64,000 bases of DNA from Burkholderiales bacterium PBB6 (GTDB lineage: Bacteria > Pseudomonadota > Gammaproteobacteria > Burkholderiales > Burkholderiaceae_C). The stretch spans positions 62,001-126,000 of the forward strand of contig NKIH01000004.1 of assembly GCA_002255925.1 (NCBI GenBank). Reading direction: 5' to 3'. The notes beneath the pieces were generated by a model. It saw only the letters and a list, made by a program, of their open reading frames with translations, ran no database searches and was not told the DNA's origin. The translations under genes were made by a program, and so were the position numbers. Positions 1 through 64,000 of this stretch are shown piece after piece; the first letter of the stretch is position 1; each line of letters opens with the position of its first letter.

Positions 1-69
1 GCGTCGATGCGCTCACGCCCCGTAAAACCCCGAGCCACGGCAGGGGCTTGCGCGGGCTAACGTGCACCC

Positions 70-675
70 ATGCCTTCTGCCATTGATTTCTATTTCGACT
101 TCTCGTCGCCCTACGCCTACATCGCCAACGAGTGGGTGGATGCCCTGGCCGCGCGCCACGGCCGCACCGTGCGCCGCCACGCCATGCTGCTCGGCGTGAC
201 GTTCCAGGCGGCCGAGCTGAAGAGCCCGGTCTCGTACCCGTTGAAGCGTGAATACACGCTGCGTGATTTCGCCCGCTCGGCGCGCCATGAGCGCGTGCCG
301 TATGTGCAGCCCGAGCCTTTCCCGATCGCCAGCCACAACGCGGCACGGGTGTTCTGGTGGCTGCACGACACGCAAGGATCGGAAGCGGCAGCCGCCTGGG
401 CCCGCGCGGCTTTCCGGGCCTACTTCACCCGCGGTGTCGCCCTGAATGACCCGGCCGCCTTGAAGGCCCTGGCGGCAGAGTCGGGCATGGATGCCGAAGC
501 GGCCGAGGCCGCCTGGGGTGATGTGGTCTGGAAAGACCGCCTGCGGCAGGCCAATGAGCAGGCCCTGGCGGCGGGTGTGTTCGGCGCGCCGTGGCTGGTG
601 GTCGACGGCGAGCCGTTCTGGGGCAATGACCGCAAGGAGCAGATCGAGCGCTGGCTGCGCCAGGGCCCGTTCTGA
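70..675 (+). CDS. 2-hydroxychromene-2-carboxylate isomerase / DsbA-family thioredoxin-fold protein
   Basis: A 201-residue protein opening with the FYFDFSSPYAYIA signature of the HCCA isomerase (kappa-class GST-like, DsbA) family. The C-terminal part contains GVFGAPWLVVDGEPFWGNDR, the cis-Pro loop and substrate end typical of this family. The redox CxxC of DsbA is replaced by SSPYAY, as in the isomerases, which use glutathione to isomerise 2-hydroxychromene-2-carboxylate in naphthalene-type degradation. No aromatic-degradation genes lie nearby, so the natural substrate is unknown; many orphan copies are annotated this way. It converges on dctA with an 11-base gap. The family is clear, the exact reaction is not. 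Confidence 0.88.
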   Translation: MPSAIDFYFDFSSPYAYIANEWVDALAARHGRTVRRHAMLLGVTFQAAELKSPVSYPLKREYTLRDFARSARHERVPYVQPEPFPIASHNAARVFWWLHDTQGSEAAAAWARAAFRAYFTRGVALNDPAALKALAAESGMDAEAAEAAWGDVVWKDRLRQANEQALAAGVFGAPWLVVDGEPFWGNDRKEQIERWLRQGPF

Positions 676-686
676 GCCGCCTGGTT

Positions 687-2051
687 TCAGCGCGCGTCGG
701 GCGCTGCTTCGTGCACCGCCTGCGGCAGCGATTGACCGGCTGACTGCATCGCAGCCGTCAGCGTGGTTTCATCGGCTTCGGGCATCGGGGCGCGGTCCAC
801 CAGCGCAGCCTTCAATTGGTTTTCATCGAGCTGGCCGCACCACTTGGCCACCACCAGCGTGGCCACGCCATTGCCGACCAGGTTGGTCAGGGCGCGGGCT
901 TCGCTCATGAAGCGGTCGATGCCGAGGATCAGCGCCAGGCCGGCCACGGGCACGCCGCCTACCGCGCTCAGCGTGGCGGCCAGCACGATGAAGCCGGAGC
1001 CCGTCACGCCGGCGGCGCCCTTGCTGGTCAGCAGCAGCACGGCCAGCAGGGTCAGCTGCTGCATCAGGCTCATCGGGGTGTCGGTGGCCTGGGCGATGAA
1101 CACCGCGGCCATCGTCAGGTAGATCGAGGTGCCGTCGAGGTTGAACGAGTAACCGGTGGGAATCACCAGGCCCACGACCGACTTCTCGGCGCCGGCGTGT
1201 TCCATCTTGCGCATCATGCGCGGCAGCACCGATTCGCTCGACGAGGTGCCCAGCACGATCAGCAGCTCTTCCTTGATGAAGGCGATGAACTTGACGATCG
1301 AGAAGCCGTGCGCGCGGGCGATCAGGCCCAGCACGCCGAAGACGAACAGCAGGCAGGTGCCGTAGAACGCACCCATCAGCTGGGCCAGTTGCAGCAAGGT
1401 GCCCACGCCGTATTTGCCGATGGTGAAGGCCATCGCGCCGAAGGCACCTATCGGGGCCACCTTCATGATGGCGCCGACGATGGCGAACAGCACGTGCGAG
1501 AGCTTGTCGATGAAGGTGAAGACGATGTTGTGCTTGCCGCCGAACTTCTGCAGCGCAAAGCCGAACAGCACCGAGAACAGCAGCACTTGCAGGATCTCGC
1601 CCTTGGCGAACGCATCGACCACGCTGGTGGGGATCACGTTGAGCAGGAAGTCGACCGTGCCGGTCATCTTGCCCGGTGCCACGTAGTTGGCAATGCCCTT
1701 CGTGTCCAGCTGGGCGGGGTCGACATGCATGCCGGCACCCGGCTGCACTAGGTTCACCACCACCAGGCCGATGACCAGCGCCAGGCTAGACACGACCTCG
1801 AAGTACAGCAGCGCCAGGCCGCCGGTCTTGCCGACCTTTTTCATGTTCTCCATGCCGGCGATGCCGAGCACCACCGTGCAGAAGATGATCGGCGCGATGA
1901 TCATCTTGATCAGCTTGATGAAGCCATCACCCAGCGGCTTCATCTGCTCGCCGAGCGCAGGCGCGAAATGGCCGAGGGCGATGCCGATGGCGATGGCCAC
2001 CAACACCTGGGCATAGAGGGAACGATAGATCGGGGTGCGTGCGGCAGACAT
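687..2051 (-). CDS. dctA: C4-dicarboxylate/proton (sodium) symporter DctA
   Basis: A 454-residue DAACS-family symporter that imports succinate, fumarate and malate across the inner membrane. Visible marks are the N-terminal [20 protein letters not shown], the serine-rich [13 protein letters not shown] re-entrant loop, the NLDGTSIY motif and the late [15 protein letters not shown] helix, in the family order. The frame stays open upstream, but ATG at 2051 follows a GGAG Shine-Dalgarno and gives the usual DctA start and length. It is transcribed alone toward the isomerase-like gene. No DctB/DctD-type regulators are in the window. Confidence 0.95.
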
Positions 2052-2443
2052 GGGAGCTCCGGATGAACGCTGAAGGGCGAGGCGCGAGTCTACGGAGCGA
2101 ACCTCGGGTTTTCCCTGTGGGTATTGCGTAGCGGCTATCCACAGGTGGCGCGTGCGGCGCTTTGTCCCCGTGCACCGTGGACAAGGGTGTGGACAAGCCG
2201 TGTGGCGCGGCTGCAAGTAGCTGATTCCAAAGGTAAAGCTTTGCGCTGCCACACGATGAGGCAGTGACGGGAAGGCCTCGCGCGCCTAGAATGCGCGGTT
2301 TCGCCGGCAGGCTTTGATGGCTGCTGCGACACCCCCATTTCCTGAGGCGTGCGGCCTGTGCCTGCGCTGCCCCTGGCCCCTACTCAAGCGCTGCTGCCCA
2401 CTGGCCACAAGCCGGAAGGGCGGCGGCATGGTCGATTTCGCTG
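2052..2443. other. Intergenic region upstream of dctA and the acyltransferase, with DnaA-box-like motifs
   Basis: A 392-base divergent non-coding stretch. It contains CTATCCACA (2135-2143), one mismatch from the DnaA box TTATCCACA, and two inverted near-copies, CGTGGACAA (2176-2184) and TGTGGACAA (2188-2196), twelve bases apart. It should hold the promoters of both divergent genes, but I cannot place -35/-10 elements confidently. Confidence 0.4.
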
Positions 2444-3526
2444 ATGTCTTCGCGTTCCCGTGTTTCTTCCGTGCCCCTGGTGGACTGGGGCAAGGCCGTC
2501 GCTTCGCAGTTGATCGTCCTGCACCACCTGGTGATTTACGGCCCGATGGCGCGCGAAGCAGACCCGCTGGCCCCGGATGTGTTCGCCTGGCTGGCTGATC
2601 CGGCCCGTCTCGTGGTGCAGCTGTTTCTGGTGATCGGTGGCTACCTGGCTGCGCGTTCGCTGATGCCTGAGCCCGCCCGCGCGGCCCAGGCTCGCTGGCA
2701 GGCCTTGCCCGAGCTGGCCGTGACCCGCTACTGGCGCCTGGCCAAGCCGGCCCTGGTGGCGCTGGCTGCAGCGCTGCTGGCCGCGCTGGTGGCGCGCTGG
2801 CTGATGGACGACCCCAGCACCCCGCCGGCGCCCACCTGGCGACAGGCCCTCGCCAATGCACTGTTCCTGCAGGACATCGTTGGCGAAGACGCCCTGACGG
2901 TCGGCCTCTGGTATGTCGCGATCGACCTGCAGCTGTTCGTCGGCCTGGCCGTGCTCAGCGCCGGGCTGCGGCTGACGCGCCTGCGCGACCGGGCCCTGGC
3001 CGTGGTGGCCGTGGCCCTGGTTGGCGGGCTGGTGGTGGCGTCGCTGTGCGATTTCAACCGCCATGCCGATCTCGACATGTGGGCGATCTACTTCTTCGGC
3101 AGTTATGGCCTCGGCGTGCTGGCCCACTGGGTGCGGCAGCGCCGCTACCGGGCGGGCTGGCTGCTGGCACTGGCAGCCGTGGTGGGCGTGGCGCTGTGGG
3201 TGGACTGGCGCAGCCGCATCGCACTGGCCGGTGCCATGGCCGTGTGGCTGGGCAGCGGCCTGGGTGGCCGCACGCTGGCGGCGTCGGCCCTGATGCCGCT
3301 GGCGCGCTGGCTCTCGGGCATCTCGTATGAGGTGTTCCTGATGCACTACCCGGTCAGCCTGCTGGTGGGCGCCGTGGTGCACAACTGGTGGCCCGACTCA
3401 CTGCCCATCAACTTCATGGGCCTGATGGCCGCCTGGGGCCTGAGCCTGATGGCGGGTGTGGGCCTGAACAAGCTGTTCAGCCGACCGGCCACGCCGCGCG
3501 TGGTGCCGGCTGCGGCCAGCGCCTGA
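2444..3526 (+). CDS. Acyltransferase family 3 (OafA/YrhL-like) membrane protein
   Basis: A 360-residue integral membrane protein with about ten hydrophobic helices. The N-terminal VDWGKAVASQLIVLHHLVIYG and the following QLFLVIGGYLAARSL match the acyltransferase-3 pattern, with the conserved His early and the F-x-x-x-G-Y-L helix. These enzymes O-acylate envelope polysaccharides, peptidoglycan or exported glycans using cytoplasmic acyl donors. The substrate cannot be told from sequence. It stands alone between dctA (divergent) and the TetR gene (convergent, 24-base gap). ATG 2444 has only a weak ribosome-binding site. Confidence 0.8.
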   Translation: MSSRSRVSSVPLVDWGKAVASQLIVLHHLVIYGPMAREADPLAPDVFAWLADPARLVVQLFLVIGGYLAARSLMPEPARAAQARWQALPELAVTRYWRLAKPALVALAAALLAALVARWLMDDPSTPPAPTWRQALANALFLQDIVGEDALTVGLWYVAIDLQLFVGLAVLSAGLRLTRLRDRALAVVAVALVGGLVVASLCDFNRHADLDMWAIYFFGSYGLGVLAHWVRQRRYRAGWLLALAAVVGVALWVDWRSRIALAGAMAVWLGSGLGGRTLAASALMPLARWLSGISYEVFLMHYPVSLLVGAVVHNWWPDSLPINFMGLMAAWGLSLMAGVGLNKLFSRPATPRVVPAAASA

Positions 3527-3550
3527 GCGCTGCTACCGGCGGCGCTGGCT

Positions 3551-4264
3551 TCAGCCCGCCCGGCCCAAGGCGCCCTGCAGGTCGGTGCGCAGCTGCCGCA
3601 GCTGCTGCACCTCGGTGTCGCCGGCGCTGATCGCGGCCCACACCATCTGCACCAGCGCTTCGGCGGTGCGTTCGCTGTCGATCGGCTTGTCCTGCGCCAC
3701 GGCTTCCCACAGCACATGCTCCATCGGGCCCAGCACCATGGTGCGCATCAGCCGCAAGGGCATGTCGGTGCGGATCTCGCCCGCCTGCTGGCCTCGCGCC
3801 AGCAAGTCCATCAGCGCGACCGTGTAGCGCCGCTGCAGCGGCTTGATCGCGTCTCCCAGCCCCGGGCCCTTGCTGCGGCCTTCTGACAGCACCAGGGCGC
3901 ACAGCCCGGTGCCCTGGATCAGGAACAGTCGCAGGTGGGTGTGCATGAACACGGCCAGCTGCGCCCGGGCCGTGCCGTCGGCCGGCAAGGCGGCGGCCAT
4001 CGCGCCGATGATCTCGTCGTACCAGTCGCCGATCACCCGCACGCACAGCTCGCGCTTGCCGCGGAAATAGGTGAACACCGTGGCCTCGGAGATGCCCAGG
4101 CGCTGGGCGATCTCGATGGTCGTGGCGTGCTCATAGCCCTTCTCGGCGAAGACCTCGCGGCCCACGCGCAGGATGTCGCGGATGCGCTGCTCGCTCTTGG
4201 CGCTGGCGGCGCCACGGCGGGCCGCAGGCGGCGTTGTGCTCGGGGTTGGTGTGGCTTCGGGCAT
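3551..4264 (-). CDS. TetR-family regulator, probable LiuQ-type repressor of the liu operon
   Basis: A 237-residue TetR regulator. After a disordered Pro/Ala-rich N-terminus the HTH reads IRDILRVGREVFAEKGYEHA followed by TIEIAQRLGISEATVFTYFRGK, and the C-terminal two thirds is a helical ligand domain. It is transcribed divergently from liuA. In betaproteobacteria the leucine/isovalerate degradation genes are commonly controlled by a TetR protein (LiuQ) instead of the MerR-type LiuR, and the position fits that role. ATG 4264 was chosen over an upstream ATG because an earlier start would place coding sequence over the palindromic operator at 4268-4282. The inducer is presumably a CoA intermediate. 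Confidence 0.87.
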   Translation of the reverse strand: MPEATPTPSTTPPAARRGAASAKSEQRIRDILRVGREVFAEKGYEHATTIEIAQRLGISEATVFTYFRGKRELCVRVIGDWYDEIIGAMAAALPADGTARAQLAVFMHTHLRLFLIQGTGLCALVLSEGRSKGPGLGDAIKPLQRRYTVALMDLLARGQQAGEIRTDMPLRLMRTMVLGPMEHVLWEAVAQDKPIDSERTAEALVQMVWAAISAGDTEVQQLRQLRTDLQGALGRAG

Positions 4265-4267
4265 AAG

Positions 4268-4282
4268 TTGAGTATTACTCAA
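4268..4282. promoter_or_regulatory. Palindromic operator candidate, copy 1 (TetR/liu)
   Basis: TTGAGTATTACTCAA is a perfect 15-base palindrome around a central base, immediately upstream of the TetR start codon. It shares its arms with the copy at 4371-4385. The position suggests autoregulation by the TetR protein (inference). Confidence 0.7.
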
Positions 4283-4370
4283 AAATAGCTTGTGCAGCAA
4301 GCTGGCGGCTGCTAGATTGGCGCCCATGCAGCCTGAGGCTTGCGCTCCGCGCGTGGTCTACGGGTTTGTA

Positions 4371-4385
4371 TTGAGGATGACTCAA
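4371..4385. promoter_or_regulatory. Palindromic operator candidate, copy 2 (TetR/liu)
   Basis: TTGAGGATGACTCAA has the same TTGAG...CTCAA arms as the copy at 4268-4282, 103 bases away, and lies 36 bases before the liuA start. The pair flanks the divergent promoter region, as expected for a TetR repressor controlling itself and the operon. Confidence 0.7.
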
Positions 4386-4420
4386 CCCCGCGGGCTGCGG
4401 GGCACCTACAAGGAGACCGC

Positions 4421-5593
4421 ATGTTCGAATCCACCTTCACCTTCCCGCTCGGTGACGACATCGCCGCCCTGCGCGACGCGGTGCGCGACTTTGCGCAGAA
4501 CGAGATCGCGCCGCGCGCCGCGCAGATCGACCGCGACAACCTGTTCCCGGCCGACATGTGGCAGAAGCTGGGTGAGCTGGGCGTGCATGGCCTGACGGTT
4601 GACGAAGCCTACGGCGGCACCGGCATGGGCTACGTGGCCCACATGGTGGCCATGGAAGAAATCAGCCGCGCCAGCGCGTCGGTGGGCCTGAGCTACGGCG
4701 CCCACAGCAACCTGTGCGTGAACCAGATCCACCGCAATGGCACCGAAGCGCAGAAGCGCAAGTACCTGCCGGGCCTGATCGACGGCACGCAGGTGGGCGC
4801 ACTGGCGATGAGCGAGCCGGGTGCCGGCTCCGACGTGATCAGCATGACGCTGCGCGCCGAACGCCGCGGCGACGTGTATGTGCTGAACGGCAGCAAGATG
4901 TGGATCACCAACGGCGGCGACGCCGACACCCTGGTGGTCTATGCCAAGACCGAGCCGCAGATGGGCGCCCGCGGCATGACCGCCTTCATCATCGAAAAGG
5001 GCTTCAAGGGCTTCACCAAGGGTGAGCACCTGGACAAGCTCGGCATGCGCGGCTCCAACACCTTCCCGCTGTTCTTCGACAACTGCGAAGTGCCGGCCGA
5101 GAACGTGCTGGGCGGTGAGGGCAACGGCGCCAAGGTGCTGATGAGCGGCCTCGACTACGAGCGCGTGGTGCTCTCCGGTGGCCCGCTCGGCATCATGGCT
5201 GCGTGCATGGACGTGGTCGTGCCCTTCGTGCATGAGCGCAAGCAGTTTGGCCAGGCCATCGGCGAATTCCAGCTGATGCAGGGCAAGCTGGCCGACATGT
5301 ATTCCACCTTCCAGGCTTGCCGCGCCTACGCCTATGCCGTGGCCCAGGCCTGCGACCGCGGCGACCATGCCCGCACGCTGCGCAAGGACGCCGCCGGCGT
5401 CATCCTCTACACCGCCGAGAAGGCCACCTGGATGGCGGGTGAAGCCATCCAGGCGCTGGGTGGCGTGGGCTACACCAACGAGTACCCCACGGGCCGCCTG
5501 TGGCGCGACGCGAAGCTGTATGAAATCGGTGCAGGCACCAGCGAGATCCGCCGCATGCTGATCGGCCGCGAGCTGTTCGCCGAAACGCTGTGA
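4421..5593 (+). CDS. liuA: Isovaleryl-CoA dehydrogenase (LiuA/IVD)
   Basis: A 390-residue acyl-CoA dehydrogenase oxidising isovaleryl-CoA to 3-methylcrotonyl-CoA in leucine breakdown, passing electrons to ETF. It shows the FAD-binding [13 protein letters not shown] and [18 protein letters not shown] segments. The signature [19 protein letters not shown] contains Glu247, aligning with the unusual catalytic Glu254 of human isovaleryl-CoA dehydrogenase; most other family members carry their base elsewhere. The terminal [20 protein letters not shown] is also typical. ATG 4421 follows AAGGAG. It is the first gene of the liu operon, downstream of the second TTGAG...CTCAA palindrome. Confidence 0.96.
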
Positions 5594-5598
5594 GCGCC

Positions 5599-5626
5599 TG
5601 ACGTGGGCGGTGCGCCGCCCACGTCA
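5599..5626 (+). other. Perfect stem-loop between liuA and liuB
   Basis: TGACGTGGGCGG pairs exactly with CCGCCCACGTCA across a TGCG loop (12-bp arms). No T-tract follows, so a strong Rho-independent terminator is unlikely. Likely roles are mRNA 3'-end protection of liuA or partial attenuation before liuB (inference). Confidence 0.75.
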
Positions 5627-5666
5627 CTGCTGTGTCCCTTGCACCCCTGCTGAAACGGAGCCCCGC

Positions 5667-7301
5667 ATGGCTGTCCTTGCGTCCCACATCAATCCGCGAT
5701 CGGCTGAATCGCAGGCCAATGCGGCCGCCATGCGTGCGCTGGTCGACGACCTCCGAGCCAAGCTGACGGCCATCGCCCAGGGCGGCGGTGAAGCCGCGCG
5801 GGCCAAGCACCTGAGCCGCGGCAAGCTGCTGCCGCGTGACCGCGTCGAGCTGCTGCTCGACCCCGACACGCCGTTCCTTGAAATCGCCCCGCTGGCCGCG
5901 CTCGGCATGTACGCCGAGAAAGACGGGCAGGGCGGCACGCGTGACGCCGCGCCCAGCGCCGGCATGATCGCCGGCATCGGCCGCATCGCCGGTGTGGAGT
6001 GCGTGATCGTCTGCAACGACGCCACCGTGAAGGGCGGCACCTACTACCCGCTGACGGTGAAGAAGCACCTGCGCGCCCAGGAGGTTGCTGCGCAGAACCG
6101 TCTGCCGTGCATCTACCTGGTGGATTCGGGCGGCGCCAACCTGCCCAACCAGGACGACGTCTTTCCGGACCGCGACCACTTCGGCCGCATCTTCTACAAC
6201 CAGGCCAACCTGTCGGCCCAGGGCGTGCCGCAAATTGCGGTGGTGATGGGCTCGTGCACGGCCGGCGGTGCGTATGTGCCGGCCATGAGCGACGAGACCA
6301 TCATCGTCAAGCAGCAGGGCACGATCTTCCTGGGCGGCCCGCCGCTGGTGAAGGCCGCCACCGGTGAGGTGGTGAGTGCCGAAGACCTGGGCGGTGGCGA
6401 TGTGCACACCCGCCTGTCGGGCGTGGCCGACCACCTGGCCGACAACGACCTGCATGCGCTGGCGCTGGCTCGCCAGATCGTGTCGAACCTGAACTGGCGC
6501 AAGGACATGCCGCTGCGCCTCACCGAGCCGCGCCCGCCGCTGCATGAGCCGGCCGACCTGCTGAGCGTGATTCCCACCGACACCCGCAAGCCGTTTGATG
6601 TGCGCGAGATCATCGCCCGCGTGGTTGACGGCTCCGAGTTCGATGAATTCAAGGCGCGCTACGGCAGCACGCTGGTGTGCGGCTTCGCCCACATCGAAGG
6701 CATGCCGGTGGGCATCGTCGCCAACAACGGCATCCTGTTCACCGAAAGCGCCAACAAGGGCGCGCACTTCATCGAGCTGTGCTGCCAGCGCAAGATCCCG
6801 CTGGTGTTCCTGCAGAACATCACCGGCTTCATGGTGGGCCGCAAGGTCGAGAACGAAGGCATTGCCCGCGCCGGCGCCAAGATGGTGACGGCCGTGGCCT
6901 GCGCCAACGTGCCCAAGTTCACCGTGATCATTGGCGGCAGCTTCGGCGCCGGCAACTACGGCATGTGCGGTCGCGCCTTCAGCCCGCGCTTCCTGTGGAT
7001 GTGGCCGAATGCGCGCATCTCGGTGATGGGTGGCGAGCAGGCGGCCAGCGTGCTGGCCACCGTCAAGCGCGACGGCATCGAAGGCAAGGGCGGGCAGTGG
7101 AGTGCGGAGGAAGAAGCGGCCTTCAAGGCGCCGATCCGCGACCAGTACGAAGCCCAGGGCCACCCCTACTTTGCCAGCGCCCGCCTGTGGGACGATGGTG
7201 TGATCGACCCGGTCGATACCCGCCGCGTGCTGGCGCTGGGCCTGAGTGCCAGCCTCAACGCGCCCATCCCCGACGCGAAGTTCGGCGTCTTCCGCATGTA
7301 A
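5667..7301 (+). CDS. liuB: 3-methylcrotonyl-CoA carboxylase, carboxyltransferase (beta) subunit
   Basis: A 544-residue carboxyltransferase that moves CO2 from biotin to 3-methylcrotonyl-CoA, giving 3-methylglutaconyl-CoA. It shows the two crotonase-like halves of the family: an N-terminal [20 protein letters not shown] segment, the acyl-CoA site [19 protein letters not shown], and in the C-terminal half [18 protein letters not shown] followed by [19 protein letters not shown]. Length matches the family (about 535). ATG 5667 follows CGGAG and gives the usual N-terminus. It pairs with the biotin carboxylase subunit encoded at 9741. Confidence 0.96.
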
Positions 7302-7316
7302 GACATCGAGGCTGCC

Positions 7317-8264
7317 ATGGTGCTGCGACGAACTGCCCTGAGTTGCCTGCCCGCCGTCGTGGCTGGCCTGGCCACGCCCGCTGATTTGCTGGCCCTGCCA
7401 GCGGCCGGCTGGCGCACCCGCTGGCAGGGCGGCCGGCCGATGCTCGATATCCAGACCGGCAGCGGCAAAGCCGTGCGGGCGCTGGTGGCATCGGCCAGCG
7501 GCCTGTGGGGCGTTGAAGCTCTTGGCAACCGGCTCGGCGCGCAGCGCAGCACCGGTGCCCGCATGGCCGCACCGCGCAGCGCCTGGCCCGCGGTGGCCGG
7601 CCAGAGCGGCCTGCCCGCGCCGCTGGGGGGCAGCCAGCCGCCCAGCCTGACCTACATGGCCGTAGGCCCCGCTGAGCAAGCCTGGCTGGACGGCGCCGAG
7701 CTGGTGCTGGGCGCACCCTGGCTGGCCGGCCGCTGCTGGACACTGGACGCCCGCGACGGCACCTTCGCGCTCGGCACGCCGCCGGCCGCCGGCAAGGCAG
7801 CCACCTGGGCGCTGGCCATGCACCGCGAATCCGGCCTGGCCACCACCGATGTGCAGGTGGCCGGTGAGCCGCTGATCTTGTTGTTCGACACCGCGGCTGC
7901 CGCCTTCGCCACGCCTGCGGCCCAGCGCGCCGCTGCGGCCAGATCGGGCGGTGCCGCCTTGCCCGTCAGCGTCGGGCAGATCAGTGAATCACTTGCCACG
8001 CGCTGGCGCAGCGCCCACCCTGACTGGCTGTGGCTGGACGCCGCCGACCGCCACACCCAAGGCGCCTGGATCCAGGTGCCCGCCGTGCAGATGGCCGGGC
8101 TGAGCAGCGCGCCGGTGTGGTTCAGCGTCACGCCTGAGCGCACGCTGCAAGACCTGTCCGCGCAGGTGGGCCGCCCGGTGGCGGGCCGCTTGCCGATGGC
8201 CGCCCTCGGCGGCTGGCGCGTCACGCTCGACATGGCCAATGCCCGCCTGCACCTGGCCACCTGA
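7317..8264 (+). CDS. Uncharacterised protein with a possible degenerate pepsin/retropepsin-like fold
   Basis: A 315-residue protein inside the liu operon, 15 bases after liuB. Residues 1-30 (RRTALSCLPAVVAGLA) look like an export signal with a twin arginine. Two segments resemble the paired active-site loops of aspartic proteases: RALVASASGLWG at about 54-65, where D-T-G would be replaced by A58-S59-A60, and LILLFDTAAAAFATP, which keeps Asp191 as D-T-A. The C-terminal GRLPMAALGGWRVTLDMANARL also resembles the last strands of that fold. If the fold is right, the N-lobe has lost its aspartate and the protein may bind rather than cut. The gene is sure; the fold is inference. Confidence 0.75.
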   Translation: MVLRRTALSCLPAVVAGLATPADLLALPAAGWRTRWQGGRPMLDIQTGSGKAVRALVASASGLWGVEALGNRLGAQRSTGARMAAPRSAWPAVAGQSGLPAPLGGSQPPSLTYMAVGPAEQAWLDGAELVLGAPWLAGRCWTLDARDGTFALGTPPAAGKAATWALAMHRESGLATTDVQVAGEPLILLFDTAAAAFATPAAQRAAAARSGGAALPVSVGQISESLATRWRSAHPDWLWLDAADRHTQGAWIQVPAVQMAGLSSAPVWFSVTPERTLQDLSAQVGRPVAGRLPMAALGGWRVTLDMANARLHLAT

Positions 8265-8296
8265 GCGCCCTTTTCAAACCCGAAACCACCCCGTCC

Positions 8297-9079
8297 ATGA
8301 GCAGCACCCTCGACCTGCGCCGCCCCTCGCCCCATGTGGCCGAGGTGTGGCTGAACCGGCCCGATCTGCGCAACGCCTTCAACGACGGCGTGATCGCCGA
8401 GCTGACCCAGGCCTTCACGGCCCTGGCTGCCGACCCCGACGTGCGCGTGGTGGTGCTGGGCGGCCACGGCAAGGCTTTCTGTGCCGGCGCTGACCTGAAC
8501 TGGATGCGCGCCATGGCCGACTACACCTGGGAGCAGAACCGCGCCGATGCCCAGGCCCTGGCCGACATGCTGTGGGCCATCCACAGCTGCCCGGTGCCGG
8601 TGATTGGCCGGGTGCACGCCGACTGTTATGCCGGGGGCGTGGGCCTGGCGGCGGTGTGCGACGTGGTGCTGGCCGCCGACACCGCCAACTTCTGCCTGAG
8701 CGAAGCGCGACTGGGCTTGCTGCCAGCCACCATCGGCCCGTATGTGGTGAAGGCCATGGGCGAGCGCGCGGCGCAGCGTTACTTCGTCACCGCCGAGCGC
8801 TTCACGGCCGCCGAGGCCCACCGCATCGGCCTGGCCCATGAGGTGTGCCCGGCCGAAGCGCTGGACGAGCGCGTGCAGGCCATGGTGGCCGCGCTGGTGG
8901 CCAACGGACCGGCCGCGGTGCGCGCCTGCAAGCAACTGGTGCAGGACGTGGCCAGCCGCCCGGTGACGGCCGAGCTGCGCGCGGACACCGCCCGCCGCAT
9001 CGCCGATGTGCGTGGCAGCGCCGAAGGCAAGGAGGGCGTATCCGCCTTCCTGCAAAAGCGGGCGCCGGGCTGGCTGTGA
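8297..9079 (+). CDS. liuC: Methylglutaconyl-CoA hydratase / enoyl-CoA hydratase family
   Basis: A 260-residue crotonase-fold protein expected to hydrate 3-methylglutaconyl-CoA to HMG-CoA. It carries the oxyanion-hole segments VVVLGGHGKAFCAGADLNWM and CYAGGVGLAAVCDVVLAAD, then FCLSEARLGLLPATIGPYVV with the expected catalytic acidic position. Family length is normal. Its location between the two carboxylase subunit genes supports the liuC assignment over a generic enoyl-CoA hydratase. Its stop overlaps the next start by one base (TGATG). Confidence 0.93.
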   Translation: MSSTLDLRRPSPHVAEVWLNRPDLRNAFNDGVIAELTQAFTALAADPDVRVVVLGGHGKAFCAGADLNWMRAMADYTWEQNRADAQALADMLWAIHSCPVPVIGRVHADCYAGGVGLAAVCDVVLAADTANFCLSEARLGLLPATIGPYVVKAMGERAAQRYFVTAERFTAAEAHRIGLAHEVCPAEALDERVQAMVAALVANGPAAVRACKQLVQDVASRPVTAELRADTARRIADVRGSAEGKEGVSAFLQKRAPGWL

Positions 9080-9726
9080 TGGCGATGCTGCCCAGCTTTG
9101 ATTTCACGCAGCTGGTGGCCCTGGCCGCCGCACTCGGCTGGGCCAGCGGGCTGCGGCTGTACGGCGTGGTCTTTCTGGTGGGGCTGGTGGGCGCGATGGG
9201 TTGGCTGCCTTTGCCGCCGGGCCTGGCCGTGCTGCAGCACCCGTGGGTGCTGGGCGCCGCCGGCGTGATGCTGGTGGTGGAGTTCCTGGCTGACAAGATC
9301 CCGCTGGTCGATTCGGCCTGGGACGCGGTGCACACGCTGGTGCGTATTCCGGCGGGTGCTGCGCTGGCTGCCGCCGTTTTTGGCGGCGGTGTGAATGTGG
9401 GCGGCGAGCATGCCGAGGCGCTGCAGGTGATCGCCGCGCTGCTGGGTGGCACGCTGGCGGCCACCTCGCACCTGGCCAAGGCCACCACCCGGGCGGCGGC
9501 CAACACATCACCCGAGCCGTTTTCCAACATTGGCTTGTCATTGCTGGGTGATGCCGGTGTGCCCGCCATGTTGTGGTTGTCGTGGTCGCACCCGGTGGCC
9601 TTTTTTGTGGTGCTGGCCGTGGTGCTGGCACTGATGGTGGCGTTGACGCTGCTGCTGTTCAAGTTCGTGCGGGGGCTGCTGCGCCGCCTGCAAGCGCGGT
9701 TTGGCCCGGCTCAGCGCCAGGCCTGA
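9079..9726 (+). CDS. DUF4126 family membrane protein
   Basis: A 215-residue hydrophobic protein of the DUF4126 type. It shows the family pattern LAAALGWASGLRLYGVVFLVGL near the N-terminus, FLADKIPLVDSAWDAVHTLVRIPAGA in the middle, and GGTLAATSHLAKATTRAAANTSPEPFSN. At least four to five membrane segments are visible. The function of the family is unknown. It overlaps liuC by one base and sits 14 bases before liuD, so it is translated with the leucine-degradation enzymes. Whether it has a metabolic role there or is a passenger cannot be told from sequence. Confidence 0.85.
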   Translation: MAMLPSFDFTQLVALAAALGWASGLRLYGVVFLVGLVGAMGWLPLPPGLAVLQHPWVLGAAGVMLVVEFLADKIPLVDSAWDAVHTLVRIPAGAALAAAVFGGGVNVGGEHAEALQVIAALLGGTLAATSHLAKATTRAAANTSPEPFSNIGLSLLGDAGVPAMLWLSWSHPVAFFVVLAVVLALMVALTLLLFKFVRGLLRRLQARFGPAQRQA

Positions 9727-9740
9727 TGGAGACAAGAAAC

Positions 9741-11768
9741 ATGTTCAAGAAGATCCTGATCGCGAACCGGGGCGAGATCGCCTGCCGCGTCGCCAAGACG
9801 GCCCGCCGCATGGGCATCAACACCGTCGCGGTGTATTCCGACGCTGACGCGCAGGCCCGCCATGTGGCCGCCTGCGACGAAGCGGTGCACATCGGTGGCT
9901 CAGCCGCGCGCGACAGCTACCTGCAGTGGCAGCGCATCCTCGACGCCGCCATCGCCACCGGTGCGCAGGCCGTGCACCCGGGCTACGGCTTCCTGAGCGA
10001 AAACGAAGACTTCGCCCGCGCCTGCGCTGCGGCCGGCCTGGTGTTCATCGGCCCGCCGCCGGAAGCCATTGCGGCCATGGGCAGCAAGGCCGCGGCCAAG
10101 TCGCTGATGGCGCAAGCCGGCGTGCCGCTGGTGCCGGGTTACCACGGCGCCGACAACGACCCCGCGCTGCTGCAGCGCGAAGCCGATGCCATGGGCTATC
10201 CGGTGCTGATCAAGGCCAGTGCCGGCGGTGGTGGCCGCGGCATGCGGCGGGTGGACCGGGCCGAAGACTTTGCGGCCGCGTTGCTCTCGTGCCAGCGTGA
10301 AGCGGCGGCCAGTTTTGGCAATGACCATGTGCTGGTCGAGCGCTACGTGACGCGCCCCCGGCACATCGAGATCCAGGTGTTTGGCGACACCCAGGGCCAG
10401 TGCGTTTACCTGTTCGAGCGCGACTGCTCGGTGCAGCGCCGCCACCAGAAAGTGCTGGAAGAAGCGCCGGCCCCGGGCATGAGCGCAGCGCGCCGCGCCG
10501 AGATGGGCGCGGCGGCAGTGGCTGCGGCCAAGGCGGTGAACTACGTGGGCGCCGGCACGGTGGAATTCATCGCCGAAGAGCTGGACGACGGCGACCTGCG
10601 CTTCTACTTCATGGAGATGAACACCCGCCTGCAGGTGGAGCATCCGGTCACCGAAGCCATCACCGGCCACGACCTGGTGGAGTGGCAACTGCGTGTGGCC
10701 GCCGGCCAGCCGCTGCCGGTGGCGCAGGCCGATCTGCGCATGCATGGCCATGCCATCGAAGCGCGCATCTGCGCTGAACAACCCGACGGCGGCTTCCTGC
10801 CGGCCACCGGCCAGCTGAACGTGCTGCAGTGGCCCGCCCACGTCGCCTTCACGCGCAATGCGGAGGGCGATGGCCGCCAGAACCCGGCTGCCGTGCGGGT
10901 GGACACCGGCGTGGTGCAGGGCGATGCCATCAGCCCGTTCTACGACTCGATGATCGCCAAGCTCATCGTGTGGGGCGAAGACCGTGCGCAGGCGCTGGCT
11001 CGCCTGGACGCCGCGCTGCGCGATACCCACATCGTCGGCTTGCACACCAACGTGGCCTTCCTGCGCCGCGTGGTGGGCAGCCAGGCCTTTGCCACCGCGG
11101 ATCTCGACACCGCGCTGATCGAGCGCGAGCGCGCCGTGCTGTTTGACCAGCCCGGCCTGCCGCTGCCGCTGGCGGTGGCTGCCGTGGTGGCGCATGAGCT
11201 GGCCACCGAACGCAGCGCAGCCGGCACCGACCCCTGGAGCCACCGCGACGGCTGGCGCATGCACGGTGGCGCGCGCCGCCGCCTGCACCTGGCGCTGGGC
11301 GATGCGCAGCATGCCGTGACGCTGCAACGCGGCACCGGAGAAGCACTTGAAGTTGCCATGGGCGATGCGCGCCTGAGCCTGGTTCACCGGGCCTTGGGTG
11401 AGCACCGCCACGAGCTGGTACTGGACGGTGTTCGCCATGTGCTGACCGTGCATGCCCACGGCCAGGCCCGCGCCGTGTTTGGTGACGCCGGCTCACTCAC
11501 GCTCACCCACATCGACCCGCTGGCGCAGGCCGCGGCGGGTGGCGCTGCCGGTGGTCGCCTGACCGCGCCGATGCCCGGCAAGGTCATCGCCTTCCTGGTG
11601 GCTGCTGGTGACAGTGTGCAGGCCGGGCAGGCCGTGGCGGTGATGGAAGCCATGAAGATGGAACACACGCTGAATGCGCCGCGCGACGGCGTGGTGGCCG
11701 AGCTGCTGTACGCCGTGGGCGACCAGGTGGCCGAAGGTGCCGAGCTGCTGCAGCTGCAGGGAGAATGA
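9741..11768 (+). CDS. liuD: 3-methylcrotonyl-CoA carboxylase, biotin-containing (alpha) subunit
   Basis: A 675-residue protein with an N-terminal biotin carboxylase (FKKILIANRGEIACRVAKTA, then the ATP-grasp glycine loop KASAGGGGRGMRRV and EMNTRLQVEHPVTE) and a C-terminal biotinyl domain whose AVMEAMKMEHT motif carries the biotin-accepting Lys639. It carboxylates its own biotin with bicarbonate and ATP and hands CO2 to the LiuB subunit. ATG 9741 lies after GGAGACAAGAA. In acyl-CoA carboxylases the biotin carboxylase gene usually stands near the carboxyltransferase gene; here three genes separate them, a common liu arrangement. Confidence 0.96.
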   Translation: MFKKILIANRGEIACRVAKTARRMGINTVAVYSDADAQARHVAACDEAVHIGGSAARDSYLQWQRILDAAIATGAQAVHPGYGFLSENEDFARACAAAGLVFIGPPPEAIAAMGSKAAAKSLMAQAGVPLVPGYHGADNDPALLQREADAMGYPVLIKASAGGGGRGMRRVDRAEDFAAALLSCQREAAASFGNDHVLVERYVTRPRHIEIQVFGDTQGQCVYLFERDCSVQRRHQKVLEEAPAPGMSAARRAEMGAAAVAAAKAVNYVGAGTVEFIAEELDDGDLRFYFMEMNTRLQVEHPVTEAITGHDLVEWQLRVAAGQPLPVAQADLRMHGHAIEARICAEQPDGGFLPATGQLNVLQWPAHVAFTRNAEGDGRQNPAAVRVDTGVVQGDAISPFYDSMIAKLIVWGEDRAQALARLDAALRDTHIVGLHTNVAFLRRVVGSQAFATADLDTALIERERAVLFDQPGLPLPLAVAAVVAHELATERSAAGTDPWSHRDGWRMHGGARRRLHLALGDAQHAVTLQRGTGEALEVAMGDARLSLVHRALGEHRHELVLDGVRHVLTVHAHGQARAVFGDAGSLTLTHIDPLAQAAAGGAAGGRLTAPMPGKVIAFLVAAGDSVQAGQAVAVMEAMKMEHTLNAPRDGVVAELLYAVGDQVAEGAELLQLQGE

Positions 11769-11772
11769 CCCC

Positions 11773-12687
11773 ATGAGCCACACCCTTCCAACCCACGTCA
11801 CCTTGGTTGAAGTCGGCCCGCGTGACGGCCTGCAGAACGAGAAGCAGGCTGTGCCCGCGGCCGTCAAGATCGAGCTGGTGCACCGCCTGCAGGCCGCTGG
11901 CCTGCGCGAGATCGAGGTGACCAGCTTCGTCTCGCCCAAGTGGGTGCCGCAAATGGCCGACAACGCCGAGGTGATGGCCGGTGTGCAGCGCCAGGCGGGT
12001 GTGCGCTATGCGGTGCTCACGCCGAACATGCAAGGCTGGCAGGCCGCGGCCCTGACGCAACCCGACGAGATCGTCGTGTTCGGTGCCGCGAGCGAGGCCT
12101 TCAGCCAGCGCAACATCAACTGCTCCATCGCCGAGTCGATCGAACGTTTTGCGCCGGTGGTGGCCGCAGCGCGGGCGGCGGGCGTGAAGGTGCGCGGGGC
12201 CATCTCATGCGCCGTGGGCTGCCCGTATGAAGGCGATATCGCGCCTGAGCGCGTGGCGCTGGTGGCGCGGCTGATGAAGGAGATCGGTGTGGCCCATGTG
12301 GGCGTGGCCGACACCATCGGCGTGGGCACGCCGCGGCGTGTGCAGAAGGCCCTGGAGGCCGCGCTGCTGCACTACCCGATCAACGAGGTGAGCGGGCATT
12401 TCCACGACACCTACGGCCAGGCGCTGTCGAACGTGTATGCCAGCCTTGAAGTGGGCATCAGCACCTTCGATACCAGCGTGTCCGGTCTGGGCGGCTGCCC
12501 GTATGCCAAGGGCGCGACGGGCAATGTGGCGACGGAAGACGTGGTCTACCTGCTGCACGGCCTGGGCATCCACACCGGCATCAACCTGGATGCCTTGATT
12601 GATGCCGGCGCCTTTGTGCGTGATGCGCTGGGCCAGCCCAATGGCTCGCGCGTGGCGCGAGCGGTGCTGGCCAAGCGGGCCGGTTGA
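11773..12687 (+). CDS. liuE: Hydroxymethylglutaryl-CoA lyase
   Basis: A 304-residue TIM-barrel lyase cleaving HMG-CoA to acetoacetate and acetyl-CoA, the last step of the leucine route encoded here. It has the N-terminal VEVGPRDGLQNEK with the metal-binding Asp, the EVTSFVSPKWVPQMAD segment, HFHDTYGQALSN with metal-binding histidines, and the signature VSGLGGCPYAKGATGNVATED whose cysteine is catalytic. ATG 11773 is 4 bases after the liuD stop, with GGAG upstream. It appears to be the last gene of the operon; no obvious terminator hairpin was found in the 23 bases before the convergent DUF1415 gene. Confidence 0.96.
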   Translation: MSHTLPTHVTLVEVGPRDGLQNEKQAVPAAVKIELVHRLQAAGLREIEVTSFVSPKWVPQMADNAEVMAGVQRQAGVRYAVLTPNMQGWQAAALTQPDEIVVFGAASEAFSQRNINCSIAESIERFAPVVAAARAAGVKVRGAISCAVGCPYEGDIAPERVALVARLMKEIGVAHVGVADTIGVGTPRRVQKALEAALLHYPINEVSGHFHDTYGQALSNVYASLEVGISTFDTSVSGLGGCPYAKGATGNVATEDVVYLLHGLGIHTGINLDALIDAGAFVRDALGQPNGSRVARAVLAKRAG

Positions 12688-12710
12688 AGAACCGCTCGGC
12701 GGGGTGTGGC

Positions 12711-13313
12711 TCAGCCCTTGATGCCCGGCACCCGCGCGGCGCCGGCAAACAGCGCGCGCCAGCCTGATTCGCCCAGCTGGTCGAGCGTCTCGATGTTGCG
12801 CTCGTAAATCGCCTCGGCCTCCGGGAAGGCCTCCACCGCGCGGTCGATGCTCTCTTCGCGCAGCAGGTGCAGCGTCGGCCACGGCGCCCGGTTGGTGAAG
12901 TTGCTGATGTCGTCCGGCCGGGTGCCTTCGAACTGGAACTCCGGGTGGAACTCGGCGATCTGCAGGATGCCGTCGAGCTCCAGCGCTTCCAGCAGCGCGT
13001 CGGCATGCTCCAGGAAATCATTGAAGTCGAGGAAGTCGGCCAGCACCTGCGGATGCATCAGCAGCGTGGTGTCGGTCTTCTCCGGCGACACCTCGGCCAG
13101 GTGCTCCAGCTCTTGCCTCAGTTGCTCCAGCAGCTCGTCGGTGGTGGTGGCCTCGCTCACCACGTAACGCACCTGCTCCTTCACGTACACCGCCTTGGCG
13201 AACGGGCACAGGTTCAGGCCGATGACGGCTTTTTCCAGCCAGTCGCGCATCTCTGCGATCACGGTGGCGTTGTTGGGGCGGGCGTCTGGGGTGGAGGCGG
13301 GCAGGGTGCTCAT
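12711..13313 (-). CDS. DUF1415 domain-containing protein
   Basis: A 200-residue protein recognisable as DUF1415 by WLEKAVIGLNLCPFAKAVYV near the N-terminus, then EFHPEFQFEG and the conserved NFTNRAPWPTLHLLREESID. The function is unknown. The family is cytosolic and widespread in proteobacteria, often beside tRNA- or cysteine-related genes. It runs convergent to liuE and divergent from the YbaK-like gene. A second ATG three codons upstream (13322) is possible. Confidence 0.88.
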   Translation of the reverse strand: MSTLPASTPDARPNNATVIAEMRDWLEKAVIGLNLCPFAKAVYVKEQVRYVVSEATTTDELLEQLRQELEHLAEVSPEKTDTTLLMHPQVLADFLDFNDFLEHADALLEALELDGILQIAEFHPEFQFEGTRPDDISNFTNRAPWPTLHLLREESIDRAVEAFPEAEAIYERNIETLDQLGESGWRALFAGAARVPGIKG

Positions 13314-13386
13314 GGCCTGCATTGTCCCTGCTGGCAGCTGCCCCGGCGTGGCTGCGCGGCGGAGTGGCCGCCTGGCATTGGCGACA

Positions 13387-13926
13387 ATGCACGCTGTTGA
13401 TGTTGACGCGGCCCCGCGCCGCCCCCTGCCCGTGAGCTCTGAATCTGATTCCGCCCTGCATGAAGGCTTTGTCCAGGTCAGCCAGGTGCTGGCCGAGTTG
13501 AACCACCCGCATGTGCCGCAGTGGCTGTCGGTGCCCGCCCGCACCTGCCAGGAAGCCGCCGAGGCGCTGGGCCTGCAGACGGGCCAGATCGCCAAGAGCG
13601 TGATCTTCCGGCGCCGCGCTGACGAGGTGGCCGTGCTGGTGGTCGCCTCGGGCGACAAGCGGGTCGATGAGAAGAAGGTGGCGGCGCTGGTTGGCCCCAT
13701 CGGCCGCGCGGATGCCGACTTCGTCAAGTCGCGCACCGGCTTTTCGATTGGCGGCGTCTCGCCCGTCGGCCACCTGACGCGCCCCGTCACCTTGATCGAC
13801 CGGGAGCTGTTCCGCTTCGATGAGGTGTGGGCGGCGGCGGGGCATCCGCACGGCGTGTTTCGCCTGGCCCCGGCAGACCTGGAGCGGCTGACCGGCGCGC
13901 CGGTGGTGGACGTGGTGCAGGCATGA
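13387..13926 (+). CDS. YbaK/EbsC (ProX-like) aminoacyl-tRNA deacylase family protein
   Basis: About 179 residues with the YbaK fold: RTCQEAAEALGLQTGQIAKSVIFRRR, then VVASGDKRVDEKKVAALVG and FSIGGVSPVGHL, the Gly-rich loop that binds the aminoacyl-A76 end. Members hydrolyse mischarged Cys-tRNA(Pro) or related tRNAs as trans-editing factors. Start choice is uncertain: ATG 13387 lacks a clear ribosome-binding site, and GTG 13432 would give a 164-residue protein closer to the usual family length. It overlaps the downstream DUF1289 gene by four bases (ATGA), implying translational coupling. Confidence 0.87.
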   Translation: MHAVDVDAAPRRPLPVSSESDSALHEGFVQVSQVLAELNHPHVPQWLSVPARTCQEAAEALGLQTGQIAKSVIFRRRADEVAVLVVASGDKRVDEKKVAALVGPIGRADADFVKSRTGFSIGGVSPVGHLTRPVTLIDRELFRFDEVWAAAGHPHGVFRLAPADLERLTGAPVVDVVQA

Positions 13927-14171
13927 GCGACAACAACATCGTGAACAGCGCACCGGGCAGCAGCGCCGTGCCTTCGCCCTGCATCGGCATCTGCCGCATG
14001 GTGGCCGCCACCGGCCTGTGCGAAGGCTGCCACCGCACCATCGACGAGATCGCTGCGTGGTCGCGTCTGGACGACGGTGCGAAGTGGGACATCTGCGAAA
14101 AGATCGCTGAACGTGCCCCAGCAAGCTTGTCAGGAATTTCCCGAACAAAGGGCCCTGATCCCACATCCTGA
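13923..14171 (+). CDS. DUF1289 domain-containing small protein
   Basis: An 82-residue protein with the DUF1289 cysteine pattern PSPCIGICRMVAATGLCEGC followed by HRTIDEIAAWSRLDDGAKW, typical of these small putative metal- or Fe-S-binding proteins. Four cysteines are spaced C-x3-C-x7-C-x2-C. The function is unknown. It is coupled to the upstream YbaK-like gene by an ATGA overlap. The 3' end adds a Ser/Pro-rich tail, and 137 bases separate it from the transporter. Confidence 0.87.
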   Translation: MSDNNIVNSAPGSSAVPSPCIGICRMVAATGLCEGCHRTIDEIAAWSRLDDGAKWDICEKIAERAPASLSGISRTKGPDPTS

Positions 14172-14307
14172 AATGAAACGTCAGGGTTGCGCCTGAATTT
14201 GTCAGTTTCCGTTCAGCGCCGCGTCAGAAGACGGTCAGAGGGCGCTTCGATAGTCGCGACATGCGCAGCCGTTGGGGCGGCGCACCGAAGATCAACGGAG
14301 ACAAATC

Positions 14308-16071
14308 ATGGCAACTGCAGTGGCATCCACCGCGCCAATGACGGCTGAGGAAAAGAAGGTCATCTTCGCCTCGTCGCTGGGCACGGTGTTCGAGTGGTAC
14401 GACTTCTACCTGTACGGTTCCCTGGCGGCCATCATCGCCAAGCAGTTCTTTGCAGGCCTGGACCCGAACTCGGCATTCATCTTCGCGTTGCTGGCTTTTG
14501 CCGCCGGCTTCATCGTGCGTCCGTTCGGTGCGCTGGTCTTCGGCCGCCTCGGCGACATGATCGGCCGCAAGTACACCTTCCTGGTCACGATCCTGATCAT
14601 GGGCCTGTCGACGTTCATCGTCGGTGTGCTGCCGAACTATGCGTCGATCGGCGTGGCCGCTCCGGTCATCCTGATCGGCCTGCGCCTGCTGCAGGGCCTG
14701 GCCCTGGGCGGCGAGTACGGTGGCGCTGCCACCTACGTGGCTGAACACGCACCGCACGGCAAGCGCGGCGCCTACACGGCTTGGATCCAGACCACCGCCA
14801 CGCTGGGCCTGTTCCTGTCGCTGATGGTGATTCTGGGCACCCGCACCGCGATCGGCGAAGACGAATTCGCTGCCTGGGGCTGGCGTGTGCCGTTCATCGT
14901 GTCGATCCTGCTGCTGGCCATCTCGGTCTGGATCCGTCTGTCGATGAACGAATCGCCTGCCTTCAAGAAGATGAAGGCCGAAGGCAAGACCTCCAAGGCA
15001 CCGCTGACCGAATCCTTCGGCCAGTGGAAGAACCTGAAGATCGTCATCCTCGCCCTGGTGGGCCTGACCGCCGGCCAGGCCGTCGTCTGGTACACGGGCC
15101 AGTTCTACGCCCTGTTCTTCCTGACGCAGGCGCTGAAGGTGGACGGTGCCACCGCCAACATCCTGGTCGCTGTCTCGCTGCTGATCGGTACGCCGTTCTT
15201 CATTGTGTTCGGTTCGCTGTCGGACAAGATCGGCCGCAAGCCCATCATCATGGCCGGCTGCCTGATCGCCTGCCTGACCTACTTCCCGGTCTTCAAGATG
15301 CTGACGGAAGCCGCCAACCCTGACCTGGCCAAGGCGCAAGCTTCTGCCAAGGTGGTGGTCACGGCCGACCCGTCCGAGTGCTCGTTCCAGTTCAACCCGA
15401 CCGGCACCAAGAAGTTCACTTCCTCGTGCGACATCGCCAAGCAGAAGCTGGCAGTCGCTTCGGTGAGCTACGAGAACGTTGACGTCCCCGGCAAGCCGGC
15501 CACCATCAAGGTGGGTGAGGTCGAGATCTCGATGGCCGTGACGCCGGAAGACATCGCCACCGCCAAGGGCGCTGCCGAGAAGAAGCTGGCTGACCTGACC
15601 GCCGCTCCGACGCCCGACGCCAAGGCTGTGGCTGCTGCCACCGCTGGCCTGAAGGCCCTGAGCGACGAGAAGACCGCCAAGGACGCCGTGCTGACCGGCA
15701 AGCTGAAGGCCGCCCTGAAGGCCGCCGGCTACCCGGACAAGGCTGACCCGGCCAAGCTGGACAAGGTCAAGATCGTGCTGATCCTGTCCTTCCTGGTGCT
15801 GCTGGTGACCATGGTCTACGGCCCGATCGCCGCGATGCTGGTGGAAATGTTCCCGACCCGCATCCGCTACACCTCGATGAGCCTGCCGTACCACATCGGC
15901 AACGGCTGGTTCGGCGGCCTGCTGCCAACCACCGCCTTCGCCATCGTGGCGCAGACCGGCAACATGTACAACGGCCTCTGGTACCCGATCATCATTGCCG
16001 GCGCGACCTTCGTCATCGGCATGCTGTTCGTCAAGGAAACCAAGGACGTGGACATCTACGCAGGCGACTGA
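14308..16071 (+). CDS. MHS-family (ProP/ShiA-like) MFS transporter with large periplasmic insertion
   Basis: A 587-residue metabolite:proton symporter. The MHS signature is clear: SSLGTVFEWYDFYLYG in helix 1, RPFGALVFGRLGDMIGRKYT, and LRLLQGLALGGEYGGAATYV in helix 4. Ordinary members have about 430-450 residues. The excess is a soluble block of roughly 150 residues (about 336-485) after helix 9, rich in Ala/Lys with only two Cys, predicted to face the periplasm. Helices 10-12 then resume (MVYGPIAAMLVEMFPTRIRY). The substrate is unknown; organic acids or betaines are typical. ATG 14308 follows CGGAGAC. Helix count and topology are my reading. Confidence 0.9.
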   Translation: MATAVASTAPMTAEEKKVIFASSLGTVFEWYDFYLYGSLAAIIAKQFFAGLDPNSAFIFALLAFAAGFIVRPFGALVFGRLGDMIGRKYTFLVTILIMGLSTFIVGVLPNYASIGVAAPVILIGLRLLQGLALGGEYGGAATYVAEHAPHGKRGAYTAWIQTTATLGLFLSLMVILGTRTAIGEDEFAAWGWRVPFIVSILLLAISVWIRLSMNESPAFKKMKAEGKTSKAPLTESFGQWKNLKIVILALVGLTAGQAVVWYTGQFYALFFLTQALKVDGATANILVAVSLLIGTPFFIVFGSLSDKIGRKPIIMAGCLIACLTYFPVFKMLTEAANPDLAKAQASAKVVVTADPSECSFQFNPTGTKKFTSSCDIAKQKLAVASVSYENVDVPGKPATIKVGEVEISMAVTPEDIATAKGAAEKKLADLTAAPTPDAKAVAAATAGLKALSDEKTAKDAVLTGKLKAALKAAGYPDKADPAKLDKVKIVLILSFLVLLVTMVYGPIAAMLVEMFPTRIRYTSMSLPYHIGNGWFGGLLPTTAFAIVAQTGNMYNGLWYPIIIAGATFVIGMLFVKETKDVDIYAGD

Positions 16072-16115
16072 TCCTGCCACTGCCCGGGCGGCTGACGCTG
16101 CCCCGGCGGGTGTTC

Positions 16116-16148
16116 AACAAGGCGGCTTCGGTCGCCTTGTTCTTTTTT
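16116..16148 (+). terminator. Rho-independent terminator after the MHS transporter
   Basis: AACAAGGCG (16116-16124) pairs with CGCCTTGTT (16133-16141) around an 8-base loop, followed by CTTTTTT. Confidence 0.85.
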
Positions 16149-16234
16149 GTGAGACGGTAGCTTGTTGCCAGCGGGCCGATCCCCGGCGTCTGGCACAGCC
16201 ACCGACATACCTTGACCTTCTGGAGATCTTGATC

Positions 16235-16450
16235 ATGTGGAAACTGGCTTTGGGTTTTGCGGTGTTCGCCGGCGTGGCGCTGTGGGTCATCAGCAAGGGC
16301 GGCGACAGCCTGGACATGGGCGGCGAAAAGCACGGCGCTGATGCCGTGCACGCGCCGGATGCACCGGCTTCGGCTGCCGTCGTTGTTCCGGCCGTTGTGC
16401 CGGTTTCGCCTGCAGCGTCTGCCGCAGCCTCGGCCGCTTCAGCCGGCTGA
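16235..16450 (+). CDS. Small single-pass membrane protein of unknown function
   Basis: A 71-residue protein starting [20 protein letters not shown], an N-terminal membrane helix or uncleaved signal, followed by [20 protein letters not shown] and a low-complexity Ala/Val/Pro/Ser tail. GGAG precedes ATG 16235 by 9 bases, which supports real translation. It follows the transporter terminator, so it probably has its own promoter. Its last 12 bases overlap the convergent oxidoreductase gene. No known domain is recognised. Confidence 0.65.
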
Positions 16451-17548
16451 CAAGGCCAGCATCACCTCGTCAGCAATGGCGAGGCTGGCGGTCAACCCCG
16501 GTGATTCAATGCCGAACAGGTTGACCAGCCCGGGCAGGCCATGCAGCGCCGGCCCGTCAATGCGGAAATCAGCGGCCGGCTCACCCGGGCCGCTGATCTT
16601 CGGCCGCACGCCCGCATAACCGGGCAACAGCGCATCGGCCGGCAGGCCCGGCCAGTACTGGCGAATCTCAGTCTCGAAGCCCGCGCCATCGGCCGCATCC
16701 ACGCGGTAATCCACCTCATCCACCCAGCGGAAGCTCGGGCCGAAACGCGCTTGGCCGCCCAGGTCGAGCGTCAGGTGCACCCCCAGGTGGCTGCTTTCGC
16801 CCGGCACCGGGTAGACCAGCCGTGAAAACGGTGCCCGTCCGGCCAGGCTGAAGTACGCGCCCTGCGCGTAGTGCGGCGTGGGCACGTGCGCGCTGGCCAA
16901 GCCCTCGAACCGCGCGGCCAGGGTGCAGGCATTCAGGCCGGCGGCGTTCACCACTTGGCGGGCGCGCAGCCGGCTGGGGGTGGCGCCGCCCACATCTAGC
17001 TCCCAGTGGCCCTGGTGCCAGCGCGCGCGCTCCGCCGGCGACAACACAGCCAGCATCGCACCGGCCTCTTCGGCGTCACCCAGCAAGGCCAGCATCAGGC
17101 CGTGGCTGTCGATGATGCCGGTGGAGGGTGACAGCAGCGCCGCCTCGCAGGCCAGCGCGGGTTCCAGCGCACGCGCCTCCGCGCCGCTCAGCAACGTCAG
17201 GTCATCCACGCCATTGGCGCGGGCTTGTGCCAGCACATGGTCGAGCCGCGCCACATCGTGTGCATCGGTGGCCACGATCAGCTTGCCGCACAGCCTGTGG
17301 GCCACGCCATGGCTTTGTGCATAAGCCACCAGTTGCCGCCGGCCCTGCACGCACAGGCGGGCACGCAGCGAGCCGGTGGGGTAGTAGATGCCGGCATGCA
17401 GCACTTCGCTGTTGCGGGCGCTGGTGGCCGTGCCAAAGGCGTTTTCCGCCTCCAGGATGACCACGTCATGGCCGGCCTGCGCCAGTGCGCGCGCGCACGC
17501 TAGGCCCACCACGCCAGCGCCGATCACCACGGTGTCGATATCGTCCAT
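16439..17548 (-). CDS. FAD-dependent oxidoreductase (L-2-hydroxyglutarate oxidase LhgO-like)
   Basis: A 369-residue DAO-family flavoenzyme. It opens with the dinucleotide-binding [20 protein letters not shown] and ends with [20 protein letters not shown], the FAD-contact strand. [36 protein letters not shown] and [15 protein letters not shown] match L-2-hydroxyglutarate dehydrogenase/oxidase relatives. It likely oxidises a 2-hydroxy or amino acid to the keto acid; L-2-hydroxyglutarate is the best guess, not proven. It lies 4 bases after the regulator at 17553-18629 on the same strand and could be co-transcribed with it. Confidence 0.85.
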
Positions 17549-17552
17549 CAGC

Positions 17553-18629
17553 TCACTCCGCGTTGGTCATGAAGGCCTGCGCCAGCGGCGTCACGCGGCC
17601 GGCATCGGTGGCCTGGTAGCCGGGCAGCGCATGGATGGCGTCGCGCAGCTCGGGCTGCTGCAGGGCGGCCAGCAAGGCCTGCATCGGCGGCTGCGCCAGC
17701 GTGTCGGCATGGGTGAGCAGGAAGTAGCGCTCATGGGCCAGCGGCAGGAAATCCAGCTTGAACTGGCGCGCCGGGGTTTCCAGGCCAAAGCCCACGTCGG
17801 CCATGCCACTGGCCACGTAAGCCGCCACGGCGGCGTGGGTGAACTCGCCTTGCTCGAAGCCCGGGATCAGGTCGTGAGCCAGCCTTTGAGCCTGCAGCAG
17901 CTGCTCCATCAGGAAGCGCGTGCCTGAGCCCGCCTGGCGGTTGATGAAGCGCACATCGCTGCGCAGCAGGTCGCGCAGCTCATAAATCTTGCAGGGGTTG
18001 CCCGGTGCCACCATCAGGCCCTGGCGACGGGTGGCGATGTCCACCACCACCACGTCGCGGTCTTGCAGCCAGGTCTGGTAGTGGGCCAGCACGCCGGCCT
18101 GCAGCGGGCCGATCGGCAGGTGCAGGCCGGCGGCGTCGCAGGCGCCGTCACGCAGCGCGGCCACGGCCTCGATGCTGCTGCCGTACTTGCGCTCCACCGC
18201 CATGCCGCCCGCCACCAGCTGGTCGAGCAGGTGGGCGATGGCGTAGCCGTGGCTCGCCTGCACGCGCAGCGCGATGGGCTCACCCACCACGGCGCGGTGG
18301 ATCTCGACCGCCAGCTCCGACGCCAATGAATCCAGCACCGGCTTGAGCCGGGCGCTGATGCGGTGGTCGGCCCAGACCAGTTTTTCGCCCAGCGCCGACA
18401 GCGTCGAGCCCTTGCCGCGGGCCATGTGCAGCAGGGCCGCGTTGAAGTGCGCTTCGCCCTGGCGGACCAGGTCCCAGGCATGGCGGTACGACAGGCCCAG
18501 GTGCTGGCAGGCGGCCAGCAGGCTGCCGTGGGTCTGCACCTGCACCAGCAGTTCAAGCAGGCGCGGCGGCAAGGCGTTGCCGTCGGTGTCGAGCAGCGTC
18601 CAGACGGGTTTGATGGAGATGCGTTTCAT
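17553..18629 (-). CDS. ModE-type HTH / PBP-domain transcriptional regulator, candidate FdsR-like
   Basis: A 358-residue regulator. Residues about 15-100 form a ModE-like winged HTH ([20 protein letters not shown], then [16 protein letters not shown]). The rest resembles a periplasmic binding protein (PBP-like, PF12727 type), with [16 protein letters not shown] and a late [10 protein letters not shown]. Such regulators often sense oxyanions such as molybdate or related small anions. Its position, divergent from an oxalate/formate antiporter and next to the molybdenum-dependent formate dehydrogenase operon, suggests control of formate metabolism like FdsR of Cupriavidus. That link is inferred. 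ATG 18629 was chosen over an upstream ATG because it matches the domain start. Confidence 0.85.
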
Positions 18630-18685
18630 GTCGTTTTCCCCAAGGGAAAGCGCAGTGTTGTGTGGAGGGCAACCTGCAAAGCCTT

Positions 18686-18695
18686 GCATATTGCG
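18686..18695 (+). promoter_or_regulatory. GCATAT-type motif upstream of regulator and antiporter genes
   Basis: GCATATTGCG lies in the divergent promoter region. Near-identical sites occur before fdsG (20597-20606) and before the formaldehyde dehydrogenase gene (26922-26931). It is a candidate shared regulator site. Confidence 0.4.
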
Positions 18696-18725
18696 GCGGG
18701 CCGTCGTTGCAGCGAGCATGCAGTC

Positions 18726-18744
18726 CGCCCACTGTATGTGGGCG
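18726..18744. promoter_or_regulatory. Inverted repeat in the regulator/antiporter divergent promoter
   Basis: CGCCCAC - TGTAT - GTGGGCG, with perfect 7-bp arms, lies 46 bases before the antiporter start. It is a candidate operator or a short hairpin. Confidence 0.45.
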
Positions 18745-18789
18745 AGCTGGCCACAAGCCAGTCTTCATACCAAATCTTGAGGAGTTTGA

Positions 18790-20472
18790 ATGTCCACTGC
18801 CCAGGCCAACGGCGCGCTGTCAGGCGCTACCGCCGAGACAGGCTTTCTATCGAAGGAACGCATCATCGCCGCCCCCGGCTTCAACCGCTGGCTGGTGCCA
18901 CCGGCTGCGCTGGCGATTCACCTGTGCATCGGCATGGCCTACGGCTTTTCCGTGTTCTGGCTGCCGCTGTCCAAGGCCCTGGGCATCAAGGAGTCGATCA
19001 AGTGCGGGCCGGAAGTCGGTTTGCTGCAGGAGCTTTTTGTCACCACCTGTGACTGGAAGATCTCGACGCTGCAGTGGATGTACATCCTGTTCTTCGTGCT
19101 GCTCGGCAGCTCGGCCGCCATCTGGGGCGGCTGGCTGGAGCGTGCCGGCCCGCGCAAGGCCGGTGTGGTCAGCGCGGTGTGCTGGTGTGGCGGCATGCTG
19201 ATCTCGGCGGTGGGCGTGGCGCAGCACCAGTTCTGGATGATGTTGCTGGGCTCCGGCGTGATCGGTGGCATCGGGCTGGGTCTGGGCTACATCTCACCGG
19301 TCAGCACGCTGATCAAGTGGTTCCCGGACAAGCGTGGCATGGCCACCGGCATGGCCATCATGGGCTTCGGCGGCGGCGCGATGATCGGCTCACCGCTGGC
19401 GGCCGAGCTGATGAAGCACTTTTCCACCCCGACCGATGTGGGCGTGGCCTCCACCTTCGTCGTGATGGCGCTGGTGTATTTCGTGTTCATGATGGGCGGC
19501 GCGCTGTCGTACCGCGTGCCGGCCACCGGCTGGAAGCCTGAAGGCTGGACCCCGCCGGCCGTGCAGGCCACCAATGCCATGATCACCCAAGGCCATGTGC
19601 ATGTGCGCAAGGTGTGGGGCATTCCGCAGTTCTGGCTGGTGTGGGTGGTGCTGTGCATGAACGTGTCCGCCGGCATCGGCGTGATCGGCATGGCGAGCCC
19701 GATGCTGCAGGAAATCTTCGGCGGCAGCCTGATCGGCCTGAGCGGCGAAGGCGCGCGTTTCGGTGCGCTCGACAAGGCCCAGCTCACGGCCATTGCTGGT
19801 GTGGCGGCAGGCTTCACCGCACTGCTGAGCCTGTTCAACATCGGCGGCCGCTTCTTCTGGGCCAGCCTGTCTGACAAGCTCGGCCGCAAGCTGACGTACA
19901 CGGTCTTCTTCGTGCTGGGTGGCGTGATGTACGCCAGCATGCCGGCCAGTGCCGCTGGTGGCAGCCAGCTGTTGTTCGTGGGTGCGGCCTGCGTCATCCT
20001 GAGCATGTACGGCGGCGGCTTTGCCACCGTGCCGGCTTACCTGGCTGACCTGTTCGGCACGCAGATGGTGGGGGCCATCCACGGCCGCCTGTTGACCGCC
20101 TGGGCCACGGCCGGCGTGCTCGGCCCGGTGGTGGTGGGTTACATGCGTGACTACCAGCTGGGCCTGGGTATTCCGCGTGAGCAGGTTTACAACCAGACCA
20201 TGTACATCCTGGTGGGCATGCTGGTGATCGGCCTGATCGCCAACCTGATGATCCGCCCGGTGGCTGCCAAGCACTTCATGAGCGCGTCTGAGCTGGCCGA
20301 GGAAAAGCGCCTGGCGCATGAACGCGCAGCCGCGGCCGAAGTGGGTGCGGGTGCGGGCGGTGGCTCGGCCACGCCGACGCTGCTGGTGGTGCTGGGCTGG
20401 CTGGCCGTGGGCCTGCCGATGGCCTGGGGCGTTTACCGCACCGGCCTGAGCGTGGCCAAGTTCTTCCACTGA
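18790..20472 (+). CDS. OFA-family (oxalate/formate antiporter-type) MFS transporter
   Basis: A 560-residue MFS protein with about 12-14 helices. LGLGYISPVSTLIKWFPDKRG, followed by MATGMAIMGFGGGAMIGSPL, is the OFA-family core, and FFWASLSDKLGRKLTYTVFF marks the second-half MFS loop. Members exchange oxalate, formate or other monocarboxylates. The protein is longer than OxlT (about 420) because of loop extensions and an extra C-terminal helix. A good GGAG precedes ATG 18790. Placement between a PBP-type regulator and fds genes suggests formate or oxalate handling (inference). Confidence 0.88.
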   Translation: MSTAQANGALSGATAETGFLSKERIIAAPGFNRWLVPPAALAIHLCIGMAYGFSVFWLPLSKALGIKESIKCGPEVGLLQELFVTTCDWKISTLQWMYILFFVLLGSSAAIWGGWLERAGPRKAGVVSAVCWCGGMLISAVGVAQHQFWMMLLGSGVIGGIGLGLGYISPVSTLIKWFPDKRGMATGMAIMGFGGGAMIGSPLAAELMKHFSTPTDVGVASTFVVMALVYFVFMMGGALSYRVPATGWKPEGWTPPAVQATNAMITQGHVHVRKVWGIPQFWLVWVVLCMNVSAGIGVIGMASPMLQEIFGGSLIGLSGEGARFGALDKAQLTAIAGVAAGFTALLSLFNIGGRFFWASLSDKLGRKLTYTVFFVLGGVMYASMPASAAGGSQLLFVGAACVILSMYGGGFATVPAYLADLFGTQMVGAIHGRLLTAWATAGVLGPVVVGYMRDYQLGLGIPREQVYNQTMYILVGMLVIGLIANLMIRPVAAKHFMSASELAEEKRLAHERAAAAEVGAGAGGGSATPTLLVVLGWLAVGLPMAWGVYRTGLSVAKFFH

Positions 20473-20498
20473 GCGTGACCCGGTTTGGCTGATGGCGG

Positions 20499-20534
20499 AA
20501 GGGGCCTTCGATGCGTGTTCGAAGGCCCCTTTTT
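20499..20534 (+). terminator. Rho-independent terminator after the OFA transporter
   Basis: AAGGGGCCTTCGA (20499-20511) pairs with TCGAAGGCCCCTT (20519-20531) across TGCGTGT, and the T-run extends to 20534. This separates the antiporter from the fds operon. Confidence 0.93.
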
Positions 20535-20596
20535 CAACCGAAGCCTACGGGTAAACCTTTTATGCGGCGCAGGGCACATGCGCAGCGCCAACCGGC

Positions 20597-20606
20597 GCAT
20601 ATTGTG
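20597..20606 (+). promoter_or_regulatory. GCATAT-type motif upstream of fdsG
   Basis: GCATATTGTG lies about 90 bases before fdsG and matches 9 of 10 bases of the site at 18686. The flanking GG and GGCC also partly match. Confidence 0.4.
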
Positions 20607-20695
20607 GGCGGCCCAGCGCTTGCCTACAGTCGCGGACGCTTGCCCTGCCTGTGCCCGGGCCTTCTGTGTCCGTCGCATTGAAACGAAAGCTGATG

Positions 20696-21202
20696 ATGTC
20701 TCTGCCAACCCCCGTGACACCGCCCTCGTCTGGCCTGCCTGAGCTGCCGGCCTTGATGGCCACGCTGCTGGCGCGGCATGCGCAGCGCCCCGGTGCCTTG
20801 CTGCCGCTGCTGCATGACGTGCAGGACGCGCTCGGCTACGTGCCCGCCGACAGCGTGCCGCTGATCGCCGAAGGGCTGGGCCTGTCGCGCGCCGAAGTGC
20901 ATGGCGTCATCAGTTATTACCACTTCTTCCGCAGCACCCCGCCGGGTCGGCAGGTGGTGCAGGTGTGCCGCGCAGAGGCCTGCCAGGCCTGCGGCTCGGA
21001 GGCCTTGATGGCCCAGGCTGAGCGCCTGCTGGGTTGCGCGCCCCACAGCACCCGCGCTGACGGCGCCGTGTCGCTGGAGCCGGTGTACTGCCTGGGTCTG
21101 TGCGCCTCGTCGCCGGCCATCCAGATCAATGACCGGGTGCATGCGCGGGTCACGCCAGAGCGACTGGCTCGCCTGGTGAGCGACATGGCGGTGCAGCCAT
21201 GA
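20696..21202 (+). CDS. fdsG: NAD-dependent formate dehydrogenase gamma subunit
   Basis: A 168-residue NuoE-like [2Fe-2S] subunit of soluble molybdenum formate dehydrogenase. It has the helical N-terminal domain and the thioredoxin-like cluster site with cysteines in QVCRAEACQACGSEA and VYCLGLCASSPAIQIND. It relays electrons in the FdsB diaphorase module. Two in-frame ATGs (20693, 20696) are adjacent; GAAAG spacing favours 20696. The gene overlaps fdsB by four bases (ATGA) and heads the operon fdsGBACD. Confidence 0.95.
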   Translation: MSLPTPVTPPSSGLPELPALMATLLARHAQRPGALLPLLHDVQDALGYVPADSVPLIAEGLGLSRAEVHGVISYYHFFRSTPPGRQVVQVCRAEACQACGSEALMAQAERLLGCAPHSTRADGAVSLEPVYCLGLCASSPAIQINDRVHARVTPERLARLVSDMAVQP

Positions 21203-22797
21203 GCGCCGTGACGCTGTACCTGCCGCGCGACTCCGCGGCCCTGGCCGCAGGTGCCGACGATGTCGCGCTGGAATTGCTGGCGCAATGCAGCCAGCGCGGA
21301 CTGGCCATCAAGCTGGTGCGCAACAGCTCACGCGGGATGTTCTGGCTGGAGCCGCTGCTGGAGGTGGCCACGCCCGAGGGCCGCATCGCCTACGGGCCGC
21401 TCACCCCCGAGGACGTGCCGGGCTTGCTGGACGCCGGCGTGCTGCAGGGCGGGGCGCACGCCTTGCGCCTGGGCGTGACCGAGCAGATCCCTTTCCTCGC
21501 GCTGCAGGAGCGCCTGACCTTCCGCCGCATGGGCGTGACAGACCCGCTCTCGCTGGCCGACTACGAAGCCCATGAAGGCTGGGTCGGCCTGCGCCGCGCC
21601 CTGACCCTGTCGGCCACTGAACTGCTCGCGGAAGTGACGCACTCGGGCCTGCGCGGCCGGGGCGGCGCGGCCTTCCCGGCCGGCATCAAATGGCAGACCG
21701 TGGCGGGCGCGATGGCGCCGCAGAAGTACGTGGTTTGCAATGCCGACGAAGGCGATTCCGGCACCTACTCGGACCGCATGACCATGGAGGGGGATCCCTT
21801 CATGCTGATTGAAGGCATGTTGATTGCCGCGCTGGCCGTGGGCGCCACGCAAGGCTACGTCTACATCCGCAGCGAGTACCCGCATGCGGTGGCCACGATG
21901 ACCCAGGCCATCGTGCTGGCGCGTGAGGCCGGCTTCCTCGGCACCAACGTGCTGGGCAGTGGCCGCAGCTTCGAGCTGGAAGTGCGCAAGGCCGCCGGCG
22001 CCTATGTGTGCGGTGAAGAAACCGCGATGCTTGAAAGCATCGAGGGCAAGCGCGGCATCGTGCGGGCCAAGCCGCCGCTGCCAGCCATTGAAGGCCTGTT
22101 CGGCTTGCCCACCGTCATCAACAACGTCATCACCCTGGCCACCGTGCCCGTCATCCTGGCGCGTGGCGCGCAGGCCTACCGCGACTACGGTGTCGGCCGC
22201 TCACACGGCACGCTGCCGTTCCAGCTGGCCGGCAACATCCGTCAGGGTGGCCTGGTGGAAAAGGCCTTTGGCCTGACGTTGCGCGAGCTGATCTACGGTT
22301 TTGGCGGCGGCACCCGCAGTGGCAGGCCGGTGAAGGCGGTGCAGGTGGGTGGCCCGCTGGGCGCCTACATCCCTGAATCACAGTGGGACGTGCCGCTCGA
22401 CTACGAAGCCTATGCCGCGATGGGCGCGGTGGTGGGCCACGGCGGCATCGTGGTGCATGACGACACGGCCAACATGGCCGGCCTGGCCCGCTATGCCATG
22501 GAATTCTGTGCGCTGGAGAGCTGCGGCAAGTGCACGCCGTGCCGCATTGGCTCCACCCGCGGCGTGGAGGTGATCGACCGCATCGCCCATGGCCCCAACA
22601 AGGCGCAGCAGGTGCACTTGCTGCGCGACCTGTGCGACACGATGATGCACGGCAGCCTGTGCGCGATGGGCGGCATGACGCCCTATCCGGTGCTGTCGGC
22701 GCTGACCCACTATCCCGAAGATTTCGGCCTGCCGACCAACTCCCCCACTGCCGCCCCCACCACTGCCACCACCACCGCCCCGGCGGCGGCCGCCTGA
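21199..22797 (+). CDS. fdsB: NAD-dependent formate dehydrogenase beta subunit
   Basis: A 532-residue NuoF-like diaphorase. The N-terminal about 120 residues are an extra thioredoxin/NuoE-like extension usual in FdsB. The core shows GLRGRGGAAFPAGIKWQ (NADH/FMN Gly-rich site), CNADEGDSGTYSDR, GAYVCGEETAMLESIEG and the [4Fe-4S] motif ESCGKCTPCRIGSTRG. It binds FMN and one 4Fe-4S cluster and reduces NAD+. The C-terminal low-complexity Thr/Ala/Pro tail (about the last 20 residues) is unusual but harmless-looking. Confidence 0.96.
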   Translation: MSAVTLYLPRDSAALAAGADDVALELLAQCSQRGLAIKLVRNSSRGMFWLEPLLEVATPEGRIAYGPLTPEDVPGLLDAGVLQGGAHALRLGVTEQIPFLALQERLTFRRMGVTDPLSLADYEAHEGWVGLRRALTLSATELLAEVTHSGLRGRGGAAFPAGIKWQTVAGAMAPQKYVVCNADEGDSGTYSDRMTMEGDPFMLIEGMLIAALAVGATQGYVYIRSEYPHAVATMTQAIVLAREAGFLGTNVLGSGRSFELEVRKAAGAYVCGEETAMLESIEGKRGIVRAKPPLPAIEGLFGLPTVINNVITLATVPVILARGAQAYRDYGVGRSHGTLPFQLAGNIRQGGLVEKAFGLTLRELIYGFGGGTRSGRPVKAVQVGGPLGAYIPESQWDVPLDYEAYAAMGAVVGHGGIVVHDDTANMAGLARYAMEFCALESCGKCTPCRIGSTRGVEVIDRIAHGPNKAQQVHLLRDLCDTMMHGSLCAMGGMTPYPVLSALTHYPEDFGLPTNSPTAAPTTATTTAPAAAA

Positions 22798-22808
22798 GGA
22801 GACCCGCC

Positions 22809-25721
22809 ATGTTGGACCACCTGAAGCAGGACATTGATTTCGGAACTCCGGCCCGTGAGTCTGCCGAGACCGTCACCCTGAAGATCGACGGCTATCCGGT
22901 GACGGTGCCCAAGGGCACGTCGCTGATGCGTGCCGCCGTGGACGCGGGCATCCGCGTGCCCAAGCTGTGCGCCACCGACAGCCTGGAGCCCTTTGGCTCC
23001 TGCCGGCTGTGCCTGGTGGAGATCGACGGCCGCAAGGGCTTTCCGGCCAGCTGCACCACCCCGGCCGACAACGGCATGGTGGTGCACACCCAGACGCCGC
23101 GCCTGCAGGAGTTGCGCAAGGGCGTGATGGAGCTCTACATCTCTGACCACCCGCTGGACTGCCTGACCTGCAGCGCCAACGGCAACTGCGAGCTGCAGGA
23201 CATGGCCGGCGTGACCGGCCTGCGCAATGTGCGCTACGGCGTGGCCGGCAAGGAAGTGGATGGTGTTTCGGGCGCCCACCATTGCGATGCGGTGAAGGAC
23301 GAGTCCAACCCGTACTTCACCTACGACGCATCCAAGTGCATCGTCTGCAACCGCTGCGTGCGCGCCTGCGAAGAAACGCAGGGCACCTTCGCGCTCACCA
23401 TCTCGGGCCGCGGTTTCGAGAGCCGGGTGTCGCCGGGCCAAAGCCAGTCTTTCATGGACAGCGAGTGCGTGAGCTGCGGCGCCTGCGTCGAGGCTTGCCC
23501 CACCGCCACGCTGCAGGAGAAGAGCGTGATCGAGCTCGGCCAGCCCGAGCACAGCGTCATCACCACCTGCGCCTATTGCGGCGTGGGCTGCGGCTTCAAG
23601 GCCGAGATGAAGGGCAACACGGTGGTGCGCATGGTGCCGTGGAAGGACGGCAAGGCCAACGAGGGCCACAGCTGCGTCAAGGGCCGCTTCGCCTGGGGCT
23701 ATGCCACCCACGCTGACCGCATCACCACGCCGATGATCCGCGAGCGCATCACCGACCCGTGGCGCGAGGTGAGCTGGGACGAGGCCATCGGCTTTGCGGC
23801 CGGCCGCTTCAAGGCCATCCAGGCGCAGTACGGCAAGGATTCGGTCGGAGGCATCACCTCCAGCCGCTGCACCAACGAAGAGGTGTACCTGGTCCAGAAG
23901 CTGATCCGGGCCGCGTTCAACACCAACAACGTCGACACCTGCGCCCGCGTGTGCCACAGCCCCACCGGCTACGGCATGGGCCAGACCTTCGGCACCTCGG
24001 CCGGCACACAAACCTTCAAGAGCGTCGAGCAGGCTGATGTGATCGTCGTCATTGGCGCCAACCCGACCGATGCCCACCCGGTGTTCGCCTCCCGCATGAA
24101 GCGCCGCCTGCGCAGCGACGGCAGCGTGGCCGGCAAGGCGCGGCTGGTGGTGGTCGATCCTCGTCGCATCGACCTGGTGAATTCGCCGCATGTGCGCGCC
24201 GATCACCACCTGGCGCTCAAGCCCGGCACCAACGTGGCCGTGATCACTGCCATGGCCCATGTGGTGGTGACCGAAGGGCTGGTGAACGAGGCCTATGTGG
24301 CCGAGCGTTGCGAGACCAAGAGCTTCAACGACTGGCGCGCTTTTGTGGCCCGGCCGGAGAACTCGCCCGAGGCCTTCGAAGCCGTGACCGGCGTGCCCGC
24401 GGCCGAGGTGCGTGCCGCTGCGCGGCTGTACGCCGCCGGCCCGAACTCGGCCATCTATTACGGCCTGGGCGTGACCGAGCATGCGCAGGGCTCCACCATG
24501 GTGATGGGCATTGCCAACCTGGCGATGGCCTGCGGCATGGTCGGCCGCGAAGGCGTGGGCGTGAACCCGCTGCGCGGCCAGAACAATGTGCAGGGCAGCT
24601 GTGACATGGGCAGCTTCCCGCATGAGCTGCCGGGCTACCGCCACATCAGCGACAGCACCGTGCGCGGCCAGTTCGAAGCCGCCTGGGGCGTGACGCTCAG
24701 CCCCGAGCCCGGCCTGCGCATTCCCAACATGTTCGAGGCCGCGCTCGATGGCAGCTTCCGCGGTTTGTATTGCCAGGGCGAGGACATCGTCCAGAGCGAC
24801 CCCAACACCCAGCACGTGGCGGCGGCGCTCGAGAAGATGGATTGCATCGTGGTGCAGGACATCTTCCTGAACGAAACCGCGAAGTACGCGCATGTCTTCC
24901 TGCCGGGCTCGTCGTTCCTTGAGAAGGACGGCACCTTCACCAATGCCGAGCGCCGCATCAGCCGCGTGCGTCAGGTGATGCCGCCGATGTCGGGCCTGGG
25001 CGACTGGGAAGTGACTGCGCGCCTCAGCACCGCGCTGGGTTACCCCATGCACTACGAGCACCCCGAGCAGATCATGCAGGAGATCGCCGCACTCACGCCG
25101 AGCTTTGCCGGTGTGAATTACGCCAAGATCGAGCGCCTGGGCAGCGTGCAATGGCCCTGCAACAGCAACACCGACGAAGCCGGCACGGCCATCATGCACC
25201 GCGAACAATTCGTGCGCGGCAAGGGCAAGTTCTTCGTCACGCAGTATGTGGCGAGCGATGAAAAGGTGACCCGCCGCTTCCCGCTGCTGCTCACCACCGG
25301 CCGCATCCTGAGCCAGTACAACGTGGGCGCGCAAACCCGCCGCACGCCCAACAACCAGTGGCATGACGAAGACCTGCTTGAGCTGCATCCGCATGACGCG
25401 GAAGAACGCGGCGTGAAGGACGGCGACTGGGTCGGCATTCAAAGCCGGGCCGGCGAGACGGTGCTGCGCGCGCGGGTCAGCGAGCGCATGCAGCCGGGCG
25501 TGGTCTACACCACCTTCCACTTCCCCGAGAGTGGCGCCAACGTCATCACCACCGACTCGTCCGACTGGGCCACCAATTGCCCGGAGTACAAGGTGACGGC
25601 GGTGCAGGTCATGCCGGTCAGCCAGCCCAGCAGCTGGCAGCAGGGCTACGCCGACTTCAACCGCCAGCAGCTCGACCTGCTGGCCCAGGCCGGCCAGCCG
25701 GTGGAAGCGGGCGGCCGGTGA
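22809..25721 (+). CDS. fdsA: NAD-dependent formate dehydrogenase alpha (catalytic Mo/W-bisMGD) subunit
   Basis: A 970-residue catalytic subunit. From the N-terminus: a [2Fe-2S] ferredoxin domain (GSCRLCLVEIDG), a His-Cys 4Fe-4S site (DHPLDCLTCSANGNCEL), two 4Fe-4S motifs (CIVCNRCVRACEE, CVSCGACVEACP), a further 4Fe-4S site (TTCAYCGVGCGF) and the molybdopterin domains. The catalytic dyad is Cys382-His383 in CARVCHSPTGYG, so this is a cysteine-type, not selenocysteine, enzyme. It oxidises formate to CO2. ATG 22809 follows TGAGGAG. Length and domains match FdsA of Rhodobacter and Cupriavidus. Confidence 0.96.
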   Translation: MLDHLKQDIDFGTPARESAETVTLKIDGYPVTVPKGTSLMRAAVDAGIRVPKLCATDSLEPFGSCRLCLVEIDGRKGFPASCTTPADNGMVVHTQTPRLQELRKGVMELYISDHPLDCLTCSANGNCELQDMAGVTGLRNVRYGVAGKEVDGVSGAHHCDAVKDESNPYFTYDASKCIVCNRCVRACEETQGTFALTISGRGFESRVSPGQSQSFMDSECVSCGACVEACPTATLQEKSVIELGQPEHSVITTCAYCGVGCGFKAEMKGNTVVRMVPWKDGKANEGHSCVKGRFAWGYATHADRITTPMIRERITDPWREVSWDEAIGFAAGRFKAIQAQYGKDSVGGITSSRCTNEEVYLVQKLIRAAFNTNNVDTCARVCHSPTGYGMGQTFGTSAGTQTFKSVEQADVIVVIGANPTDAHPVFASRMKRRLRSDGSVAGKARLVVVDPRRIDLVNSPHVRADHHLALKPGTNVAVITAMAHVVVTEGLVNEAYVAERCETKSFNDWRAFVARPENSPEAFEAVTGVPAAEVRAAARLYAAGPNSAIYYGLGVTEHAQGSTMVMGIANLAMACGMVGREGVGVNPLRGQNNVQGSCDMGSFPHELPGYRHISDSTVRGQFEAAWGVTLSPEPGLRIPNMFEAALDGSFRGLYCQGEDIVQSDPNTQHVAAALEKMDCIVVQDIFLNETAKYAHVFLPGSSFLEKDGTFTNAERRISRVRQVMPPMSGLGDWEVTARLSTALGYPMHYEHPEQIMQEIAALTPSFAGVNYAKIERLGSVQWPCNSNTDEAGTAIMHREQFVRGKGKFFVTQYVASDEKVTRRFPLLLTTGRILSQYNVGAQTRRTPNNQWHDEDLLELHPHDAEERGVKDGDWVGIQSRAGETVLRARVSERMQPGVVYTTFHFPESGANVITTDSSDWATNCPEYKVTAVQVMPVSQPSSWQQGYADFNRQQLDLLAQAGQPVEAGGR

Positions 25722-26617
25722 GCGAGCTGGGCGACCCGCCGCTGCCGCCCGGCGTGCGCCAGGCGGTGGTGAGCCATGTGCGCGGCGGCCGAGTGGCGGT
25801 GGCCCGCGATTGGCTGGCTGAAGAGGTGCCGGTGGCCTTGGTGCTCAACGGCATTTCGCACGCGGTGATGATGGCCACGCCGGACAACCTGGACGCGTTC
25901 GCGCTGGGCTTCGGCCTGACCGAGGGCCTGCTGGCGCGGCCCGCCGAGTTGTATGGCGTGGAGGTGCAGACCGTGCCCGCCGGCATCGAGGTGCACATGA
26001 CCGTGGCCTCGGCTTGTGCGCACCGGCTGGCTGAGCGGCGCCGCACCCTGGCGGGCCGCACAGGCTGCGGCTTGTGCGGCACCGACAGCCTGGCCCAGGT
26101 GCGCCGGGCCTTGCCGGCTGTAGCGCCGCAGCAGGTGCTGCCCGAAGCACTGGCGCGCGCGCAGCAAGGCTTGCGTGCCTGGCAGGCCCTGCAGCAACTC
26201 ACCGGCGCCACGCATGCCGCCGCCTGGTGCTCGTCTGCCGGTGAGGTGCTGTGCGTGCGCGAAGACGTGGGCCGCCACAACGCGCTCGACAAGCTCATCG
26301 GCGCCCTGGTACAGCAGGGCGTGTGCACACCCGTCGAGGGCGGTCTGGCGGCAGCGCCGGGCTTTGCCTGCATCACCAGCCGCGCCAGTTTCGAGATGGT
26401 GCAGAAGGCGGCCATGGCCGGCATCGGCGTGCTGGCGGCTGTGTCGGCCCCCACCGCGCTGGCGGTGGATGTGGCGCAGGAAGCCGGCGTGCTGCTGGCC
26501 GGTTTCGTGCGCGGCGACGACCTGGTGGCCTACACCTATCCTGAGCGCCTGGGCTTGGCTGCCCAGGCCACCGCGGCAGCCATGGCGCCTGCCACCCCCA
26601 CGGCCTTGAACACCTGA
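25718..26617 (+). CDS. fdsC: Formate dehydrogenase accessory sulfurtransferase (FdhD/FdsC)
   Basis: A 299-residue FdhD-family protein that sulfurates the Mo-bisMGD cofactor before insertion into FdsA. It shows LVLNGISHAVMMATPDNLDAFALGF, the flexible-loop cysteine pair in GRTGCGLCGTDSL, VREDVGRHNALDKLIGAL and ITSRASFEMVQKAAMAGI. The start is GTG 25718, overlapping the fdsA stop (GTGA), so translation is coupled. Its place between fdsA and fdsD matches the GBACD order known in related bacteria. Confidence 0.94.
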   Translation: MSELGDPPLPPGVRQAVVSHVRGGRVAVARDWLAEEVPVALVLNGISHAVMMATPDNLDAFALGFGLTEGLLARPAELYGVEVQTVPAGIEVHMTVASACAHRLAERRRTLAGRTGCGLCGTDSLAQVRRALPAVAPQQVLPEALARAQQGLRAWQALQQLTGATHAAAWCSSAGEVLCVREDVGRHNALDKLIGALVQQGVCTPVEGGLAAAPGFACITSRASFEMVQKAAMAGIGVLAAVSAPTALAVDVAQEAGVLLAGFVRGDDLVAYTYPERLGLAAQATAAAMAPATPTALNT

Positions 26618-26629
26618 CCCGAGAACCCC

Positions 26630-26875
26630 ATGGACATTGCCAACCTGGTTCACATGGCCAACCGCATCGGCCAATTTTTTGAAGCCATGCCCGACCGCGC
26701 CGAGGCGCTGGACGGCATCGCCAATCACATCCGCAAGTTCTGGGAGCCGCGCATGCGGCGCGGTCTGGCCAACGCGCTGGCTGCCCCCGAAACCCATGAG
26801 CTGCTGCCCATCGTGCGCGAGGCCCTGGCGGCCCGACCCGATGTACTGGTGGTGGCTGAAGCGCTGAATCCCTGA
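26630..26875 (+). CDS. fdsD: Formate dehydrogenase delta subunit
   Basis: An 81-residue small subunit with the FdsD pattern: DIANLVHMANRIGQFFEAMP, then a DGIANHIRKFWEPRMR stretch. FdsD is thought to bind FdsA and stabilise or mature it; it carries no cofactor. It lies 12 bases after fdsC with GAGAA upstream of ATG 26630 and closes the fds operon. Confidence 0.93.
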   Translation: MDIANLVHMANRIGQFFEAMPDRAEALDGIANHIRKFWEPRMRRGLANALAAPETHELLPIVREALAARPDVLVVAEALNP

Positions 26876-26921
26876 GCCATCGGCGGGCAAGCCCCGCCTC
26901 GCACGCTGCGCCATCGATATT

Positions 26922-26931
26922 GCATATAGTG
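26922..26931 (+). promoter_or_regulatory. GCATAT-type motif upstream of formaldehyde dehydrogenase
   Basis: GCATATAGTG lies 44 bases before the GTG start and matches 8 of 10 bases of the site at 18686. It is the third member of the shared motif set and part of a short imperfect inverted repeat (TGCATATAGTGCA). Confidence 0.35.
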
Positions 26932-26965
26932 CAGCGATTGAACGTTTAACCGCCTGGAGAACACC

Positions 26966-28075
26966 GTGATCAAGACCCGTGCAGCCGTCGCCTGGAAGGC
27001 CGGCGCCCCGCTGACCATCGAAGAAGTTGAACTCGCAGGCCCGCGCGACGGCGAGGTGCTGGTCGAGGTCAAGGCCACCGGCATCTGCCACACCGATTAC
27101 TACACCCTGAGTGGCGCCGACCCCGAAGGCATCTTCCCGGCCATCCTCGGCCATGAAGGTGCCGGCGTGGTGCTGGAAGTGGGCAAGGGTGTGACCTGGC
27201 TGAAGCCGGGCGACCACGTCATTCCGCTCTACACGCCTGAATGCCGCCAGTGCAAGTTCTGCCTGTCGAAGAAGACCAACCTGTGCCAGGCGATCCGCAG
27301 CACGCAGGGCAAGGGCCTGATGCCGGACGGCTCCAGCCGCTTCTCGCTGAACGGCGAGCCGATCTTCCATTACATGGGCACCAGCACCTTCGCCAACCAC
27401 ATCGTGGTGCCGGGCATCGCGCTGGCCAAGATCCGCCCGGACGCGCCGTTCGACAAGGTCTGCTACATCGGCTGCGGCGTCACCACCGGGGTGGGGGCCG
27501 TGCTGTTCTCGGCCAAGGTCGAGGCGGGTGCGAACGTGGTCGTGTTTGGCCTCGGCGGCATCGGCCTGAACGTGATCCAGGCCGCGAAGATGGTGGGCGC
27601 CGACAAGATCATCGGCGTCGACATCAACCCGGGCCGTGAAGCCATGGCGCGCCGTTTCGGCATGACCCACTTCATCAACCCGAAGGACGTGCCGAACACG
27701 GTCGATGCGATCGTGCAGCTGACCGACGGCGGTGCCGACTACAGCTTCGAGTGCATCGGCAATACCAAGGTCATGCGTGACGCGCTGGAGTGCACCCACA
27801 AGGGCTGGGGCCGCAGCATCATCATCGGCGTGGCGGAAGCCGGCGCCGAGATCAGCACGCGGCCGTTCCAGTTGGTCACCGGCCGCAAGTGGGAAGGCTC
27901 GGCCTTTGGTGGCGCACGTGGCCGCACCGACGTGCCGAAGATCGTCGACTGGTACATGGACGGCAAGCTCAACATCGATGACCTGATCACCCACAAGCTC
28001 AAGCTGGAGCAGATCAACGAAGGCTTCGATCTGATGAAGCGCGGCGAGTCGATCCGCGCGGTCGTCGAGTTCTGA
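26966..28075 (+). CDS. frmA: S-(hydroxymethyl)glutathione dehydrogenase / class III alcohol dehydrogenase
   Basis: A 369-residue zinc alcohol dehydrogenase oxidising S-hydroxymethylglutathione (from formaldehyde) to S-formylglutathione with NAD+. Zinc ligands are visible in ATGICHTDYYTLSG, LGHEGAGVVLEVGKGV and the structural-zinc loop CRQCKFCLSKKTNLC. VYIGCG-type catalytic Cys appears as CYIGCGVTTGVGA, and the NAD site is FGLGGIGLNVIQAAKM. The start codon is GTG 26966 after GGAGAAC. It feeds S-formylglutathione to the hydrolase encoded 10 bases downstream, and the released formate can go to the FdsGBACD enzyme. Confidence 0.96.
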   Translation: MIKTRAAVAWKAGAPLTIEEVELAGPRDGEVLVEVKATGICHTDYYTLSGADPEGIFPAILGHEGAGVVLEVGKGVTWLKPGDHVIPLYTPECRQCKFCLSKKTNLCQAIRSTQGKGLMPDGSSRFSLNGEPIFHYMGTSTFANHIVVPGIALAKIRPDAPFDKVCYIGCGVTTGVGAVLFSAKVEAGANVVVFGLGGIGLNVIQAAKMVGADKIIGVDINPGREAMARRFGMTHFINPKDVPNTVDAIVQLTDGGADYSFECIGNTKVMRDALECTHKGWGRSIIIGVAEAGAEISTRPFQLVTGRKWEGSAFGGARGRTDVPKIVDWYMDGKLNIDDLITHKLKLEQINEGFDLMKRGESIRAVVEF

Positions 28076-28085
28076 TCGCCACCCC

Positions 28086-28958
28086 ATGAGCAGCATCACC
28101 CTGGCCGGTCTGGCCCTGCAGTCGCAGCACGCCAGCTTCGGTGGCGAACAGCGCTTCTATCAACACGCGTCGGCAGAGATCGGCTTGCCGATGCGCTTTG
28201 CGCTGTACCTGCCGCCGCAGGCGCTGGCCGGTGCCCGGGTGCCGCTGCTCACCTTCCTGGCAGGGCTGACCTGCACGGAGGAAACCTTCGCGATGAAGGC
28301 CGGCGCCCAGCGCCTGGCCGCCGAGCTGGGCCTGGCGCTGCTGATGCCCGACACCAGCCCGCGTGGTGCCGGTGTGCCGGGCGAGGCGGACGCCTGGGAC
28401 TTCGGCCTGGCTGCAGGCTTCTACCTGGACGCCACGCAAGCCCCCTGGGCGCCGCACTGGCGCATGGAAAGCTACCTGCTGAACGAGTTGCTGCCCGGCG
28501 TGTGCGCCACCTTCCCGGTGGACGCGCAGCGGCTGGGCCTGTCTGGCCATTCGATGGGCGGGCATGGGGCCTTGACGCTGGCGCTGCGCCACCCCGGCCG
28601 CTTCGCGAGTTTGTCAGCGCTGGCGCCGATCTGTGCGCCCACGCAGTGCCCCTGGGGCCACAAGGCGCTGGGGGGTTATCTGGGCGACGACCGCAGCACC
28701 TGGGCCGCGCATGACGCCACCGCCTTGATGGCCGCGCAAACCGCAGCGCCCTACCCGGCGGGTGTGCTGATCGACCAGGGCCTGGCCGACAAATTCCTGG
28801 TGGAGCAACTCAAGCCCGAGTTGCTGGAGGCCGCCTGCGCACAGGTCGGGCAGCCGCTGACGCTGCGCCGCCATGCCGGGTATGACCACGGCTATTACTT
28901 CATCGCCAGCGTCATTGACGACCACCTGCGCCACCACGCGGCCCGATTGCGGGCCTGA
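28086..28958 (+). CDS. frmB: S-formylglutathione hydrolase
   Basis: A 290-residue alpha/beta hydrolase of the esterase D family, releasing formate and glutathione. It shows LTFLAGLTCTEETF, the nucleophile elbow LSGHSMGGHGA with Ser156, ALAPICAPTQCPWG and the His-bearing HAGYDHGYYFIASVIDDH. It is 10 bases downstream of frmA in the same unit. The order frmA-frmB next to fds genes forms a complete formaldehyde-to-CO2 route. Confidence 0.95.
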   Translation: MSSITLAGLALQSQHASFGGEQRFYQHASAEIGLPMRFALYLPPQALAGARVPLLTFLAGLTCTEETFAMKAGAQRLAAELGLALLMPDTSPRGAGVPGEADAWDFGLAAGFYLDATQAPWAPHWRMESYLLNELLPGVCATFPVDAQRLGLSGHSMGGHGALTLALRHPGRFASLSALAPICAPTQCPWGHKALGGYLGDDRSTWAAHDATALMAAQTAAPYPAGVLIDQGLADKFLVEQLKPELLEAACAQVGQPLTLRRHAGYDHGYYFIASVIDDHLRHHAARLRA

Positions 28959-28965
28959 GGCGGCT

Positions 28966-29175
28966 TCAGGGCTCGGCGTGTTCGAAGCAGGGTGGCTGCT
29001 GCAGGTCAGCGTCCACGTTCATCAGCATGCTGGCCAGTGAGAGCGCGCGCCACAGCGGCTCGGGCATCGCCATGATGGCTTCGGGGGTGCGCGCCTGACG
29101 CGTCCAGGCGCCGATCTCTGCATGCTGCTCGGGGGTGAGCAGGCTGCGGCTCAGCATTTCGTCCAAGGTCAACAT
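28966..29175 (-). CDS. Small hypothetical protein
   Basis: A 69-residue protein, MLTLDEMLSRSLLTPEQHAE onward, rich in Leu, Glu and Met and predicted helical with no membrane segment or cysteine motif (one Cys near the end). GAAAGG lies upstream of ATG 29175. It converges on frmB (7-base gap) and is followed upstream by rhlE on the same strand. No family recognised; it could be a short regulator or binding protein. The codon use is consistent with a real gene. Confidence 0.55.
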   Translation of the reverse strand: MLTLDEMLSRSLLTPEQHAEIGAWTRQARTPEAIMAMPEPLWRALSLASMLMNVDADLQQPPCFEHAEP

Positions 29176-29262
29176 CGCCCGGCCTTTCTCTGGTCTGTCT
29201 GGATCATCGCATGCCGGCTGGCGGGTGCTGCTGGCAGCAGCGCGCCTCGGCAATCGGGAAGT

Positions 29263-30600
29263 TCAGCGTGGTTTGCGCGCAGCGCGGTCGCTGGCGGCAT
29301 CGGCCGCAGCGGCACGCAGCTTGTCCTTCTTGCTCGGGCGCTTGCCCTTGACGCCACCGTTCGGGTCGAGGCCCGTGCCGGCGCCGGCGGGTGTGGTGCT
29401 GGGGGTGTCGTCAGCGCCTGCTGACTGATCAGCCACGGCGGCCGGCACAGCAGCCATCACAGCAGTCGGCTCGAAGCCCGCCACCACCTCACGCGGCACC
29501 CGCTGCCCCTGGCGCTTTTCAATCAGCCGGAAATGCGCTTCCGAGTCGGCGGTGATGAAGCTGATGGCCAGGCCCTTGCCACCGGCGCGGCCCGTGCGGC
29601 CGATGCGGTGGATGTGGTCTTCCGCCGCGCGCGGCAGGTCGTAATTCACCACCACCGGCAGCGCATCGATGTGCAGGCCGCGGGCCGCCATGTCGGTGGC
29701 CACCAGCACCTGCAGCTCGCCGGCCTTGAAGGCGTCCAGCGTGGCCGTGCGTGCGCCCTGGCTCATCTCGCCGTGGAAGTAACCGGCGCGAATGCCGACG
29801 CGGCCGAGCTTGTCCGCCACCAGCTCGGTGGCGTATTTGGTGGCCACGAACACCAGCGCGCGGTCGTCCGGGCTGGCCAGCACCAGGTGCTTCAGCAGGC
29901 TGGTGCGGCGTTCAGCGTCCACCGTGATGGCGCGTTGTTCGATGTCAGGCAGGGCGGCCACCAGCTCGGCGATGCGCACCTCTTGCGGCTCCACCAGCAA
30001 CTGCTCGGCGAGGGCCTTCACGGCCGGCGGGAAGGTGGCCGAGCAGAACACCGTCTGGCGCTGCGCCGGCAGCAGGGCCAGCACTTCGCTCAGTTCCTCG
30101 TTGAAGCCCAGGTCGAGCAGGCGGTCGGCTTCGTCGAGCACCAGCGTCTCGACCTGGCCGAGCTTCAGCGCGTTGTTCCGCACCAGATCCAGTAGTCGGC
30201 CGGGCGTGGCCACGACGATGTCGGCGCCACCGCGCAGGCCCATCATCTGCGGGTTGATGGACACGCCGCCAAACACCACCGCAATCTTCGCGAGGCCCGG
30301 CATCCGGCTGGACACATCCCGCAGCACCAGGCCCACCTGCAGGGCCAGCTCACGCGTGGGCACCAGCACCAGGCCACGCACCGGCTTCGGCGCCTGCGGG
30401 GCACCGTTCAGCCATTGCTGCAGCAGGGGCAGCGCAAAGGCGGCCGTCTTGCCGGAGCCTGTGCGCGCCTGCACCAGCAGGTCTCGGCCTGCCAGCATCG
30501 GCCCGATGGCCGCGGCCTGCACCGGCGTGGGTTGCACGAACCCCAGCTCTTCGACCGCGCGCTGCAGAACGGGCAACAGGCCCAGGGAGGAAAACGGCAT
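29263..30600 (-). CDS. rhlE: DEAD-box RNA helicase, RhlE type
   Basis: A 445-residue helicase with the motifs in order: Q-motif GFVQPTPVQAAAIGPMLAGR, Walker A ARTGSGKTAAF, DEAD in LVLDEADRLLDLGF, SAT in FCSATFPPAVK, then TDMAARGLHIDALPVVVNYD and HRIGRTGRAGGKG. The C-terminus is a basic Lys/Arg-rich tail typical of RhlE. It unwinds RNA in ribosome assembly and mRNA turnover. ATG 30600 gives the standard N-terminus MPFSSLGLLPVLQ. The upstream 255 bases to the divergent SDR gene carry the promoters. Confidence 0.93.
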   Translation of the reverse strand: MPFSSLGLLPVLQRAVEELGFVQPTPVQAAAIGPMLAGRDLLVQARTGSGKTAAFALPLLQQWLNGAPQAPKPVRGLVLVPTRELALQVGLVLRDVSSRMPGLAKIAVVFGGVSINPQMMGLRGGADIVVATPGRLLDLVRNNALKLGQVETLVLDEADRLLDLGFNEELSEVLALLPAQRQTVFCSATFPPAVKALAEQLLVEPQEVRIAELVAALPDIEQRAITVDAERRTSLLKHLVLASPDDRALVFVATKYATELVADKLGRVGIRAGYFHGEMSQGARTATLDAFKAGELQVLVATDMAARGLHIDALPVVVNYDLPRAAEDHIHRIGRTGRAGGKGLAISFITADSEAHFRLIEKRQGQRVPREVVAGFEPTAVMAAVPAAVADQSAGADDTPSTTPAGAGTGLDPNGGVKGKRPSKKDKLRAAAADAASDRAARKPR

Positions 30601-30855
30601 GGCGGGTGTCCGGGAAAGGCAAAACAAGGGGCGGGGTGGCCGGGGAGTGTAGACGGCGGCTCGGCGTGCGCTTGTGCAAGCTCGCCGAACCGCCGATGCC
30701 GGCGGGAGGGGCTCCATTTTGCGGCACGGCAGCGATTCAGGGTGGGCGCGGGGTTGCCCGCCGTGTGCCCGCGGGCTGACGGTGGCCAATGAGGGTGGCC
30801 AATGAGCGTGGCAGACTCACCGGCTGTTGATCCACTTCTTCAGCCGGTGTCTGCC

Positions 30856-31623
30856 ATGTCCCTTGCGTCTTCTTCCCGCTCCCGCATCGCCCTGGTCACC
30901 GGGGCGGGCAGTGGCATCGGTCTGTCGTGTGCCCGCGCCTTGCTGGCAGACGGCTGGACCGTGGTTTTCGCCGGTCGCCGGCTGGCCACGCTGCAGGCGG
31001 CCATTGCCGCGTCTGAACATCCGGCCAAGGCCGAGGCCTGCGTCTGCGACGTCACCGACGAAGCCTCGGTGCAGGCGCTGTTCGACGGCATCCAGGCCCG
31101 CCACGGCCGGCTTGATCTGCTGTTCAACAACGCTGGCGTGTTCACCGCGGGGGTGCCCATCGACGAGTTGCCGCTGGCCGACTGGCGCGCGGCCGTGGAC
31201 ACCAACCTCACCGGTGCCTTCCTGTGCCTGCGCGCTGCTTTCCGCCTGATGAAGGCGCAGGTGCCGCGGGGCGGACGCATCGTCAACAACGGATCGATCG
31301 CGGCCCATGTGCCCCGGCCGAATGCCGTGGCCTACACCGCCACCAAGCACGCCATGACCGGCCTGACCCGCTCGGCGGCGCTCGACGGGCGTGACTTCGA
31401 CATCGCCGTCGGCCAGATCGACATCGGCAACGCCGCCACCGACATGACCTCCGCCATGGCCGCCGGCATGCGCCAGGCCGATGGCTCGGTGAAGGCCGAG
31501 GCGCGCATGGACGTGCAGCACGTGGCCGACACCCTGGTGCATGTGGCCAACATGCCGCTCAGCGCCAACGTGCTGTTCATGACCGTGATGGCCACCGGCA
31601 TGCCGTATGTGGGACGGGGCTGA
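30856..31623 (+). CDS. Short-chain dehydrogenase/reductase
   Basis: A 255-residue classical SDR: NAD(P) site LVTGAGSGIGLSCARAL, NNAG loop LLFNNAGVFTAGV, catalytic Ser in NNGSIAAHVP, and the Tyr-Lys pair in YTATKHAMTGLT. It probably reduces or oxidises a small carbonyl or alcohol substrate; nothing nearby specifies which. ATG 30856 was chosen over an upstream ATG because the Rossmann strand begins ten residues later, as is usual. The C-terminal AHV/VLFMTVMATGMPYVGRG is normal for the family. Confidence 0.88.
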   Translation: MSLASSSRSRIALVTGAGSGIGLSCARALLADGWTVVFAGRRLATLQAAIAASEHPAKAEACVCDVTDEASVQALFDGIQARHGRLDLLFNNAGVFTAGVPIDELPLADWRAAVDTNLTGAFLCLRAAFRLMKAQVPRGGRIVNNGSIAAHVPRPNAVAYTATKHAMTGLTRSAALDGRDFDIAVGQIDIGNAATDMTSAMAAGMRQADGSVKAEARMDVQHVADTLVHVANMPLSANVLFMTVMATGMPYVGRG

Positions 31624-31976
31624 GGCCGCGTCCTCCACAGCGCATCCACAGGCCATCCACACCTGATCCACAACTCACGCACAGCCTGAGGGCGCCTTTG
31701 TCACAGGTTTTGAACAAGGTGGAAACAGGTTTTCAACAGGGTTGTGAACAGACTTGCCAACAGGGCTGTCCACATGACGATCCACAGGCGCGCCCACAGC
31801 CTTGTCCACCGCGGCGGGTGCCTTCAGGCTTGTCCCCGCCAGAGGGGAGCAACCATGTGGAAAAGCCGTGTGGCGATCTGCCAAGTGCTTGATCTTCAAG
31901 GTGTTTTCTTCCGCTGCCTCCAGATGAGGCAGCCACCCCGGAATGGGCGTCTGCGGGCGCCAGCAGAGGCTGTTTG
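31624..31976. other. Intergenic region holding the DnaA-box-like repeats
   Basis: A 353-base stretch between the SDR and VOC-fusion genes. Only the repeat array is notable; from about 31830 to 31976 I see no convincing gene, and promoter elements of the downstream gene are not clear. Confidence 0.5.
31632..31820. repeat. Cluster of DnaA-box-like repeats, 11-bp phased
   Basis: TCCACA occurs at 31634, 31645, 31656 and 31667, an exact 11-base period in one orientation, three of them as ATCCACA. Further related sites are CTGTCCACA (31766-31774), CGATCCACA (31778-31786) and CTTGTCCACC (31801-31810). Between them are ACAGG/AACAG-rich repeats (31704-31765). The whole lies between the SDR and VOC genes with no supported ORF. 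Confidence 0.6.
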
Positions 31977-32798
31977 ATGATCCAACTTCAAGGCATAGAC
32001 CACATCTACCTCAGCGTCAGCGAGCTGCCGCGCTCGGAGGCGTTTTACGACCTGCTGCTTGGCGAGGTGCTGGGCCACCGCAAGAATCGCTTTGCGCTGA
32101 ACGGCGAGCCGCATGTGCAGTACTTCAATGCGCACTTCGGCGTCGTGCTGCGGCCCGCCCGGGTGCAGCAGGTGCACCAGCCCTATGCCCCGGGCCTGCA
32201 CCATCTGTGTCTGCGGGTGGATCAGGCGAGCGAGGTGCGGGCCGTGGCGCAGGCCCTGCAGCAGCGCGGCGTGGCCTGCACGCCCGCCACGCGGATGCCC
32301 GATTACGCGCCGGATTACGTGGCGACCTACCTCGACGACCCCGACGGCATTCGCCTGGAGGTGACCAACCTGCGGGGCGAGCGGCGCGAGCGCCACGACA
32401 CCTGGCTGGCCGACGGCCCCGACAGCCCGGTGGCCGTGGTGCAGCGGCAGCTCGATGCCTACAACGCCCGCGACCTGCCCGCCTGGCTGGCCACCTACGC
32501 CCCCGACGCCAGCCAGTACGCCTTCCCGGCCACCTTGCTGGCGCAGGGCCACGCGCAGATCAGCGCGCGCATGGCGCCCCGCTTTGCCGACCCGCTGCTG
32601 CATGCGCGGCTGCACAGCCGCACCGTGCGGGGAGATCTGGTGATCGACGACGAGGCGGTGGCCCGCCCGTTCGACGACGGCCCGGGCTGGGTGGCGCTGC
32701 AGGCCATCTACCAGGTGCAGGGCGGGCTGATCCGCAATGCGGTGTTCAACTTCGGGGCGCGCTTGCCCGCTGAGCAAGGCGACAGCCTCACGGCCTGA
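31977..32798 (+). CDS. VOC (glyoxalase-like) and SnoaL/NTF2-like domain fusion protein
   Basis: A 273-residue protein with two modules. Residues 1-130 are a VOC/glyoxalase domain (IDHIYLSVSELPRSEAFYDL, ending in YLDDPDGIRLEVTNL). Residues about 145-265 are an NTF2/SnoaL-like cone (VVQRQLDAYNARDLPAWLAT, then a QISARMAPRFADPLLH stretch and GLIRNAVFNFG). VOC proteins bind a metal in oxygenases, lyases or resistance proteins; SnoaL domains are cyclases or ligand binders. The fusion hints at a two-step small-molecule conversion or a binding protein. ATG 31977 has GAGG upstream. Confidence 0.82.
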   Translation: MIQLQGIDHIYLSVSELPRSEAFYDLLLGEVLGHRKNRFALNGEPHVQYFNAHFGVVLRPARVQQVHQPYAPGLHHLCLRVDQASEVRAVAQALQQRGVACTPATRMPDYAPDYVATYLDDPDGIRLEVTNLRGERRERHDTWLADGPDSPVAVVQRQLDAYNARDLPAWLATYAPDASQYAFPATLLAQGHAQISARMAPRFADPLLHARLHSRTVRGDLVIDDEAVARPFDDGPGWVALQAIYQVQGGLIRNAVFNFGARLPAEQGDSLTA

Positions 32799-32816
32799 GC
32801 CCCGGCCCGGCCGCGC

Positions 32817-33104
32817 TCAACCCTTCAGCGCTTCCAGCCCCGCGCCCACCTGGGCCACGTCGAACTCGATCACTTCAAACGCGGCCACACCTGCGGTGGC
32901 GTACGGGTCGCGGGCGATGAAGTCGTCGACGGCGGCGCGGCTGGGTGCACGCAGCATCACCAGCCCGCCGTCGCGGGTGGCCTTGCGCCCGGTCAGCACG
33001 ATGCTGGCAGCCTCGGGCGCTTCACGCAGGTAGGCGCGGTGGGCTTCGAGCACGGCCTCCACTTCAGGCAGCGGGCGGATATAGGTCAGCAGGATCAGGT
33101 ACAT
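32817..33104 (-). CDS. YciI-like protein
   Basis: A 95-residue YciI-family protein with the ferredoxin-like fold: YLILLTYIRPLPEVEAVLEA with conserved His (AHRAYL), VLTGRKATRDGGLVMLRA, and DPYATAGVAAFEVIEFDVA. The family includes small putative hydrolases or dehydrochlorinase relatives; the usual role is unknown. It is transcribed convergently toward the VOC-fusion gene (18 bases apart). ATG 33104 gives the standard N-terminus. Confidence 0.86.
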   Translation of the reverse strand: MYLILLTYIRPLPEVEAVLEAHRAYLREAPEAASIVLTGRKATRDGGLVMLRAPSRAAVDDFIARDPYATAGVAAFEVIEFDVAQVGAGLEALKG

Positions 33105-33236
33105 GGCGCGCAAGTTTAGGCCGTTGCACGGGCGCATCTGGGTGAATCCCCTCGGTGCCTCGGTCATTGGGGTGGTCGCAAATCACCCTCGAACGCACCT
33201 AACATGCCACCACCCTTTCTCATGAGCTGGATTCAC

Positions 33237-35498
33237 ATGTCCCGTCGTAAAACTCTGCAGATCGGCGGCCTATCGGCCTTGCTGATCGTGGTGGCAGGGG
33301 TGGTTTGGTGGAAGACCCGTGATCCGGGTGAGCTGTCCACCGCCACATCCGCATCTGTTGTGCCCGTGGTGGCCCCTGCGGCCTCCGCCGTGCCGCCGTC
33401 GCTCGACGGCATTCCGCTGGCCACGGCCGATGCGGCCTTCGTGACGGTGCCCAGCGCCGCCAATGCCTGGGGCGGTCCGCGCACCGACCAGCAGGCCACG
33501 CTGTCTGACCGCGTGGTCGAGTACCGCATCGAAACCAAGCTCGACCCCGACAAGCACACGCTCGACGGCCGCCAGCAGCTCACCTGGCGCAACCGCAGCG
33601 CCGTGCCGGTGCGCTCGGTCTACGTGCACCTCTACCTGAATGCCTTCGAGGGCCAGGGCAGTACCTTCATGACCGAGAAGCGGCGCCTGGGCTTCGGCTT
33701 CCGCAGCGATGTGGACGTGAAGGACGGCGACTGGGGTCACATCCAGATGACGTCCGTGAAGCAGGCCGGCCAGGCGGTGCCCTGGCACTTCGTGCAGCCT
33801 GATGGCGGCCCGTCGACCGACCACACCGTGGTGCGCATGGACCTGCCGCAGGCCGTAGCGCCCGGCGCCTCCACCGCGCTGAACATCGACTTCAATGCGA
33901 AGTTGCCGCGCGTGCTGGCCCGCACCGGCCACTTCGGCAGCTTCCACCTGGTGGGTCAGTGGTTCCCGAAGATCGCGGTGCTGGAATTGCCCGGCGAGCG
34001 GGGCCTGACGGCGCCGCGCTGGAACGCGCATGAGTTCCACATGCACAGCGAGTTCTTCGCCGATTACGGCCTGTTCGATGTGGCGATCACGGTGCCCAAG
34101 GGCTACCGCGTCGGCGCCACCGGTGAGCCGCAGGGTGCGCCGGTTGAACAGGACGGCTGGGTCACCCAGCGCTTCGTGCAGGGCGACGTGCATGACTTCG
34201 CCTGGACCGCCGACAAGCGCTTTGCCGAGCCCCTGACCGCCACCTGGCGCCACGCGCCCGATGCGCCGGAGGTGAAGGTGACGGTGCTGTTCCCGCCCGA
34301 GTACGCGCAGAACGCGCAGCCGGTGCTGAAGGCCACGCTCGACTCGCTGACCTACTTCTCCGACACGCTGGGCCGCTATCCGTACAAGACGGTGACCGCG
34401 GTGGTGCCGCCCTGGAATGCCGAAGAAGCCGGCGGCATGGAGTACCCGACGTTCTTCACCGCCAGCAGCTATGCCAACTCGGACGCCGGCACGATGAACG
34501 GCTACCAGCTCGACTTCGTGACCATCCACGAATTTGGCCATGGCTACTTCTACGGCATCCTCGGCTCCAACGAGTTTGAAGAGCCGATGCTCGACGAAGG
34601 CCTGAACGAGTACTGGAACCTGCGCATGATCCGCGACCGCGGCCAGCAGATTCCGCTGACCACGGCCTTCCTGCGCAAGCTGGGCCTGGGCAGCCAGATC
34701 GACGCGTTTGCCTTCGAGCGCCTGCAAGGCGTGCTGGGCGAGCCGCTGGACCCGCTGGGCGCCAACTCCTGGCACCGCCATTCCAGCGGCAGTTACGGCA
34801 GCGTCTATGCCCGTACCGCCAGCGCCATGCGTGACCTGGAAGCGCAGCTGGGCAAGGAAGCCACGGAAAAGGCCTTCAAGGCCTACTACCAGACCTGGAA
34901 GTTCCGCCACCCCGGCATCGCCGACCTGCAGGCCAGCCTGTCGCAGTCCAGCGGCAAGCCGGACGTGGTGGCCGCCATCTTCAACCGCCATGTGTATGCG
35001 GCCAGCCGGGTGGACGACCGCATCGAGAAGATCGTCAGCGAAGAAGAGCTGCCCCTGCAGGCCGGCACCAGCGCCGGCCCCGGCGGCTGGAAGGAGCTGA
35101 CCAGCGAGGACGTCGACAAGCGCCTGTCCGAGTTGCGCAAGGCCTGGAAGAAGGCAAACCCGAAAGCGAAGAAAGACGACGGGCCGTTCCCGTGGCGCAG
35201 CACGGTGGAAGTGCGGCGTGCCGGCATCGCCGTGCCGCAGACGGTGGTGCTGCGTTTCGAAGACGGCACCGAAGAGCGTTTCAGCTGGGCGGATGACAGC
35301 CGCTGGAAGCGCTTCAGCGTGGTCAAGCCGGTCAAGCTGGTGTCGGCCGAGCTCGACCCGCTCAGGCAGAACCTGATGGACACGCGCCTGCTGGACAACG
35401 GACGCACGGTCAAGGCTGATCGTGCCGCTTCCACGCGCTGGACCCTGGAAGGGGCCAGCCTGATTCACACCCTGTTTGCCTTGGTGGCCACGCTATGA
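33237..35498 (+). CDS. M1 family (gluzincin) metallopeptidase, membrane anchored
   Basis: A 753-residue protein with one N-terminal membrane helix (LQIGGLSALLIVVAGVVWW) that leaves the rest periplasmic. The zinc site is His431-Glu432-x2-His435 in TIHEFGHGYFYG, with Glu454 18 residues after the second His, the exact M1 spacing; NAEEAGGMEYPTFF is the GxMEN-like substrate loop (GGMEY here). The C-terminal half is helical with a Lys-rich AWKKANPKAKKDDG stretch. In-frame ATGs at 33204 and 33222 are also possible; 33237 was chosen for its signal-anchor start. It overlaps the next gene by 4 bases. Confidence 0.88.
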   Translation: MSRRKTLQIGGLSALLIVVAGVVWWKTRDPGELSTATSASVVPVVAPAASAVPPSLDGIPLATADAAFVTVPSAANAWGGPRTDQQATLSDRVVEYRIETKLDPDKHTLDGRQQLTWRNRSAVPVRSVYVHLYLNAFEGQGSTFMTEKRRLGFGFRSDVDVKDGDWGHIQMTSVKQAGQAVPWHFVQPDGGPSTDHTVVRMDLPQAVAPGASTALNIDFNAKLPRVLARTGHFGSFHLVGQWFPKIAVLELPGERGLTAPRWNAHEFHMHSEFFADYGLFDVAITVPKGYRVGATGEPQGAPVEQDGWVTQRFVQGDVHDFAWTADKRFAEPLTATWRHAPDAPEVKVTVLFPPEYAQNAQPVLKATLDSLTYFSDTLGRYPYKTVTAVVPPWNAEEAGGMEYPTFFTASSYANSDAGTMNGYQLDFVTIHEFGHGYFYGILGSNEFEEPMLDEGLNEYWNLRMIRDRGQQIPLTTAFLRKLGLGSQIDAFAFERLQGVLGEPLDPLGANSWHRHSSGSYGSVYARTASAMRDLEAQLGKEATEKAFKAYYQTWKFRHPGIADLQASLSQSSGKPDVVAAIFNRHVYAASRVDDRIEKIVSEEELPLQAGTSAGPGGWKELTSEDVDKRLSELRKAWKKANPKAKKDDGPFPWRSTVEVRRAGIAVPQTVVLRFEDGTEERFSWADDSRWKRFSVVKPVKLVSAELDPLRQNLMDTRLLDNGRTVKADRAASTRWTLEGASLIHTLFALVATL

Positions 35499-36361
35499 AG
35501 TCGATCCTGGTCTTGTGGCGCACCGCGGCCGGTGCCGCGCTGCAATGGCGCCTGTTGCTGTGGTGGGTGCTGGCGCTGGCGCTGCCCACCTTGCTGGTGG
35601 TGCTGCCGCTGTGGCGCGCCTTGAGCGGCTTGCTCAACCATGCGCTGGCGTCGTCGGCGCTGGCCTTGAACTTCGACCCGGCAATGCTGGTGGAAGCACT
35701 GGCCGGTCTGGAGAAGCAACGCTTTTCGGCGGTCGATCTGGGTCTGGCCGGTTTGCTGCTGACGCTGCTGCTGTCACCCTGGCTCACTGGCTTGCTCGTC
35801 ACCTCGGCGCGGGCCAATCGCCCGCTGGGCATGGGTGATCTGTTCCTGGGCGGATGGCGCGAGTACGGCCGACTCGGCCGCATGCTGCTGTGGTCGGTGG
35901 TGCCGCTGGGCATTGCGGCAGGCCTGGGCGGCGTGCTGCTGGACGCCGCCGGTGAACACGGGGCCTCGGCCACGCTGGAGGCCGATGGTGAGCTGGTGCA
36001 GCACCTGGCGCTGGGCTTCACGGCCTTGCTGGTGCTGGTGGCGCAGGCCAGCCTGGACGCCGGCCGTGCGGTGCTGGCGCTGAACCCGCATGCGCGCTCG
36101 GCTGTGGTGGCCTGGTGGCGCGGCTGGCGCCTGTTGCTCGGCCAGCGTGGCCGTGGCCTGTGGGTGTACCTGCTGATCAGCCTGCCCGCGCTGGCGGGGC
36201 TGGGGCTGCTGGCGCTGCTGCGGGTGCACACTGCACCGGTCGGCGTGCTGGGTGTGTCGGCTGCCGTGCTGCTGGGCCTGGCGCTGGTGGTGCTGACCGC
36301 GTGGATGCGCGGTGCCCGCCTGTTTGCCTTGATCGAAGCGGGCCGCGAGCGCGGCCGCTGA
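35495..36361 (+). CDS. Multi-pass membrane protein coupled to the M1 peptidase
   Basis: A 288-residue protein with about six predicted membrane helices, starting in MKSILVLWRTAAGAALQWRL. No family is recognised with certainty; the pattern of a charged middle loop (GDLFLGGWREYGRLGR) recalls DUF4013-like integral membrane proteins. Its ATG overlaps the peptidase stop (ATGA), so the two are translated together and probably work together, for example as peptidase and membrane scaffold or transporter (inference). Confidence 0.72.
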   Translation: MKSILVLWRTAAGAALQWRLLLWWVLALALPTLLVVLPLWRALSGLLNHALASSALALNFDPAMLVEALAGLEKQRFSAVDLGLAGLLLTLLLSPWLTGLLVTSARANRPLGMGDLFLGGWREYGRLGRMLLWSVVPLGIAAGLGGVLLDAAGEHGASATLEADGELVQHLALGFTALLVLVAQASLDAGRAVLALNPHARSAVVAWWRGWRLLLGQRGRGLWVYLLISLPALAGLGLLALLRVHTAPVGVLGVSAAVLLGLALVVLTAWMRGARLFALIEAGRERGR

Positions 36362-36604
36362 TCATGCCCGCGGCGTGGCGGGCTTCACCCAGAGCGCCAC
36401 GCCCGGGCTGCAGCTGCGGCCCTGGGCCATCACCGCCGAATCAAACTGGTGATCGGCCGTGCCGCCCAGACCGGCCAGCACGCTGAACGTGACGACCATC
36501 GCCAGGGCCAGTGCGCTGGCGCGTACCGCCACAGGCGTGCTCAGCGGGGCGGTGTGGGCGGTCTGCGAAGTGGTCAACGAGGTGGGGGCTGCAAAGCGGG
36601 TCAT
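36362..36604 (-). CDS. Small exported/membrane protein, paralog A
   Basis: An 80-residue protein with one hydrophobic segment (AVRASALALAMVVTFSVLAGL) followed by ADHQFDSAVMAQ. A strong AAGGAGCCCACC precedes the ATG. It shares AVR..ALA.VVT...GGL..AD.Q.D with the 70-residue protein encoded 374 bases upstream on the same strand, including the leader sequence (AGGAGCCCAYCATGAC). The tails differ. It is probably secreted or anchored; function unknown. Confidence 0.7.
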   Translation of the reverse strand: MTRFAAPTSLTTSQTAHTAPLSTPVAVRASALALAMVVTFSVLAGLGGTADHQFDSAVMAQGRSCSPGVALWVKPATPRA

Positions 36605-36977
36605 GGTGGGCTCCTTGGGGTGCGTCGGGCGTTGTTCGATGAGTGCACTTTAGGAGTCGCCCCGGCCCGGTGCACGCCCTGAGCGACGAAGCGACGAAGC
36701 AGCGTGATCAGTCGCCGGCAGCCCGGATGATCTGCAGCTGAAGCTGCGTCCGTGCAGGCCTTCGTGCCGGCCTCCGGTGTCATTCGCGGCGCGTGGCGGG
36801 CGGTCCTGATGACGGGCTTCGCTCATGCTGTTCGCAGCGGATCGCGGTCTGCTTTGAGCACCGCGAGAGTAGCCCCGCGTTGCTGCGACGAGCCCAAAAA
36901 AAAGCCCCGCACGAGGCGGGGCCGGAAGGCCGGATCAGGGCCCTGGAGGAAAGATCGAATCTGGGAGCTGGGTCAGG
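36605..36977. other. Intergenic region between the two paralogous small genes
   Basis: A 373-base stretch. It holds a minus-strand terminator (36896-36922) for the upstream paralog and presumably the promoter of the downstream paralog. I see no other convincing feature or ORF. Confidence 0.5.
36896..36922 (-). terminator. Rho-independent terminator for paralog B
   Basis: Read on the minus strand, GCCCCGC - CTCGT - GCGGGGC is followed by eight T (A-run 36896-36903 on the plus strand). Confidence 0.9.
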
Positions 36978-37190
36978 TCAGGCGCGGGCCGGACGCTGGC
37001 CGGTGATCAGCACCATCTGGGTCGGGCCCTGGGCGCTCCGGGCGGCCAGCACATGGTCGTATTGCTGGTCGGCGACGGCGTTCAGGCCACCCATCAGGCC
37101 CATCGTGACCACGAGCGCCAGGGCGGCAGCGGTCGAACGAACGGCGGTGTTGGCGGTGTCGAAAGCGGTGCGGGCAGTGGTCTTGGTCAT
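36978..37190 (-). CDS. Small exported/membrane protein, paralog B
   Basis: A 70-residue protein, MTKTTARTAFDTANTAVRST, then a hydrophobic helix (AAALALVVTMGLMGGLNAV) and ADQQYDHVLAAR. AGGAGCCCATC precedes ATG 37190, nearly identical to the leader of paralog A. It has its own terminator at 36896-36922, so it is transcribed as a separate unit. The conserved AD(H/Q)Q(F/Y)D after the helix may be a processing or binding site. Function unknown. Confidence 0.72.
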   Translation of the reverse strand: MTKTTARTAFDTANTAVRSTAAALALVVTMGLMGGLNAVADQQYDHVLAARSAQGPTQMVLITGQRPARA

Positions 37191-37388
37191 GATGGGCTCC
37201 TGGGGTGTGGGGGAGAGGTTTGAACCTGCGATGGAATGAATTCTGCGCAGGCAGCCGGGGTGCAGCCAGCGGTGTGCGACGAATGGCGGAAACGGCGGAT
37301 CGAGCGTGCGTTGGCGCCGATGAGCGGCGTTGCCGTGGCGTCCACGACTCCGCTCGACCACCCCGCGCCCCTGCGTAAGATGCGCCCC

Positions 37389-37955
37389 ATGAGCAGCGCT
37401 TTCCCCGTCTTGCACACGCCGCGGCTGGTTTTGCGTGAACTGGTGGCGGGCGATGCGCCGGCGCTTTTTGCCATTCATGCGGATGCCGCCGCCATGCGCT
37501 GGTTCGGCGCCGATCCGCCGGACTCGGTGATGCAGGTCGAGCAGTTGATCGCGGCGTTTGCCGCCGCCCGCCTGCAAGCCACCCCCGCCACGCGCTGGGG
37601 CGTGGTGCGGCGCTCGGACGGCGCCTTGCTGGGCAGCTGCGGCCTGTTCCGCTGGAACCGCAGCTGGCAAAGTGCCGGCCTGGGTTATGAGCTCGCCCGC
37701 TCAGCCCAAGGCCAGGGCCTGATGAGCGAGGCCGTGAAGGCCGTGCTGCAACACGGGCGCCTGAGCCTGCAGCTGGAGCGCGTGGACGCCACCGTGCACC
37801 CTGACAACGCGCCGTCCATCGCCCTGCTGGAGCGGCTGGGCTTTGTGCGCGAAGGCTTGCTGCGCCAGGCCGGGCGCTGGGGCGGCGCGCGCCACGACTT
37901 GCTGGTGTTTGGCATGTTGCTCAACGGCCCAGGCACCAGCACCGCCCACGCCTGA
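37389..37955 (+). CDS. GNAT-family N-acetyltransferase (RimJ/RimL-like)
   Basis: A 188-residue acetyltransferase. LHTPRLVLRELVAGDAPALF is the RimJ/RimL N-terminus, and LGYELARSAQGQGLMSEAVK holds the acetyl-CoA pyrophosphate loop (Q/R-x2-G-x-G/A); ATVHPDNAPSIALLERLGF is the motif-B end. It likely acetylates a protein N-terminus or small amine. ATG 37389 was chosen because the family fold begins within ten residues; upstream in-frame ATGs would add a low-quality extension. A convergent gene starts 75 bases later. Confidence 0.87.
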   Translation: MSSAFPVLHTPRLVLRELVAGDAPALFAIHADAAAMRWFGADPPDSVMQVEQLIAAFAAARLQATPATRWGVVRRSDGALLGSCGLFRWNRSWQSAGLGYELARSAQGQGLMSEAVKAVLQHGRLSLQLERVDATVHPDNAPSIALLERLGFVREGLLRQAGRWGGARHDLLVFGMLLNGPGTSTAHA

Positions 37956-37969
37956 GCATCGCCAGGACG

Positions 37970-37998
37970 AAAAAAAGGGCGCCCCGTGAGAGCGCCCT
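37970..37998 (-). terminator. Terminator for the AmpG-like transporter gene
   Basis: AGGGCGC (37976-37982) pairs with GCGCCCT (37992-37998); read on the minus strand the stem is followed by seven T (A-run 37970-37976). The stem may also stop the convergent acetyltransferase transcript. Confidence 0.85.
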
Positions 37999-38030
37999 GG
38001 TGGGTCAGACAGGTTGTGAGAGGGCGGATA

Positions 38031-39815
38031 TCAGCTGGCAGCGGCCAGCTTGGCGCCCGGCAGCGCGGTGTCACCCGCCTCGCCCTCCGTGGTGGACGGC
38101 AGGGCCAGATCGGCCCAGGCATGGCGGCTCATCTGCCACAGCAGCACGGCGGCCAGCAGCGGCACGCCGTAAAGGAAGATGTCCAGCGTCGCGCCCAGGC
38201 TCTGCGTGCTCACGCCCAGCTTGGCGGCCAGACCGTCCTGGTAGTTGCGCACCTGCATCAGCAGCAGCAGCGGCGAGAACCACGCGCCGATGCGCGTCAG
38301 CCGGCCGGCCACGGCGCCCAGCAGGGCGGCACCGGCCAGCAGGAACAGCGCCGAGGCGATGAAGACGAGGGTGAACAGGATGTTGACGATGTCCTTGGCC
38401 GCACCGAACTGGCTTTCCAGCGCATGCACCGGCAGCCAGGCCAGACACAGCAGGGCCAGCACCAGGCCCAGCTTGCGGGCGCGGCCCGGTGCCAGCGCGT
38501 TGTCGGCAGCCACGTCACCCGGGCGCTTGCGCGTCAGGGGCAGCACCAGCAAATACAACATGCCGTAGAAGCCGTCGACGATCATCGTGCCCGGGTAGCC
38601 CCAGGCCTCGATCGAGATGCCTTGCCAGGTGGCGCTGTAGGAAATCGCCAGGTTGAACATCGCCATGTAGGCGGTGAACTGCGTGCCCGCCACCACCGGG
38701 TTGGTCACGTCCATGAAGATGGCCGTGGTGGCCGAATACATCATGCCGTTGAAGAAGGCATAGACCAGCGTGGTGGCCCAGAAGGCGGTCATCAGCAGGG
38801 TGGGCACATCGGGCTTGTCGGCATCCGGGGCGATCGGCATGATCCAGTTGAAGTGCTGCAGCACCAGTGCCATCACGAACACCGGGATGCTCATCAGCAG
38901 GATGTACCAGGTCAGCGCGCGGCGGCGGTCGAAGCGGTCGGCAATCAGGCCGCCGGCCAGGCAACCGGCCGCGCCGATCAGCGTCGACCAGAAATTCATC
39001 GTGGCCACGGCGCCGTCGTCCATGCCCAGCTCAACGGCCAGGTTGCTTTGCAGCGCCAGGCCCAGGCACATGGCCCCGGGCGGCAGCAGCGACATGAACA
39101 GGCCGACAAACGCGCCGCGCGTGCCCATGAAGGACTTGAAGGCGGTGACGGCGAATTCACGCATCTCGCGGCCCGCAGCGGCCATGGCCGAGCCCGCAGC
39201 GCGCACCCGCGGCGGGGTGGCCGCTTCCTTCATCGGCAGCACCACGAACAGCGTCACCAGCAGGATGGCCGCCGAGACGAAGTAGAAGCTGCTCTGGAAG
39301 CCGAACCAGCTGGTCACCAGCAGCGCGCCCGAGCCGCCGATCATCTGGCCGATGCTGGCGCCGGCGAACATCACGCCGCTGGCCGTGGCCCGCTCGTGTT
39401 CGTTCAGCGTGTTGATGGCGAGGGCATCGATGGCCACGTCTTGTGTGGCCGAGAAGGTGTTGTGCACCAGCAGGATGGCCGAGAACAGCCAGAGCTGCTC
39501 AGGCAGCTTCAGGAAGGACGTGGCGAACAGCGTGGCCACCATGACGATCTGGGTGCCGAGGATCCAGCCGCGGCGGCGCCCCAGGCGCTCGATCGCGAAC
39601 ACGTCGACGATCGGGCCGAAGGCCCACTTGAAGGCCCAGGGCAGGTAGAACAGGCCGATGAAGGCGCCGATTTCGGCCGGCCCCACGCCTTGACGCCGCA
39701 ACTGGGTGGCGACCGCGGTAGCGGCAAAGCCCAGCGGGATTCCCTCCGTCACGTAGAGGAGGAAAAAGGCGGCGAACCGCCCGTTTCGGGTTTGGAAGAG
39801 GTTGGGTAAACGCAT
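38031..39815 (-). CDS. AmpG-like MFS permease
   Basis: A 594-residue MFS protein with at least 12 helices. FFLLYVTEGIPLGFAATAVA, GLFYLPWAFKWAFGPIVDVF and VHNTFSATQDVAIDALAINT are the AmpG-type features. AmpG imports anhydromuropeptides for cell-wall recycling; related permeases carry other ligands, so the substrate is open. It is longer than E. coli AmpG (491) by an extra C-terminal region of two or more helices. ATG 39815 starts MRLPNLFQTRNGRFA. A terminator lies just downstream. Confidence 0.8.
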   Translation of the reverse strand: MRLPNLFQTRNGRFAAFFLLYVTEGIPLGFAATAVATQLRRQGVGPAEIGAFIGLFYLPWAFKWAFGPIVDVFAIERLGRRRGWILGTQIVMVATLFATSFLKLPEQLWLFSAILLVHNTFSATQDVAIDALAINTLNEHERATASGVMFAGASIGQMIGGSGALLVTSWFGFQSSFYFVSAAILLVTLFVVLPMKEAATPPRVRAAGSAMAAAGREMREFAVTAFKSFMGTRGAFVGLFMSLLPPGAMCLGLALQSNLAVELGMDDGAVATMNFWSTLIGAAGCLAGGLIADRFDRRRALTWYILLMSIPVFVMALVLQHFNWIMPIAPDADKPDVPTLLMTAFWATTLVYAFFNGMMYSATTAIFMDVTNPVVAGTQFTAYMAMFNLAISYSATWQGISIEAWGYPGTMIVDGFYGMLYLLVLPLTRKRPGDVAADNALAPGRARKLGLVLALLCLAWLPVHALESQFGAAKDIVNILFTLVFIASALFLLAGAALLGAVAGRLTRIGAWFSPLLLLMQVRNYQDGLAAKLGVSTQSLGATLDIFLYGVPLLAAVLLWQMSRHAWADLALPSTTEGEAGDTALPGAKLAAAS

Positions 39816-39954
39816 GCCGCCAGTGTGCCAGCGCCGAACGGGCCCTGGCCTCGGGGAACACGCCGAGTCCGGGCGGCGGCGGCCACCAAGTCGCCCGGCT
39901 TGACACCATCCTTCGCAGCGCGGGGAAATGCTGCACCGCTGCCATTGAGACTAC

Positions 39955-41934
39955 ATGCACTCAAAAGCCGACGTCAGTTCATTGCCGCCACCGCAGTTGG
40001 CATCGCCCGCGCCCTCCATCGCGCCGTTGCAAGCAGGCTTTGCACTGTCCGATCTGCTGGTGCGCATCGGTGACTACACCGACGACGCCGTCCTCATCAC
40101 CGAGGCAGAACCCTTGGATGAGCCCGGCCCGCGCATCGTCCATGTGAACGCCGCCTTCACCCGCATGACGGGCTACGTGCCGGCCGACGTGCTCGGTCGC
40201 TCGCCCCGGCTGCTGCAAGGCCCGCGCACCGACCCCTGCACCATCCGCCGCCTCGGCGAAGCCCTGCGGGCTTGGCAGCCGGTGCGTGTCGAGATCCTGA
40301 ACTACCGCAAGGACGGTAGCGAATTCTGGGCCGAGTTTTCGATCATGCCGGTGGCTGATGCCAACGGCTGGTTCCGCTACTGGGTGTCGGTGCAGCGCGA
40401 GGTGAACGAGCGCCGCTACTTCGACGAGCAGCGGCAGCTCTACAGCCTGATCCTGGCCAGCGTGAACGAGGGCATCGTGGTGGCGGATGCCCGAGTGCCG
40501 GACCTGCCCCTGAATTTCGTCAACGCCGGCTTCAGCCGCATCACCGGCTACGCGCCCGCCGAGGCCCTGGGCCGCAACTGCCGCTTTCTTCAAGGGCCCG
40601 ACACCGCGCCCGAGGCCGTGACCCAGCTGCGCGAGGCCCTGCGCGAGCACCGGCCGGTGACGGTGGAGCTGCTGAACTATCGGCGCGACGGTTCGACCTT
40701 CTGGTGCCGCGTGGCGCTGGCGCCCTTGCGCAACGAGCGGGGCGAGCTGACCCACATGGTGGGCGTGCTGCATGACCTGACCGATGAGCGGGCCCGCGAG
40801 CTGGAGCGCGTCACGGCCCAGCGTCTGAGGGCGGTTGGTGAAATGACGGGCGGCATCGCCCATGATTTCAACAACCTGCTCACCACCTTGTCGGGCGCGT
40901 CCGAACTGCTGGCCACGCGCGTGGCCGATCAGCCCGAGCTGCTGGCGCTGGTGGACGCCATCCGCGAAGCCGCCGCGCGTGGCACCAGCCATGTGCGGCG
41001 CTTGCTGGGTTTTTCACGGACGCCGCTGCTGGCCCGCGGCCGGGTCGACCTGGACGGCGTGATGCAGCAACTTTGCCTGCTGCTGCGGCAGGTGCTGCGC
41101 GACGATGTGCGCCTGGACGTGCAGCTCACGCCCGGCGCCCGCTGGCTGGAGGCCGAAGCCGCCCAGGTGGAGGCGGCGCTGCTCAACCTCATCCTGAATG
41201 CGCAGGACGCGATGCCGCAGGGCGGCACGCTCAGGGTGCGCAGCCGGCTGGATGCGGCCTTGCCCGGCATGGCCTGCATCGACGTGGAAGACAACGGCAT
41301 CGGCATGGACGAGGCGACGCTGGCCCGCATCTTCGATCCGTTCTTCACCACCAAGGGCTGCGGTCGTGGGTCGGGCCTGGGGCTGGCCATGGTGCAGGCC
41401 TCGGTGCACCAGCTGGGCGGGTGTGTGGCGGTGCGCAGCCAAAGTGGCGTGGGCACTTGTTTCACGCTGTCGCTGCCGCTGGCAAGGCCGGAGGCGCCGC
41501 CGGCAACCGAGCCACTGCCGCCCGAAGTCACGGCGGTGTCCGCGCTCAACGCGGTGGGTGGCCTTCGGGTGTTGATGGTCGAGGACGACGACGCCGTGCG
41601 CATGATCGGCGCGACCATGCTGCGCGCCCTCGGGCATGAGGTGACCGAATGCGCCGACGGCATCAGTGCGCTGGCGGCCCTCGATGCCTGCGCCCACTAC
41701 GACGTGTTGTTCACCGACCTGTTGATGCCCGGTGGCATCAACGGCCTGCAGCTGGCCGGGCTGGCCCGCGCTGAATGCCCCGATCTGCACATCGTGCTGA
41801 CCTCGGGCTGGGCCGATTCCGAGCTGCCAAAAACCCTGGCCGGCAGCTCCTTGCCCTTCGTGCTCAAGCCGTATTCGCTGGAAGAGCTGCGCGCCACGCT
41901 GGATCAACTGGACCGCAGCAACACCGGGCACTGA
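39955..41934 (+). CDS. Hybrid histidine kinase with tandem LOV-like PAS sensors
   Basis: A 659-residue soluble hybrid kinase with no membrane helix. PAS1 (about 30-150) has the LOV scaffold (GRSPRLLQGPRTDP, ILNYRKDGSEFW) but Pro84 stands where the flavin-binding Cys would be. PAS2 (about 155-280) has the LOV signature GRNCRFLQGP with Cys209, LLNYRRDGSTFW, but Leu272 replaces the usual Gln of GVQxD and Cys251 replaces the Asn of FWN. Then HisKA with His303 (IAHDFNNLL), HATPase_c (DNGIGMDE, GSGLGLAM), and a receiver with Asp588 (TDLLMP). It likely senses blue light or redox through flavin. Confidence 0.9.
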   Translation: MHSKADVSSLPPPQLASPAPSIAPLQAGFALSDLLVRIGDYTDDAVLITEAEPLDEPGPRIVHVNAAFTRMTGYVPADVLGRSPRLLQGPRTDPCTIRRLGEALRAWQPVRVEILNYRKDGSEFWAEFSIMPVADANGWFRYWVSVQREVNERRYFDEQRQLYSLILASVNEGIVVADARVPDLPLNFVNAGFSRITGYAPAEALGRNCRFLQGPDTAPEAVTQLREALREHRPVTVELLNYRRDGSTFWCRVALAPLRNERGELTHMVGVLHDLTDERARELERVTAQRLRAVGEMTGGIAHDFNNLLTTLSGASELLATRVADQPELLALVDAIREAAARGTSHVRRLLGFSRTPLLARGRVDLDGVMQQLCLLLRQVLRDDVRLDVQLTPGARWLEAEAAQVEAALLNLILNAQDAMPQGGTLRVRSRLDAALPGMACIDVEDNGIGMDEATLARIFDPFFTTKGCGRGSGLGLAMVQASVHQLGGCVAVRSQSGVGTCFTLSLPLARPEAPPATEPLPPEVTAVSALNAVGGLRVLMVEDDDAVRMIGATMLRALGHEVTECADGISALAALDACAHYDVLFTDLLMPGGINGLQLAGLARAECPDLHIVLTSGWADSELPKTLAGSSLPFVLKPYSLEELRATLDQLDRSNTGH

Positions 41935-41952
41935 GCACCCGGCCCGCTGCGC

Positions 41953-42837
41953 TCAACCCGGCGACAGCGGAATGGCCGCGCTGGTCGACAGCGCTTCGCG
42001 TGTCTGCACCGGCAGCGTCATGCCCTGGCCGGCGTCATTCACGGCCCAGGCGTTGATGATCGGCGCGGCTGAACGCACGCCACCGAAGATCGTCGCGAAG
42101 GCGCAGTCTGCCGCATCGCGTCCGGTGCCGAAGCGCACGAAGGCCATCGGGATGGCGGTGCCTGACGGGTCGAAGATGTACCAGCGGTCGCCGAGGAAAA
42201 CCTCCACATAGGCATGGAAGTCAGGCGGGCCTAGCTCGGGGTTGGCGCCGAAATCGGTGCCGGTGGCGAAGCGGGCCGGGATGTTCAAGGCCCGGCACAA
42301 CGCGATCATCAGGTGCGCAAAATCGCGGCACACGCCCACCTGCTCGATCAGCGTATCGACCGCCGAGGTGCTGGCGTTGGTGGTGTTCGAGGTGAAGGCC
42401 ACATGGCGCTGCACCCAGTCCTGGATGGCCTGCACCCGGCTGTGGCCCTGCCAGAGCTTGCCGAACTCGTTGGCGGCCAGGCGCAGCAGCCGGTCTGACT
42501 GGCAATAGCGGCTGGGGTAGATGTAGCCGATGACTTCGGGCGGCAGCCGGCGCACCGGCACTTCAGGCAACTGTGACGGGTCGGCACGGTAATGGTGCAG
42601 ATCGACCGTGGCGCTGTAGCTCACGCGCAGCGGGCCGGGGCCGGCATGCAGCCGCAGGATGCGGTTGCCGGTGCCGGCTTCGGTGTGCAACTGGCTGACA
42701 ACGGGCTGGCTGATGTCCAGGCGTTCCTGGGTGACGGTCTGGTGCGCGGTGTGGGCCGCGTGGATGTTGAAGACGAAGTCGGCGCCAAAGGCGTCGACGT
42801 CGTAGTTCAGGTCCACCTGTAGCTGGATGCGGATCAT
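41953..42837 (-). CDS. Transglutaminase-like cysteine-protease-fold protein
   Basis: A 294-residue protein with an N-terminal beta domain and a transglutaminase core with Cys170 (QVGVCRDFAHLMIALC), His208 (DFHAYVEVF) and Asp223 (YIFDPSG), the expected triad order. No signal peptide is evident, so cytosolic. Bacterial members act as peptidases or amidases on peptides. ATG 42837 starts MIRIQLQVDLNYDVDAFG. It converges on the LOV kinase gene (18 bases apart). Confidence 0.88.
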   Translation of the reverse strand: MIRIQLQVDLNYDVDAFGADFVFNIHAAHTAHQTVTQERLDISQPVVSQLHTEAGTGNRILRLHAGPGPLRVSYSATVDLHHYRADPSQLPEVPVRRLPPEVIGYIYPSRYCQSDRLLRLAANEFGKLWQGHSRVQAIQDWVQRHVAFTSNTTNASTSAVDTLIEQVGVCRDFAHLMIALCRALNIPARFATGTDFGANPELGPPDFHAYVEVFLGDRWYIFDPSGTAIPMAFVRFGTGRDAADCAFATIFGGVRSAAPIINAWAVNDAGQGMTLPVQTREALSTSAAIPLSPG

Positions 42838-42953
42838 GGGGCGGCTCCGCGGCGCTGTGCTCCCCGTCTTGGGGCGCTGGGATGAAGGAAGAGTGGGCGC
42901 GAGTATGCGCGCAAGCGTCGTGCCAGGCTGTGCGCTGGCCGGGTGTTGCGCCG

Positions 42954-43340
42954 TCAGCAGGCGTGGCGGACGTAAATGTCGGTGTCGGGCAGCAGGCGCC
43001 GCAGGGCCTGGAAAGCGCTGTCGGCCAGCCGGGCGCCACCACACCGGGGCGCCACGGTGAGCATCAACTCCACCTCGCCGTCGTCCAATCGCAGTGAGTG
43101 GATCAGGCCGCTGGCGCCCAGCCCGCCGTCGGTGCGTACGGCCAGGGCCTGGTCCAGCGCCTGCATCACCCGCTGCAGCTCTTCGGCGGGGCCCTGCAGG
43201 GCCGGGGTAATGCAGGGCGTGGCCATGTCGCTGCGGCAGACCGGGCCGGCGGCGCTGTCCAGGCAGGCGCTGCAGCCGTCGTGGTCCTGGTGGGCCGCGG
43301 TGTTGGCGGCATGTATGGGAATGATGGTGCTGGCGCTCAC
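42954..43340 (-). CDS. Small Cys/His-containing hypothetical protein
   Basis: About 128 residues if translation begins at GTG 43340; an internal ATG at 43226 would give 90. The N-terminal part has C-x2-C (GCSACLDS) and another Cys; the C-terminal part (LIHSLRLDDGEVELMLTVAP, then RRLLPDTDIYVRHAC) recalls the small metal/Fe-S assembly DUF59-like fold, a weak resemblance. It lies on the same strand 116 bases upstream of the transglutaminase-like gene. The start is not well supported by a ribosome-binding site. Confidence 0.5.
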   Translation of the reverse strand: MSASTIIPIHAANTAAHQDHDGCSACLDSAAGPVCRSDMATPCITPALQGPAEELQRVMQALDQALAVRTDGGLGASGLIHSLRLDDGEVELMLTVAPRCGGARLADSAFQALRRLLPDTDIYVRHAC

Positions 43341-43494
43341 GGCGTGAGTGTGCAACAGGCGGCTGACGGTGCCTTGACGATGATCATGGACTGGCCGGGC
43401 TGTGGTCGCGGGTGCTTCTACACTGGGTGCACCGGCCGCCCTCGCCACAAGCCAGGGGCAAGGGCCCGGATGATCATCAGGGAGTTGTCGATTG

Positions 43495-46368
43495 ATGTTG
43501 AATTTGAAGTTCCGGCGCTTGTCGCGTGGTGCGGCATGGCCGTTGGTGGCTGGCCTGGCCCTGGCTGTGAGCATGGGCACGGCAAGTGCCGCAGACCCGG
43601 CCAACGCCGGCTCGGGCCCCGCATCAAAGGCGGCTGCCAAACCGCAACCCAAGGGCAGCGCCGCAGCACAGGCGCGGGGCTTCACGATCGAGGCCGTGCC
43701 GGCCTGGGTCAAGACCGTGGCGGCCGACCCGGCATCCACGATGGACAACGCGCCGGTGCAGTTCCTGATGCGCGACTTCCAGACCCGCATCAGTGAACGC
43801 GGCGAGGTGCAGCGCTACCTGCGCTCGCTGCGGCAGATCACCGAGACCGCCGGCCTGGAGCAGGGCGCGCAGATCCAGATCGACTTCGACCCCAGCTACC
43901 AGCGCCTGGTGTTCCACCGGCTGGAGGTGCTGCGCGGGCAGCAGCGCCTGAACCGCCTGGACCCTGCCAAGGTGCAGATGCTGCAGCGCGAAACCCGGCT
44001 GGAGTGGCAGATGGTGGACGGTCGCAAGACGGCCTCGCTGGTGCTCGATGACGTGCGGGTGGGCGACAAGGTCGATCTGGTCTACAGCGTCATCGGCGAC
44101 AACCCCGTGTTCAACGGCAAGTTCTTCGACCAGGAATGGTCGCTGAATTCGAAGGGCCCGACGGCCCAGTTCGAGTACCGGCTGCTGGCGCCCGCTGCGC
44201 GGCAGATCCGCCACCGCGTCGACCCGGCCCGCATCAGCGTCAGCAGCAGTGAAGCCGCTGGCGTGCGTGAAACCGTGTTCCGCCGTCTGCGTGTGCCGGC
44301 CTGGAGTGCAGACAACCTGGCGCCGCCGTCGAGCTTCCTGGAAGACCAGATCCAGTTCAGTGAGTTTGGCGACTGGGCCGAGGTGGCGCGCTGGGCCGAG
44401 CAGCTGTTTGCGCCCGTCTGGGCACCCGACAAGGCCGTGACTGATCTGGCCCGCCAGATCATGCAGGACGCCGGGCCGGACCCGCTGGCACGCGCCCAGA
44501 AGGCACTGGATTTTGTGCAGACCGAGGTGCGTTATTTCGGCACCGAGATCGGCGAGAACTCGCACCTGCCGGTGGCGCCAAGCAAGGTGCTGGCCCAGCG
44601 TTATGGCGACTGCAAGGACAAGTCCGGCCTGCTGAGTGCGCTGCTGCGGGCGATGGACATTCCGGCGTCGCCGGCCCTGGTGTCCACGCTCTACCGCGAC
44701 GACGTGAACACGCTGTTGCCCAGTCCGCTGGCCTTCAACCATGCCATCGCTCAGGTCACGCTCAACGGCAAGCCGCTGTGGCTGGACGCCACCCGATCGC
44801 ACCAGAAGGGCCCGGTGCTGCAACGTGAATCGCTGGGCCTGGGCCATGCGCTGCTGGTGGCGCCCGCCACGCAGGGCCTGACGCCGCTGCCGGGCCTGCA
44901 AGATGCCCTGCGCGTGTCGGTGGTGGACACCTTCGTGGTGGATCGCATCGCTGCCCCGGTGCAGCTGGTGTCGCGCATCACGTATGTGGGCGACTATGCC
45001 GAGAGCGCCCGCAGCTTCTTCGCGCAGACGCCGGTGGCCGAGCTGCAGAAGAGCTTCGTCGGCGACTACCTGCGGGCCTACCCGATGGCCACGCCGGTGG
45101 GTGAATTGCAGCTCGAAGAGCAGGCGGCCAACAACGCCGTCACCGTGACCCAGCGCTACCAGCTGACCGAGTTCTGGCGCTTCCCGGAAGAGAAGTCGCT
45201 GATCGGCGAGTTTGGTTTCATGTCGCTCGCCGACCCGCTGCGGGTGACTGAGCGCTCGGCCCGCACCCGGCCCGTGCAGATCAATTCGGTGGGCCTGTTC
45301 CGCCACACGGTGCGCTTCGAGTTTGCCGAGCCGGTGTTTGGCAAGCCCTCGTCGTCGCGCGTGGATGACCGGCAGAAGGCGTACGAGTTGCGCTTCCGCC
45401 AGAACGGCGACGCCAACACGCAGGAGGTCGAGGCGGAACTGCAGATGCGCAATGGCCGGATTGCCGCGGCCGACTGGGCGGCGCATCTGGAGCAGGTCAC
45501 CAAGTCGTTTGTGCGCCTGGGCCAGACCATCCAGTTTGCGGCGATCGACGCCAAGGGCCTGGACAACCTGCGCGAGCAGCTCCGGGTGCTGGATCGGCGC
45601 CTGCAGTCGGGCGAGCTGAAGGTGGCGTCGCGTGACATGGCCGATGCCCATTTCAAGCGCCTGGTGCTGAACGCCCAGCTCGACAGCGGCCGGCTCAGCC
45701 CGAAGCTGCGGGGCCAGGCGCTGATGCAGCGCGGCATCCAGCAAGACCACCTCGGCCAGCCGGACCTGGGCTTGCAGGACTTCCAGGCGGCGCAGGCCCT
45801 GATGCCTGACAGTGCGCCGCTGCGAGCCTCGCTGGCCGTGAATGCCTTGTCGCGGCGCCAGGATGCCGACGCGCTGCGCCTGTCCACCGAAGCGCTGGCA
45901 TTGGGCGGCGCTGACGACGGTGCCCGCTACACCCAGGCCTATGCGCTGTATTTCATGGACCGCCCGGCCGATGCGCGGGCCCGCTTCCGCGAGATCCTGG
46001 AGAGCCGCACCGAGCAGGAGCGCAGCTACGGCGCGATCTGGCTCTACATCAGCGCCCGCAAGGCGGGTGATGATGGCAAGCGCAGCACCGACGCGCTGCT
46101 GCCCACCGGCCGCGACCCCGGCTGGCCGCTGGCCGTGCTGAACTACCTGCGCGGTGAGGCCACGATGGACACCGCCCTGGTGGCGGCCCGCCTCGATGGT
46201 CGGCCCGACCCCGGCCGCTTGTGCGAGCTGTATTACTACGCCGGCCAGAAGGCCCTGCTCGATGGCGACAAGGCGCAGGCGAAGCAGTGGCTGCGCAAGG
46301 CGGTGGACACCGGTGTGCGCGGCTACAACGAGTTCAACTTCGCGCAGCGCGCGCTGGATGCGCTGTGA
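43495..46368 (+). CDS. DUF3857 / transglutaminase-core protein, exported
   Basis: A 957-residue protein with an N-terminal signal (WPLVAGLALAVSMGTASA, likely cleaved after ASA). A DUF3857 domain (about 80-300) precedes a transglutaminase core with Cys373 (QRYGDCKDKSGLLSALL), His416 (LAFNHAIAQV) and Asp431 (LWLDATRSH). The C-terminal about 250 residues carry TPR-like helices (QRGIQQDHLGQPDLGLQDFQ). These periplasmic proteins are widespread in proteobacteria but functionally unknown. ATG 43495 follows AGGGAG. The next gene overlaps its stop by four bases. Confidence 0.9.
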   Translation: MLNLKFRRLSRGAAWPLVAGLALAVSMGTASAADPANAGSGPASKAAAKPQPKGSAAAQARGFTIEAVPAWVKTVAADPASTMDNAPVQFLMRDFQTRISERGEVQRYLRSLRQITETAGLEQGAQIQIDFDPSYQRLVFHRLEVLRGQQRLNRLDPAKVQMLQRETRLEWQMVDGRKTASLVLDDVRVGDKVDLVYSVIGDNPVFNGKFFDQEWSLNSKGPTAQFEYRLLAPAARQIRHRVDPARISVSSSEAAGVRETVFRRLRVPAWSADNLAPPSSFLEDQIQFSEFGDWAEVARWAEQLFAPVWAPDKAVTDLARQIMQDAGPDPLARAQKALDFVQTEVRYFGTEIGENSHLPVAPSKVLAQRYGDCKDKSGLLSALLRAMDIPASPALVSTLYRDDVNTLLPSPLAFNHAIAQVTLNGKPLWLDATRSHQKGPVLQRESLGLGHALLVAPATQGLTPLPGLQDALRVSVVDTFVVDRIAAPVQLVSRITYVGDYAESARSFFAQTPVAELQKSFVGDYLRAYPMATPVGELQLEEQAANNAVTVTQRYQLTEFWRFPEEKSLIGEFGFMSLADPLRVTERSARTRPVQINSVGLFRHTVRFEFAEPVFGKPSSSRVDDRQKAYELRFRQNGDANTQEVEAELQMRNGRIAAADWAAHLEQVTKSFVRLGQTIQFAAIDAKGLDNLREQLRVLDRRLQSGELKVASRDMADAHFKRLVLNAQLDSGRLSPKLRGQALMQRGIQQDHLGQPDLGLQDFQAAQALMPDSAPLRASLAVNALSRRQDADALRLSTEALALGGADDGARYTQAYALYFMDRPADARARFREILESRTEQERSYGAIWLYISARKAGDDGKRSTDALLPTGRDPGWPLAVLNYLRGEATMDTALVAARLDGRPDPGRLCELYYYAGQKALLDGDKAQAKQWLRKAVDTGVRGYNEFNFAQRALDAL

Positions 46369-46940
46369 GCTTGGGTGGTGAGGTTGGTGTGCAGCGGCGC
46401 CGGTTTCTGGACAGCCTGAGCGCTGAGCAGCGCGTGGCCGCCGCACCCTGGCTGGCGCTGCACCTGGCGCAAGATGGCTCGGCCACCCGCCTGTGCGAAA
46501 CCCAGGCCGGCGGGCCGGTGCGCTTGATCGTGCATGACCAGTGCGTGACGACCGAGGTGCCACCCGAGGTGCGTGCGCACCTGCCCGGCACCCACTTCAT
46601 CGAACGCTGCGTGAGCCTGGTGCACCGCGGCGAGGTGATGATGGACAACCTGTCGTGGATCGCCGTGGCGACGGCCCCGGCCGATGTGCGCGACGACCTG
46701 CTGGCGGGTCGTCTGCCGATCGGGCACCTGCTGCAGCGGTTGTGGATCCGCCGCGCGCCCTTGCCTCAAGACCAGGCGAAACCGCTCTGGCCCCACCTGT
46801 GGCGCCGCTGCGGCGAGCCCGACGACGGCAGCGTGCGCAGCTACGTGATCGCCACGCCGGACGGGCCGGCCATGCTGATCACCGAATGCTTCAGACAGGG
46901 CTTGCTGCCGGGCGTTTTGCGCCCGGCCAGCGCGGGCTGA
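46365..46940 (+). CDS. UbiC/chorismate-lyase-fold protein
   Basis: A 191-residue protein with the UTRA/UbiC-like arrangement: RLIVHDQCVTTEVPPEVRAH, a LVHRGEVMMDNLSWIAVATA strand pair, LPIGHLLQRLWIRR and a terminal Glu in LITECFRQGLL, where UbiC has its catalytic acid. Chorismate lyase makes 4-hydroxybenzoate for ubiquinone. Similarity to canonical UbiC is moderate and no ubiA lies beside it, so it may be a relative with another role. The start is GTG 46365, overlapping the DUF3857 stop (GTGA). Confidence 0.7.
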   Translation: MSLGGEVGVQRRRFLDSLSAEQRVAAAPWLALHLAQDGSATRLCETQAGGPVRLIVHDQCVTTEVPPEVRAHLPGTHFIERCVSLVHRGEVMMDNLSWIAVATAPADVRDDLLAGRLPIGHLLQRLWIRRAPLPQDQAKPLWPHLWRRCGEPDDGSVRSYVIATPDGPAMLITECFRQGLLPGVLRPASAG

Positions 46941-48704
46941 TCAGAAGCTTTCCCAGTCGTCGTTGCCGTGGTTGGCGGGCGGCATCGGAGCGGGGGCTGC
47001 GGGCCGTGGTGCGCTCGCAGCCGATGAAACGGAGGTGAGCGCAGGCCGGGGTGCCGGCGTGGGCCGGGCCACCTGGCGAAGCACCTCGGCGGCGGCGCGC
47101 ACATGGGCCGGCGCCGGCGTGGTTGCGTGGCTGCCCTGGTGGCTGTGGCCGGGCAGCTTGAAGGCGCTGACCACCTCCACCATGCGCTTGGCCTGTTGCT
47201 TCAGGCTGTCGGCGGCGGCGGCGCTTTCTTCCACCAGGGCGGCGTTCTGCTGGGTCACCTGGTCGAGCTGGCCGATGGCGTTGTTGACCTGGCCGATGCC
47301 GCTGGTCTGCTCGACCGCTGCCGCGCTGATTTCGCTGATCAGATCAGCCACACGGCGCACCTGGCCAACGATGTCGTCCATCTGTGCACCGGCGTCAGCC
47401 ACCAGGCGTGAGCCGGTTTCCACCTTTTCCACGCTGGTGCCGATGAGTTGCTTGATCTCGCGGGCGGCTTCGGCCGAGCGTTGGGCCAGCGTGCGCACCT
47501 CGCCCGCGACCACGGCAAAACCGCGGCCTTGCTCGCCAGCTCGGGCGGCTTCCACGGCGGCGTTCAGCGCGAGGATGTTGGTCTGGAAGGCGATGCCGTC
47601 GATGGTGCCGATGATGTCGCCGATCTTGCGGCTGCTGGTCGTGATCTCGTCCATCGTGTGCACCACCTGGCCCACCACCTCGCCGCCGCGCGTGGCGGCG
47701 CCACAGGCGGCCGTGGCCAGCTGGGTGGCCTGGCGGGCGGTGTCGGCGCTGGTCTTGACGGTGGCGGTCAGCTCTTCCATCGAGGCGGCGGTTTCTTCCA
47801 GATTGGCGGCTTGTTCTTCCGTGCGCTGGCTCAGGTCGGCGTTGCCGGTGGCGATCTGCGCCGAGCCGGTGGCGATGTTCTCGCTGCTGCTGCGCACCTG
47901 GCCCACCACCTGCTGCAGCTGGTCGTTCATGGCCTTGAGGCTGCGCAGCAGGTCGGCGGCCTCGTCGCGGCCTTCGGCAGCGATGTTGGCGGTCAGGTCA
48001 CCCTGGGCCACGGTGTTGGCGGCTTGCACGGCCTCGCTCAGCGGGCCGGTGATGGAGCGGGTGATGACCACCGCCATGGCGACGGCCAGCAGCACGGTCA
48101 CCACCGCGATGGCCAGCAAGGTGTTGCGGGCCGCCTCGAAGGTGGCGCGGGCGTGTTGTTCGGTGTTGTGGGCATCCGAGTTGTTGAGCTCGATGGCCTT
48201 GTTCAGCGGCACCAGGACCTTGGCGAAAGCCTGGCCTGCCGGGCCGATGGCCAGCTTGGCCGCCAGGTCGGCCTTTTCTTCGCCTTGGTTGGACATGGCG
48301 AGCAGCTCTTTGTCGGCAGCGATGTAAGCCTGCCAGGCGGCATTGGTGTCGGCGAAATGCTGCCGCTCTGCGTCTGACGAGATCAGCTTTTCGTAGGTGG
48401 CCAGGGCCTGGGGCACCGTGGTGTTCACCAACTCATCGCGGGATCTTTCCGCGGACTGCTTGCCGGTGGCCTCGATCTCCAGCGCATGCCGCAGGCTGAA
48501 CCGGCGGGCGGCGTTCATCGCGATGTTGATTTCGCCGAGTGCGCGGATGCTGGGCAAGCTGTTGGTGGCGATTTCTTCGGTGCTGGCGTTGATGGTGCCC
48601 ATCTTCAGCACGGCGATGCCACCCATCAGCACGATCAAGAGCGCCATGGCGCCGAAGGCGAGGCTGAGGCGCAGGCCGATGCGAAGTTGACGAAGGCTGT
48701 TCAT
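46941..48704 (-). CDS. Methyl-accepting chemotaxis protein with 4HB sensor and CheR tether
   Basis: A 587-residue chemoreceptor. From the N-terminus: a membrane helix ([20 protein letters not shown]), a periplasmic four-helix bundle (about 35-190), a second helix, HAMP, and the signalling hairpin with its tip [20 protein letters not shown] followed by [20 protein letters not shown]. The C-terminus ends in DWESF, the xWxxF pentapeptide that tethers CheR/CheB. ATG 48704 follows GGAG. It is a lone gene in this window; che genes are not present. The ligand is unknown. Confidence 0.93.
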
Positions 48705-49050
48705 GAGGTCTCCCGGAGAAATTTGAGGCCTGTGTGCTCCGACAGGCAGGCAGCGGCCCGCTCTGAGCATTGAGCAGCAATGGCTGTGTACAGCGAAGTA
48801 TCGGCAGGTGAGGTGGCCGCTAAAGCCATCAACATGCACCAGGATGTGGCGCAATTCCTTGCTTTGCGGGCGAGTGCCGTCCGAGCGCTCGGCAGCCTGA
48901 GGTGGTCTGCCTGCCTGCCCGACAGCGCGGCTGTCAAGCGTTTTGCTGCATGCCGAATCTTTGTGGATGGTCAAGCCGGCGCCGACTGACATCCGCCCCG
49001 TTTCAGTGGATGATGACGGGCTTGAAGACAGACCCGCCGGAAAAGAAGAC
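48705..49050. other. Intergenic region between the chemoreceptor and nrdJ
   Basis: A 346-base divergent gap that should contain both promoters. I looked for a cobalamin riboswitch or NrdR box before nrdJ and saw none I could support. One TTGTGGATG near 48961 resembles a single DnaA box on the minus strand. Confidence 0.45.
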
Positions 49051-52020
49051 ATGAACACAGAAGACCTGTTTGACACCCGATCCACGCCTGTTCCGGCCGG
49101 CCCGGGGGACAGGACAATGCCTCCGCAGCCGATCAGCGAAGAGGTGCTGATCGAGAAGTACGCCAAAGGCAGCGAGAGCTCTGTGGGCGAAGTGCGCGCT
49201 CGCATTGCGCGCGCCCTGGCCGTGGTTGAAGCGCCCGAGCAGCGCGCCCACTGGGAAGCCGAGTTCCTGCGCGCTCAGGAGCTGGGCTTCGTGCCGGCCG
49301 GCCGCATCAACTCCGCCGCCGGCACCGACCTGACTGCCACCCTGATCAACTGCTTCGTGCAGCCGGTGGGTGATTCCATCGCGTCGGATGAAGACGGTTT
49401 CCCCGGCATCTACACCGCCCTGACCGAGGCGGCTGAAACCATGCGTCGCGGCGGCGGCGTGGGTTATGACTTTTCCCGCATCCGCCCGCACGGCGCCTGG
49501 GTGGGCTCGACCCAGTCCAGCGCGTCCGGCCCGATCAGCTACATGCGCGTGTTCGACCGTTCCTGCGAAACGGTGGAATCGGCCGGTGCGCGCCGCGGTG
49601 CCCAGATGGGTGTGCTGCGCTGCGACCACCCGGACATCGAGGCCTTCATCCACGCCAAGGACCAGGGCGATCTGCGCAACTTCAACATCTCGGTTGGCGT
49701 GACCGATGAGTTCATGCAGGCCGTGCAGACCGGCGCCGATGTGCAGCTGGTGCACCGTGCCGAGCCGGGCGCCAAGCTCAAGGCCGGCGGTGCCTTCCAG
49801 CGTGCTGACGGCCTGTGGGTGTACCGCACGCTGCCGGCGCTGTCGCTGTGGGACCAGATCATGCGGTCCACCTATGACCATGCCGAGCCGGGCGTGCTGT
49901 TCCTGGACCGCATCAACCAGGACAACAATCTCAGCTACTGCGAAACCATCGCCGCCACCAACCCGTGCGCCGAGCAGCCGCTGCCGCCGTATGGCTGCTG
50001 CTGCCTGGGCTCGATCGACCTGACGCACTTCGTGCGCGAGCCGTTCGAGGGGGGTGCTTTCTTCGACGACGACGCCTTCGCCAAGGTGGTGGCCGTGGCC
50101 ACCCGCATGCTCGACAACGTGCTCGACGTGACCGTGTGGCCGCTGGAGCGCCAGCGTGAAGAAGCCGCCAACAAGCGCCGCGTGGGCCTGGGCTTCACCG
50201 GCCTGGGTGATGCACTGGTGATGCTCAACCTGCGCTACGACGGCCAGCCCGCCCGCGACATGGCCCGCCACATCAGCGAAGTCATGCGCGACGCGTCGTA
50301 CAACGCCAGCGTCGATCTGGGCCTGGAGCGCGGCGCGTTCCCGCTGTTCAACGCCGACATGTATCTGTCGCGCGGCACCTTCGCATCGCGCCTGCCACAG
50401 GGCGTGAAGGACCGCATCCGCGCCCACGGCCTGCGCAATTCGCACCTGCTGTCGATCGCACCGACCGGCACCATCAGCCTGGCCTTCGCCGACAACGCCA
50501 GCAACGGCATCGAGCCGGCCTTCAGCTGGACCTACACCCGCAAGAAGCGCATGCCCGACGGCAGCTCGAAGGAGTACGCGGTCGAAGACCACGCGTGGCG
50601 CCTGTATCGCCACCTGAAGGGCGCCGATGCACCGCTGACCGAGGCCTTTGTCACCGCGCTGGAAATGAGCGCCGAGGCCCATGCCCAGATGGTGGCCGCC
50701 GTGGCGCCCTGCATCGACACCGCCATCTCCAAGACGGTGAACGTGCCGGCCGACTACCCCTACGCCGATTTCCAGGACCTGTACATGATGGCCTGGAAGT
50801 CGGGCCTGAAGGGTCTGGCCACCTACCGTCCGAACTCGGTGCTGGGCTCGGTGCTCAGCGTCACGCCGACGGCCGCCCCGGCCGCACCGGCGGTGCCGGT
50901 GGTGGAGCCCGCCCCGCTGACCACTGACGGCGCCAACCAGCGCCTGAAGCTCGACAAGTCGCCCAAGGCCGTGCTGACCAGCCTGCGCTGGCCCGGCCGC
51001 CCTGAAATGCGCGGCGGCAACCCGGCCTGGAGCTACATGATCCAGCACCCGCACGGCGACTTCGCGCTGTTCGTGGGTGAACTGCCGGCCGAAGCCGGCC
51101 CCGACGCCGGCCTGTTCGGCCGCACCTTGCCGTTCGAGGTGTGGGTGAATGGCGCCGAGCAGCCTCGCGGCCTGGGTGCACTGGCCAAGACGCTGTCGAT
51201 GGACATGCGGGTGAATGATCCGCAGTGGCTCAAGCTCAAGCTCGACACCCTGGCCACCGTGGCCGAGGAGCGCTCGTTCGAGATGGCCTTCCCGCCGAGC
51301 GGCGAGAAGCGCCTGTTCCCGGGCGTGGTGGCTGCCACCGCCGCGGTCATCCGCTGGCGCTGTGAGCAGCTGGGTTCGCTCGACGCCGTCGGCCCGACCC
51401 CGGTGCTCGACGCCATGTTCAGCCGCGACGAGCCGCGCACCACCACCTCGGGCACGCTGGCCTGGGCGGTGGACGTGGACAACCCCGCCACCGGTGAAGC
51501 CTTCACCCTGACGCTGAAGGAAGTGGCGCTGGCAGATCCGGACGCCCCGAGCGGCTACGTGACCCGCCCCTGCGCCATCGGCTTCTCGGGCAACTACCCG
51601 AAGGCGCTCGACGGTCTGGCGCGTCTGCTGTCGCTCGACATGCGCGTGATCGACCCGGCCTGGGTCGGCATGAAGCTGCGCAAGCTGCTGAACGTGGGCG
51701 AGCCGCTGGGCCACTTCATGGCACCGGTGCCGGGCCAGAAGCGCCAGCAGATCTGGCCGAGCACGGTGGCCTACGTGGCCCGCCTGGTCATCCACCGCTA
51801 CGCGATGCTGGGTGTGCTCGACGAAGAAGGCTTCCCGATCAACGCCATGGGCATCCTGGAAGCGCCTGAGCGCAAGGTTGCACCGGTGGCTGAAGACGCC
51901 GCCGGCAAGGTCAGCCCGATGGCTGGCAAGCCCTGCCCGGAATGCGGCAACGCCACGATGATCCACAAGGACGGCTGCGATTTCTGCACCGCCTGTGGCT
52001 ATGTCGGGCAGTGCGGCTGA
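49051..52020 (+). CDS. nrdJ: Adenosylcobalamin-dependent ribonucleotide reductase with duplicated C-terminal module
   Basis: A 989-residue class II ribonucleotide reductase, oxygen-tolerant and using B12 to make the thiyl radical. It shows the active-site Cys in [32 protein letters not shown] with the radical Cys and Glu, and [20 protein letters not shown]. The C-terminal tail ([26 protein letters not shown]) carries the redox cysteines. Between them two related TSCPD-type repeats occur (about residues 689-785 and 836-925). ATG 49051 follows GGAAAAGAAG; a further upstream in-frame ATG is less likely. Confidence 0.94.
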
Positions 52021-52071
52021 GGGCGCGCCTGAGGACTGGAATCACCTGAACAGGTCGTTCGGGTCCGCGTA

Positions 52072-52941
52072 TCAAGTTCGATCGCTACGCCGGTGCGGCC
52101 TGCCCAGCCTCAGGCCAACGCCCTGTGCCAGATGGGCGACATGGCCGGGCCGGCTGAGCACCTCGAATTCGGCAAGCCTGGCGAGGCCGAGCGGGTCTTT
52201 GGCTTCGGCCACTGAGCTCGGGTGGCACATCAGCAGATCGCCCGGCCGCGCCGAAGCGATCCATGCCGTGAGCAAGGTCTGGTAGCGCGCTGCGCCGCCG
52301 CTGAAGTCATAGACCCCGAGCAGCCGCTCATTTTGCGCGCAGCCCGCCGCGCGGGCTTGCGAGGCCAGCGCACGGGCTCCCACCTGCTCGATGAACCAGG
52401 CCTTGAAGCGCTCGGCGACCCTCGTGGCACCACCGGTGCGGCGGCGCGTTGAGCGCAGCCAGGGCAGGGCGCCATAACGCCGCAACAGCTCCGCGATCAA
52501 TGCCTCGCGGATCGTGGGCAGCTGGTGCACGTGCTGGTGTCCGTCCACGAAGTCCGGCGGGCGCCCCATCACCGTCTCGAACGCGTCGAGCTGGGCCTTG
52601 ATTTCGTCACGTATCCGTACGCGGTTCAGGGCGCCGATGTGGCTGCCCACGATGAGGGCGCCAAGGCCGCGCCGCGACACCTGCAAAGGATGCTCCGTGA
52701 AGTCGAGGTGCAGGCCGGTTTCCAGGTCTGCGCAAGACCGAAGTTCCGGGCCGTCTGAACGCCACAGCGGTGCCCCGACCATGCAGGCCACCGCATGCAC
52801 GGTGCCGGCATCGTTCAACCGCAACACCGCGTCATCGATGCCGGCGCACAGGCCGAAATCATCGACGCAAAGGCAGAGTGTGCGGTCAGCGCCGTTATGC
52901 TCTCGCGCACCATGAGCCTGCGCTTCCGTTCCGTCACCCAA
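52072..52941 (-). CDS. YdjC/ChbG-family carbohydrate deacetylase, NaxD/LgmC-like
   Basis: About 289 residues of a YdjC-family deacetylase: LCLCVDDFGLCAGIDDAV with the metal-binding Asp pair, ETGLHLDFTEHPLQV, and DGHQHVHQLPTIREALI. In Francisella NaxD and Bordetella LgmC, such enzymes remove the acetyl group from undecaprenyl-phosphate-N-acetylhexosamine before transfer to lipid A. Start uncertain: TTG 52941 is used here; in-frame ATGs at 53034 and 53109 would overlap the divergent gtrA-like gene heavily. Adjacent glycosyltransferases support the lipid A role. Confidence 0.85.
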   Translation of the reverse strand: MGDGTEAQAHGAREHNGADRTLCLCVDDFGLCAGIDDAVLRLNDAGTVHAVACMVGAPLWRSDGPELRSCADLETGLHLDFTEHPLQVSRRGLGALIVGSHIGALNRVRIRDEIKAQLDAFETVMGRPPDFVDGHQHVHQLPTIREALIAELLRRYGALPWLRSTRRRTGGATRVAERFKAWFIEQVGARALASQARAAGCAQNERLLGVYDFSGGAARYQTLLTAWIASARPGDLLMCHPSSVAEAKDPLGLARLAEFEVLSRPGHVAHLAQGVGLRLGRPHRRSDRT

Positions 52942-53337
52942 CGCGCCAACCAAGGGCGCATCGCCTGGTTTCTGCTCGTTGGATGTGGTGCTGCGGCCAT
53001 CCACTGGACGGTTGTCGTGGGCTTGGTCAGCCATGGCGCCTGGCAGCCCTTGACGGCCAATGTGGTGGGTTGGTTGACGGCATTTCTGTTTTCTTTCGCG
53101 GGGCATCATCGGCTGACGTTCCGAGACCGCCGAGTTCTCTTGCGCACAGCGGCACCGCGGTTTTTCGCCATCTCGGCCGGCGGCTTTGCGCTCAACGAAT
53201 CAGCCTATGCACTGTTGCTGGGCTTCGGGCTGGCATCGAGCTATCAATGGGTGCTGCTGGCCGTCTTGATCGGTGTGGCAGGGGTCACTTATCTGCTGAG
53301 CCGGCATTGGGCGTTCCTCGGCAATCCAGCGCCTTAG
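52912..53337 (+). CDS. GtrA-family small membrane protein
   Basis: A 141-residue protein with four predicted helices and the GtrA pattern: RIAWFLLVGCGAAAIHWTVV, WLTAFLFSFAGHHRLTFRDR, and LLSRHWAFLGN at the end. GtrA proteins are thought to help move undecaprenyl-linked sugars across the inner membrane. Here it is divergent from the deacetylase gene and its 3' 53 bases overlap the convergent GT39 gene. It may correspond to LgmD of the Bordetella lipid A glucosamine locus (from memory). Confidence 0.85.
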   Translation: MSLRFRSVTQRANQGRIAWFLLVGCGAAAIHWTVVVGLVSHGAWQPLTANVVGWLTAFLFSFAGHHRLTFRDRRVLLRTAAPRFFAISAGGFALNESAYALLLGFGLASSYQWVLLAVLIGVAGVTYLLSRHWAFLGNPAP

Positions 53338-54856
53338 CCTCGATGCGCCAGAGCGTTCTACCCTTGTCGCTCATCAGCGCCGGCAGCTCGGCCAGCATGG
53401 GCCACTCCTGGCGCACCACGGCCGCATCGCCCAGCACCCAACTGACAGGCGATGCGCACAAACCGTCGAGCAGCCTCGCTGGCTCGATCAGCACCTGGCG
53501 GTCTTGCGGTGATGCGAACTGGCTCGCGTCGGCGATCTCCTTGCGCCAGTTGTCAGAGGCCTGCACCGAGGGGCTGCGCCAGTCGTCCACGATGGTCACG
53601 GGGTCGGTCAGGCGCGCATGAAACGGCAGGTCATAGGCGTACTGCCGCAGCATGAAAACTTTCTCTCCCGCCAGGCGCTGGCGGTTCAGCACATCGGCAA
53701 AGCCCTGTGATGTTTTCAGTGGATGCCGTGCCAGGTAAGCGATCGTGCCGAGGCTCACCAGCACCGTGAGCGCCAGCGACACGCGCCACCAGAACAGCAG
53801 TCTGGGACGTGGCGGCCTGAAGACGAAGCTGTCGCCAATGAAGTAGGCCAGCGGTGGCACGGCAGGCAAGACGTAGCCCACCAGCTTGGATTGCGGCAGC
53901 GAGAAGAAGCCGACGATGCAGACCAGCCAGACCAGCATCAAACCGCCGATCTCATCGCGCTCGGCATCGCCTGGCTGGCGTTGGCGCCTGAGAAGCGATG
54001 TCAGCCAAGGCAGCCACGGCAAGCTCAGCAACAGCAGCAGCGCTGGATAAAACCAGAAGGGCTGGACGTTGTTGAAGCCGCCGCCTGCAAAGCGCTGGAA
54101 GTGCTGCACCACAAAAAAGTAGTGCAGGAAATCCGGGAACCGCTGTTGCTCGGCGATGAACCACGGGGCGGTGATCATCAGGAACAGCGCCGCGCCCGGC
54201 AAGGAGCACAGGCGCAGCAGCAGGCGCCAGCGCCCGCTGATCACCAGCCACACGCCGATCACCAGCGCTGGCAGCACCAGGCCGATCAAACCCTTGGCGA
54301 GCACACCCAGCCCGGCCACCACGTAAGCGCCAACCAACGCGCTGCGTGATGGTGCGTGGTGCGCCATCGACAGCACCGCGTCGGCTGCCAGCAAGATGGT
54401 GGCGCTGATGCAGCCCGCCACGAGCATGTCCAGATTGGCGAACTGCGCACCGATGAAGAACAAGGGCTGGACGCACAGCACGGCGACTGTCCAGCGTGCC
54501 ATGCGTTGGCTGCGCCATCGGCGCAGGAACACATAGAGCGCGAAGGCGCCCAGCGTCGCCCCCAGCACCGAGGCCACACGCGCCGCCCACTCGTGCATGC
54601 CGAAGAGCTTCAGCGCGCCAGCCGTGATCCAGTAGAACAGCGGTGGCTTGTGGAAGAACGGCATGCCGTCCAGCGTCGGTGTCAGCCAGTCGCCTGATCG
54701 CAGCATCTCCCAGGCGACGCCGACATAGCGACCTTCATCCGGCAAGGCCAGCGACCGCCAGCCCGCCGTCAGGGCGAGCCAGCCGAGGATGAGGGCGGCC
54801 ACGCCCCACAGCTCCCGCGTCGGCAGACGTGGGAGCACCTGTCCCTCCGCCCTCAT
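53285..54856 (-). CDS. ArnT-like lipid A glycosyltransferase (GT39/GT83)
   Basis: A 523-residue membrane glycosyltransferase with about 11-13 helices. The first periplasmic loop reads LPDEGRYVGVAWEMLRSGDW, then FHKPPLFYWITAG, matching the ArnT DE-x-R-Y and KPPL motifs. Such enzymes transfer sugars from undecaprenyl phosphate to lipid A phosphate on the periplasmic face. A C-terminal soluble domain of about 150 residues follows. Its start (54856) overlaps the GT2 stop (ATGA), so the two are coupled. Confidence 0.88.
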   Translation of the reverse strand: MRAEGQVLPRLPTRELWGVAALILGWLALTAGWRSLALPDEGRYVGVAWEMLRSGDWLTPTLDGMPFFHKPPLFYWITAGALKLFGMHEWAARVASVLGATLGAFALYVFLRRWRSQRMARWTVAVLCVQPLFFIGAQFANLDMLVAGCISATILLAADAVLSMAHHAPSRSALVGAYVVAGLGVLAKGLIGLVLPALVIGVWLVISGRWRLLLRLCSLPGAALFLMITAPWFIAEQQRFPDFLHYFFVVQHFQRFAGGGFNNVQPFWFYPALLLLLSLPWLPWLTSLLRRQRQPGDAERDEIGGLMLVWLVCIVGFFSLPQSKLVGYVLPAVPPLAYFIGDSFVFRPPRPRLLFWWRVSLALTVLVSLGTIAYLARHPLKTSQGFADVLNRQRLAGEKVFMLRQYAYDLPFHARLTDPVTIVDDWRSPSVQASDNWRKEIADASQFASPQDRQVLIEPARLLDGLCASPVSWVLGDAAVVRQEWPMLAELPALMSDKGRTLWRIEAKALDCRGTPNAGSADK

Positions 54857-55941
54857 GGGCTCGGCGCCTTGCCCAGGCCTTGGCCCATGAGCTTCTTCAC
54901 GATGTACAAGGGCCGCGCCTTGACCTCTTCGAAGATCCGGCCGATGTACTCCCCCAGGATGCCGACGGAGACGAGCTGGATGCCGGAGAACAGCATCAGC
55001 CCGACGACGATGGTCGTCCAGCCGCTGACATCGTGCCCGTAGGCGAAATAAGAAAACGTCAGGTATGCGCCATAGGCAAATGCACACAAGGCCAGCAATC
55101 CACCCATCGCGCTGACCGCACGCAGCGGCCAGGTGGTGAATGCCGTCAGGCCGTCCAGGGCCAGGCCAACCAGCTTCAGCGGCTTGTAAGCGCTTTGGCC
55201 ATGCAACCGCGCTGCGGGCACGTAGGGCACGGCCACGGCGTCAAAGCCCACCCAGGCGTACAGGCCCTTCATGAAGCGATTGCGCTCCGGGAGCGCGAGC
55301 AGCGACGACACGACGGCGCGGTCAATCAAGCGGAAATCGCCCGCATCGACGGGCACGTCGAAGCGACCCGCCGTGTTGAGCAGCCGATAGAACCAGCGCG
55401 TGCCCCATTGCTTGAAATGGCTCTCATCGTCGCGGTGCGCCCGCACGGCATAGGCCACATCGGCGCCGGCCAGCCAGTAGCGGACAAAGGTCGGAAGCAG
55501 GCTGGGCGGGTGCTGCAGATCGGCGTCCATCATCACCACGACCTCCCCGGTGCTCGCCTGCAGCCCGGCCGTCAGCGCCGCCTCCTTGCCGAAGTTGCGC
55601 GACAGGCGAATGATGACGAGGCCCGGCCGTGTCGCCCATTCATCGAACAGGGCGCCGCTGGCGTCGGTGCTGCCATCGTCAACGAGGATGATTTCCCACG
55701 CCGTACTGCATTCGCTCAGTTGGGCCGTCAGTTGCGGCAGGAGCAGTGCGAGGTTCGCCGCCTCATTTCGGCAGGGAATGACACAGGACAGCGTGGGCAG
55801 GTGCCCGCGTTCCGATTGAGCCGCCATGACACCGAGGGGCCGGGGCAGGGCGGGTGTGGCCATACTGCGTTCCCTCGCCGCTATCGCGGACAGCTCGGGA
55901 GCGCGGTGTAAGGCCTCGATTGCAGCGAGGGCTTCGTTCAT
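54853..55941 (-). CDS. ArnC/GtrB-like undecaprenyl-phosphate glycosyltransferase (GT2)
   Basis: A 362-residue GT2 enzyme. After a variable N-terminus: LSCVIPCRNEAANLALLLPQ, ILVDDGSTDASG, VVVMMDADLQHPPSLL, then two C-terminal membrane helices ending ILGEYIGRIFEEVKARPLYI, as in ArnC, GtrB and FlmF. It moves a sugar from a nucleotide donor to undecaprenyl phosphate on the inner face of the membrane. ATG 55941 follows AGAGACC; ATGs at 55863 and 55827 are possible alternatives. It is the first gene after the two-component genes on the same strand. Confidence 0.9.
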   Translation of the reverse strand: MNEALAAIEALHRAPELSAIAARERSMATPALPRPLGVMAAQSERGHLPTLSCVIPCRNEAANLALLLPQLTAQLSECSTAWEIILVDDGSTDASGALFDEWATRPGLVIIRLSRNFGKEAALTAGLQASTGEVVVMMDADLQHPPSLLPTFVRYWLAGADVAYAVRAHRDDESHFKQWGTRWFYRLLNTAGRFDVPVDAGDFRLIDRAVVSSLLALPERNRFMKGLYAWVGFDAVAVPYVPAARLHGQSAYKPLKLVGLALDGLTAFTTWPLRAVSAMGGLLALCAFAYGAYLTFSYFAYGHDVSGWTTIVVGLMLFSGIQLVSVGILGEYIGRIFEEVKARPLYIVKKLMGQGLGKAPSP

Positions 55942-56005
55942 GGCGGTCTCTGGCACTGTTGGTCGCGGTGTGACGCGGGGGTAGGAACAGTATCCAGACT
56001 AAATG

Positions 56006-56030
56006 TGACAGCCCTTCAAACGCCTGACAG
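56006..56030 (-). promoter_or_regulatory. TGACAG direct repeat upstream of the GT2 gene
   Basis: TGACAG at 56006-56011 and 56025-56030 are the same half-site 19 bases apart in the 111-base gap between the histidine kinase and GT2 genes. A candidate site for the adjacent response regulator; weak evidence. Confidence 0.35.
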
Positions 56031-56052
56031 TTGGTGCCGCGTGGGCGGGTGC

Positions 56053-57468
56053 TCAGTTTGGCAGCGGGAACCGCACGATCACACGCAGACCGGTTGGCCG
56101 TCTGTCCGAATGATCGGGGTTCCGGTCAGCGAGCGTCGCCGTGGCGTTGTGCCTGAGCGCAACCTCCTGCACGATGGCCAGCCCGAGACCGCTGCCGCCT
56201 TGGGCCGCGCCGGCGGCTTGATAGAAGCGCTCGAACACCTTGGCGCGCTCGTCCACTGGTATGCCGGGGCCGTCGTCTTCCACTTCCAGCACGCTGGTGC
56301 CATCGGCCTGGGTCGAGGCGCGCACCGTCACCCGGCCTTGTGGCGGGCAGTGTCGGATCGCGTTGTGAATGAGGTTGCCGATGAGCTCGCTCAACATCCA
56401 GGCAGAGCCGCGCACCAGCGCGGGGTGGGCGTCAAACCCCAGGTCCACCTCTGCGGTGAGCGCGAAGTCCAGCCAGCTGGAGGCGGCCTCTTCCAGCAGT
56501 GGTTGCAGATCAACGATCTGGAAGGTCTCGGCCTGGATCGCCTGGGGCCCTGAACGCGCCAGCGCCAGCATCTGGCTGGTCGAGCGGCCCATGCGCAGCA
56601 TCGCGCCGTGCAAGGCGTCCAGCCGCACGCGCTGGTGGGGATCGGCGTCCTTGCGCGCCAATTCGATTTGCGTCTGCATACCGGCCAGCGGTGTGCGCAA
56701 CTGGTGTGCCGCCACCGAGAGAAAGGCTTGCTGAGAGGCTGCCGAGTCGCGCAGGTGGGCCATCAGCCGGTTGATCGAGCCGACCAGAGGGAGCAGTTCG
56801 CCCGCCAAGCCGTCGTCCGGCACCGGGCTGAGGTCGTCCGGCTCACGAACTGACACGGCATGGCGCAGCCGATCAAGCGGCTTCATGCCCCAGTGAACGC
56901 CGATGTAGACCAGGCCGAGTGCGAGCACCACCAGGATCAGATCAGGCAGCACCGTGTCCGCCAGCACGACCTTGGCCTGTGCATCTCGGCGCCGGGTGGT
57001 CTCAGCCACGATCACGCTGACCACGCCGGCGCTGGTCTGGTGCGGGTAGGTGACCACCCGCAGGGTTCGTCCAAGATAGACGCGATCCACGAAGGTGGCC
57101 TTGTCCAGGTGAGGGTTCGCACTGGCCATGTCCTTCAGGGCGAGCTCGTCGCCAATCAGGTGGCCGTCCACGCCGCGTACCAGGTAATGCAGTCGATCTT
57201 CGGCGTCGGCTCTTTGCATGGTCAGCACCATCCGGGCCAGATGCGGCGCGAGGTCGTCTCCGTCGGTGTCGTCGGCATCCAGTTCGAGGCGTGAGGCCAG
57301 GGCAATGGCCATGCGCTCCAGCGCGAGGTCCTGGCTGTCGGTGGCGCGGTCCAGCGCGCCGTGATAGTCGTAGACGGCGCTGAGCACCAGCACGGCGAAC
57401 AGCGGCCAGCCAACCATCCGCAGCAGACGTCCCCGCAGGGTGGCGCGACGGCCGCTGGCTGGGTTCAT
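56053..57468 (-). CDS. Sensor histidine kinase, TctE/QseC type
   Basis: A 471-residue membrane kinase. Helix 1 (LFAVLVLSAVYDYH) and helix 2 (about 175-195) flank a periplasmic 2CSK_N-type domain. HAMP-like residues follow, then HisKA with His255 (LSVAAHQLRTPLAG) and HATPase_c with NLIHNAIRHC, VEDDGPGIP and GGSGLGLAIV. Its start overlaps the response-regulator stop (ATGA). It likely senses envelope or small-anion signals; the ligand is unknown. It is upstream of the GT2/GT39 genes on the same strand, which suggests control of envelope modification. Confidence 0.92.
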   Translation of the reverse strand: MNPASGRRATLRGRLLRMVGWPLFAVLVLSAVYDYHGALDRATDSQDLALERMAIALASRLELDADDTDGDDLAPHLARMVLTMQRADAEDRLHYLVRGVDGHLIGDELALKDMASANPHLDKATFVDRVYLGRTLRVVTYPHQTSAGVVSVIVAETTRRRDAQAKVVLADTVLPDLILVVLALGLVYIGVHWGMKPLDRLRHAVSVREPDDLSPVPDDGLAGELLPLVGSINRLMAHLRDSAASQQAFLSVAAHQLRTPLAGMQTQIELARKDADPHQRVRLDALHGAMLRMGRSTSQMLALARSGPQAIQAETFQIVDLQPLLEEAASSWLDFALTAEVDLGFDAHPALVRGSAWMLSELIGNLIHNAIRHCPPQGRVTVRASTQADGTSVLEVEDDGPGIPVDERAKVFERFYQAAGAAQGGSGLGLAIVQEVALRHNATATLADRNPDHSDRRPTGLRVIVRFPLPN

Positions 57469-58127
57469 GTGTCGATCCGGTAGCCGATGCCGCGCACCGT
57501 GCGGATGCTCGGACCGGCTTCGCCCAGCTTGGCGCGCAGGCGCGACACGTAGATCTCGACGGCGTTGTCCGTCACTTCCTTGTCCCAACGGCTGAGCGAG
57601 TCAGCCAGCCGGCGCTTGGACACCACCTTGGGCGCAGCCAGCACCAGGGCTTGAATCAGATCCCACTCGCGGCCGGTGAGCGAAATGGGTTGTCCCTTCA
57701 ACTGGGCCTCGTGGGTGGACAGATCCAGCGACAGCGGACCGACCACCAGTTGTGAGCTCGCGACGGACTGACTGCGCCTGATCAAGGCCTGCACCCGCGC
57801 CAGCAGTTCGGGCAACTGGAAGGGCTTGATCATGTAGTCGTCGGCCCCGTCGTTGAGGCCACTGACGCGGTCGGACAGCCCGTCGCGGGCCGTCAGAATC
57901 AGAATGGGGAGCCGGCAGCCGGCGGCCCGCAGTCGGCGCACCAGGGTGTGGCCATCCATGCCGGGCAGGCCGAGATCCAGGATGAGCAGGTCGTGCATGC
58001 CATGCGCCAAGGCATCGGGCACCCGCTCGGCTGCGGGCAGGTGATCCATCTCGTAGCCCGCGCGCGTCAGGGCCTCGCTCAGGCCGGCGGACAGCAATTC
58101 GTCATCTTCGACCAGCAAGATACGCAT
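57465..58127 (-). CDS. OmpR-family response regulator (TctD/QseB type)
   Basis: A 220-residue response regulator. The receiver (1-115) has acidic pocket VEDDE, phosphoacceptor Asp51 (LILDLGLPGMDG) and Lys in YMIKPFQLPELLAR. The winged HTH (about 125-220) includes TGREWDLIQALVLAA and VEIYVSRLRAKLGEAGPSI. It is first in the predicted five-gene-strand order RR-HK-GT2-GT39. Its phosphorylation by the neighbouring kinase is inferred from the coupled genes. Confidence 0.94.
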   Translation of the reverse strand: MRILLVEDDELLSAGLSEALTRAGYEMDHLPAAERVPDALAHGMHDLLILDLGLPGMDGHTLVRRLRAAGCRLPILILTARDGLSDRVSGLNDGADDYMIKPFQLPELLARVQALIRRSQSVASSQLVVGPLSLDLSTHEAQLKGQPISLTGREWDLIQALVLAAPKVVSKRRLADSLSRWDKEVTDNAVEIYVSRLRAKLGEAGPSIRTVRGIGYRIDT

Positions 58128-58324
58128 GGGTCCGCGTCAGGGTGAAGCCGGCTTGATTGTGGACCCAAGGTGCACGCCCACGGCGGCCTGAAGCGGGTTG
58201 GCGATAGGCAATGCCAATCAGGGGCATTCGATCAATCAATCCACAACATCAGCCGCCCGGCCTAAGATTCAACCCGTCGCAGCTTTGTGCTGCACCCCTT
58301 TTACTCACCGCAACAGGAAACTCC

Positions 58325-58888
58325 ATGTCGCTGATCAACACCGCAGTCCAGCCGTTCAAGACCCAAGCCTTCCACAATGGCAACTTCATCGACGTCTCCG
58401 ACGAGAGCCTGAAGGGCAAGTGGTCCGTGCTGATCTTCATGCCGGCCGCGTTCACCTTCAACTGCCCGACCGAGATCGAAGACGCAGCTGACAACTACGC
58501 TGCCTTCCAGGCTGCTGGTGCCGAGGTCTACATCGTGACCACCGACACCCATTTCTCGCACAAGGTGTGGCACGAAACCTCGCCGGCCGTCGGCAAGGCC
58601 AAGTTCCCGCTGGTGGGCGACCCCACCCACACCCTGACCAACGCGTTCGGCGTGCACATCCCTGAAGAAGGCCTGGCACTGCGCGGCACGTTCGTGATCA
58701 ACCCGGACGGCATCATCAAGACCGCCGAAATCCACTCGAACGAAATCGCTCGTGACGTGTCGGAAACCCTGCGCAAGCTGAAGGCTGCCCAGTACACCGC
58801 CGCCAACCCTGGCCAGGTCTGCCCGGCCAAGTGGAAGGAAGGCGCCAAGACGCTGACCCCGTCGCTGGACCTGGTCGGCAAGATCTGA
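58325..58888 (+). CDS. ahpC: Alkyl hydroperoxide reductase, peroxiredoxin subunit AhpC
   Basis: A 187-residue typical 2-Cys peroxiredoxin. The peroxidatic Cys47 lies in FNCPTEIED and the resolving Cys166 in GQVCPAKW; KGKWSVLIFMPAAFTF and GDPTHTLTNAFGVHI are family marks. It reduces H2O2, organic peroxides and peroxynitrite and is recycled by AhpF encoded downstream. ATG 58325 follows CAGGAAAC. A hairpin and 165 bases separate it from ahpF. Confidence 0.97.
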   Translation: MSLINTAVQPFKTQAFHNGNFIDVSDESLKGKWSVLIFMPAAFTFNCPTEIEDAADNYAAFQAAGAEVYIVTTDTHFSHKVWHETSPAVGKAKFPLVGDPTHTLTNAFGVHIPEEGLALRGTFVINPDGIIKTAEIHSNEIARDVSETLRKLKAAQYTAANPGQVCPAKWKEGAKTLTPSLDLVGKI

Positions 58889-58915
58889 TCTTCTGACATC
58901 CATGCCTCTGGCATC

Positions 58916-58937
58916 GGCCGGCCCGCACGGGCTGGCC
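58916..58937 (+). other. Imperfect stem-loop between ahpC and ahpF
   Basis: GGCCGGCCC - GCAC - GGGCTGGCC, nearly complementary and without a T-tract; a likely processing or partial attenuation element that lets ahpC exceed ahpF. Confidence 0.5.
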
Positions 58938-59053
58938 CCCTCTCCGGCCCTTCACGGGCCTCGTTGAAAGCAGCTCGCGGCGCCTGTCGGGGCGGCTTTC
59001 ACCGAGGTCAGCACGACTTCGCCTGAACTCCACCCGCATCACCAGGAACCGCC

Positions 59054-60619
59054 ATGCTTGACGCCAATCTGCAAGCCCAGCTCAAGGGCTATCTCGAACG
59101 CCTGCAACGACCGATCGAACTGGTCGCCTCGCTGGATGATCGTCCGGCTTCGCAGGAAATGCGCGAACTCCTCGAAGAGATCGCGCCGCTGTCGCCGCTG
59201 GTCAGCGTGCGCTACGACGGCGCCGATGAGCGTCGCCCCTCCTTCAACATCAGTGCCGTGGGCGCCGACATGGGCGTGCGTTTCGCCGCCGTGCCGATGG
59301 GCCATGAATTCACCTCGCTGGTGCTGGCGCTGCTGCAGGCCGGTGGCCACCCGCCCAAGGTGGATGCGGACACGATCGAGCAGATCAAGTCGCTGGACGG
59401 CGAGTTCGTGTTCGAGACGTACATGTCCCTTACCTGCCACAACTGCCCGGACGTGGTGCAGGCCCTGAACCTGATGGCCGTGCTGAACCCGCGCATCCGC
59501 CACGTGGCGGTGGATGGCGGCTTGTTCCAGGCCGAGGTCGAGGCGCGCCAGATCATGGCCGTGCCGAGCGTCTACCTGAACGGCCAGCCGTTCTACTCGG
59601 GCCGCATGGAAATCGGCGAGATCCTCGCCAGGATCGACACCGGCGCACAAGCCCGCGCCGCGGCCAAGCTGGCCACCAAGGAAGCGTTTGACGTGCTGGT
59701 GGTGGGCGGTGGCCCGGCCGGCGCTGCTGCCGCCGTGTACGCGGCCCGCAAGGGCATCCGCACCGGCGTGGTGGCCGAGCGTTTTGGTGGCCAGACCATG
59801 GACACCATGGGCATCGAGAACTTCATCTCGGTGCAGCACACCGAAGGCCCGAAGTTCGCCGCGGCGCTGGAAGCCCATGTGCGCGACTACAACGTCGACA
59901 TCATGAACCTGCAGCGCGTGGCGGCCGTCATTCCGGCCGAGCAGCCGGATGGCTACGTCACCGTGAAGCTGGACAACGGCGCCGAGCTGAAGAGCCGCAC
60001 CGTGGTGCTGAGCACCGGCGCGCGGTGGCGCAACGTGAACGTGCCCGGCGAGGTCGAGTACAAGAACAAGGGCGTGGCGTACTGCCCGCACTGCGATGGC
60101 CCGCTGTTCAAGGGCAAGCGCGTGGCCGTGATCGGTGGCGGCAACTCGGGCGTCGAGGCCGCCATTGACCTGGCCGGCCTGGTGGGCCATGTCACGCTGC
60201 TGGAGTTCGGTGAGCAGCTGCGCGCTGATGCGGTGCTGGTGGACAAGCTCAAGAGCATGTCCAACGTCACCATCCACACTCAGGCTCAGACGACCGAATT
60301 CACCGGCGACGGCCAGAAGCTGAACGGCCTGAACTGGACCGACCGCGCGTCCGGCGAAGCCCGCCGCATCGAGCTGGAAGGCGTGTTCGTGCAGATCGGC
60401 CTGGTGCCCAACACCGAGTTCCTGAAGGGCACGGTCGAGTTGAGCAAGCACGGCGAAATCATCATCGACGCCAAGTGCGCCACCAACGTGCAGGGCGTGT
60501 TTGCCGCCGGTGATGTGACGACGGTGCCGTACAAGCAGATCATCATCGCCACGGGCGAGGGCGCCAAGGCTGCGCTCAGCGCCTTCGACCACCTGATCCG
60601 CACCTCCGTGCCGGCCTGA
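59054..60619 (+). CDS. ahpF: Alkyl hydroperoxide reductase, flavoprotein subunit AhpF
   Basis: A 521-residue NAD(P)H-dependent disulfide reductase. The N-terminal double thioredoxin-like domain carries Cys128-x2-Cys131 ([11 protein letters not shown]); the C-terminal thioredoxin-reductase-like part has FAD sites [19 protein letters not shown], the redox pair Cys344-x2-Cys347 (YCPHCDGP) and NGS of [10 protein letters not shown]. It passes electrons from NADH to AhpC. ATG 59054 follows AGGAACC. Length matches the family. Confidence 0.97.
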
Positions 60620-60657
60620 ACGCGTGACGCACCCATGCCGCTGTCTATGATGGCGGC

Positions 60658-61041
60658 ATGAGTGCTTCGCATGATCTGGCCGCCCTGGTGCGGCACTACT
60701 GGGCAGCGGCCGTCGCCCGCGACTGGGCTGCCTTCGGTGACACCGTTCACCCGGATGTGGTGTACCGCGTGCCGCAGACCCGCGAGGTGGTGAAGGGCCG
60801 CGCCGACTACGTCGAGTTCAACCGCACCTACCCGGGTGACTGGCAGCTGGATGTGGTGAGTGTGGCCACCGGGCCGGGGCAGGCCGTGTCGCGCTGCGAT
60901 TTCACGGTGGGCGGCGCGACCGCGGTGGGCATCAGCTTCTTCACCGTTGATGAGGCTGGCCTGATCACCGCCATCGATGATTTCTGGCCCGAGGCTTATG
61001 AGCCGCCGGTGCGCATGACCGCAGTCGTTCAGCGCTACTGA
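60658..61041 (+). CDS. SnoaL/NTF2-like domain protein
   Basis: A 127-residue protein with the SnoaL-type cone: LVRHYWAAAVARDWAAFGDT, then VVYRVPQTREVVKGRADYVE and GISFFTVDEAGLITAIDDFW. Small ligand-binding or isomerase-like proteins of unknown role belong here. It follows ahpF by 38 bases. Its last 7 bases overlap the convergent CWC-type gene. Confidence 0.82.
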   Translation: MSASHDLAALVRHYWAAAVARDWAAFGDTVHPDVVYRVPQTREVVKGRADYVEFNRTYPGDWQLDVVSVATGPGQAVSRCDFTVGGATAVGISFFTVDEAGLITAIDDFWPEAYEPPVRMTAVVQRY

Positions 61042-61268
61042 GCGTGCTGACGGGGCAGCTCCAGCGGAGCGCCAGCCGCCAGCGCGCCCAGGCAAGCCAG
61101 GCACAGGCAACTTGACCAGCGCTGGCGCAGCCGGGCCTGCAAGGCCGGCGCCAGCGTCACCGTGCTGCAAGGGCAGGGCTGGTCCAGCCGCAGCGCCCCG
61201 CAGCCAAAATCACCGCCGCAGCGCGGGCACTGCGCGGGCGTCAGGGCATCGTCTTTCGAACCATTCAT
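61035..61268 (-). CDS. Cysteine-rich CWC-type small protein
   Basis: A 77-residue protein with paired cysteines: CPRCGGDFGCGALR, CPCSTVTLAP and CLCLACLG, the cysteine-rich CWC pattern (metal binding, probably zinc). The second CWC core here reads CPC rather than CWC. Function unknown. It is transcribed toward the NTF2-like gene. Confidence 0.78.
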   Translation of the reverse strand: MNGSKDDALTPAQCPRCGGDFGCGALRLDQPCPCSTVTLAPALQARLRQRWSSCLCLACLGALAAGAPLELPRQHAQ

Positions 61269-61301
61269 GCGTCGCAGTGTGCCGCAAGGCGCAGCCGTGG
61301 C

Positions 61302-61327
61302 GGCAGATGTTGCCGGCAGATGTTGCC
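61302..61327. repeat. Two-copy 13-base tandem repeat
   Basis: CGGCAGATGTTGC occurs twice back to back (61302-61314, 61315-61327) in the short gap between the CWC-type gene and the chemoreceptor stop. Confidence 0.7.
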
Positions 61328-61340
61328 CGGCGAGCCGGCC

Positions 61341-63200
61341 TCAGGCGGTGGTGGTGTCGTGCGTGATGGCGGTAGCCGACACACTGCGCATGCGGTCGTC
61401 ACCGATGCGGAAAGCCGCCACGGCGGTCGCCAGGCGCGCGGCCTGGTCCTTCAGGCTGGCGGCTGCGGCGGCCGATTCCTCCACCAGCGCCGCGTTCTGC
61501 TGCGTCATCGAATCCAGCTGGGCCACGGCCACGTTCACCTGGGCGATGCCGTCGCGCTGCTCTTCCGAGGCCGAGGCGATCTCGCCGATCATGTCGGCCA
61601 CCCGGCGCACGCTCGCAACAATGTCGTGCATCACCGTGCCGGTGCGATTGACCTGCTCAGCGCCCGTGGCCACATGCGTCACCGAGGTGTCGATCAGCGT
61701 CTTGATCTCGCGGGCGGCCGTGGCCGAGCGTTGCGCCAGCGAGCGCACCTCGGCGGCCACCACGGCAAAGCCGCGGCCCTGCTCACCGGCGCGGGCGGCT
61801 TCGACCGCGGCGTTCAGCGCGAGGATGTTCGTCTGGAAGGCGATGCCGTCGATCACGCCGATGATCTCGGCGATCTTGCGCGAGCTTTGCGTGATCTGGT
61901 CCATGCTGCCGACCACCTGGTCGACCACGTCGCCGCCGCGCCGCGCCGCATCGGCTGCTGACGACGCCAGCTGGTTGGCCTGCCGCGCGGTATCGGCCGA
62001 ATGGCCCACCTGGCTGGTCATCTGCGACATCGAGCTGGCGGTTTCCTGCAGGCTGGAGGCGGTGTGTTCGGTGCGGGTCGAGAGATCCTGGTTGCCGGTG
62101 GCGATTTCCTCGGTAGCGACGCGCACCGAATCGCTGGTGGCGCGAATCTCCGACAGCGTGTGCTGGATCTTGTCGACAAACTGGTTGAAGTGGCGGCCAA
62201 TGGCGGCCAGCTCGTCATTGCCGTCGGCCTTCAGGCGGCGGGTCAGGTCACCGTCGCCCTCGGCCACTTCGCGCATCGCGTCGCGCAGCGTGGTCAGGCC
62301 CTTGAGTCGGGAGGCCAGCAGGCCACCCACGGCCAGCACCGACACCAGTGCCAGTGCGGCGCTGCCGAGCAGCGACTGCCACAGCATGGCGGACACCCCG
62401 GCCAGCGCCTCGCCCTTGTCCAGGGCCACCACCAGCGTCCACGGTGTGCCTTCAATGGTTTGCGTCGTCAGCAGCATCTGCCGGCCGGCCACGTTCACTT
62501 CGGTCAACTGGCTGCCCGCCTCGGCGAGCAAGGCCGGCGTGAGTTCTGCCGACAGCTCGGTGGCCGGCTTGAGCACGCGGTCCACCTGCTCATGCACCAT
62601 GACCTTGCCGTCCTTCGCCACGACGAAGCCGAAGCTGGAGGCGGTCGGGCGGATCGAGGCGATGTTCTTCGAGACGCCGTCCATGAACACGTCACCCGCA
62701 GCCACGGCCTTGACGCTGCTGCCTTCCCGGATGGCCGCCGCGAAGGTGATGACCAGCTTCTTCGTGCTGGCGTCCACATAGGGTTCAGTCAGCACCACGC
62801 CATTGCCCGCGGCGGCCTGGGTGTACCAGGGCCGGCCGGTCGGGTCATATCCTTCCGGCAGTTGCTGCGGCTTGGAGAAGGCGGTGTGCTTGTCGGCGAA
62901 GCCGAAATAAGTGGTGTCGAAGCCGCCGGCCTGCTCGGCCTGGGCCAGGCGCGGCACCGGGTCGGCGTCCGCCACGGCGCCAGTGAACGACTGCACTACC
63001 GCGCGCCGTGAGGCCACCCAGTCACCGATGCTGGCAGCGTGCGAGTGCGCGAGCGACCGGGTCTGGGCGCCCAGGTCGGCGAGGGCGGAACTGCGGGCCG
63101 CAAAGTGGTTGTAGCTGACCAGGGCCAGCAGGCTCAGCAGCACCAGCGCGCCGGTGGTGGCCACCAGGCGGGCACGCAGGGAATTCAGGGCGGGCATCAT
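61341..63200 (-). CDS. Methyl-accepting chemotaxis protein with dCache sensor
   Basis: A 619-residue chemoreceptor. Helix 1 ([20 protein letters not shown]) and helix 2 ([20 protein letters not shown]) bracket a dCache-type periplasmic domain with [20 protein letters not shown] and [20 protein letters not shown] and the signalling tip [20 protein letters not shown] follow. Its C-terminus is [10 protein letters not shown], so unlike the receptor at 46941 it has no WxxF tether. dCache receptors commonly bind amino or organic acids. ATG 63200 follows AAGGAG. Confidence 0.93.
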
Positions 63201-63309
63201 CGCGACTCCTTGCGGCCTGGCATTTGCCTGCCCTTCCGGAATGAGGGCATCCCAGCATCCAGCCGGCCGCCCGCGGAGTGTCCTGCGGGCCCGATGTCGC
63301 TCAATGCAA

Positions 63310-63354
63310 CAAAAAAGCCCCTTGATCGTCGCTGTTTGGCGCTTTCAAGGGGCT
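63310..63354 (-). terminator. Terminator for the cyanophycin synthetase gene
   Basis: AGCCCCTTGA (63316-63325) pairs with TCAAGGGGCT (63345-63354); read on the minus strand the stem is followed by a six-T run (A-run at 63311-63316 on plus). Confidence 0.85.
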
Positions 63355-63392
63355 GATCGGGCGGCAGCCGCCCGTCGTGGTCGAGCGCGCCT

Positions 63393-64000
63393 TCAGTGGG
63401 CCGGCTCAGCCACGCGCTTGGCCAGATGGGCCAGGGCTTCTTCGACCTGATCGACCAGCACCAGGCACAGATCACCCGGTTGCAGGCGGCTCAAAGCGGT
63501 GTCGATGGCCAGGAACTCGCCGTGGATCTCGTCGACGTTGCGGGTGCGCGGTGCACCTTCCAGGCCCTGGCGCAGCAGGGCCAGCACTTCACCGTCTTCA
63601 CGGCCGCGCTGGCAGGCGTCCTGGTACAGGATCACGTCGTCAAAGGCCTTGCCGAGGATCTGCGTCTGTTCGGTGATGTCTTCGTCGCGGCGGTCACCGG
63701 CGCCGGAAATGACGACCGAGCGGCGCTTGCCCGGCATCGCGTTCACGGCGTCGACCAAGGCGCGCATGGCATCCGGGTTGTGGCCGTAGTCGGCGATCAG
63801 GGTGGCGCCGCGGTAGTCCATCACGTTGAAGCGGCCGGGGGCGTTGTCAGCGTCATTGACGAAGCTGGCCACACCGGCGCGGATGGCGTCCCACGACAGG
63901 CCCACGCCCCAGGCGGCGGCCACCGAGGCCATGGCGTTGTCCACCTGGAAGCCGATGGTGCCGCTGCGGGTGAGTGGCACGTCGGTCAGCGGAATCGATT
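63393..64000 (-). CDS. cphA: Cyanophycin synthetase, C-terminal part (5' end outside window)
   Basis: The frame is open to the window edge; about 201 C-terminal residues are visible, beginning SIPLTDVPLTRSGTIGFQVD. It matches the C-terminal Mur-ligase-like lobe of CphA: GRFNVMDYRGATLIADYGHN, VVISGAGDRRDEDI and QDACQRGREDGEVLALLRQG. CphA polymerises aspartate and arginine into cyanophycin, a nitrogen store. The N-terminal ATP-grasp part is not in the window. A terminator lies just downstream. Confidence 0.92.
   Translation of the reverse strand, partial: SIPLTDVPLTRSGTIGFQVDNAMASVAAAWGVGLSWDAIRAGVASFVNDADNAPGRFNVMDYRGATLIADYGHNPDAMRALVDAVNAMPGKRRSVVISGAGDRRDEDITEQTQILGKAFDDVILYQDACQRGREDGEVLALLRQGLEGAPRTRNVDEIHGEFLAIDTALSRLQPGDLCLVLVDQVEEALAHLAKRVAEPAH

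Follow-up and report, generated by a model that had tools for sequence, protein, structure and literature searches.

A sequence-only reading of this DNA had placed six adjacent genes between positions 52072 and 58127 of the window (the whole 64,000-nt stretch of PBB6 DNA that was analysed), with ATGA overlaps in two gene pairs. All six genes and both overlaps lie where it put them, and a conserved promoter-like element was found in addition:

57465..58127, minus strand: OmpR/PhoB-family response regulator (RR; Pfam Response_reg and Trans_reg_C; top NCBIfam model PmrA)
56053..57468, minus strand: sensor histidine kinase (HK) with a 2CSK_N input region (Pfam 2CSK_N, HisKA, HATPase_c), ATGA-coupled to RR
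55996..56030, minus strand: conserved box CTGTCAG-N3-TTTGAAGG-N11-TAGTCT, with a putative RR site at 56013-56030 and a putative -10 element at 55996-56001
54853..55941, minus strand: GT2, a GtrB/ArnC-type polyprenyl-phosphate sugar transferase with a predicted LgmA/FlmF2-like role (Pfam Glycos_transf_2; structure matches)
53285..54856, minus strand: GT39, an ArnT-like lipid A glycosyltransferase with a predicted LgmB/FlmK-like role (5ezm match; key residues kept), ATGA-coupled to GT2
52912..53337, plus strand: GtrA-type small membrane protein (Pfam PF04138, 5e-20), overlapping both neighbours
52072..~52941, minus strand: YdjC/NaxD-type deacetylase (Pfam YdjC, 6e-42), TTG start provisional

The operon linkage proposed earlier stands in part: RR, HK, GT2 and GT39 share one strand, but HK and GT2 are split by a 111-bp gap that holds the promoter-like element, and GtrA is antisense. 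GtrA shares 53 bp with the 3' end of GT39 and about 30 bp with the 5' end of YdjC; because it lies on the opposite strand and overlaps both genes, we place it outside the operon. YdjC follows downstream on the same strand as GT39, its start about 343 bp beyond the GT39 stop and the antisense GtrA in between, and by anatomy neither YdjC nor GtrA is clearly in the GT2-GT39 transcription unit. In this species, nrdJ and ahpC are the genes between which the putative lipid A module has inserted.

The only solved relative of GT39 at E ≤ 0.001 is ArnT of C. metallidurans (CmArnT, 5ezm; E 3.7e-50). Of the eight catalytic and carrier-phosphate residues of CmArnT given in PMC8306577, the window GT39 retains seven (D55, R58, K85, D158, K203, R270 and Y345); the eighth, E84, is replaced by H69, as it is in 104/104 rows compared. 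The description of GT2 as ArnC-like needs correcting: among solved structures, ArnC does match (about 160 bits, 4.8e-46 to 1.4e-45), but GtrB (sll0501; 261 bits, 1.6e-76) is closer. In YdjC, D30, D31, H81, H138, H140 and H243 are invariant in 14 rows, and we take these residues to be the site of the deacetylase. Membership of the arn (Ara4N) pathway was rejected on score (GT39, 191 bits vs a cut-off of 567 for ArnT; GT2, 186 vs 529 for ArnC), as was assignment of YdjC to the hopanoid HpnK or chitin-disaccharide deacetylases (60 and 57 bits vs cut-offs of 233 and 227). The locus combines the elements of an Lgm/Flm/NaxD module, namely an ArnT-like GT39 with seven of the eight key residues, a GT2 coupled to it that is predicted to act on polyprenyl phosphate, and a linked YdjC with an intact putative site.

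We then looked at how often these genes recur in Burkholderiales. Of the 120 loci compared, 40 are regions among the strongest matches in 150 sampled genomes of the family, and the other 80 are the best of at least 561 from a collection scan; the 120 are not a random sample because they were selected as the best GT39 matches. Merging 17 near-duplicates (90% identity) left 103 clusters, of which 23 with less than 3 kb on one side were excluded, which left 80 relatives flanked on either side by 3 kb or more; a GT39 was called alone when it had no GT2, YdjC or GtrA match within 4 kb. GT2, GT39 and YdjC occur together in 54/80 of these GT39-picked relatives, and the exact order of the window is found in 22/80, including Bordetella trematum. 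B. trematum (L129) and three Achromobacter loci (L143, L144 and L146) have the same gene arrangement as the window. The co-location of these sugar genes exceeds chance, with the gene set recurring in 54 of the 80 relatives, and GT2, the ArnT-like GT39 and YdjC, with or without GtrA, are a conserved set.

Going by their gene families, LgmA-D of Bordetella, which put glucosamine on lipid A phosphates, presumably cover the same activities as the window module, and the four-gene arrangement is the same in B. trematum L129. The Bordetella lgm genes are under BvgAS, encoded elsewhere, whereas the window has an adjacent RR-HK pair with a box of its own. In Francisella, NaxD carries out the deacetylation step, and we know of no two-component system (TCS) or box linked to FlmF2/NaxD/FlmK. 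The lgm genes glucosaminylate Bordetella lipid A (PMC4993483, PMC8168481), and lgmA-C are required while lgmD is not essential (PMC4993483), which parallels the related locus L032, where no GtrA was found. FlmF2 and FlmK, as described in PMC8306577 and PMC4688374, make polyprenyl-phosphate hexosamine and transfer it in an ArnT-like manner, yielding galactosamine (GalN) on lipid A; the logic of the window module is the same, although its predicted sugar is either glucosamine or GalN. The best reading of the window locus is an Lgm/Flm/NaxD-type module that would place a hexosamine on lipid A phosphate, and the earlier assignment to this type is upheld by the conserved gene set, the CmArnT residues (7/8) and the B. 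trematum arrangement.

The RR scored 220 bits against the NCBIfam PmrA model (cut-off 330) and the HK 154 bits against a PmrA/PmrB-set cut-off of 314; the top HK models were QseC and PmrB, and all scores were far under the curated cut-offs, so formal membership of PmrAB or QseBC was rejected. Among the sampled loci, an RR-HK pair lies within 500 bp of GT39 in 10/103 clusters, and most sampled modules have no adjacent TCS. This frequency equals 10.2 pairs per 100 kb, compared with 0.6 per 100 kb (3 pairs in 512 kb) at 2-5 kb from GT39 loci, an enrichment of about 17-fold; each cluster contributed its nearest pair alone, which lowers the far bins slightly. In two further clusters a pair lies 500-1000 bp away, and in two others 1-2 kb. 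The idea that the GT39-linked TCSs all share one ancestor was rejected: in the RR tree it would take six label changes, at least three of them forced by strong branches (the GT39-linked label also took in some RRs more than 500 bp from a module). L032 apart, the well-supported RR clade to which the window belongs contains no GT39-linked TCS. HK orthologs were found in 10/399 genomes: two are lipid-A-linked (the window and G116), the only two genomes in which this TCS lies next to lipid A genes; six are cytochrome-linked and carry the box; and two (G135 and G235) have neither the box nor the operon.

The box between HK and GT2 follows the pattern TGTCAG-N3-TTTGAAGG-N11-TAGNNT. It was drawn by eye on two loci, that of the window and L032, and the TAG part was added after L162, L164 and L165; because these five loci define it, G309, G153 and G383 are the sole fresh positives. 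The fixed part, TGTCAG-N3-TTTGAAGG-N11-TAG, occurs exactly five times in 299 family genomes, each time beside this TCS. Near or exact boxes are present in 8/299 genomes, two of which (G264 and G209, one mismatch each) do not have them beside the TCS, and the reversed control pattern gave one match. Among 204 loci, only the window, G116 and G103 have the exact box. Three TCS loci were found later, G153 and G383 by HK alone; these two carry the exact box, and G235 is without it. In the PBB6 genome, a shorter pattern gave one exact and seven two-mismatch matches, vs three for its reversed control. Over six genomes, block identity is 64% in the box vs 25% and 33% in the flanks. Position and spacing are conserved in eight copies, the two half-sites being only weakly alike, and the sixth base of the -10 element, free in the pattern, is T in 8/8. 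Every fixed position is kept in L032 as in the window, and the box lies 89 bp from the GT2 start in both lipid A loci; in L032, it overlaps the end of HK.

This footprinting suggests a putative RR-binding site joined to a -10 element. A sigma-70 consensus scan of the region returned no promoters (0.6 expected), a null result that is compatible with an activator-dependent promoter but lends it no support, and terminator-like matches numbered four vs 3.6 by chance. Ahead of RR, neither the window nor L032 nor L162 has a box copy with two or fewer mismatches, giving no sign of RR autoregulation there. Three-mismatch copies lie before RR at about 75 bp in L032 and 345 bp in the window. The earlier proposal that the sensor is tied to the module is probably right, the link being the footprinted box between HK and GT2.

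In six genomes, one of them of the same genus, the box precedes an operon for a b561 protein, a single-haem outer-membrane protein and a cytochrome c. The outer-membrane protein has a single CxxCH with A[VL]PS[FY]ARQT and PQL, and the strict Cyc2 motif of PMC8406198 is present in 4/6; the haem motif is spaced at 3 and 5 residues, where that paper has 5 and 4. By signature and length, we regard it as Cyc2-like; an NCBIfam and Pfam search assigned it to no family. It has no match in the window genome or G116. Its operon, which resembles those of the Cyc2 fused cytochrome-porin type, is not in the window and adjoins the orthologous TCS in six genomes. Because the lipid A pair nests among the cytochrome-linked rows (support 98/97 and 98/99), it appears that one output operon was exchanged for another beneath a conserved regulator and promoter. 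Among the openly licensed matches listed, no title or abstract opening linked lipid A modification to the regulation of Cyc2 or b561.

The earlier suggestion that the sensor tunes the module to envelope stress or cationic peptides is unsupported, as the nearest TCS kin mostly adjoin the cytochrome operon; a signal from iron or redox state has no less plausibility. The contrast with BvgAS was also overstated as a novelty, because PmrAB-NaxD control and raxRH-arnT linkage are in print. In Acinetobacter baumannii, PmrAB controls naxD, a YdjC-type deacetylase gene for lipid A amino-sugar addition (PMC6635527), so TCS control of such a module is not new as such; in contrast, the window RR and HK are below the PmrA/PmrB cut-offs, adjacent to their module and akin to pairs mostly beside cytochrome operons. 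In Xanthomonas, raxRH, a ColRS ortholog, likewise adjoins an ArnT-like gene, in a different set, arnT-lpxE-eptA; the word YdjC is absent from the text of that source (PMC8306577). The initial two-site ColR consensus, ACGNNTTTTTNAC (PMC2689224), differs from the window box.

We consider it fairly probable that the locus as a whole is an Lgm/NaxD-type module whose GT2-GT39 genes are driven by the TCS through the box, in place of a cytochrome operon. Judging from the protein families, GT2 would load N-acetylhexosamine onto undecaprenyl phosphate, the carrier would be flipped, perhaps with help from GtrA, YdjC would strip the acetyl group, and GT39 would transfer the free-amine hexosamine to lipid A phosphate. 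The HK would phosphorylate the RR. The RR may in turn bind TGTCAG-N3-TTTGAAGG, which overlaps the -35 region of a putative promoter whose -10 element is TAGNNT, and so turn on GT2-GT39. If lipid A genes replaced the cytochrome operon in the lineage of PBB6 and G116, they would have inherited the signal of its regulator, perhaps iron or redox state. That a Cyc2-like operon's regulator and promoter cassette was reused, so that lipid A amino-sugar capping would follow iron or redox, with PmrAB-like logic reached independently, is a tentative extension that we hold to be doubtful.

The TCS might instead be a mere neighbour of a real lipid A module, its targets being different genes or none close by; the box would then be left over from the cytochrome operon that was lost. 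The scarcity of adjacent TCSs among sampled modules, the cytochrome-linked kin and the loose transcriptional ties of YdjC and GtrA all fit this. However, the window and L032 have diverged (HK 71% and GT39 64% identical, flanks randomised) and yet keep all fixed box positions and the 89-bp spacing, and adjacency is enriched about 17-fold, which makes a neighbour-only TCS unlikely. Nor does the acceptor follow from sequence, and GT2, nearer GtrB than ArnC, together with GtrA and GT39 could form a GtrABC-like O-antigen or core cassette or glycosylate another envelope molecule; this is distinctly unlikely given that ArnT is the only solved relative of GT39 at E ≤ 0.001, that GT39 keeps 7/8 ArnT acceptor and carrier residues, that the linked YdjC suits NaxD-type acetyl removal, and that the same anatomy occurs in B. 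trematum, lgm genes glucosaminylating lipid A in Bordetella (PMC4993483 and PMC8168481). A dedicated PmrAB-type sensor that responds to cationic peptides or to envelope stress, inherited vertically with the module, would agree with the top models (PmrA; QseC and PmrB) and with the published role of PmrAB in controlling A. baumannii naxD (PMC6635527), but it seems quite improbable: every score is far below its cut-off, the strong RR clade contains no GT39-linked TCS except L032, and the closest kin are mostly cytochrome-linked.

What seems new is the control, a lipid A sugar module under a regulator and box usually paired with a cytochrome operon. Such lipid A amino-sugar loci have been paired with TCSs at least three separate times. 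The box names a concrete candidate binding site, and the TCS is a candidate regulator for the Cyc2-like operon in Burkholderiales. If true, this would offer a clear-cut example from nature of regulatory rewiring, in which an orthologous TCS and a near-unchanged box serve different operons across genera and even within one genus.

The sequence-only reading had described six genes of a putative lipid A amino-sugar locus, with ATGA couplings between the response regulator and sensor kinase genes and between the GT2 and GT39 genes. All six were present at the positions it gave, as were both couplings, and the locus is arranged as follows.

58127–57465, minus strand: OmpR/PhoB-family response regulator (RR), ATGA-coupled to HK
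57468–56053, minus strand: sensor histidine kinase (HK)
111 bp between HK and GT2: gap that holds a promoter-like box
55941–54853, minus strand: GT2, ATGA-coupled to GT39
54856–53285, minus strand: ArnT-like GT39
52912–53337, plus strand: GtrA (Pfam 5e-20)
about 52941–52072, minus strand: YdjC deacetylase, after a gap behind GT39, with a provisional TTG start at 52941

GtrA lies tail-to-tail with GT39, which it overlaps by 53 bp, and head-to-head with YdjC. At the search thresholds applied, YdjC and GT39 are each single copy in their own genome. To place the module, we collected 120 GT39-centred loci (40 regions from among the strongest matches in a 150-genome family sample, plus the 80 top-ranked loci of a genome-collection scan), which were merged at 90% identity into 103 clusters. 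Among the 80 clusters with at least 3 kb of flank on both sides, 54 had GT2, GT39, and YdjC, three had GT2 and GT39, and 23 had GT39 alone within 4 kb. The exact order and strands of the window (GT2+ GT39+ GtrA− YdjC+) recurred in 22 of the 80; this order was found in Comamonas terrae, Simplicispira hankyongi, Thiobacillus thioparus, Accumulibacter aalborgensis, Bordetella trematum, and Achromobacter agilis, among others. The 23 lone GT39 loci (e.g., L034, L037, and L076) had no GT2, YdjC, or GtrA match within 4 kb, and their partners may lie elsewhere in the same genomes.

Among solved structures, the GT2 is closest to sll0501 (261 bits), with ArnC second at about 160 bits. YdjC matched its Pfam family at 6e-42 and had one, weak, solved relative (7vi8, 1.1e-6); D30, D31, H81, H138, H140, and H243, which we take to be the metal/catalytic residues, were invariant in a 14-row alignment. 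GT39 belongs to the PMT_2/PMT family (Pfam) and, at E ≤ 0.001, has a single solved sequence relative, namely, C. metallidurans ArnT (5ezm, E 3.7e-50). It scored 191 bits against the ArnT equivalog, whose cut-off of 567 excludes a true ArnT; the enzyme is therefore termed ArnT-like. The eight critical CmArnT positions given in PMC8306577 correspond in the 5ezm alignment to D40, R43, H69, K70, D143, K188, R255, and Y328, and seven of the residues are identical, the exception being a histidine for E84. Across 104 rows (103 cluster representatives and the window), R43, H69, K70, D143, K188, and R255 were constant, D40 was replaced once by E, and Y328 was kept in 103 rows, the remaining row being gapped. 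The histidine occurred in 63/63 clusters with GT2 and YdjC close by and also in 23/23 lone GT39 clusters; among eight distantly related GT39 proteins from the window's genus, position 69 was D in seven and G in one. Since it was present in all 104 rows, H69 marks an ArnT subfamily within this sample, and it is a possible marker of hexosamine versus Ara4N transferases. In Bordetella, lgmA-C are reported as required for glucosamine addition to lipid A and lgmD as dispensable (PMC4993483), and LgmB is described as placing glucosamine onto lipid A phosphates (peaks at m/z 1586, 1748, and 1909; PMC8168481). Family membership and gene anatomy suggest that the window enzymes would act like the Lgm enzymes; in its enzymes, the module is one more example of an established type.

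Two-component systems (TCSs, RR-HK pairs) were enriched beside such modules. Counting only the nearest pair per cluster, we found that 10/103 clusters had a pair no more than 500 bp from the module, a density of 10.2 per 100 kb of flanking DNA, versus three pairs in 512 kb at 2–5 kb (binomial p 2e-6, or 5e-5 if Thiobacillus and Accumulibacter contribute a single count apiece). In the RR tree, whose module-linked label also took in a few RRs more than 500 bp away, the module-linked pairs fell in several clades, with six label changes, at least three of them forced by strong branches; thus, the pairing of OmpR-type TCSs with such loci arose more than once. A second TCS-GT39 operon was seen in Accumulibacter ACC003 (locus L107, 4915–8560), where an ArnT-like GT39 without partner genes overlaps HK, and HK overlaps RR, each time via ATGA; its RR comes from another clade. 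TCS control of lipid A modules of this kind has precedents, as naxD is reported under PmrAB control in A. baumannii (PMC6635527) and raxRH is described as adjoining arnT in Xanthomonas (PMC8306577).

The nearest relative of the window locus is L032 of genome G116 (RR 88%, HK 71%, and GT39 64%), and comparison by eye of the two HK-GT2 gaps first revealed the box, CTGTCAG-N3-TTTGAAGG. It was exact in 7/204 loci, namely, six overlapping loci of the window and G116, plus L162 of genome G103, where it stands directly behind the orthologous HK and ahead of cytochrome b561 instead of GT2. Copies in L164 (two mismatches) and L165 (one mismatch) likewise precede b561, and the entire window genome holds one exact copy. 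An extended pattern, TGTCAG-N3-TTTGAAGG-N11-TAG, fixed after these five loci had been seen, matched with at most one mismatch in 8 of 299 family genomes; the reversed pattern, used as a control, matched once. The exact copies (the window genome, G116, G103, G051, and G309, the last a new positive) adjoined the orthologous TCS in 5/5 cases; with one mismatch, the copy in G042 adjoined the TCS and those in G264 and G209 lay away from it. Among genomes found later through HK alone, G153 and G383 carried the exact extended box, and G235 had no box beside its TCS. Over six genomes, a 38-bp block averaged 64% identity versus 25% (48 bp) and 33% (40 bp) in its flanks; in L032, the box overlaps the HK end. 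A −10-like hexamer, TAGNNT, was present in 8/8 copies, its last T lying outside the search pattern, and the two lipid A loci agree in placing the box 89 bp from the GT2 start. This layout, in which the box would overlap the −35 region and the −10 lies some 11 bp beyond it, would fit an OmpR/PhoB-type activator site; the two half-sites of the box are only weakly alike.

Orthologs of the window HK (E ≤ 1e-85) were found in 10/399 family genomes, the window included. Behind two of them (window and G116) come the box and GT2-GT39; in six (G103, G309, G153, G042, G051, and G383), the box precedes an operon of b561, an outer-membrane CxxCH protein, and cytochrome c, which is divergent from RR-HK in G042, G051, and G383. 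The remaining two, G135 and G235, had neither box nor cytochrome operon with the HK ortholog; their TCS (L163 and L233) stands tail-to-tail with a second RR-HK pair, 35–40% identical. In the RR+HK tree, the lipid A pair was nested in the cytochrome-linked rows (support 98/97 for grouping with G309 and 98/99 for grouping with the three rows of that side); the window TCS was nearer to that of G116 than to that of G153, a cytochrome-linked member of the window's own genus. The outer-membrane cytochrome had no match in the window genome or G116 at E ≤ 0.001. All six outer-membrane proteins carry one CxxCH within A[VL]PS[FY]ARQT...CxxCH...PQL; four have the strict Cyc2 motif as given in PMC8406198, AXPXFAR[Q/K][T/Y], and two have Y for F, whereas the haem-motif distances are 3 and 5 residues rather than the 5 and 4 stated there. 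The L164 copy, scanned alone, matched no Pfam or NCBIfam model, and Cyc2 is therefore a signature-level call.

A full ortholog of the window GT39 was found in 1/16 genus genomes, the window's own; of the other 15, eight had matches of only 31–34% and seven had none. The flanking genes are widespread in the genus (nrdJ in 15/16 genomes and ahpF in 16/16). We compared the nrdJ-ahpC interval (window 52020–58211) with five sister regions (L170–L174). One of these held a pair of small ORFs, two held an ABC exporter and a phosphatase-like gene (assigned by Pfam scan of one of them), and the remaining two held other genes. Since different genes fill this interval, the module occupies a variable slot. 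By eye, the small ORF pair is toxin-antitoxin-like. In two genomes, nrdJ gave two-piece matches within a single long open frame (G155:C1:310203-313877 and G162:C108:5312-9364; 1238 and 1361 aa), the pattern expected of an in-frame insertion, for example an intein.

The window HK has a 2CSK_N input region, common to the cytochrome-linked orthologs of G103 and G042, the two scanned. Because this sensor type is shared with orthologs that usually neighbour Cyc2-like genes, iron or redox state is a fair guess for its signal; cationic peptides or envelope stress, as proposed from the sequence alone, may be the signal instead. Enterobacterial PmrAB responds to iron, and an iron or redox signal here would parallel that response. 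Among the papers listed in our search of an open-licence library, we found no lipid A module controlled by a TCS with orthologs that adjoin cytochrome operons and share its promoter box. The simplest account is that regulator and promoter moved from the cytochrome operon to the lipid A amino-sugar module: a regulator with its own promoter, whose earlier output was the cytochrome operon, would have come to precede the module, and the regulator-module pair would then have passed from genus to genus and, in the window genome, inserted into the nrdJ-ahpC slot.
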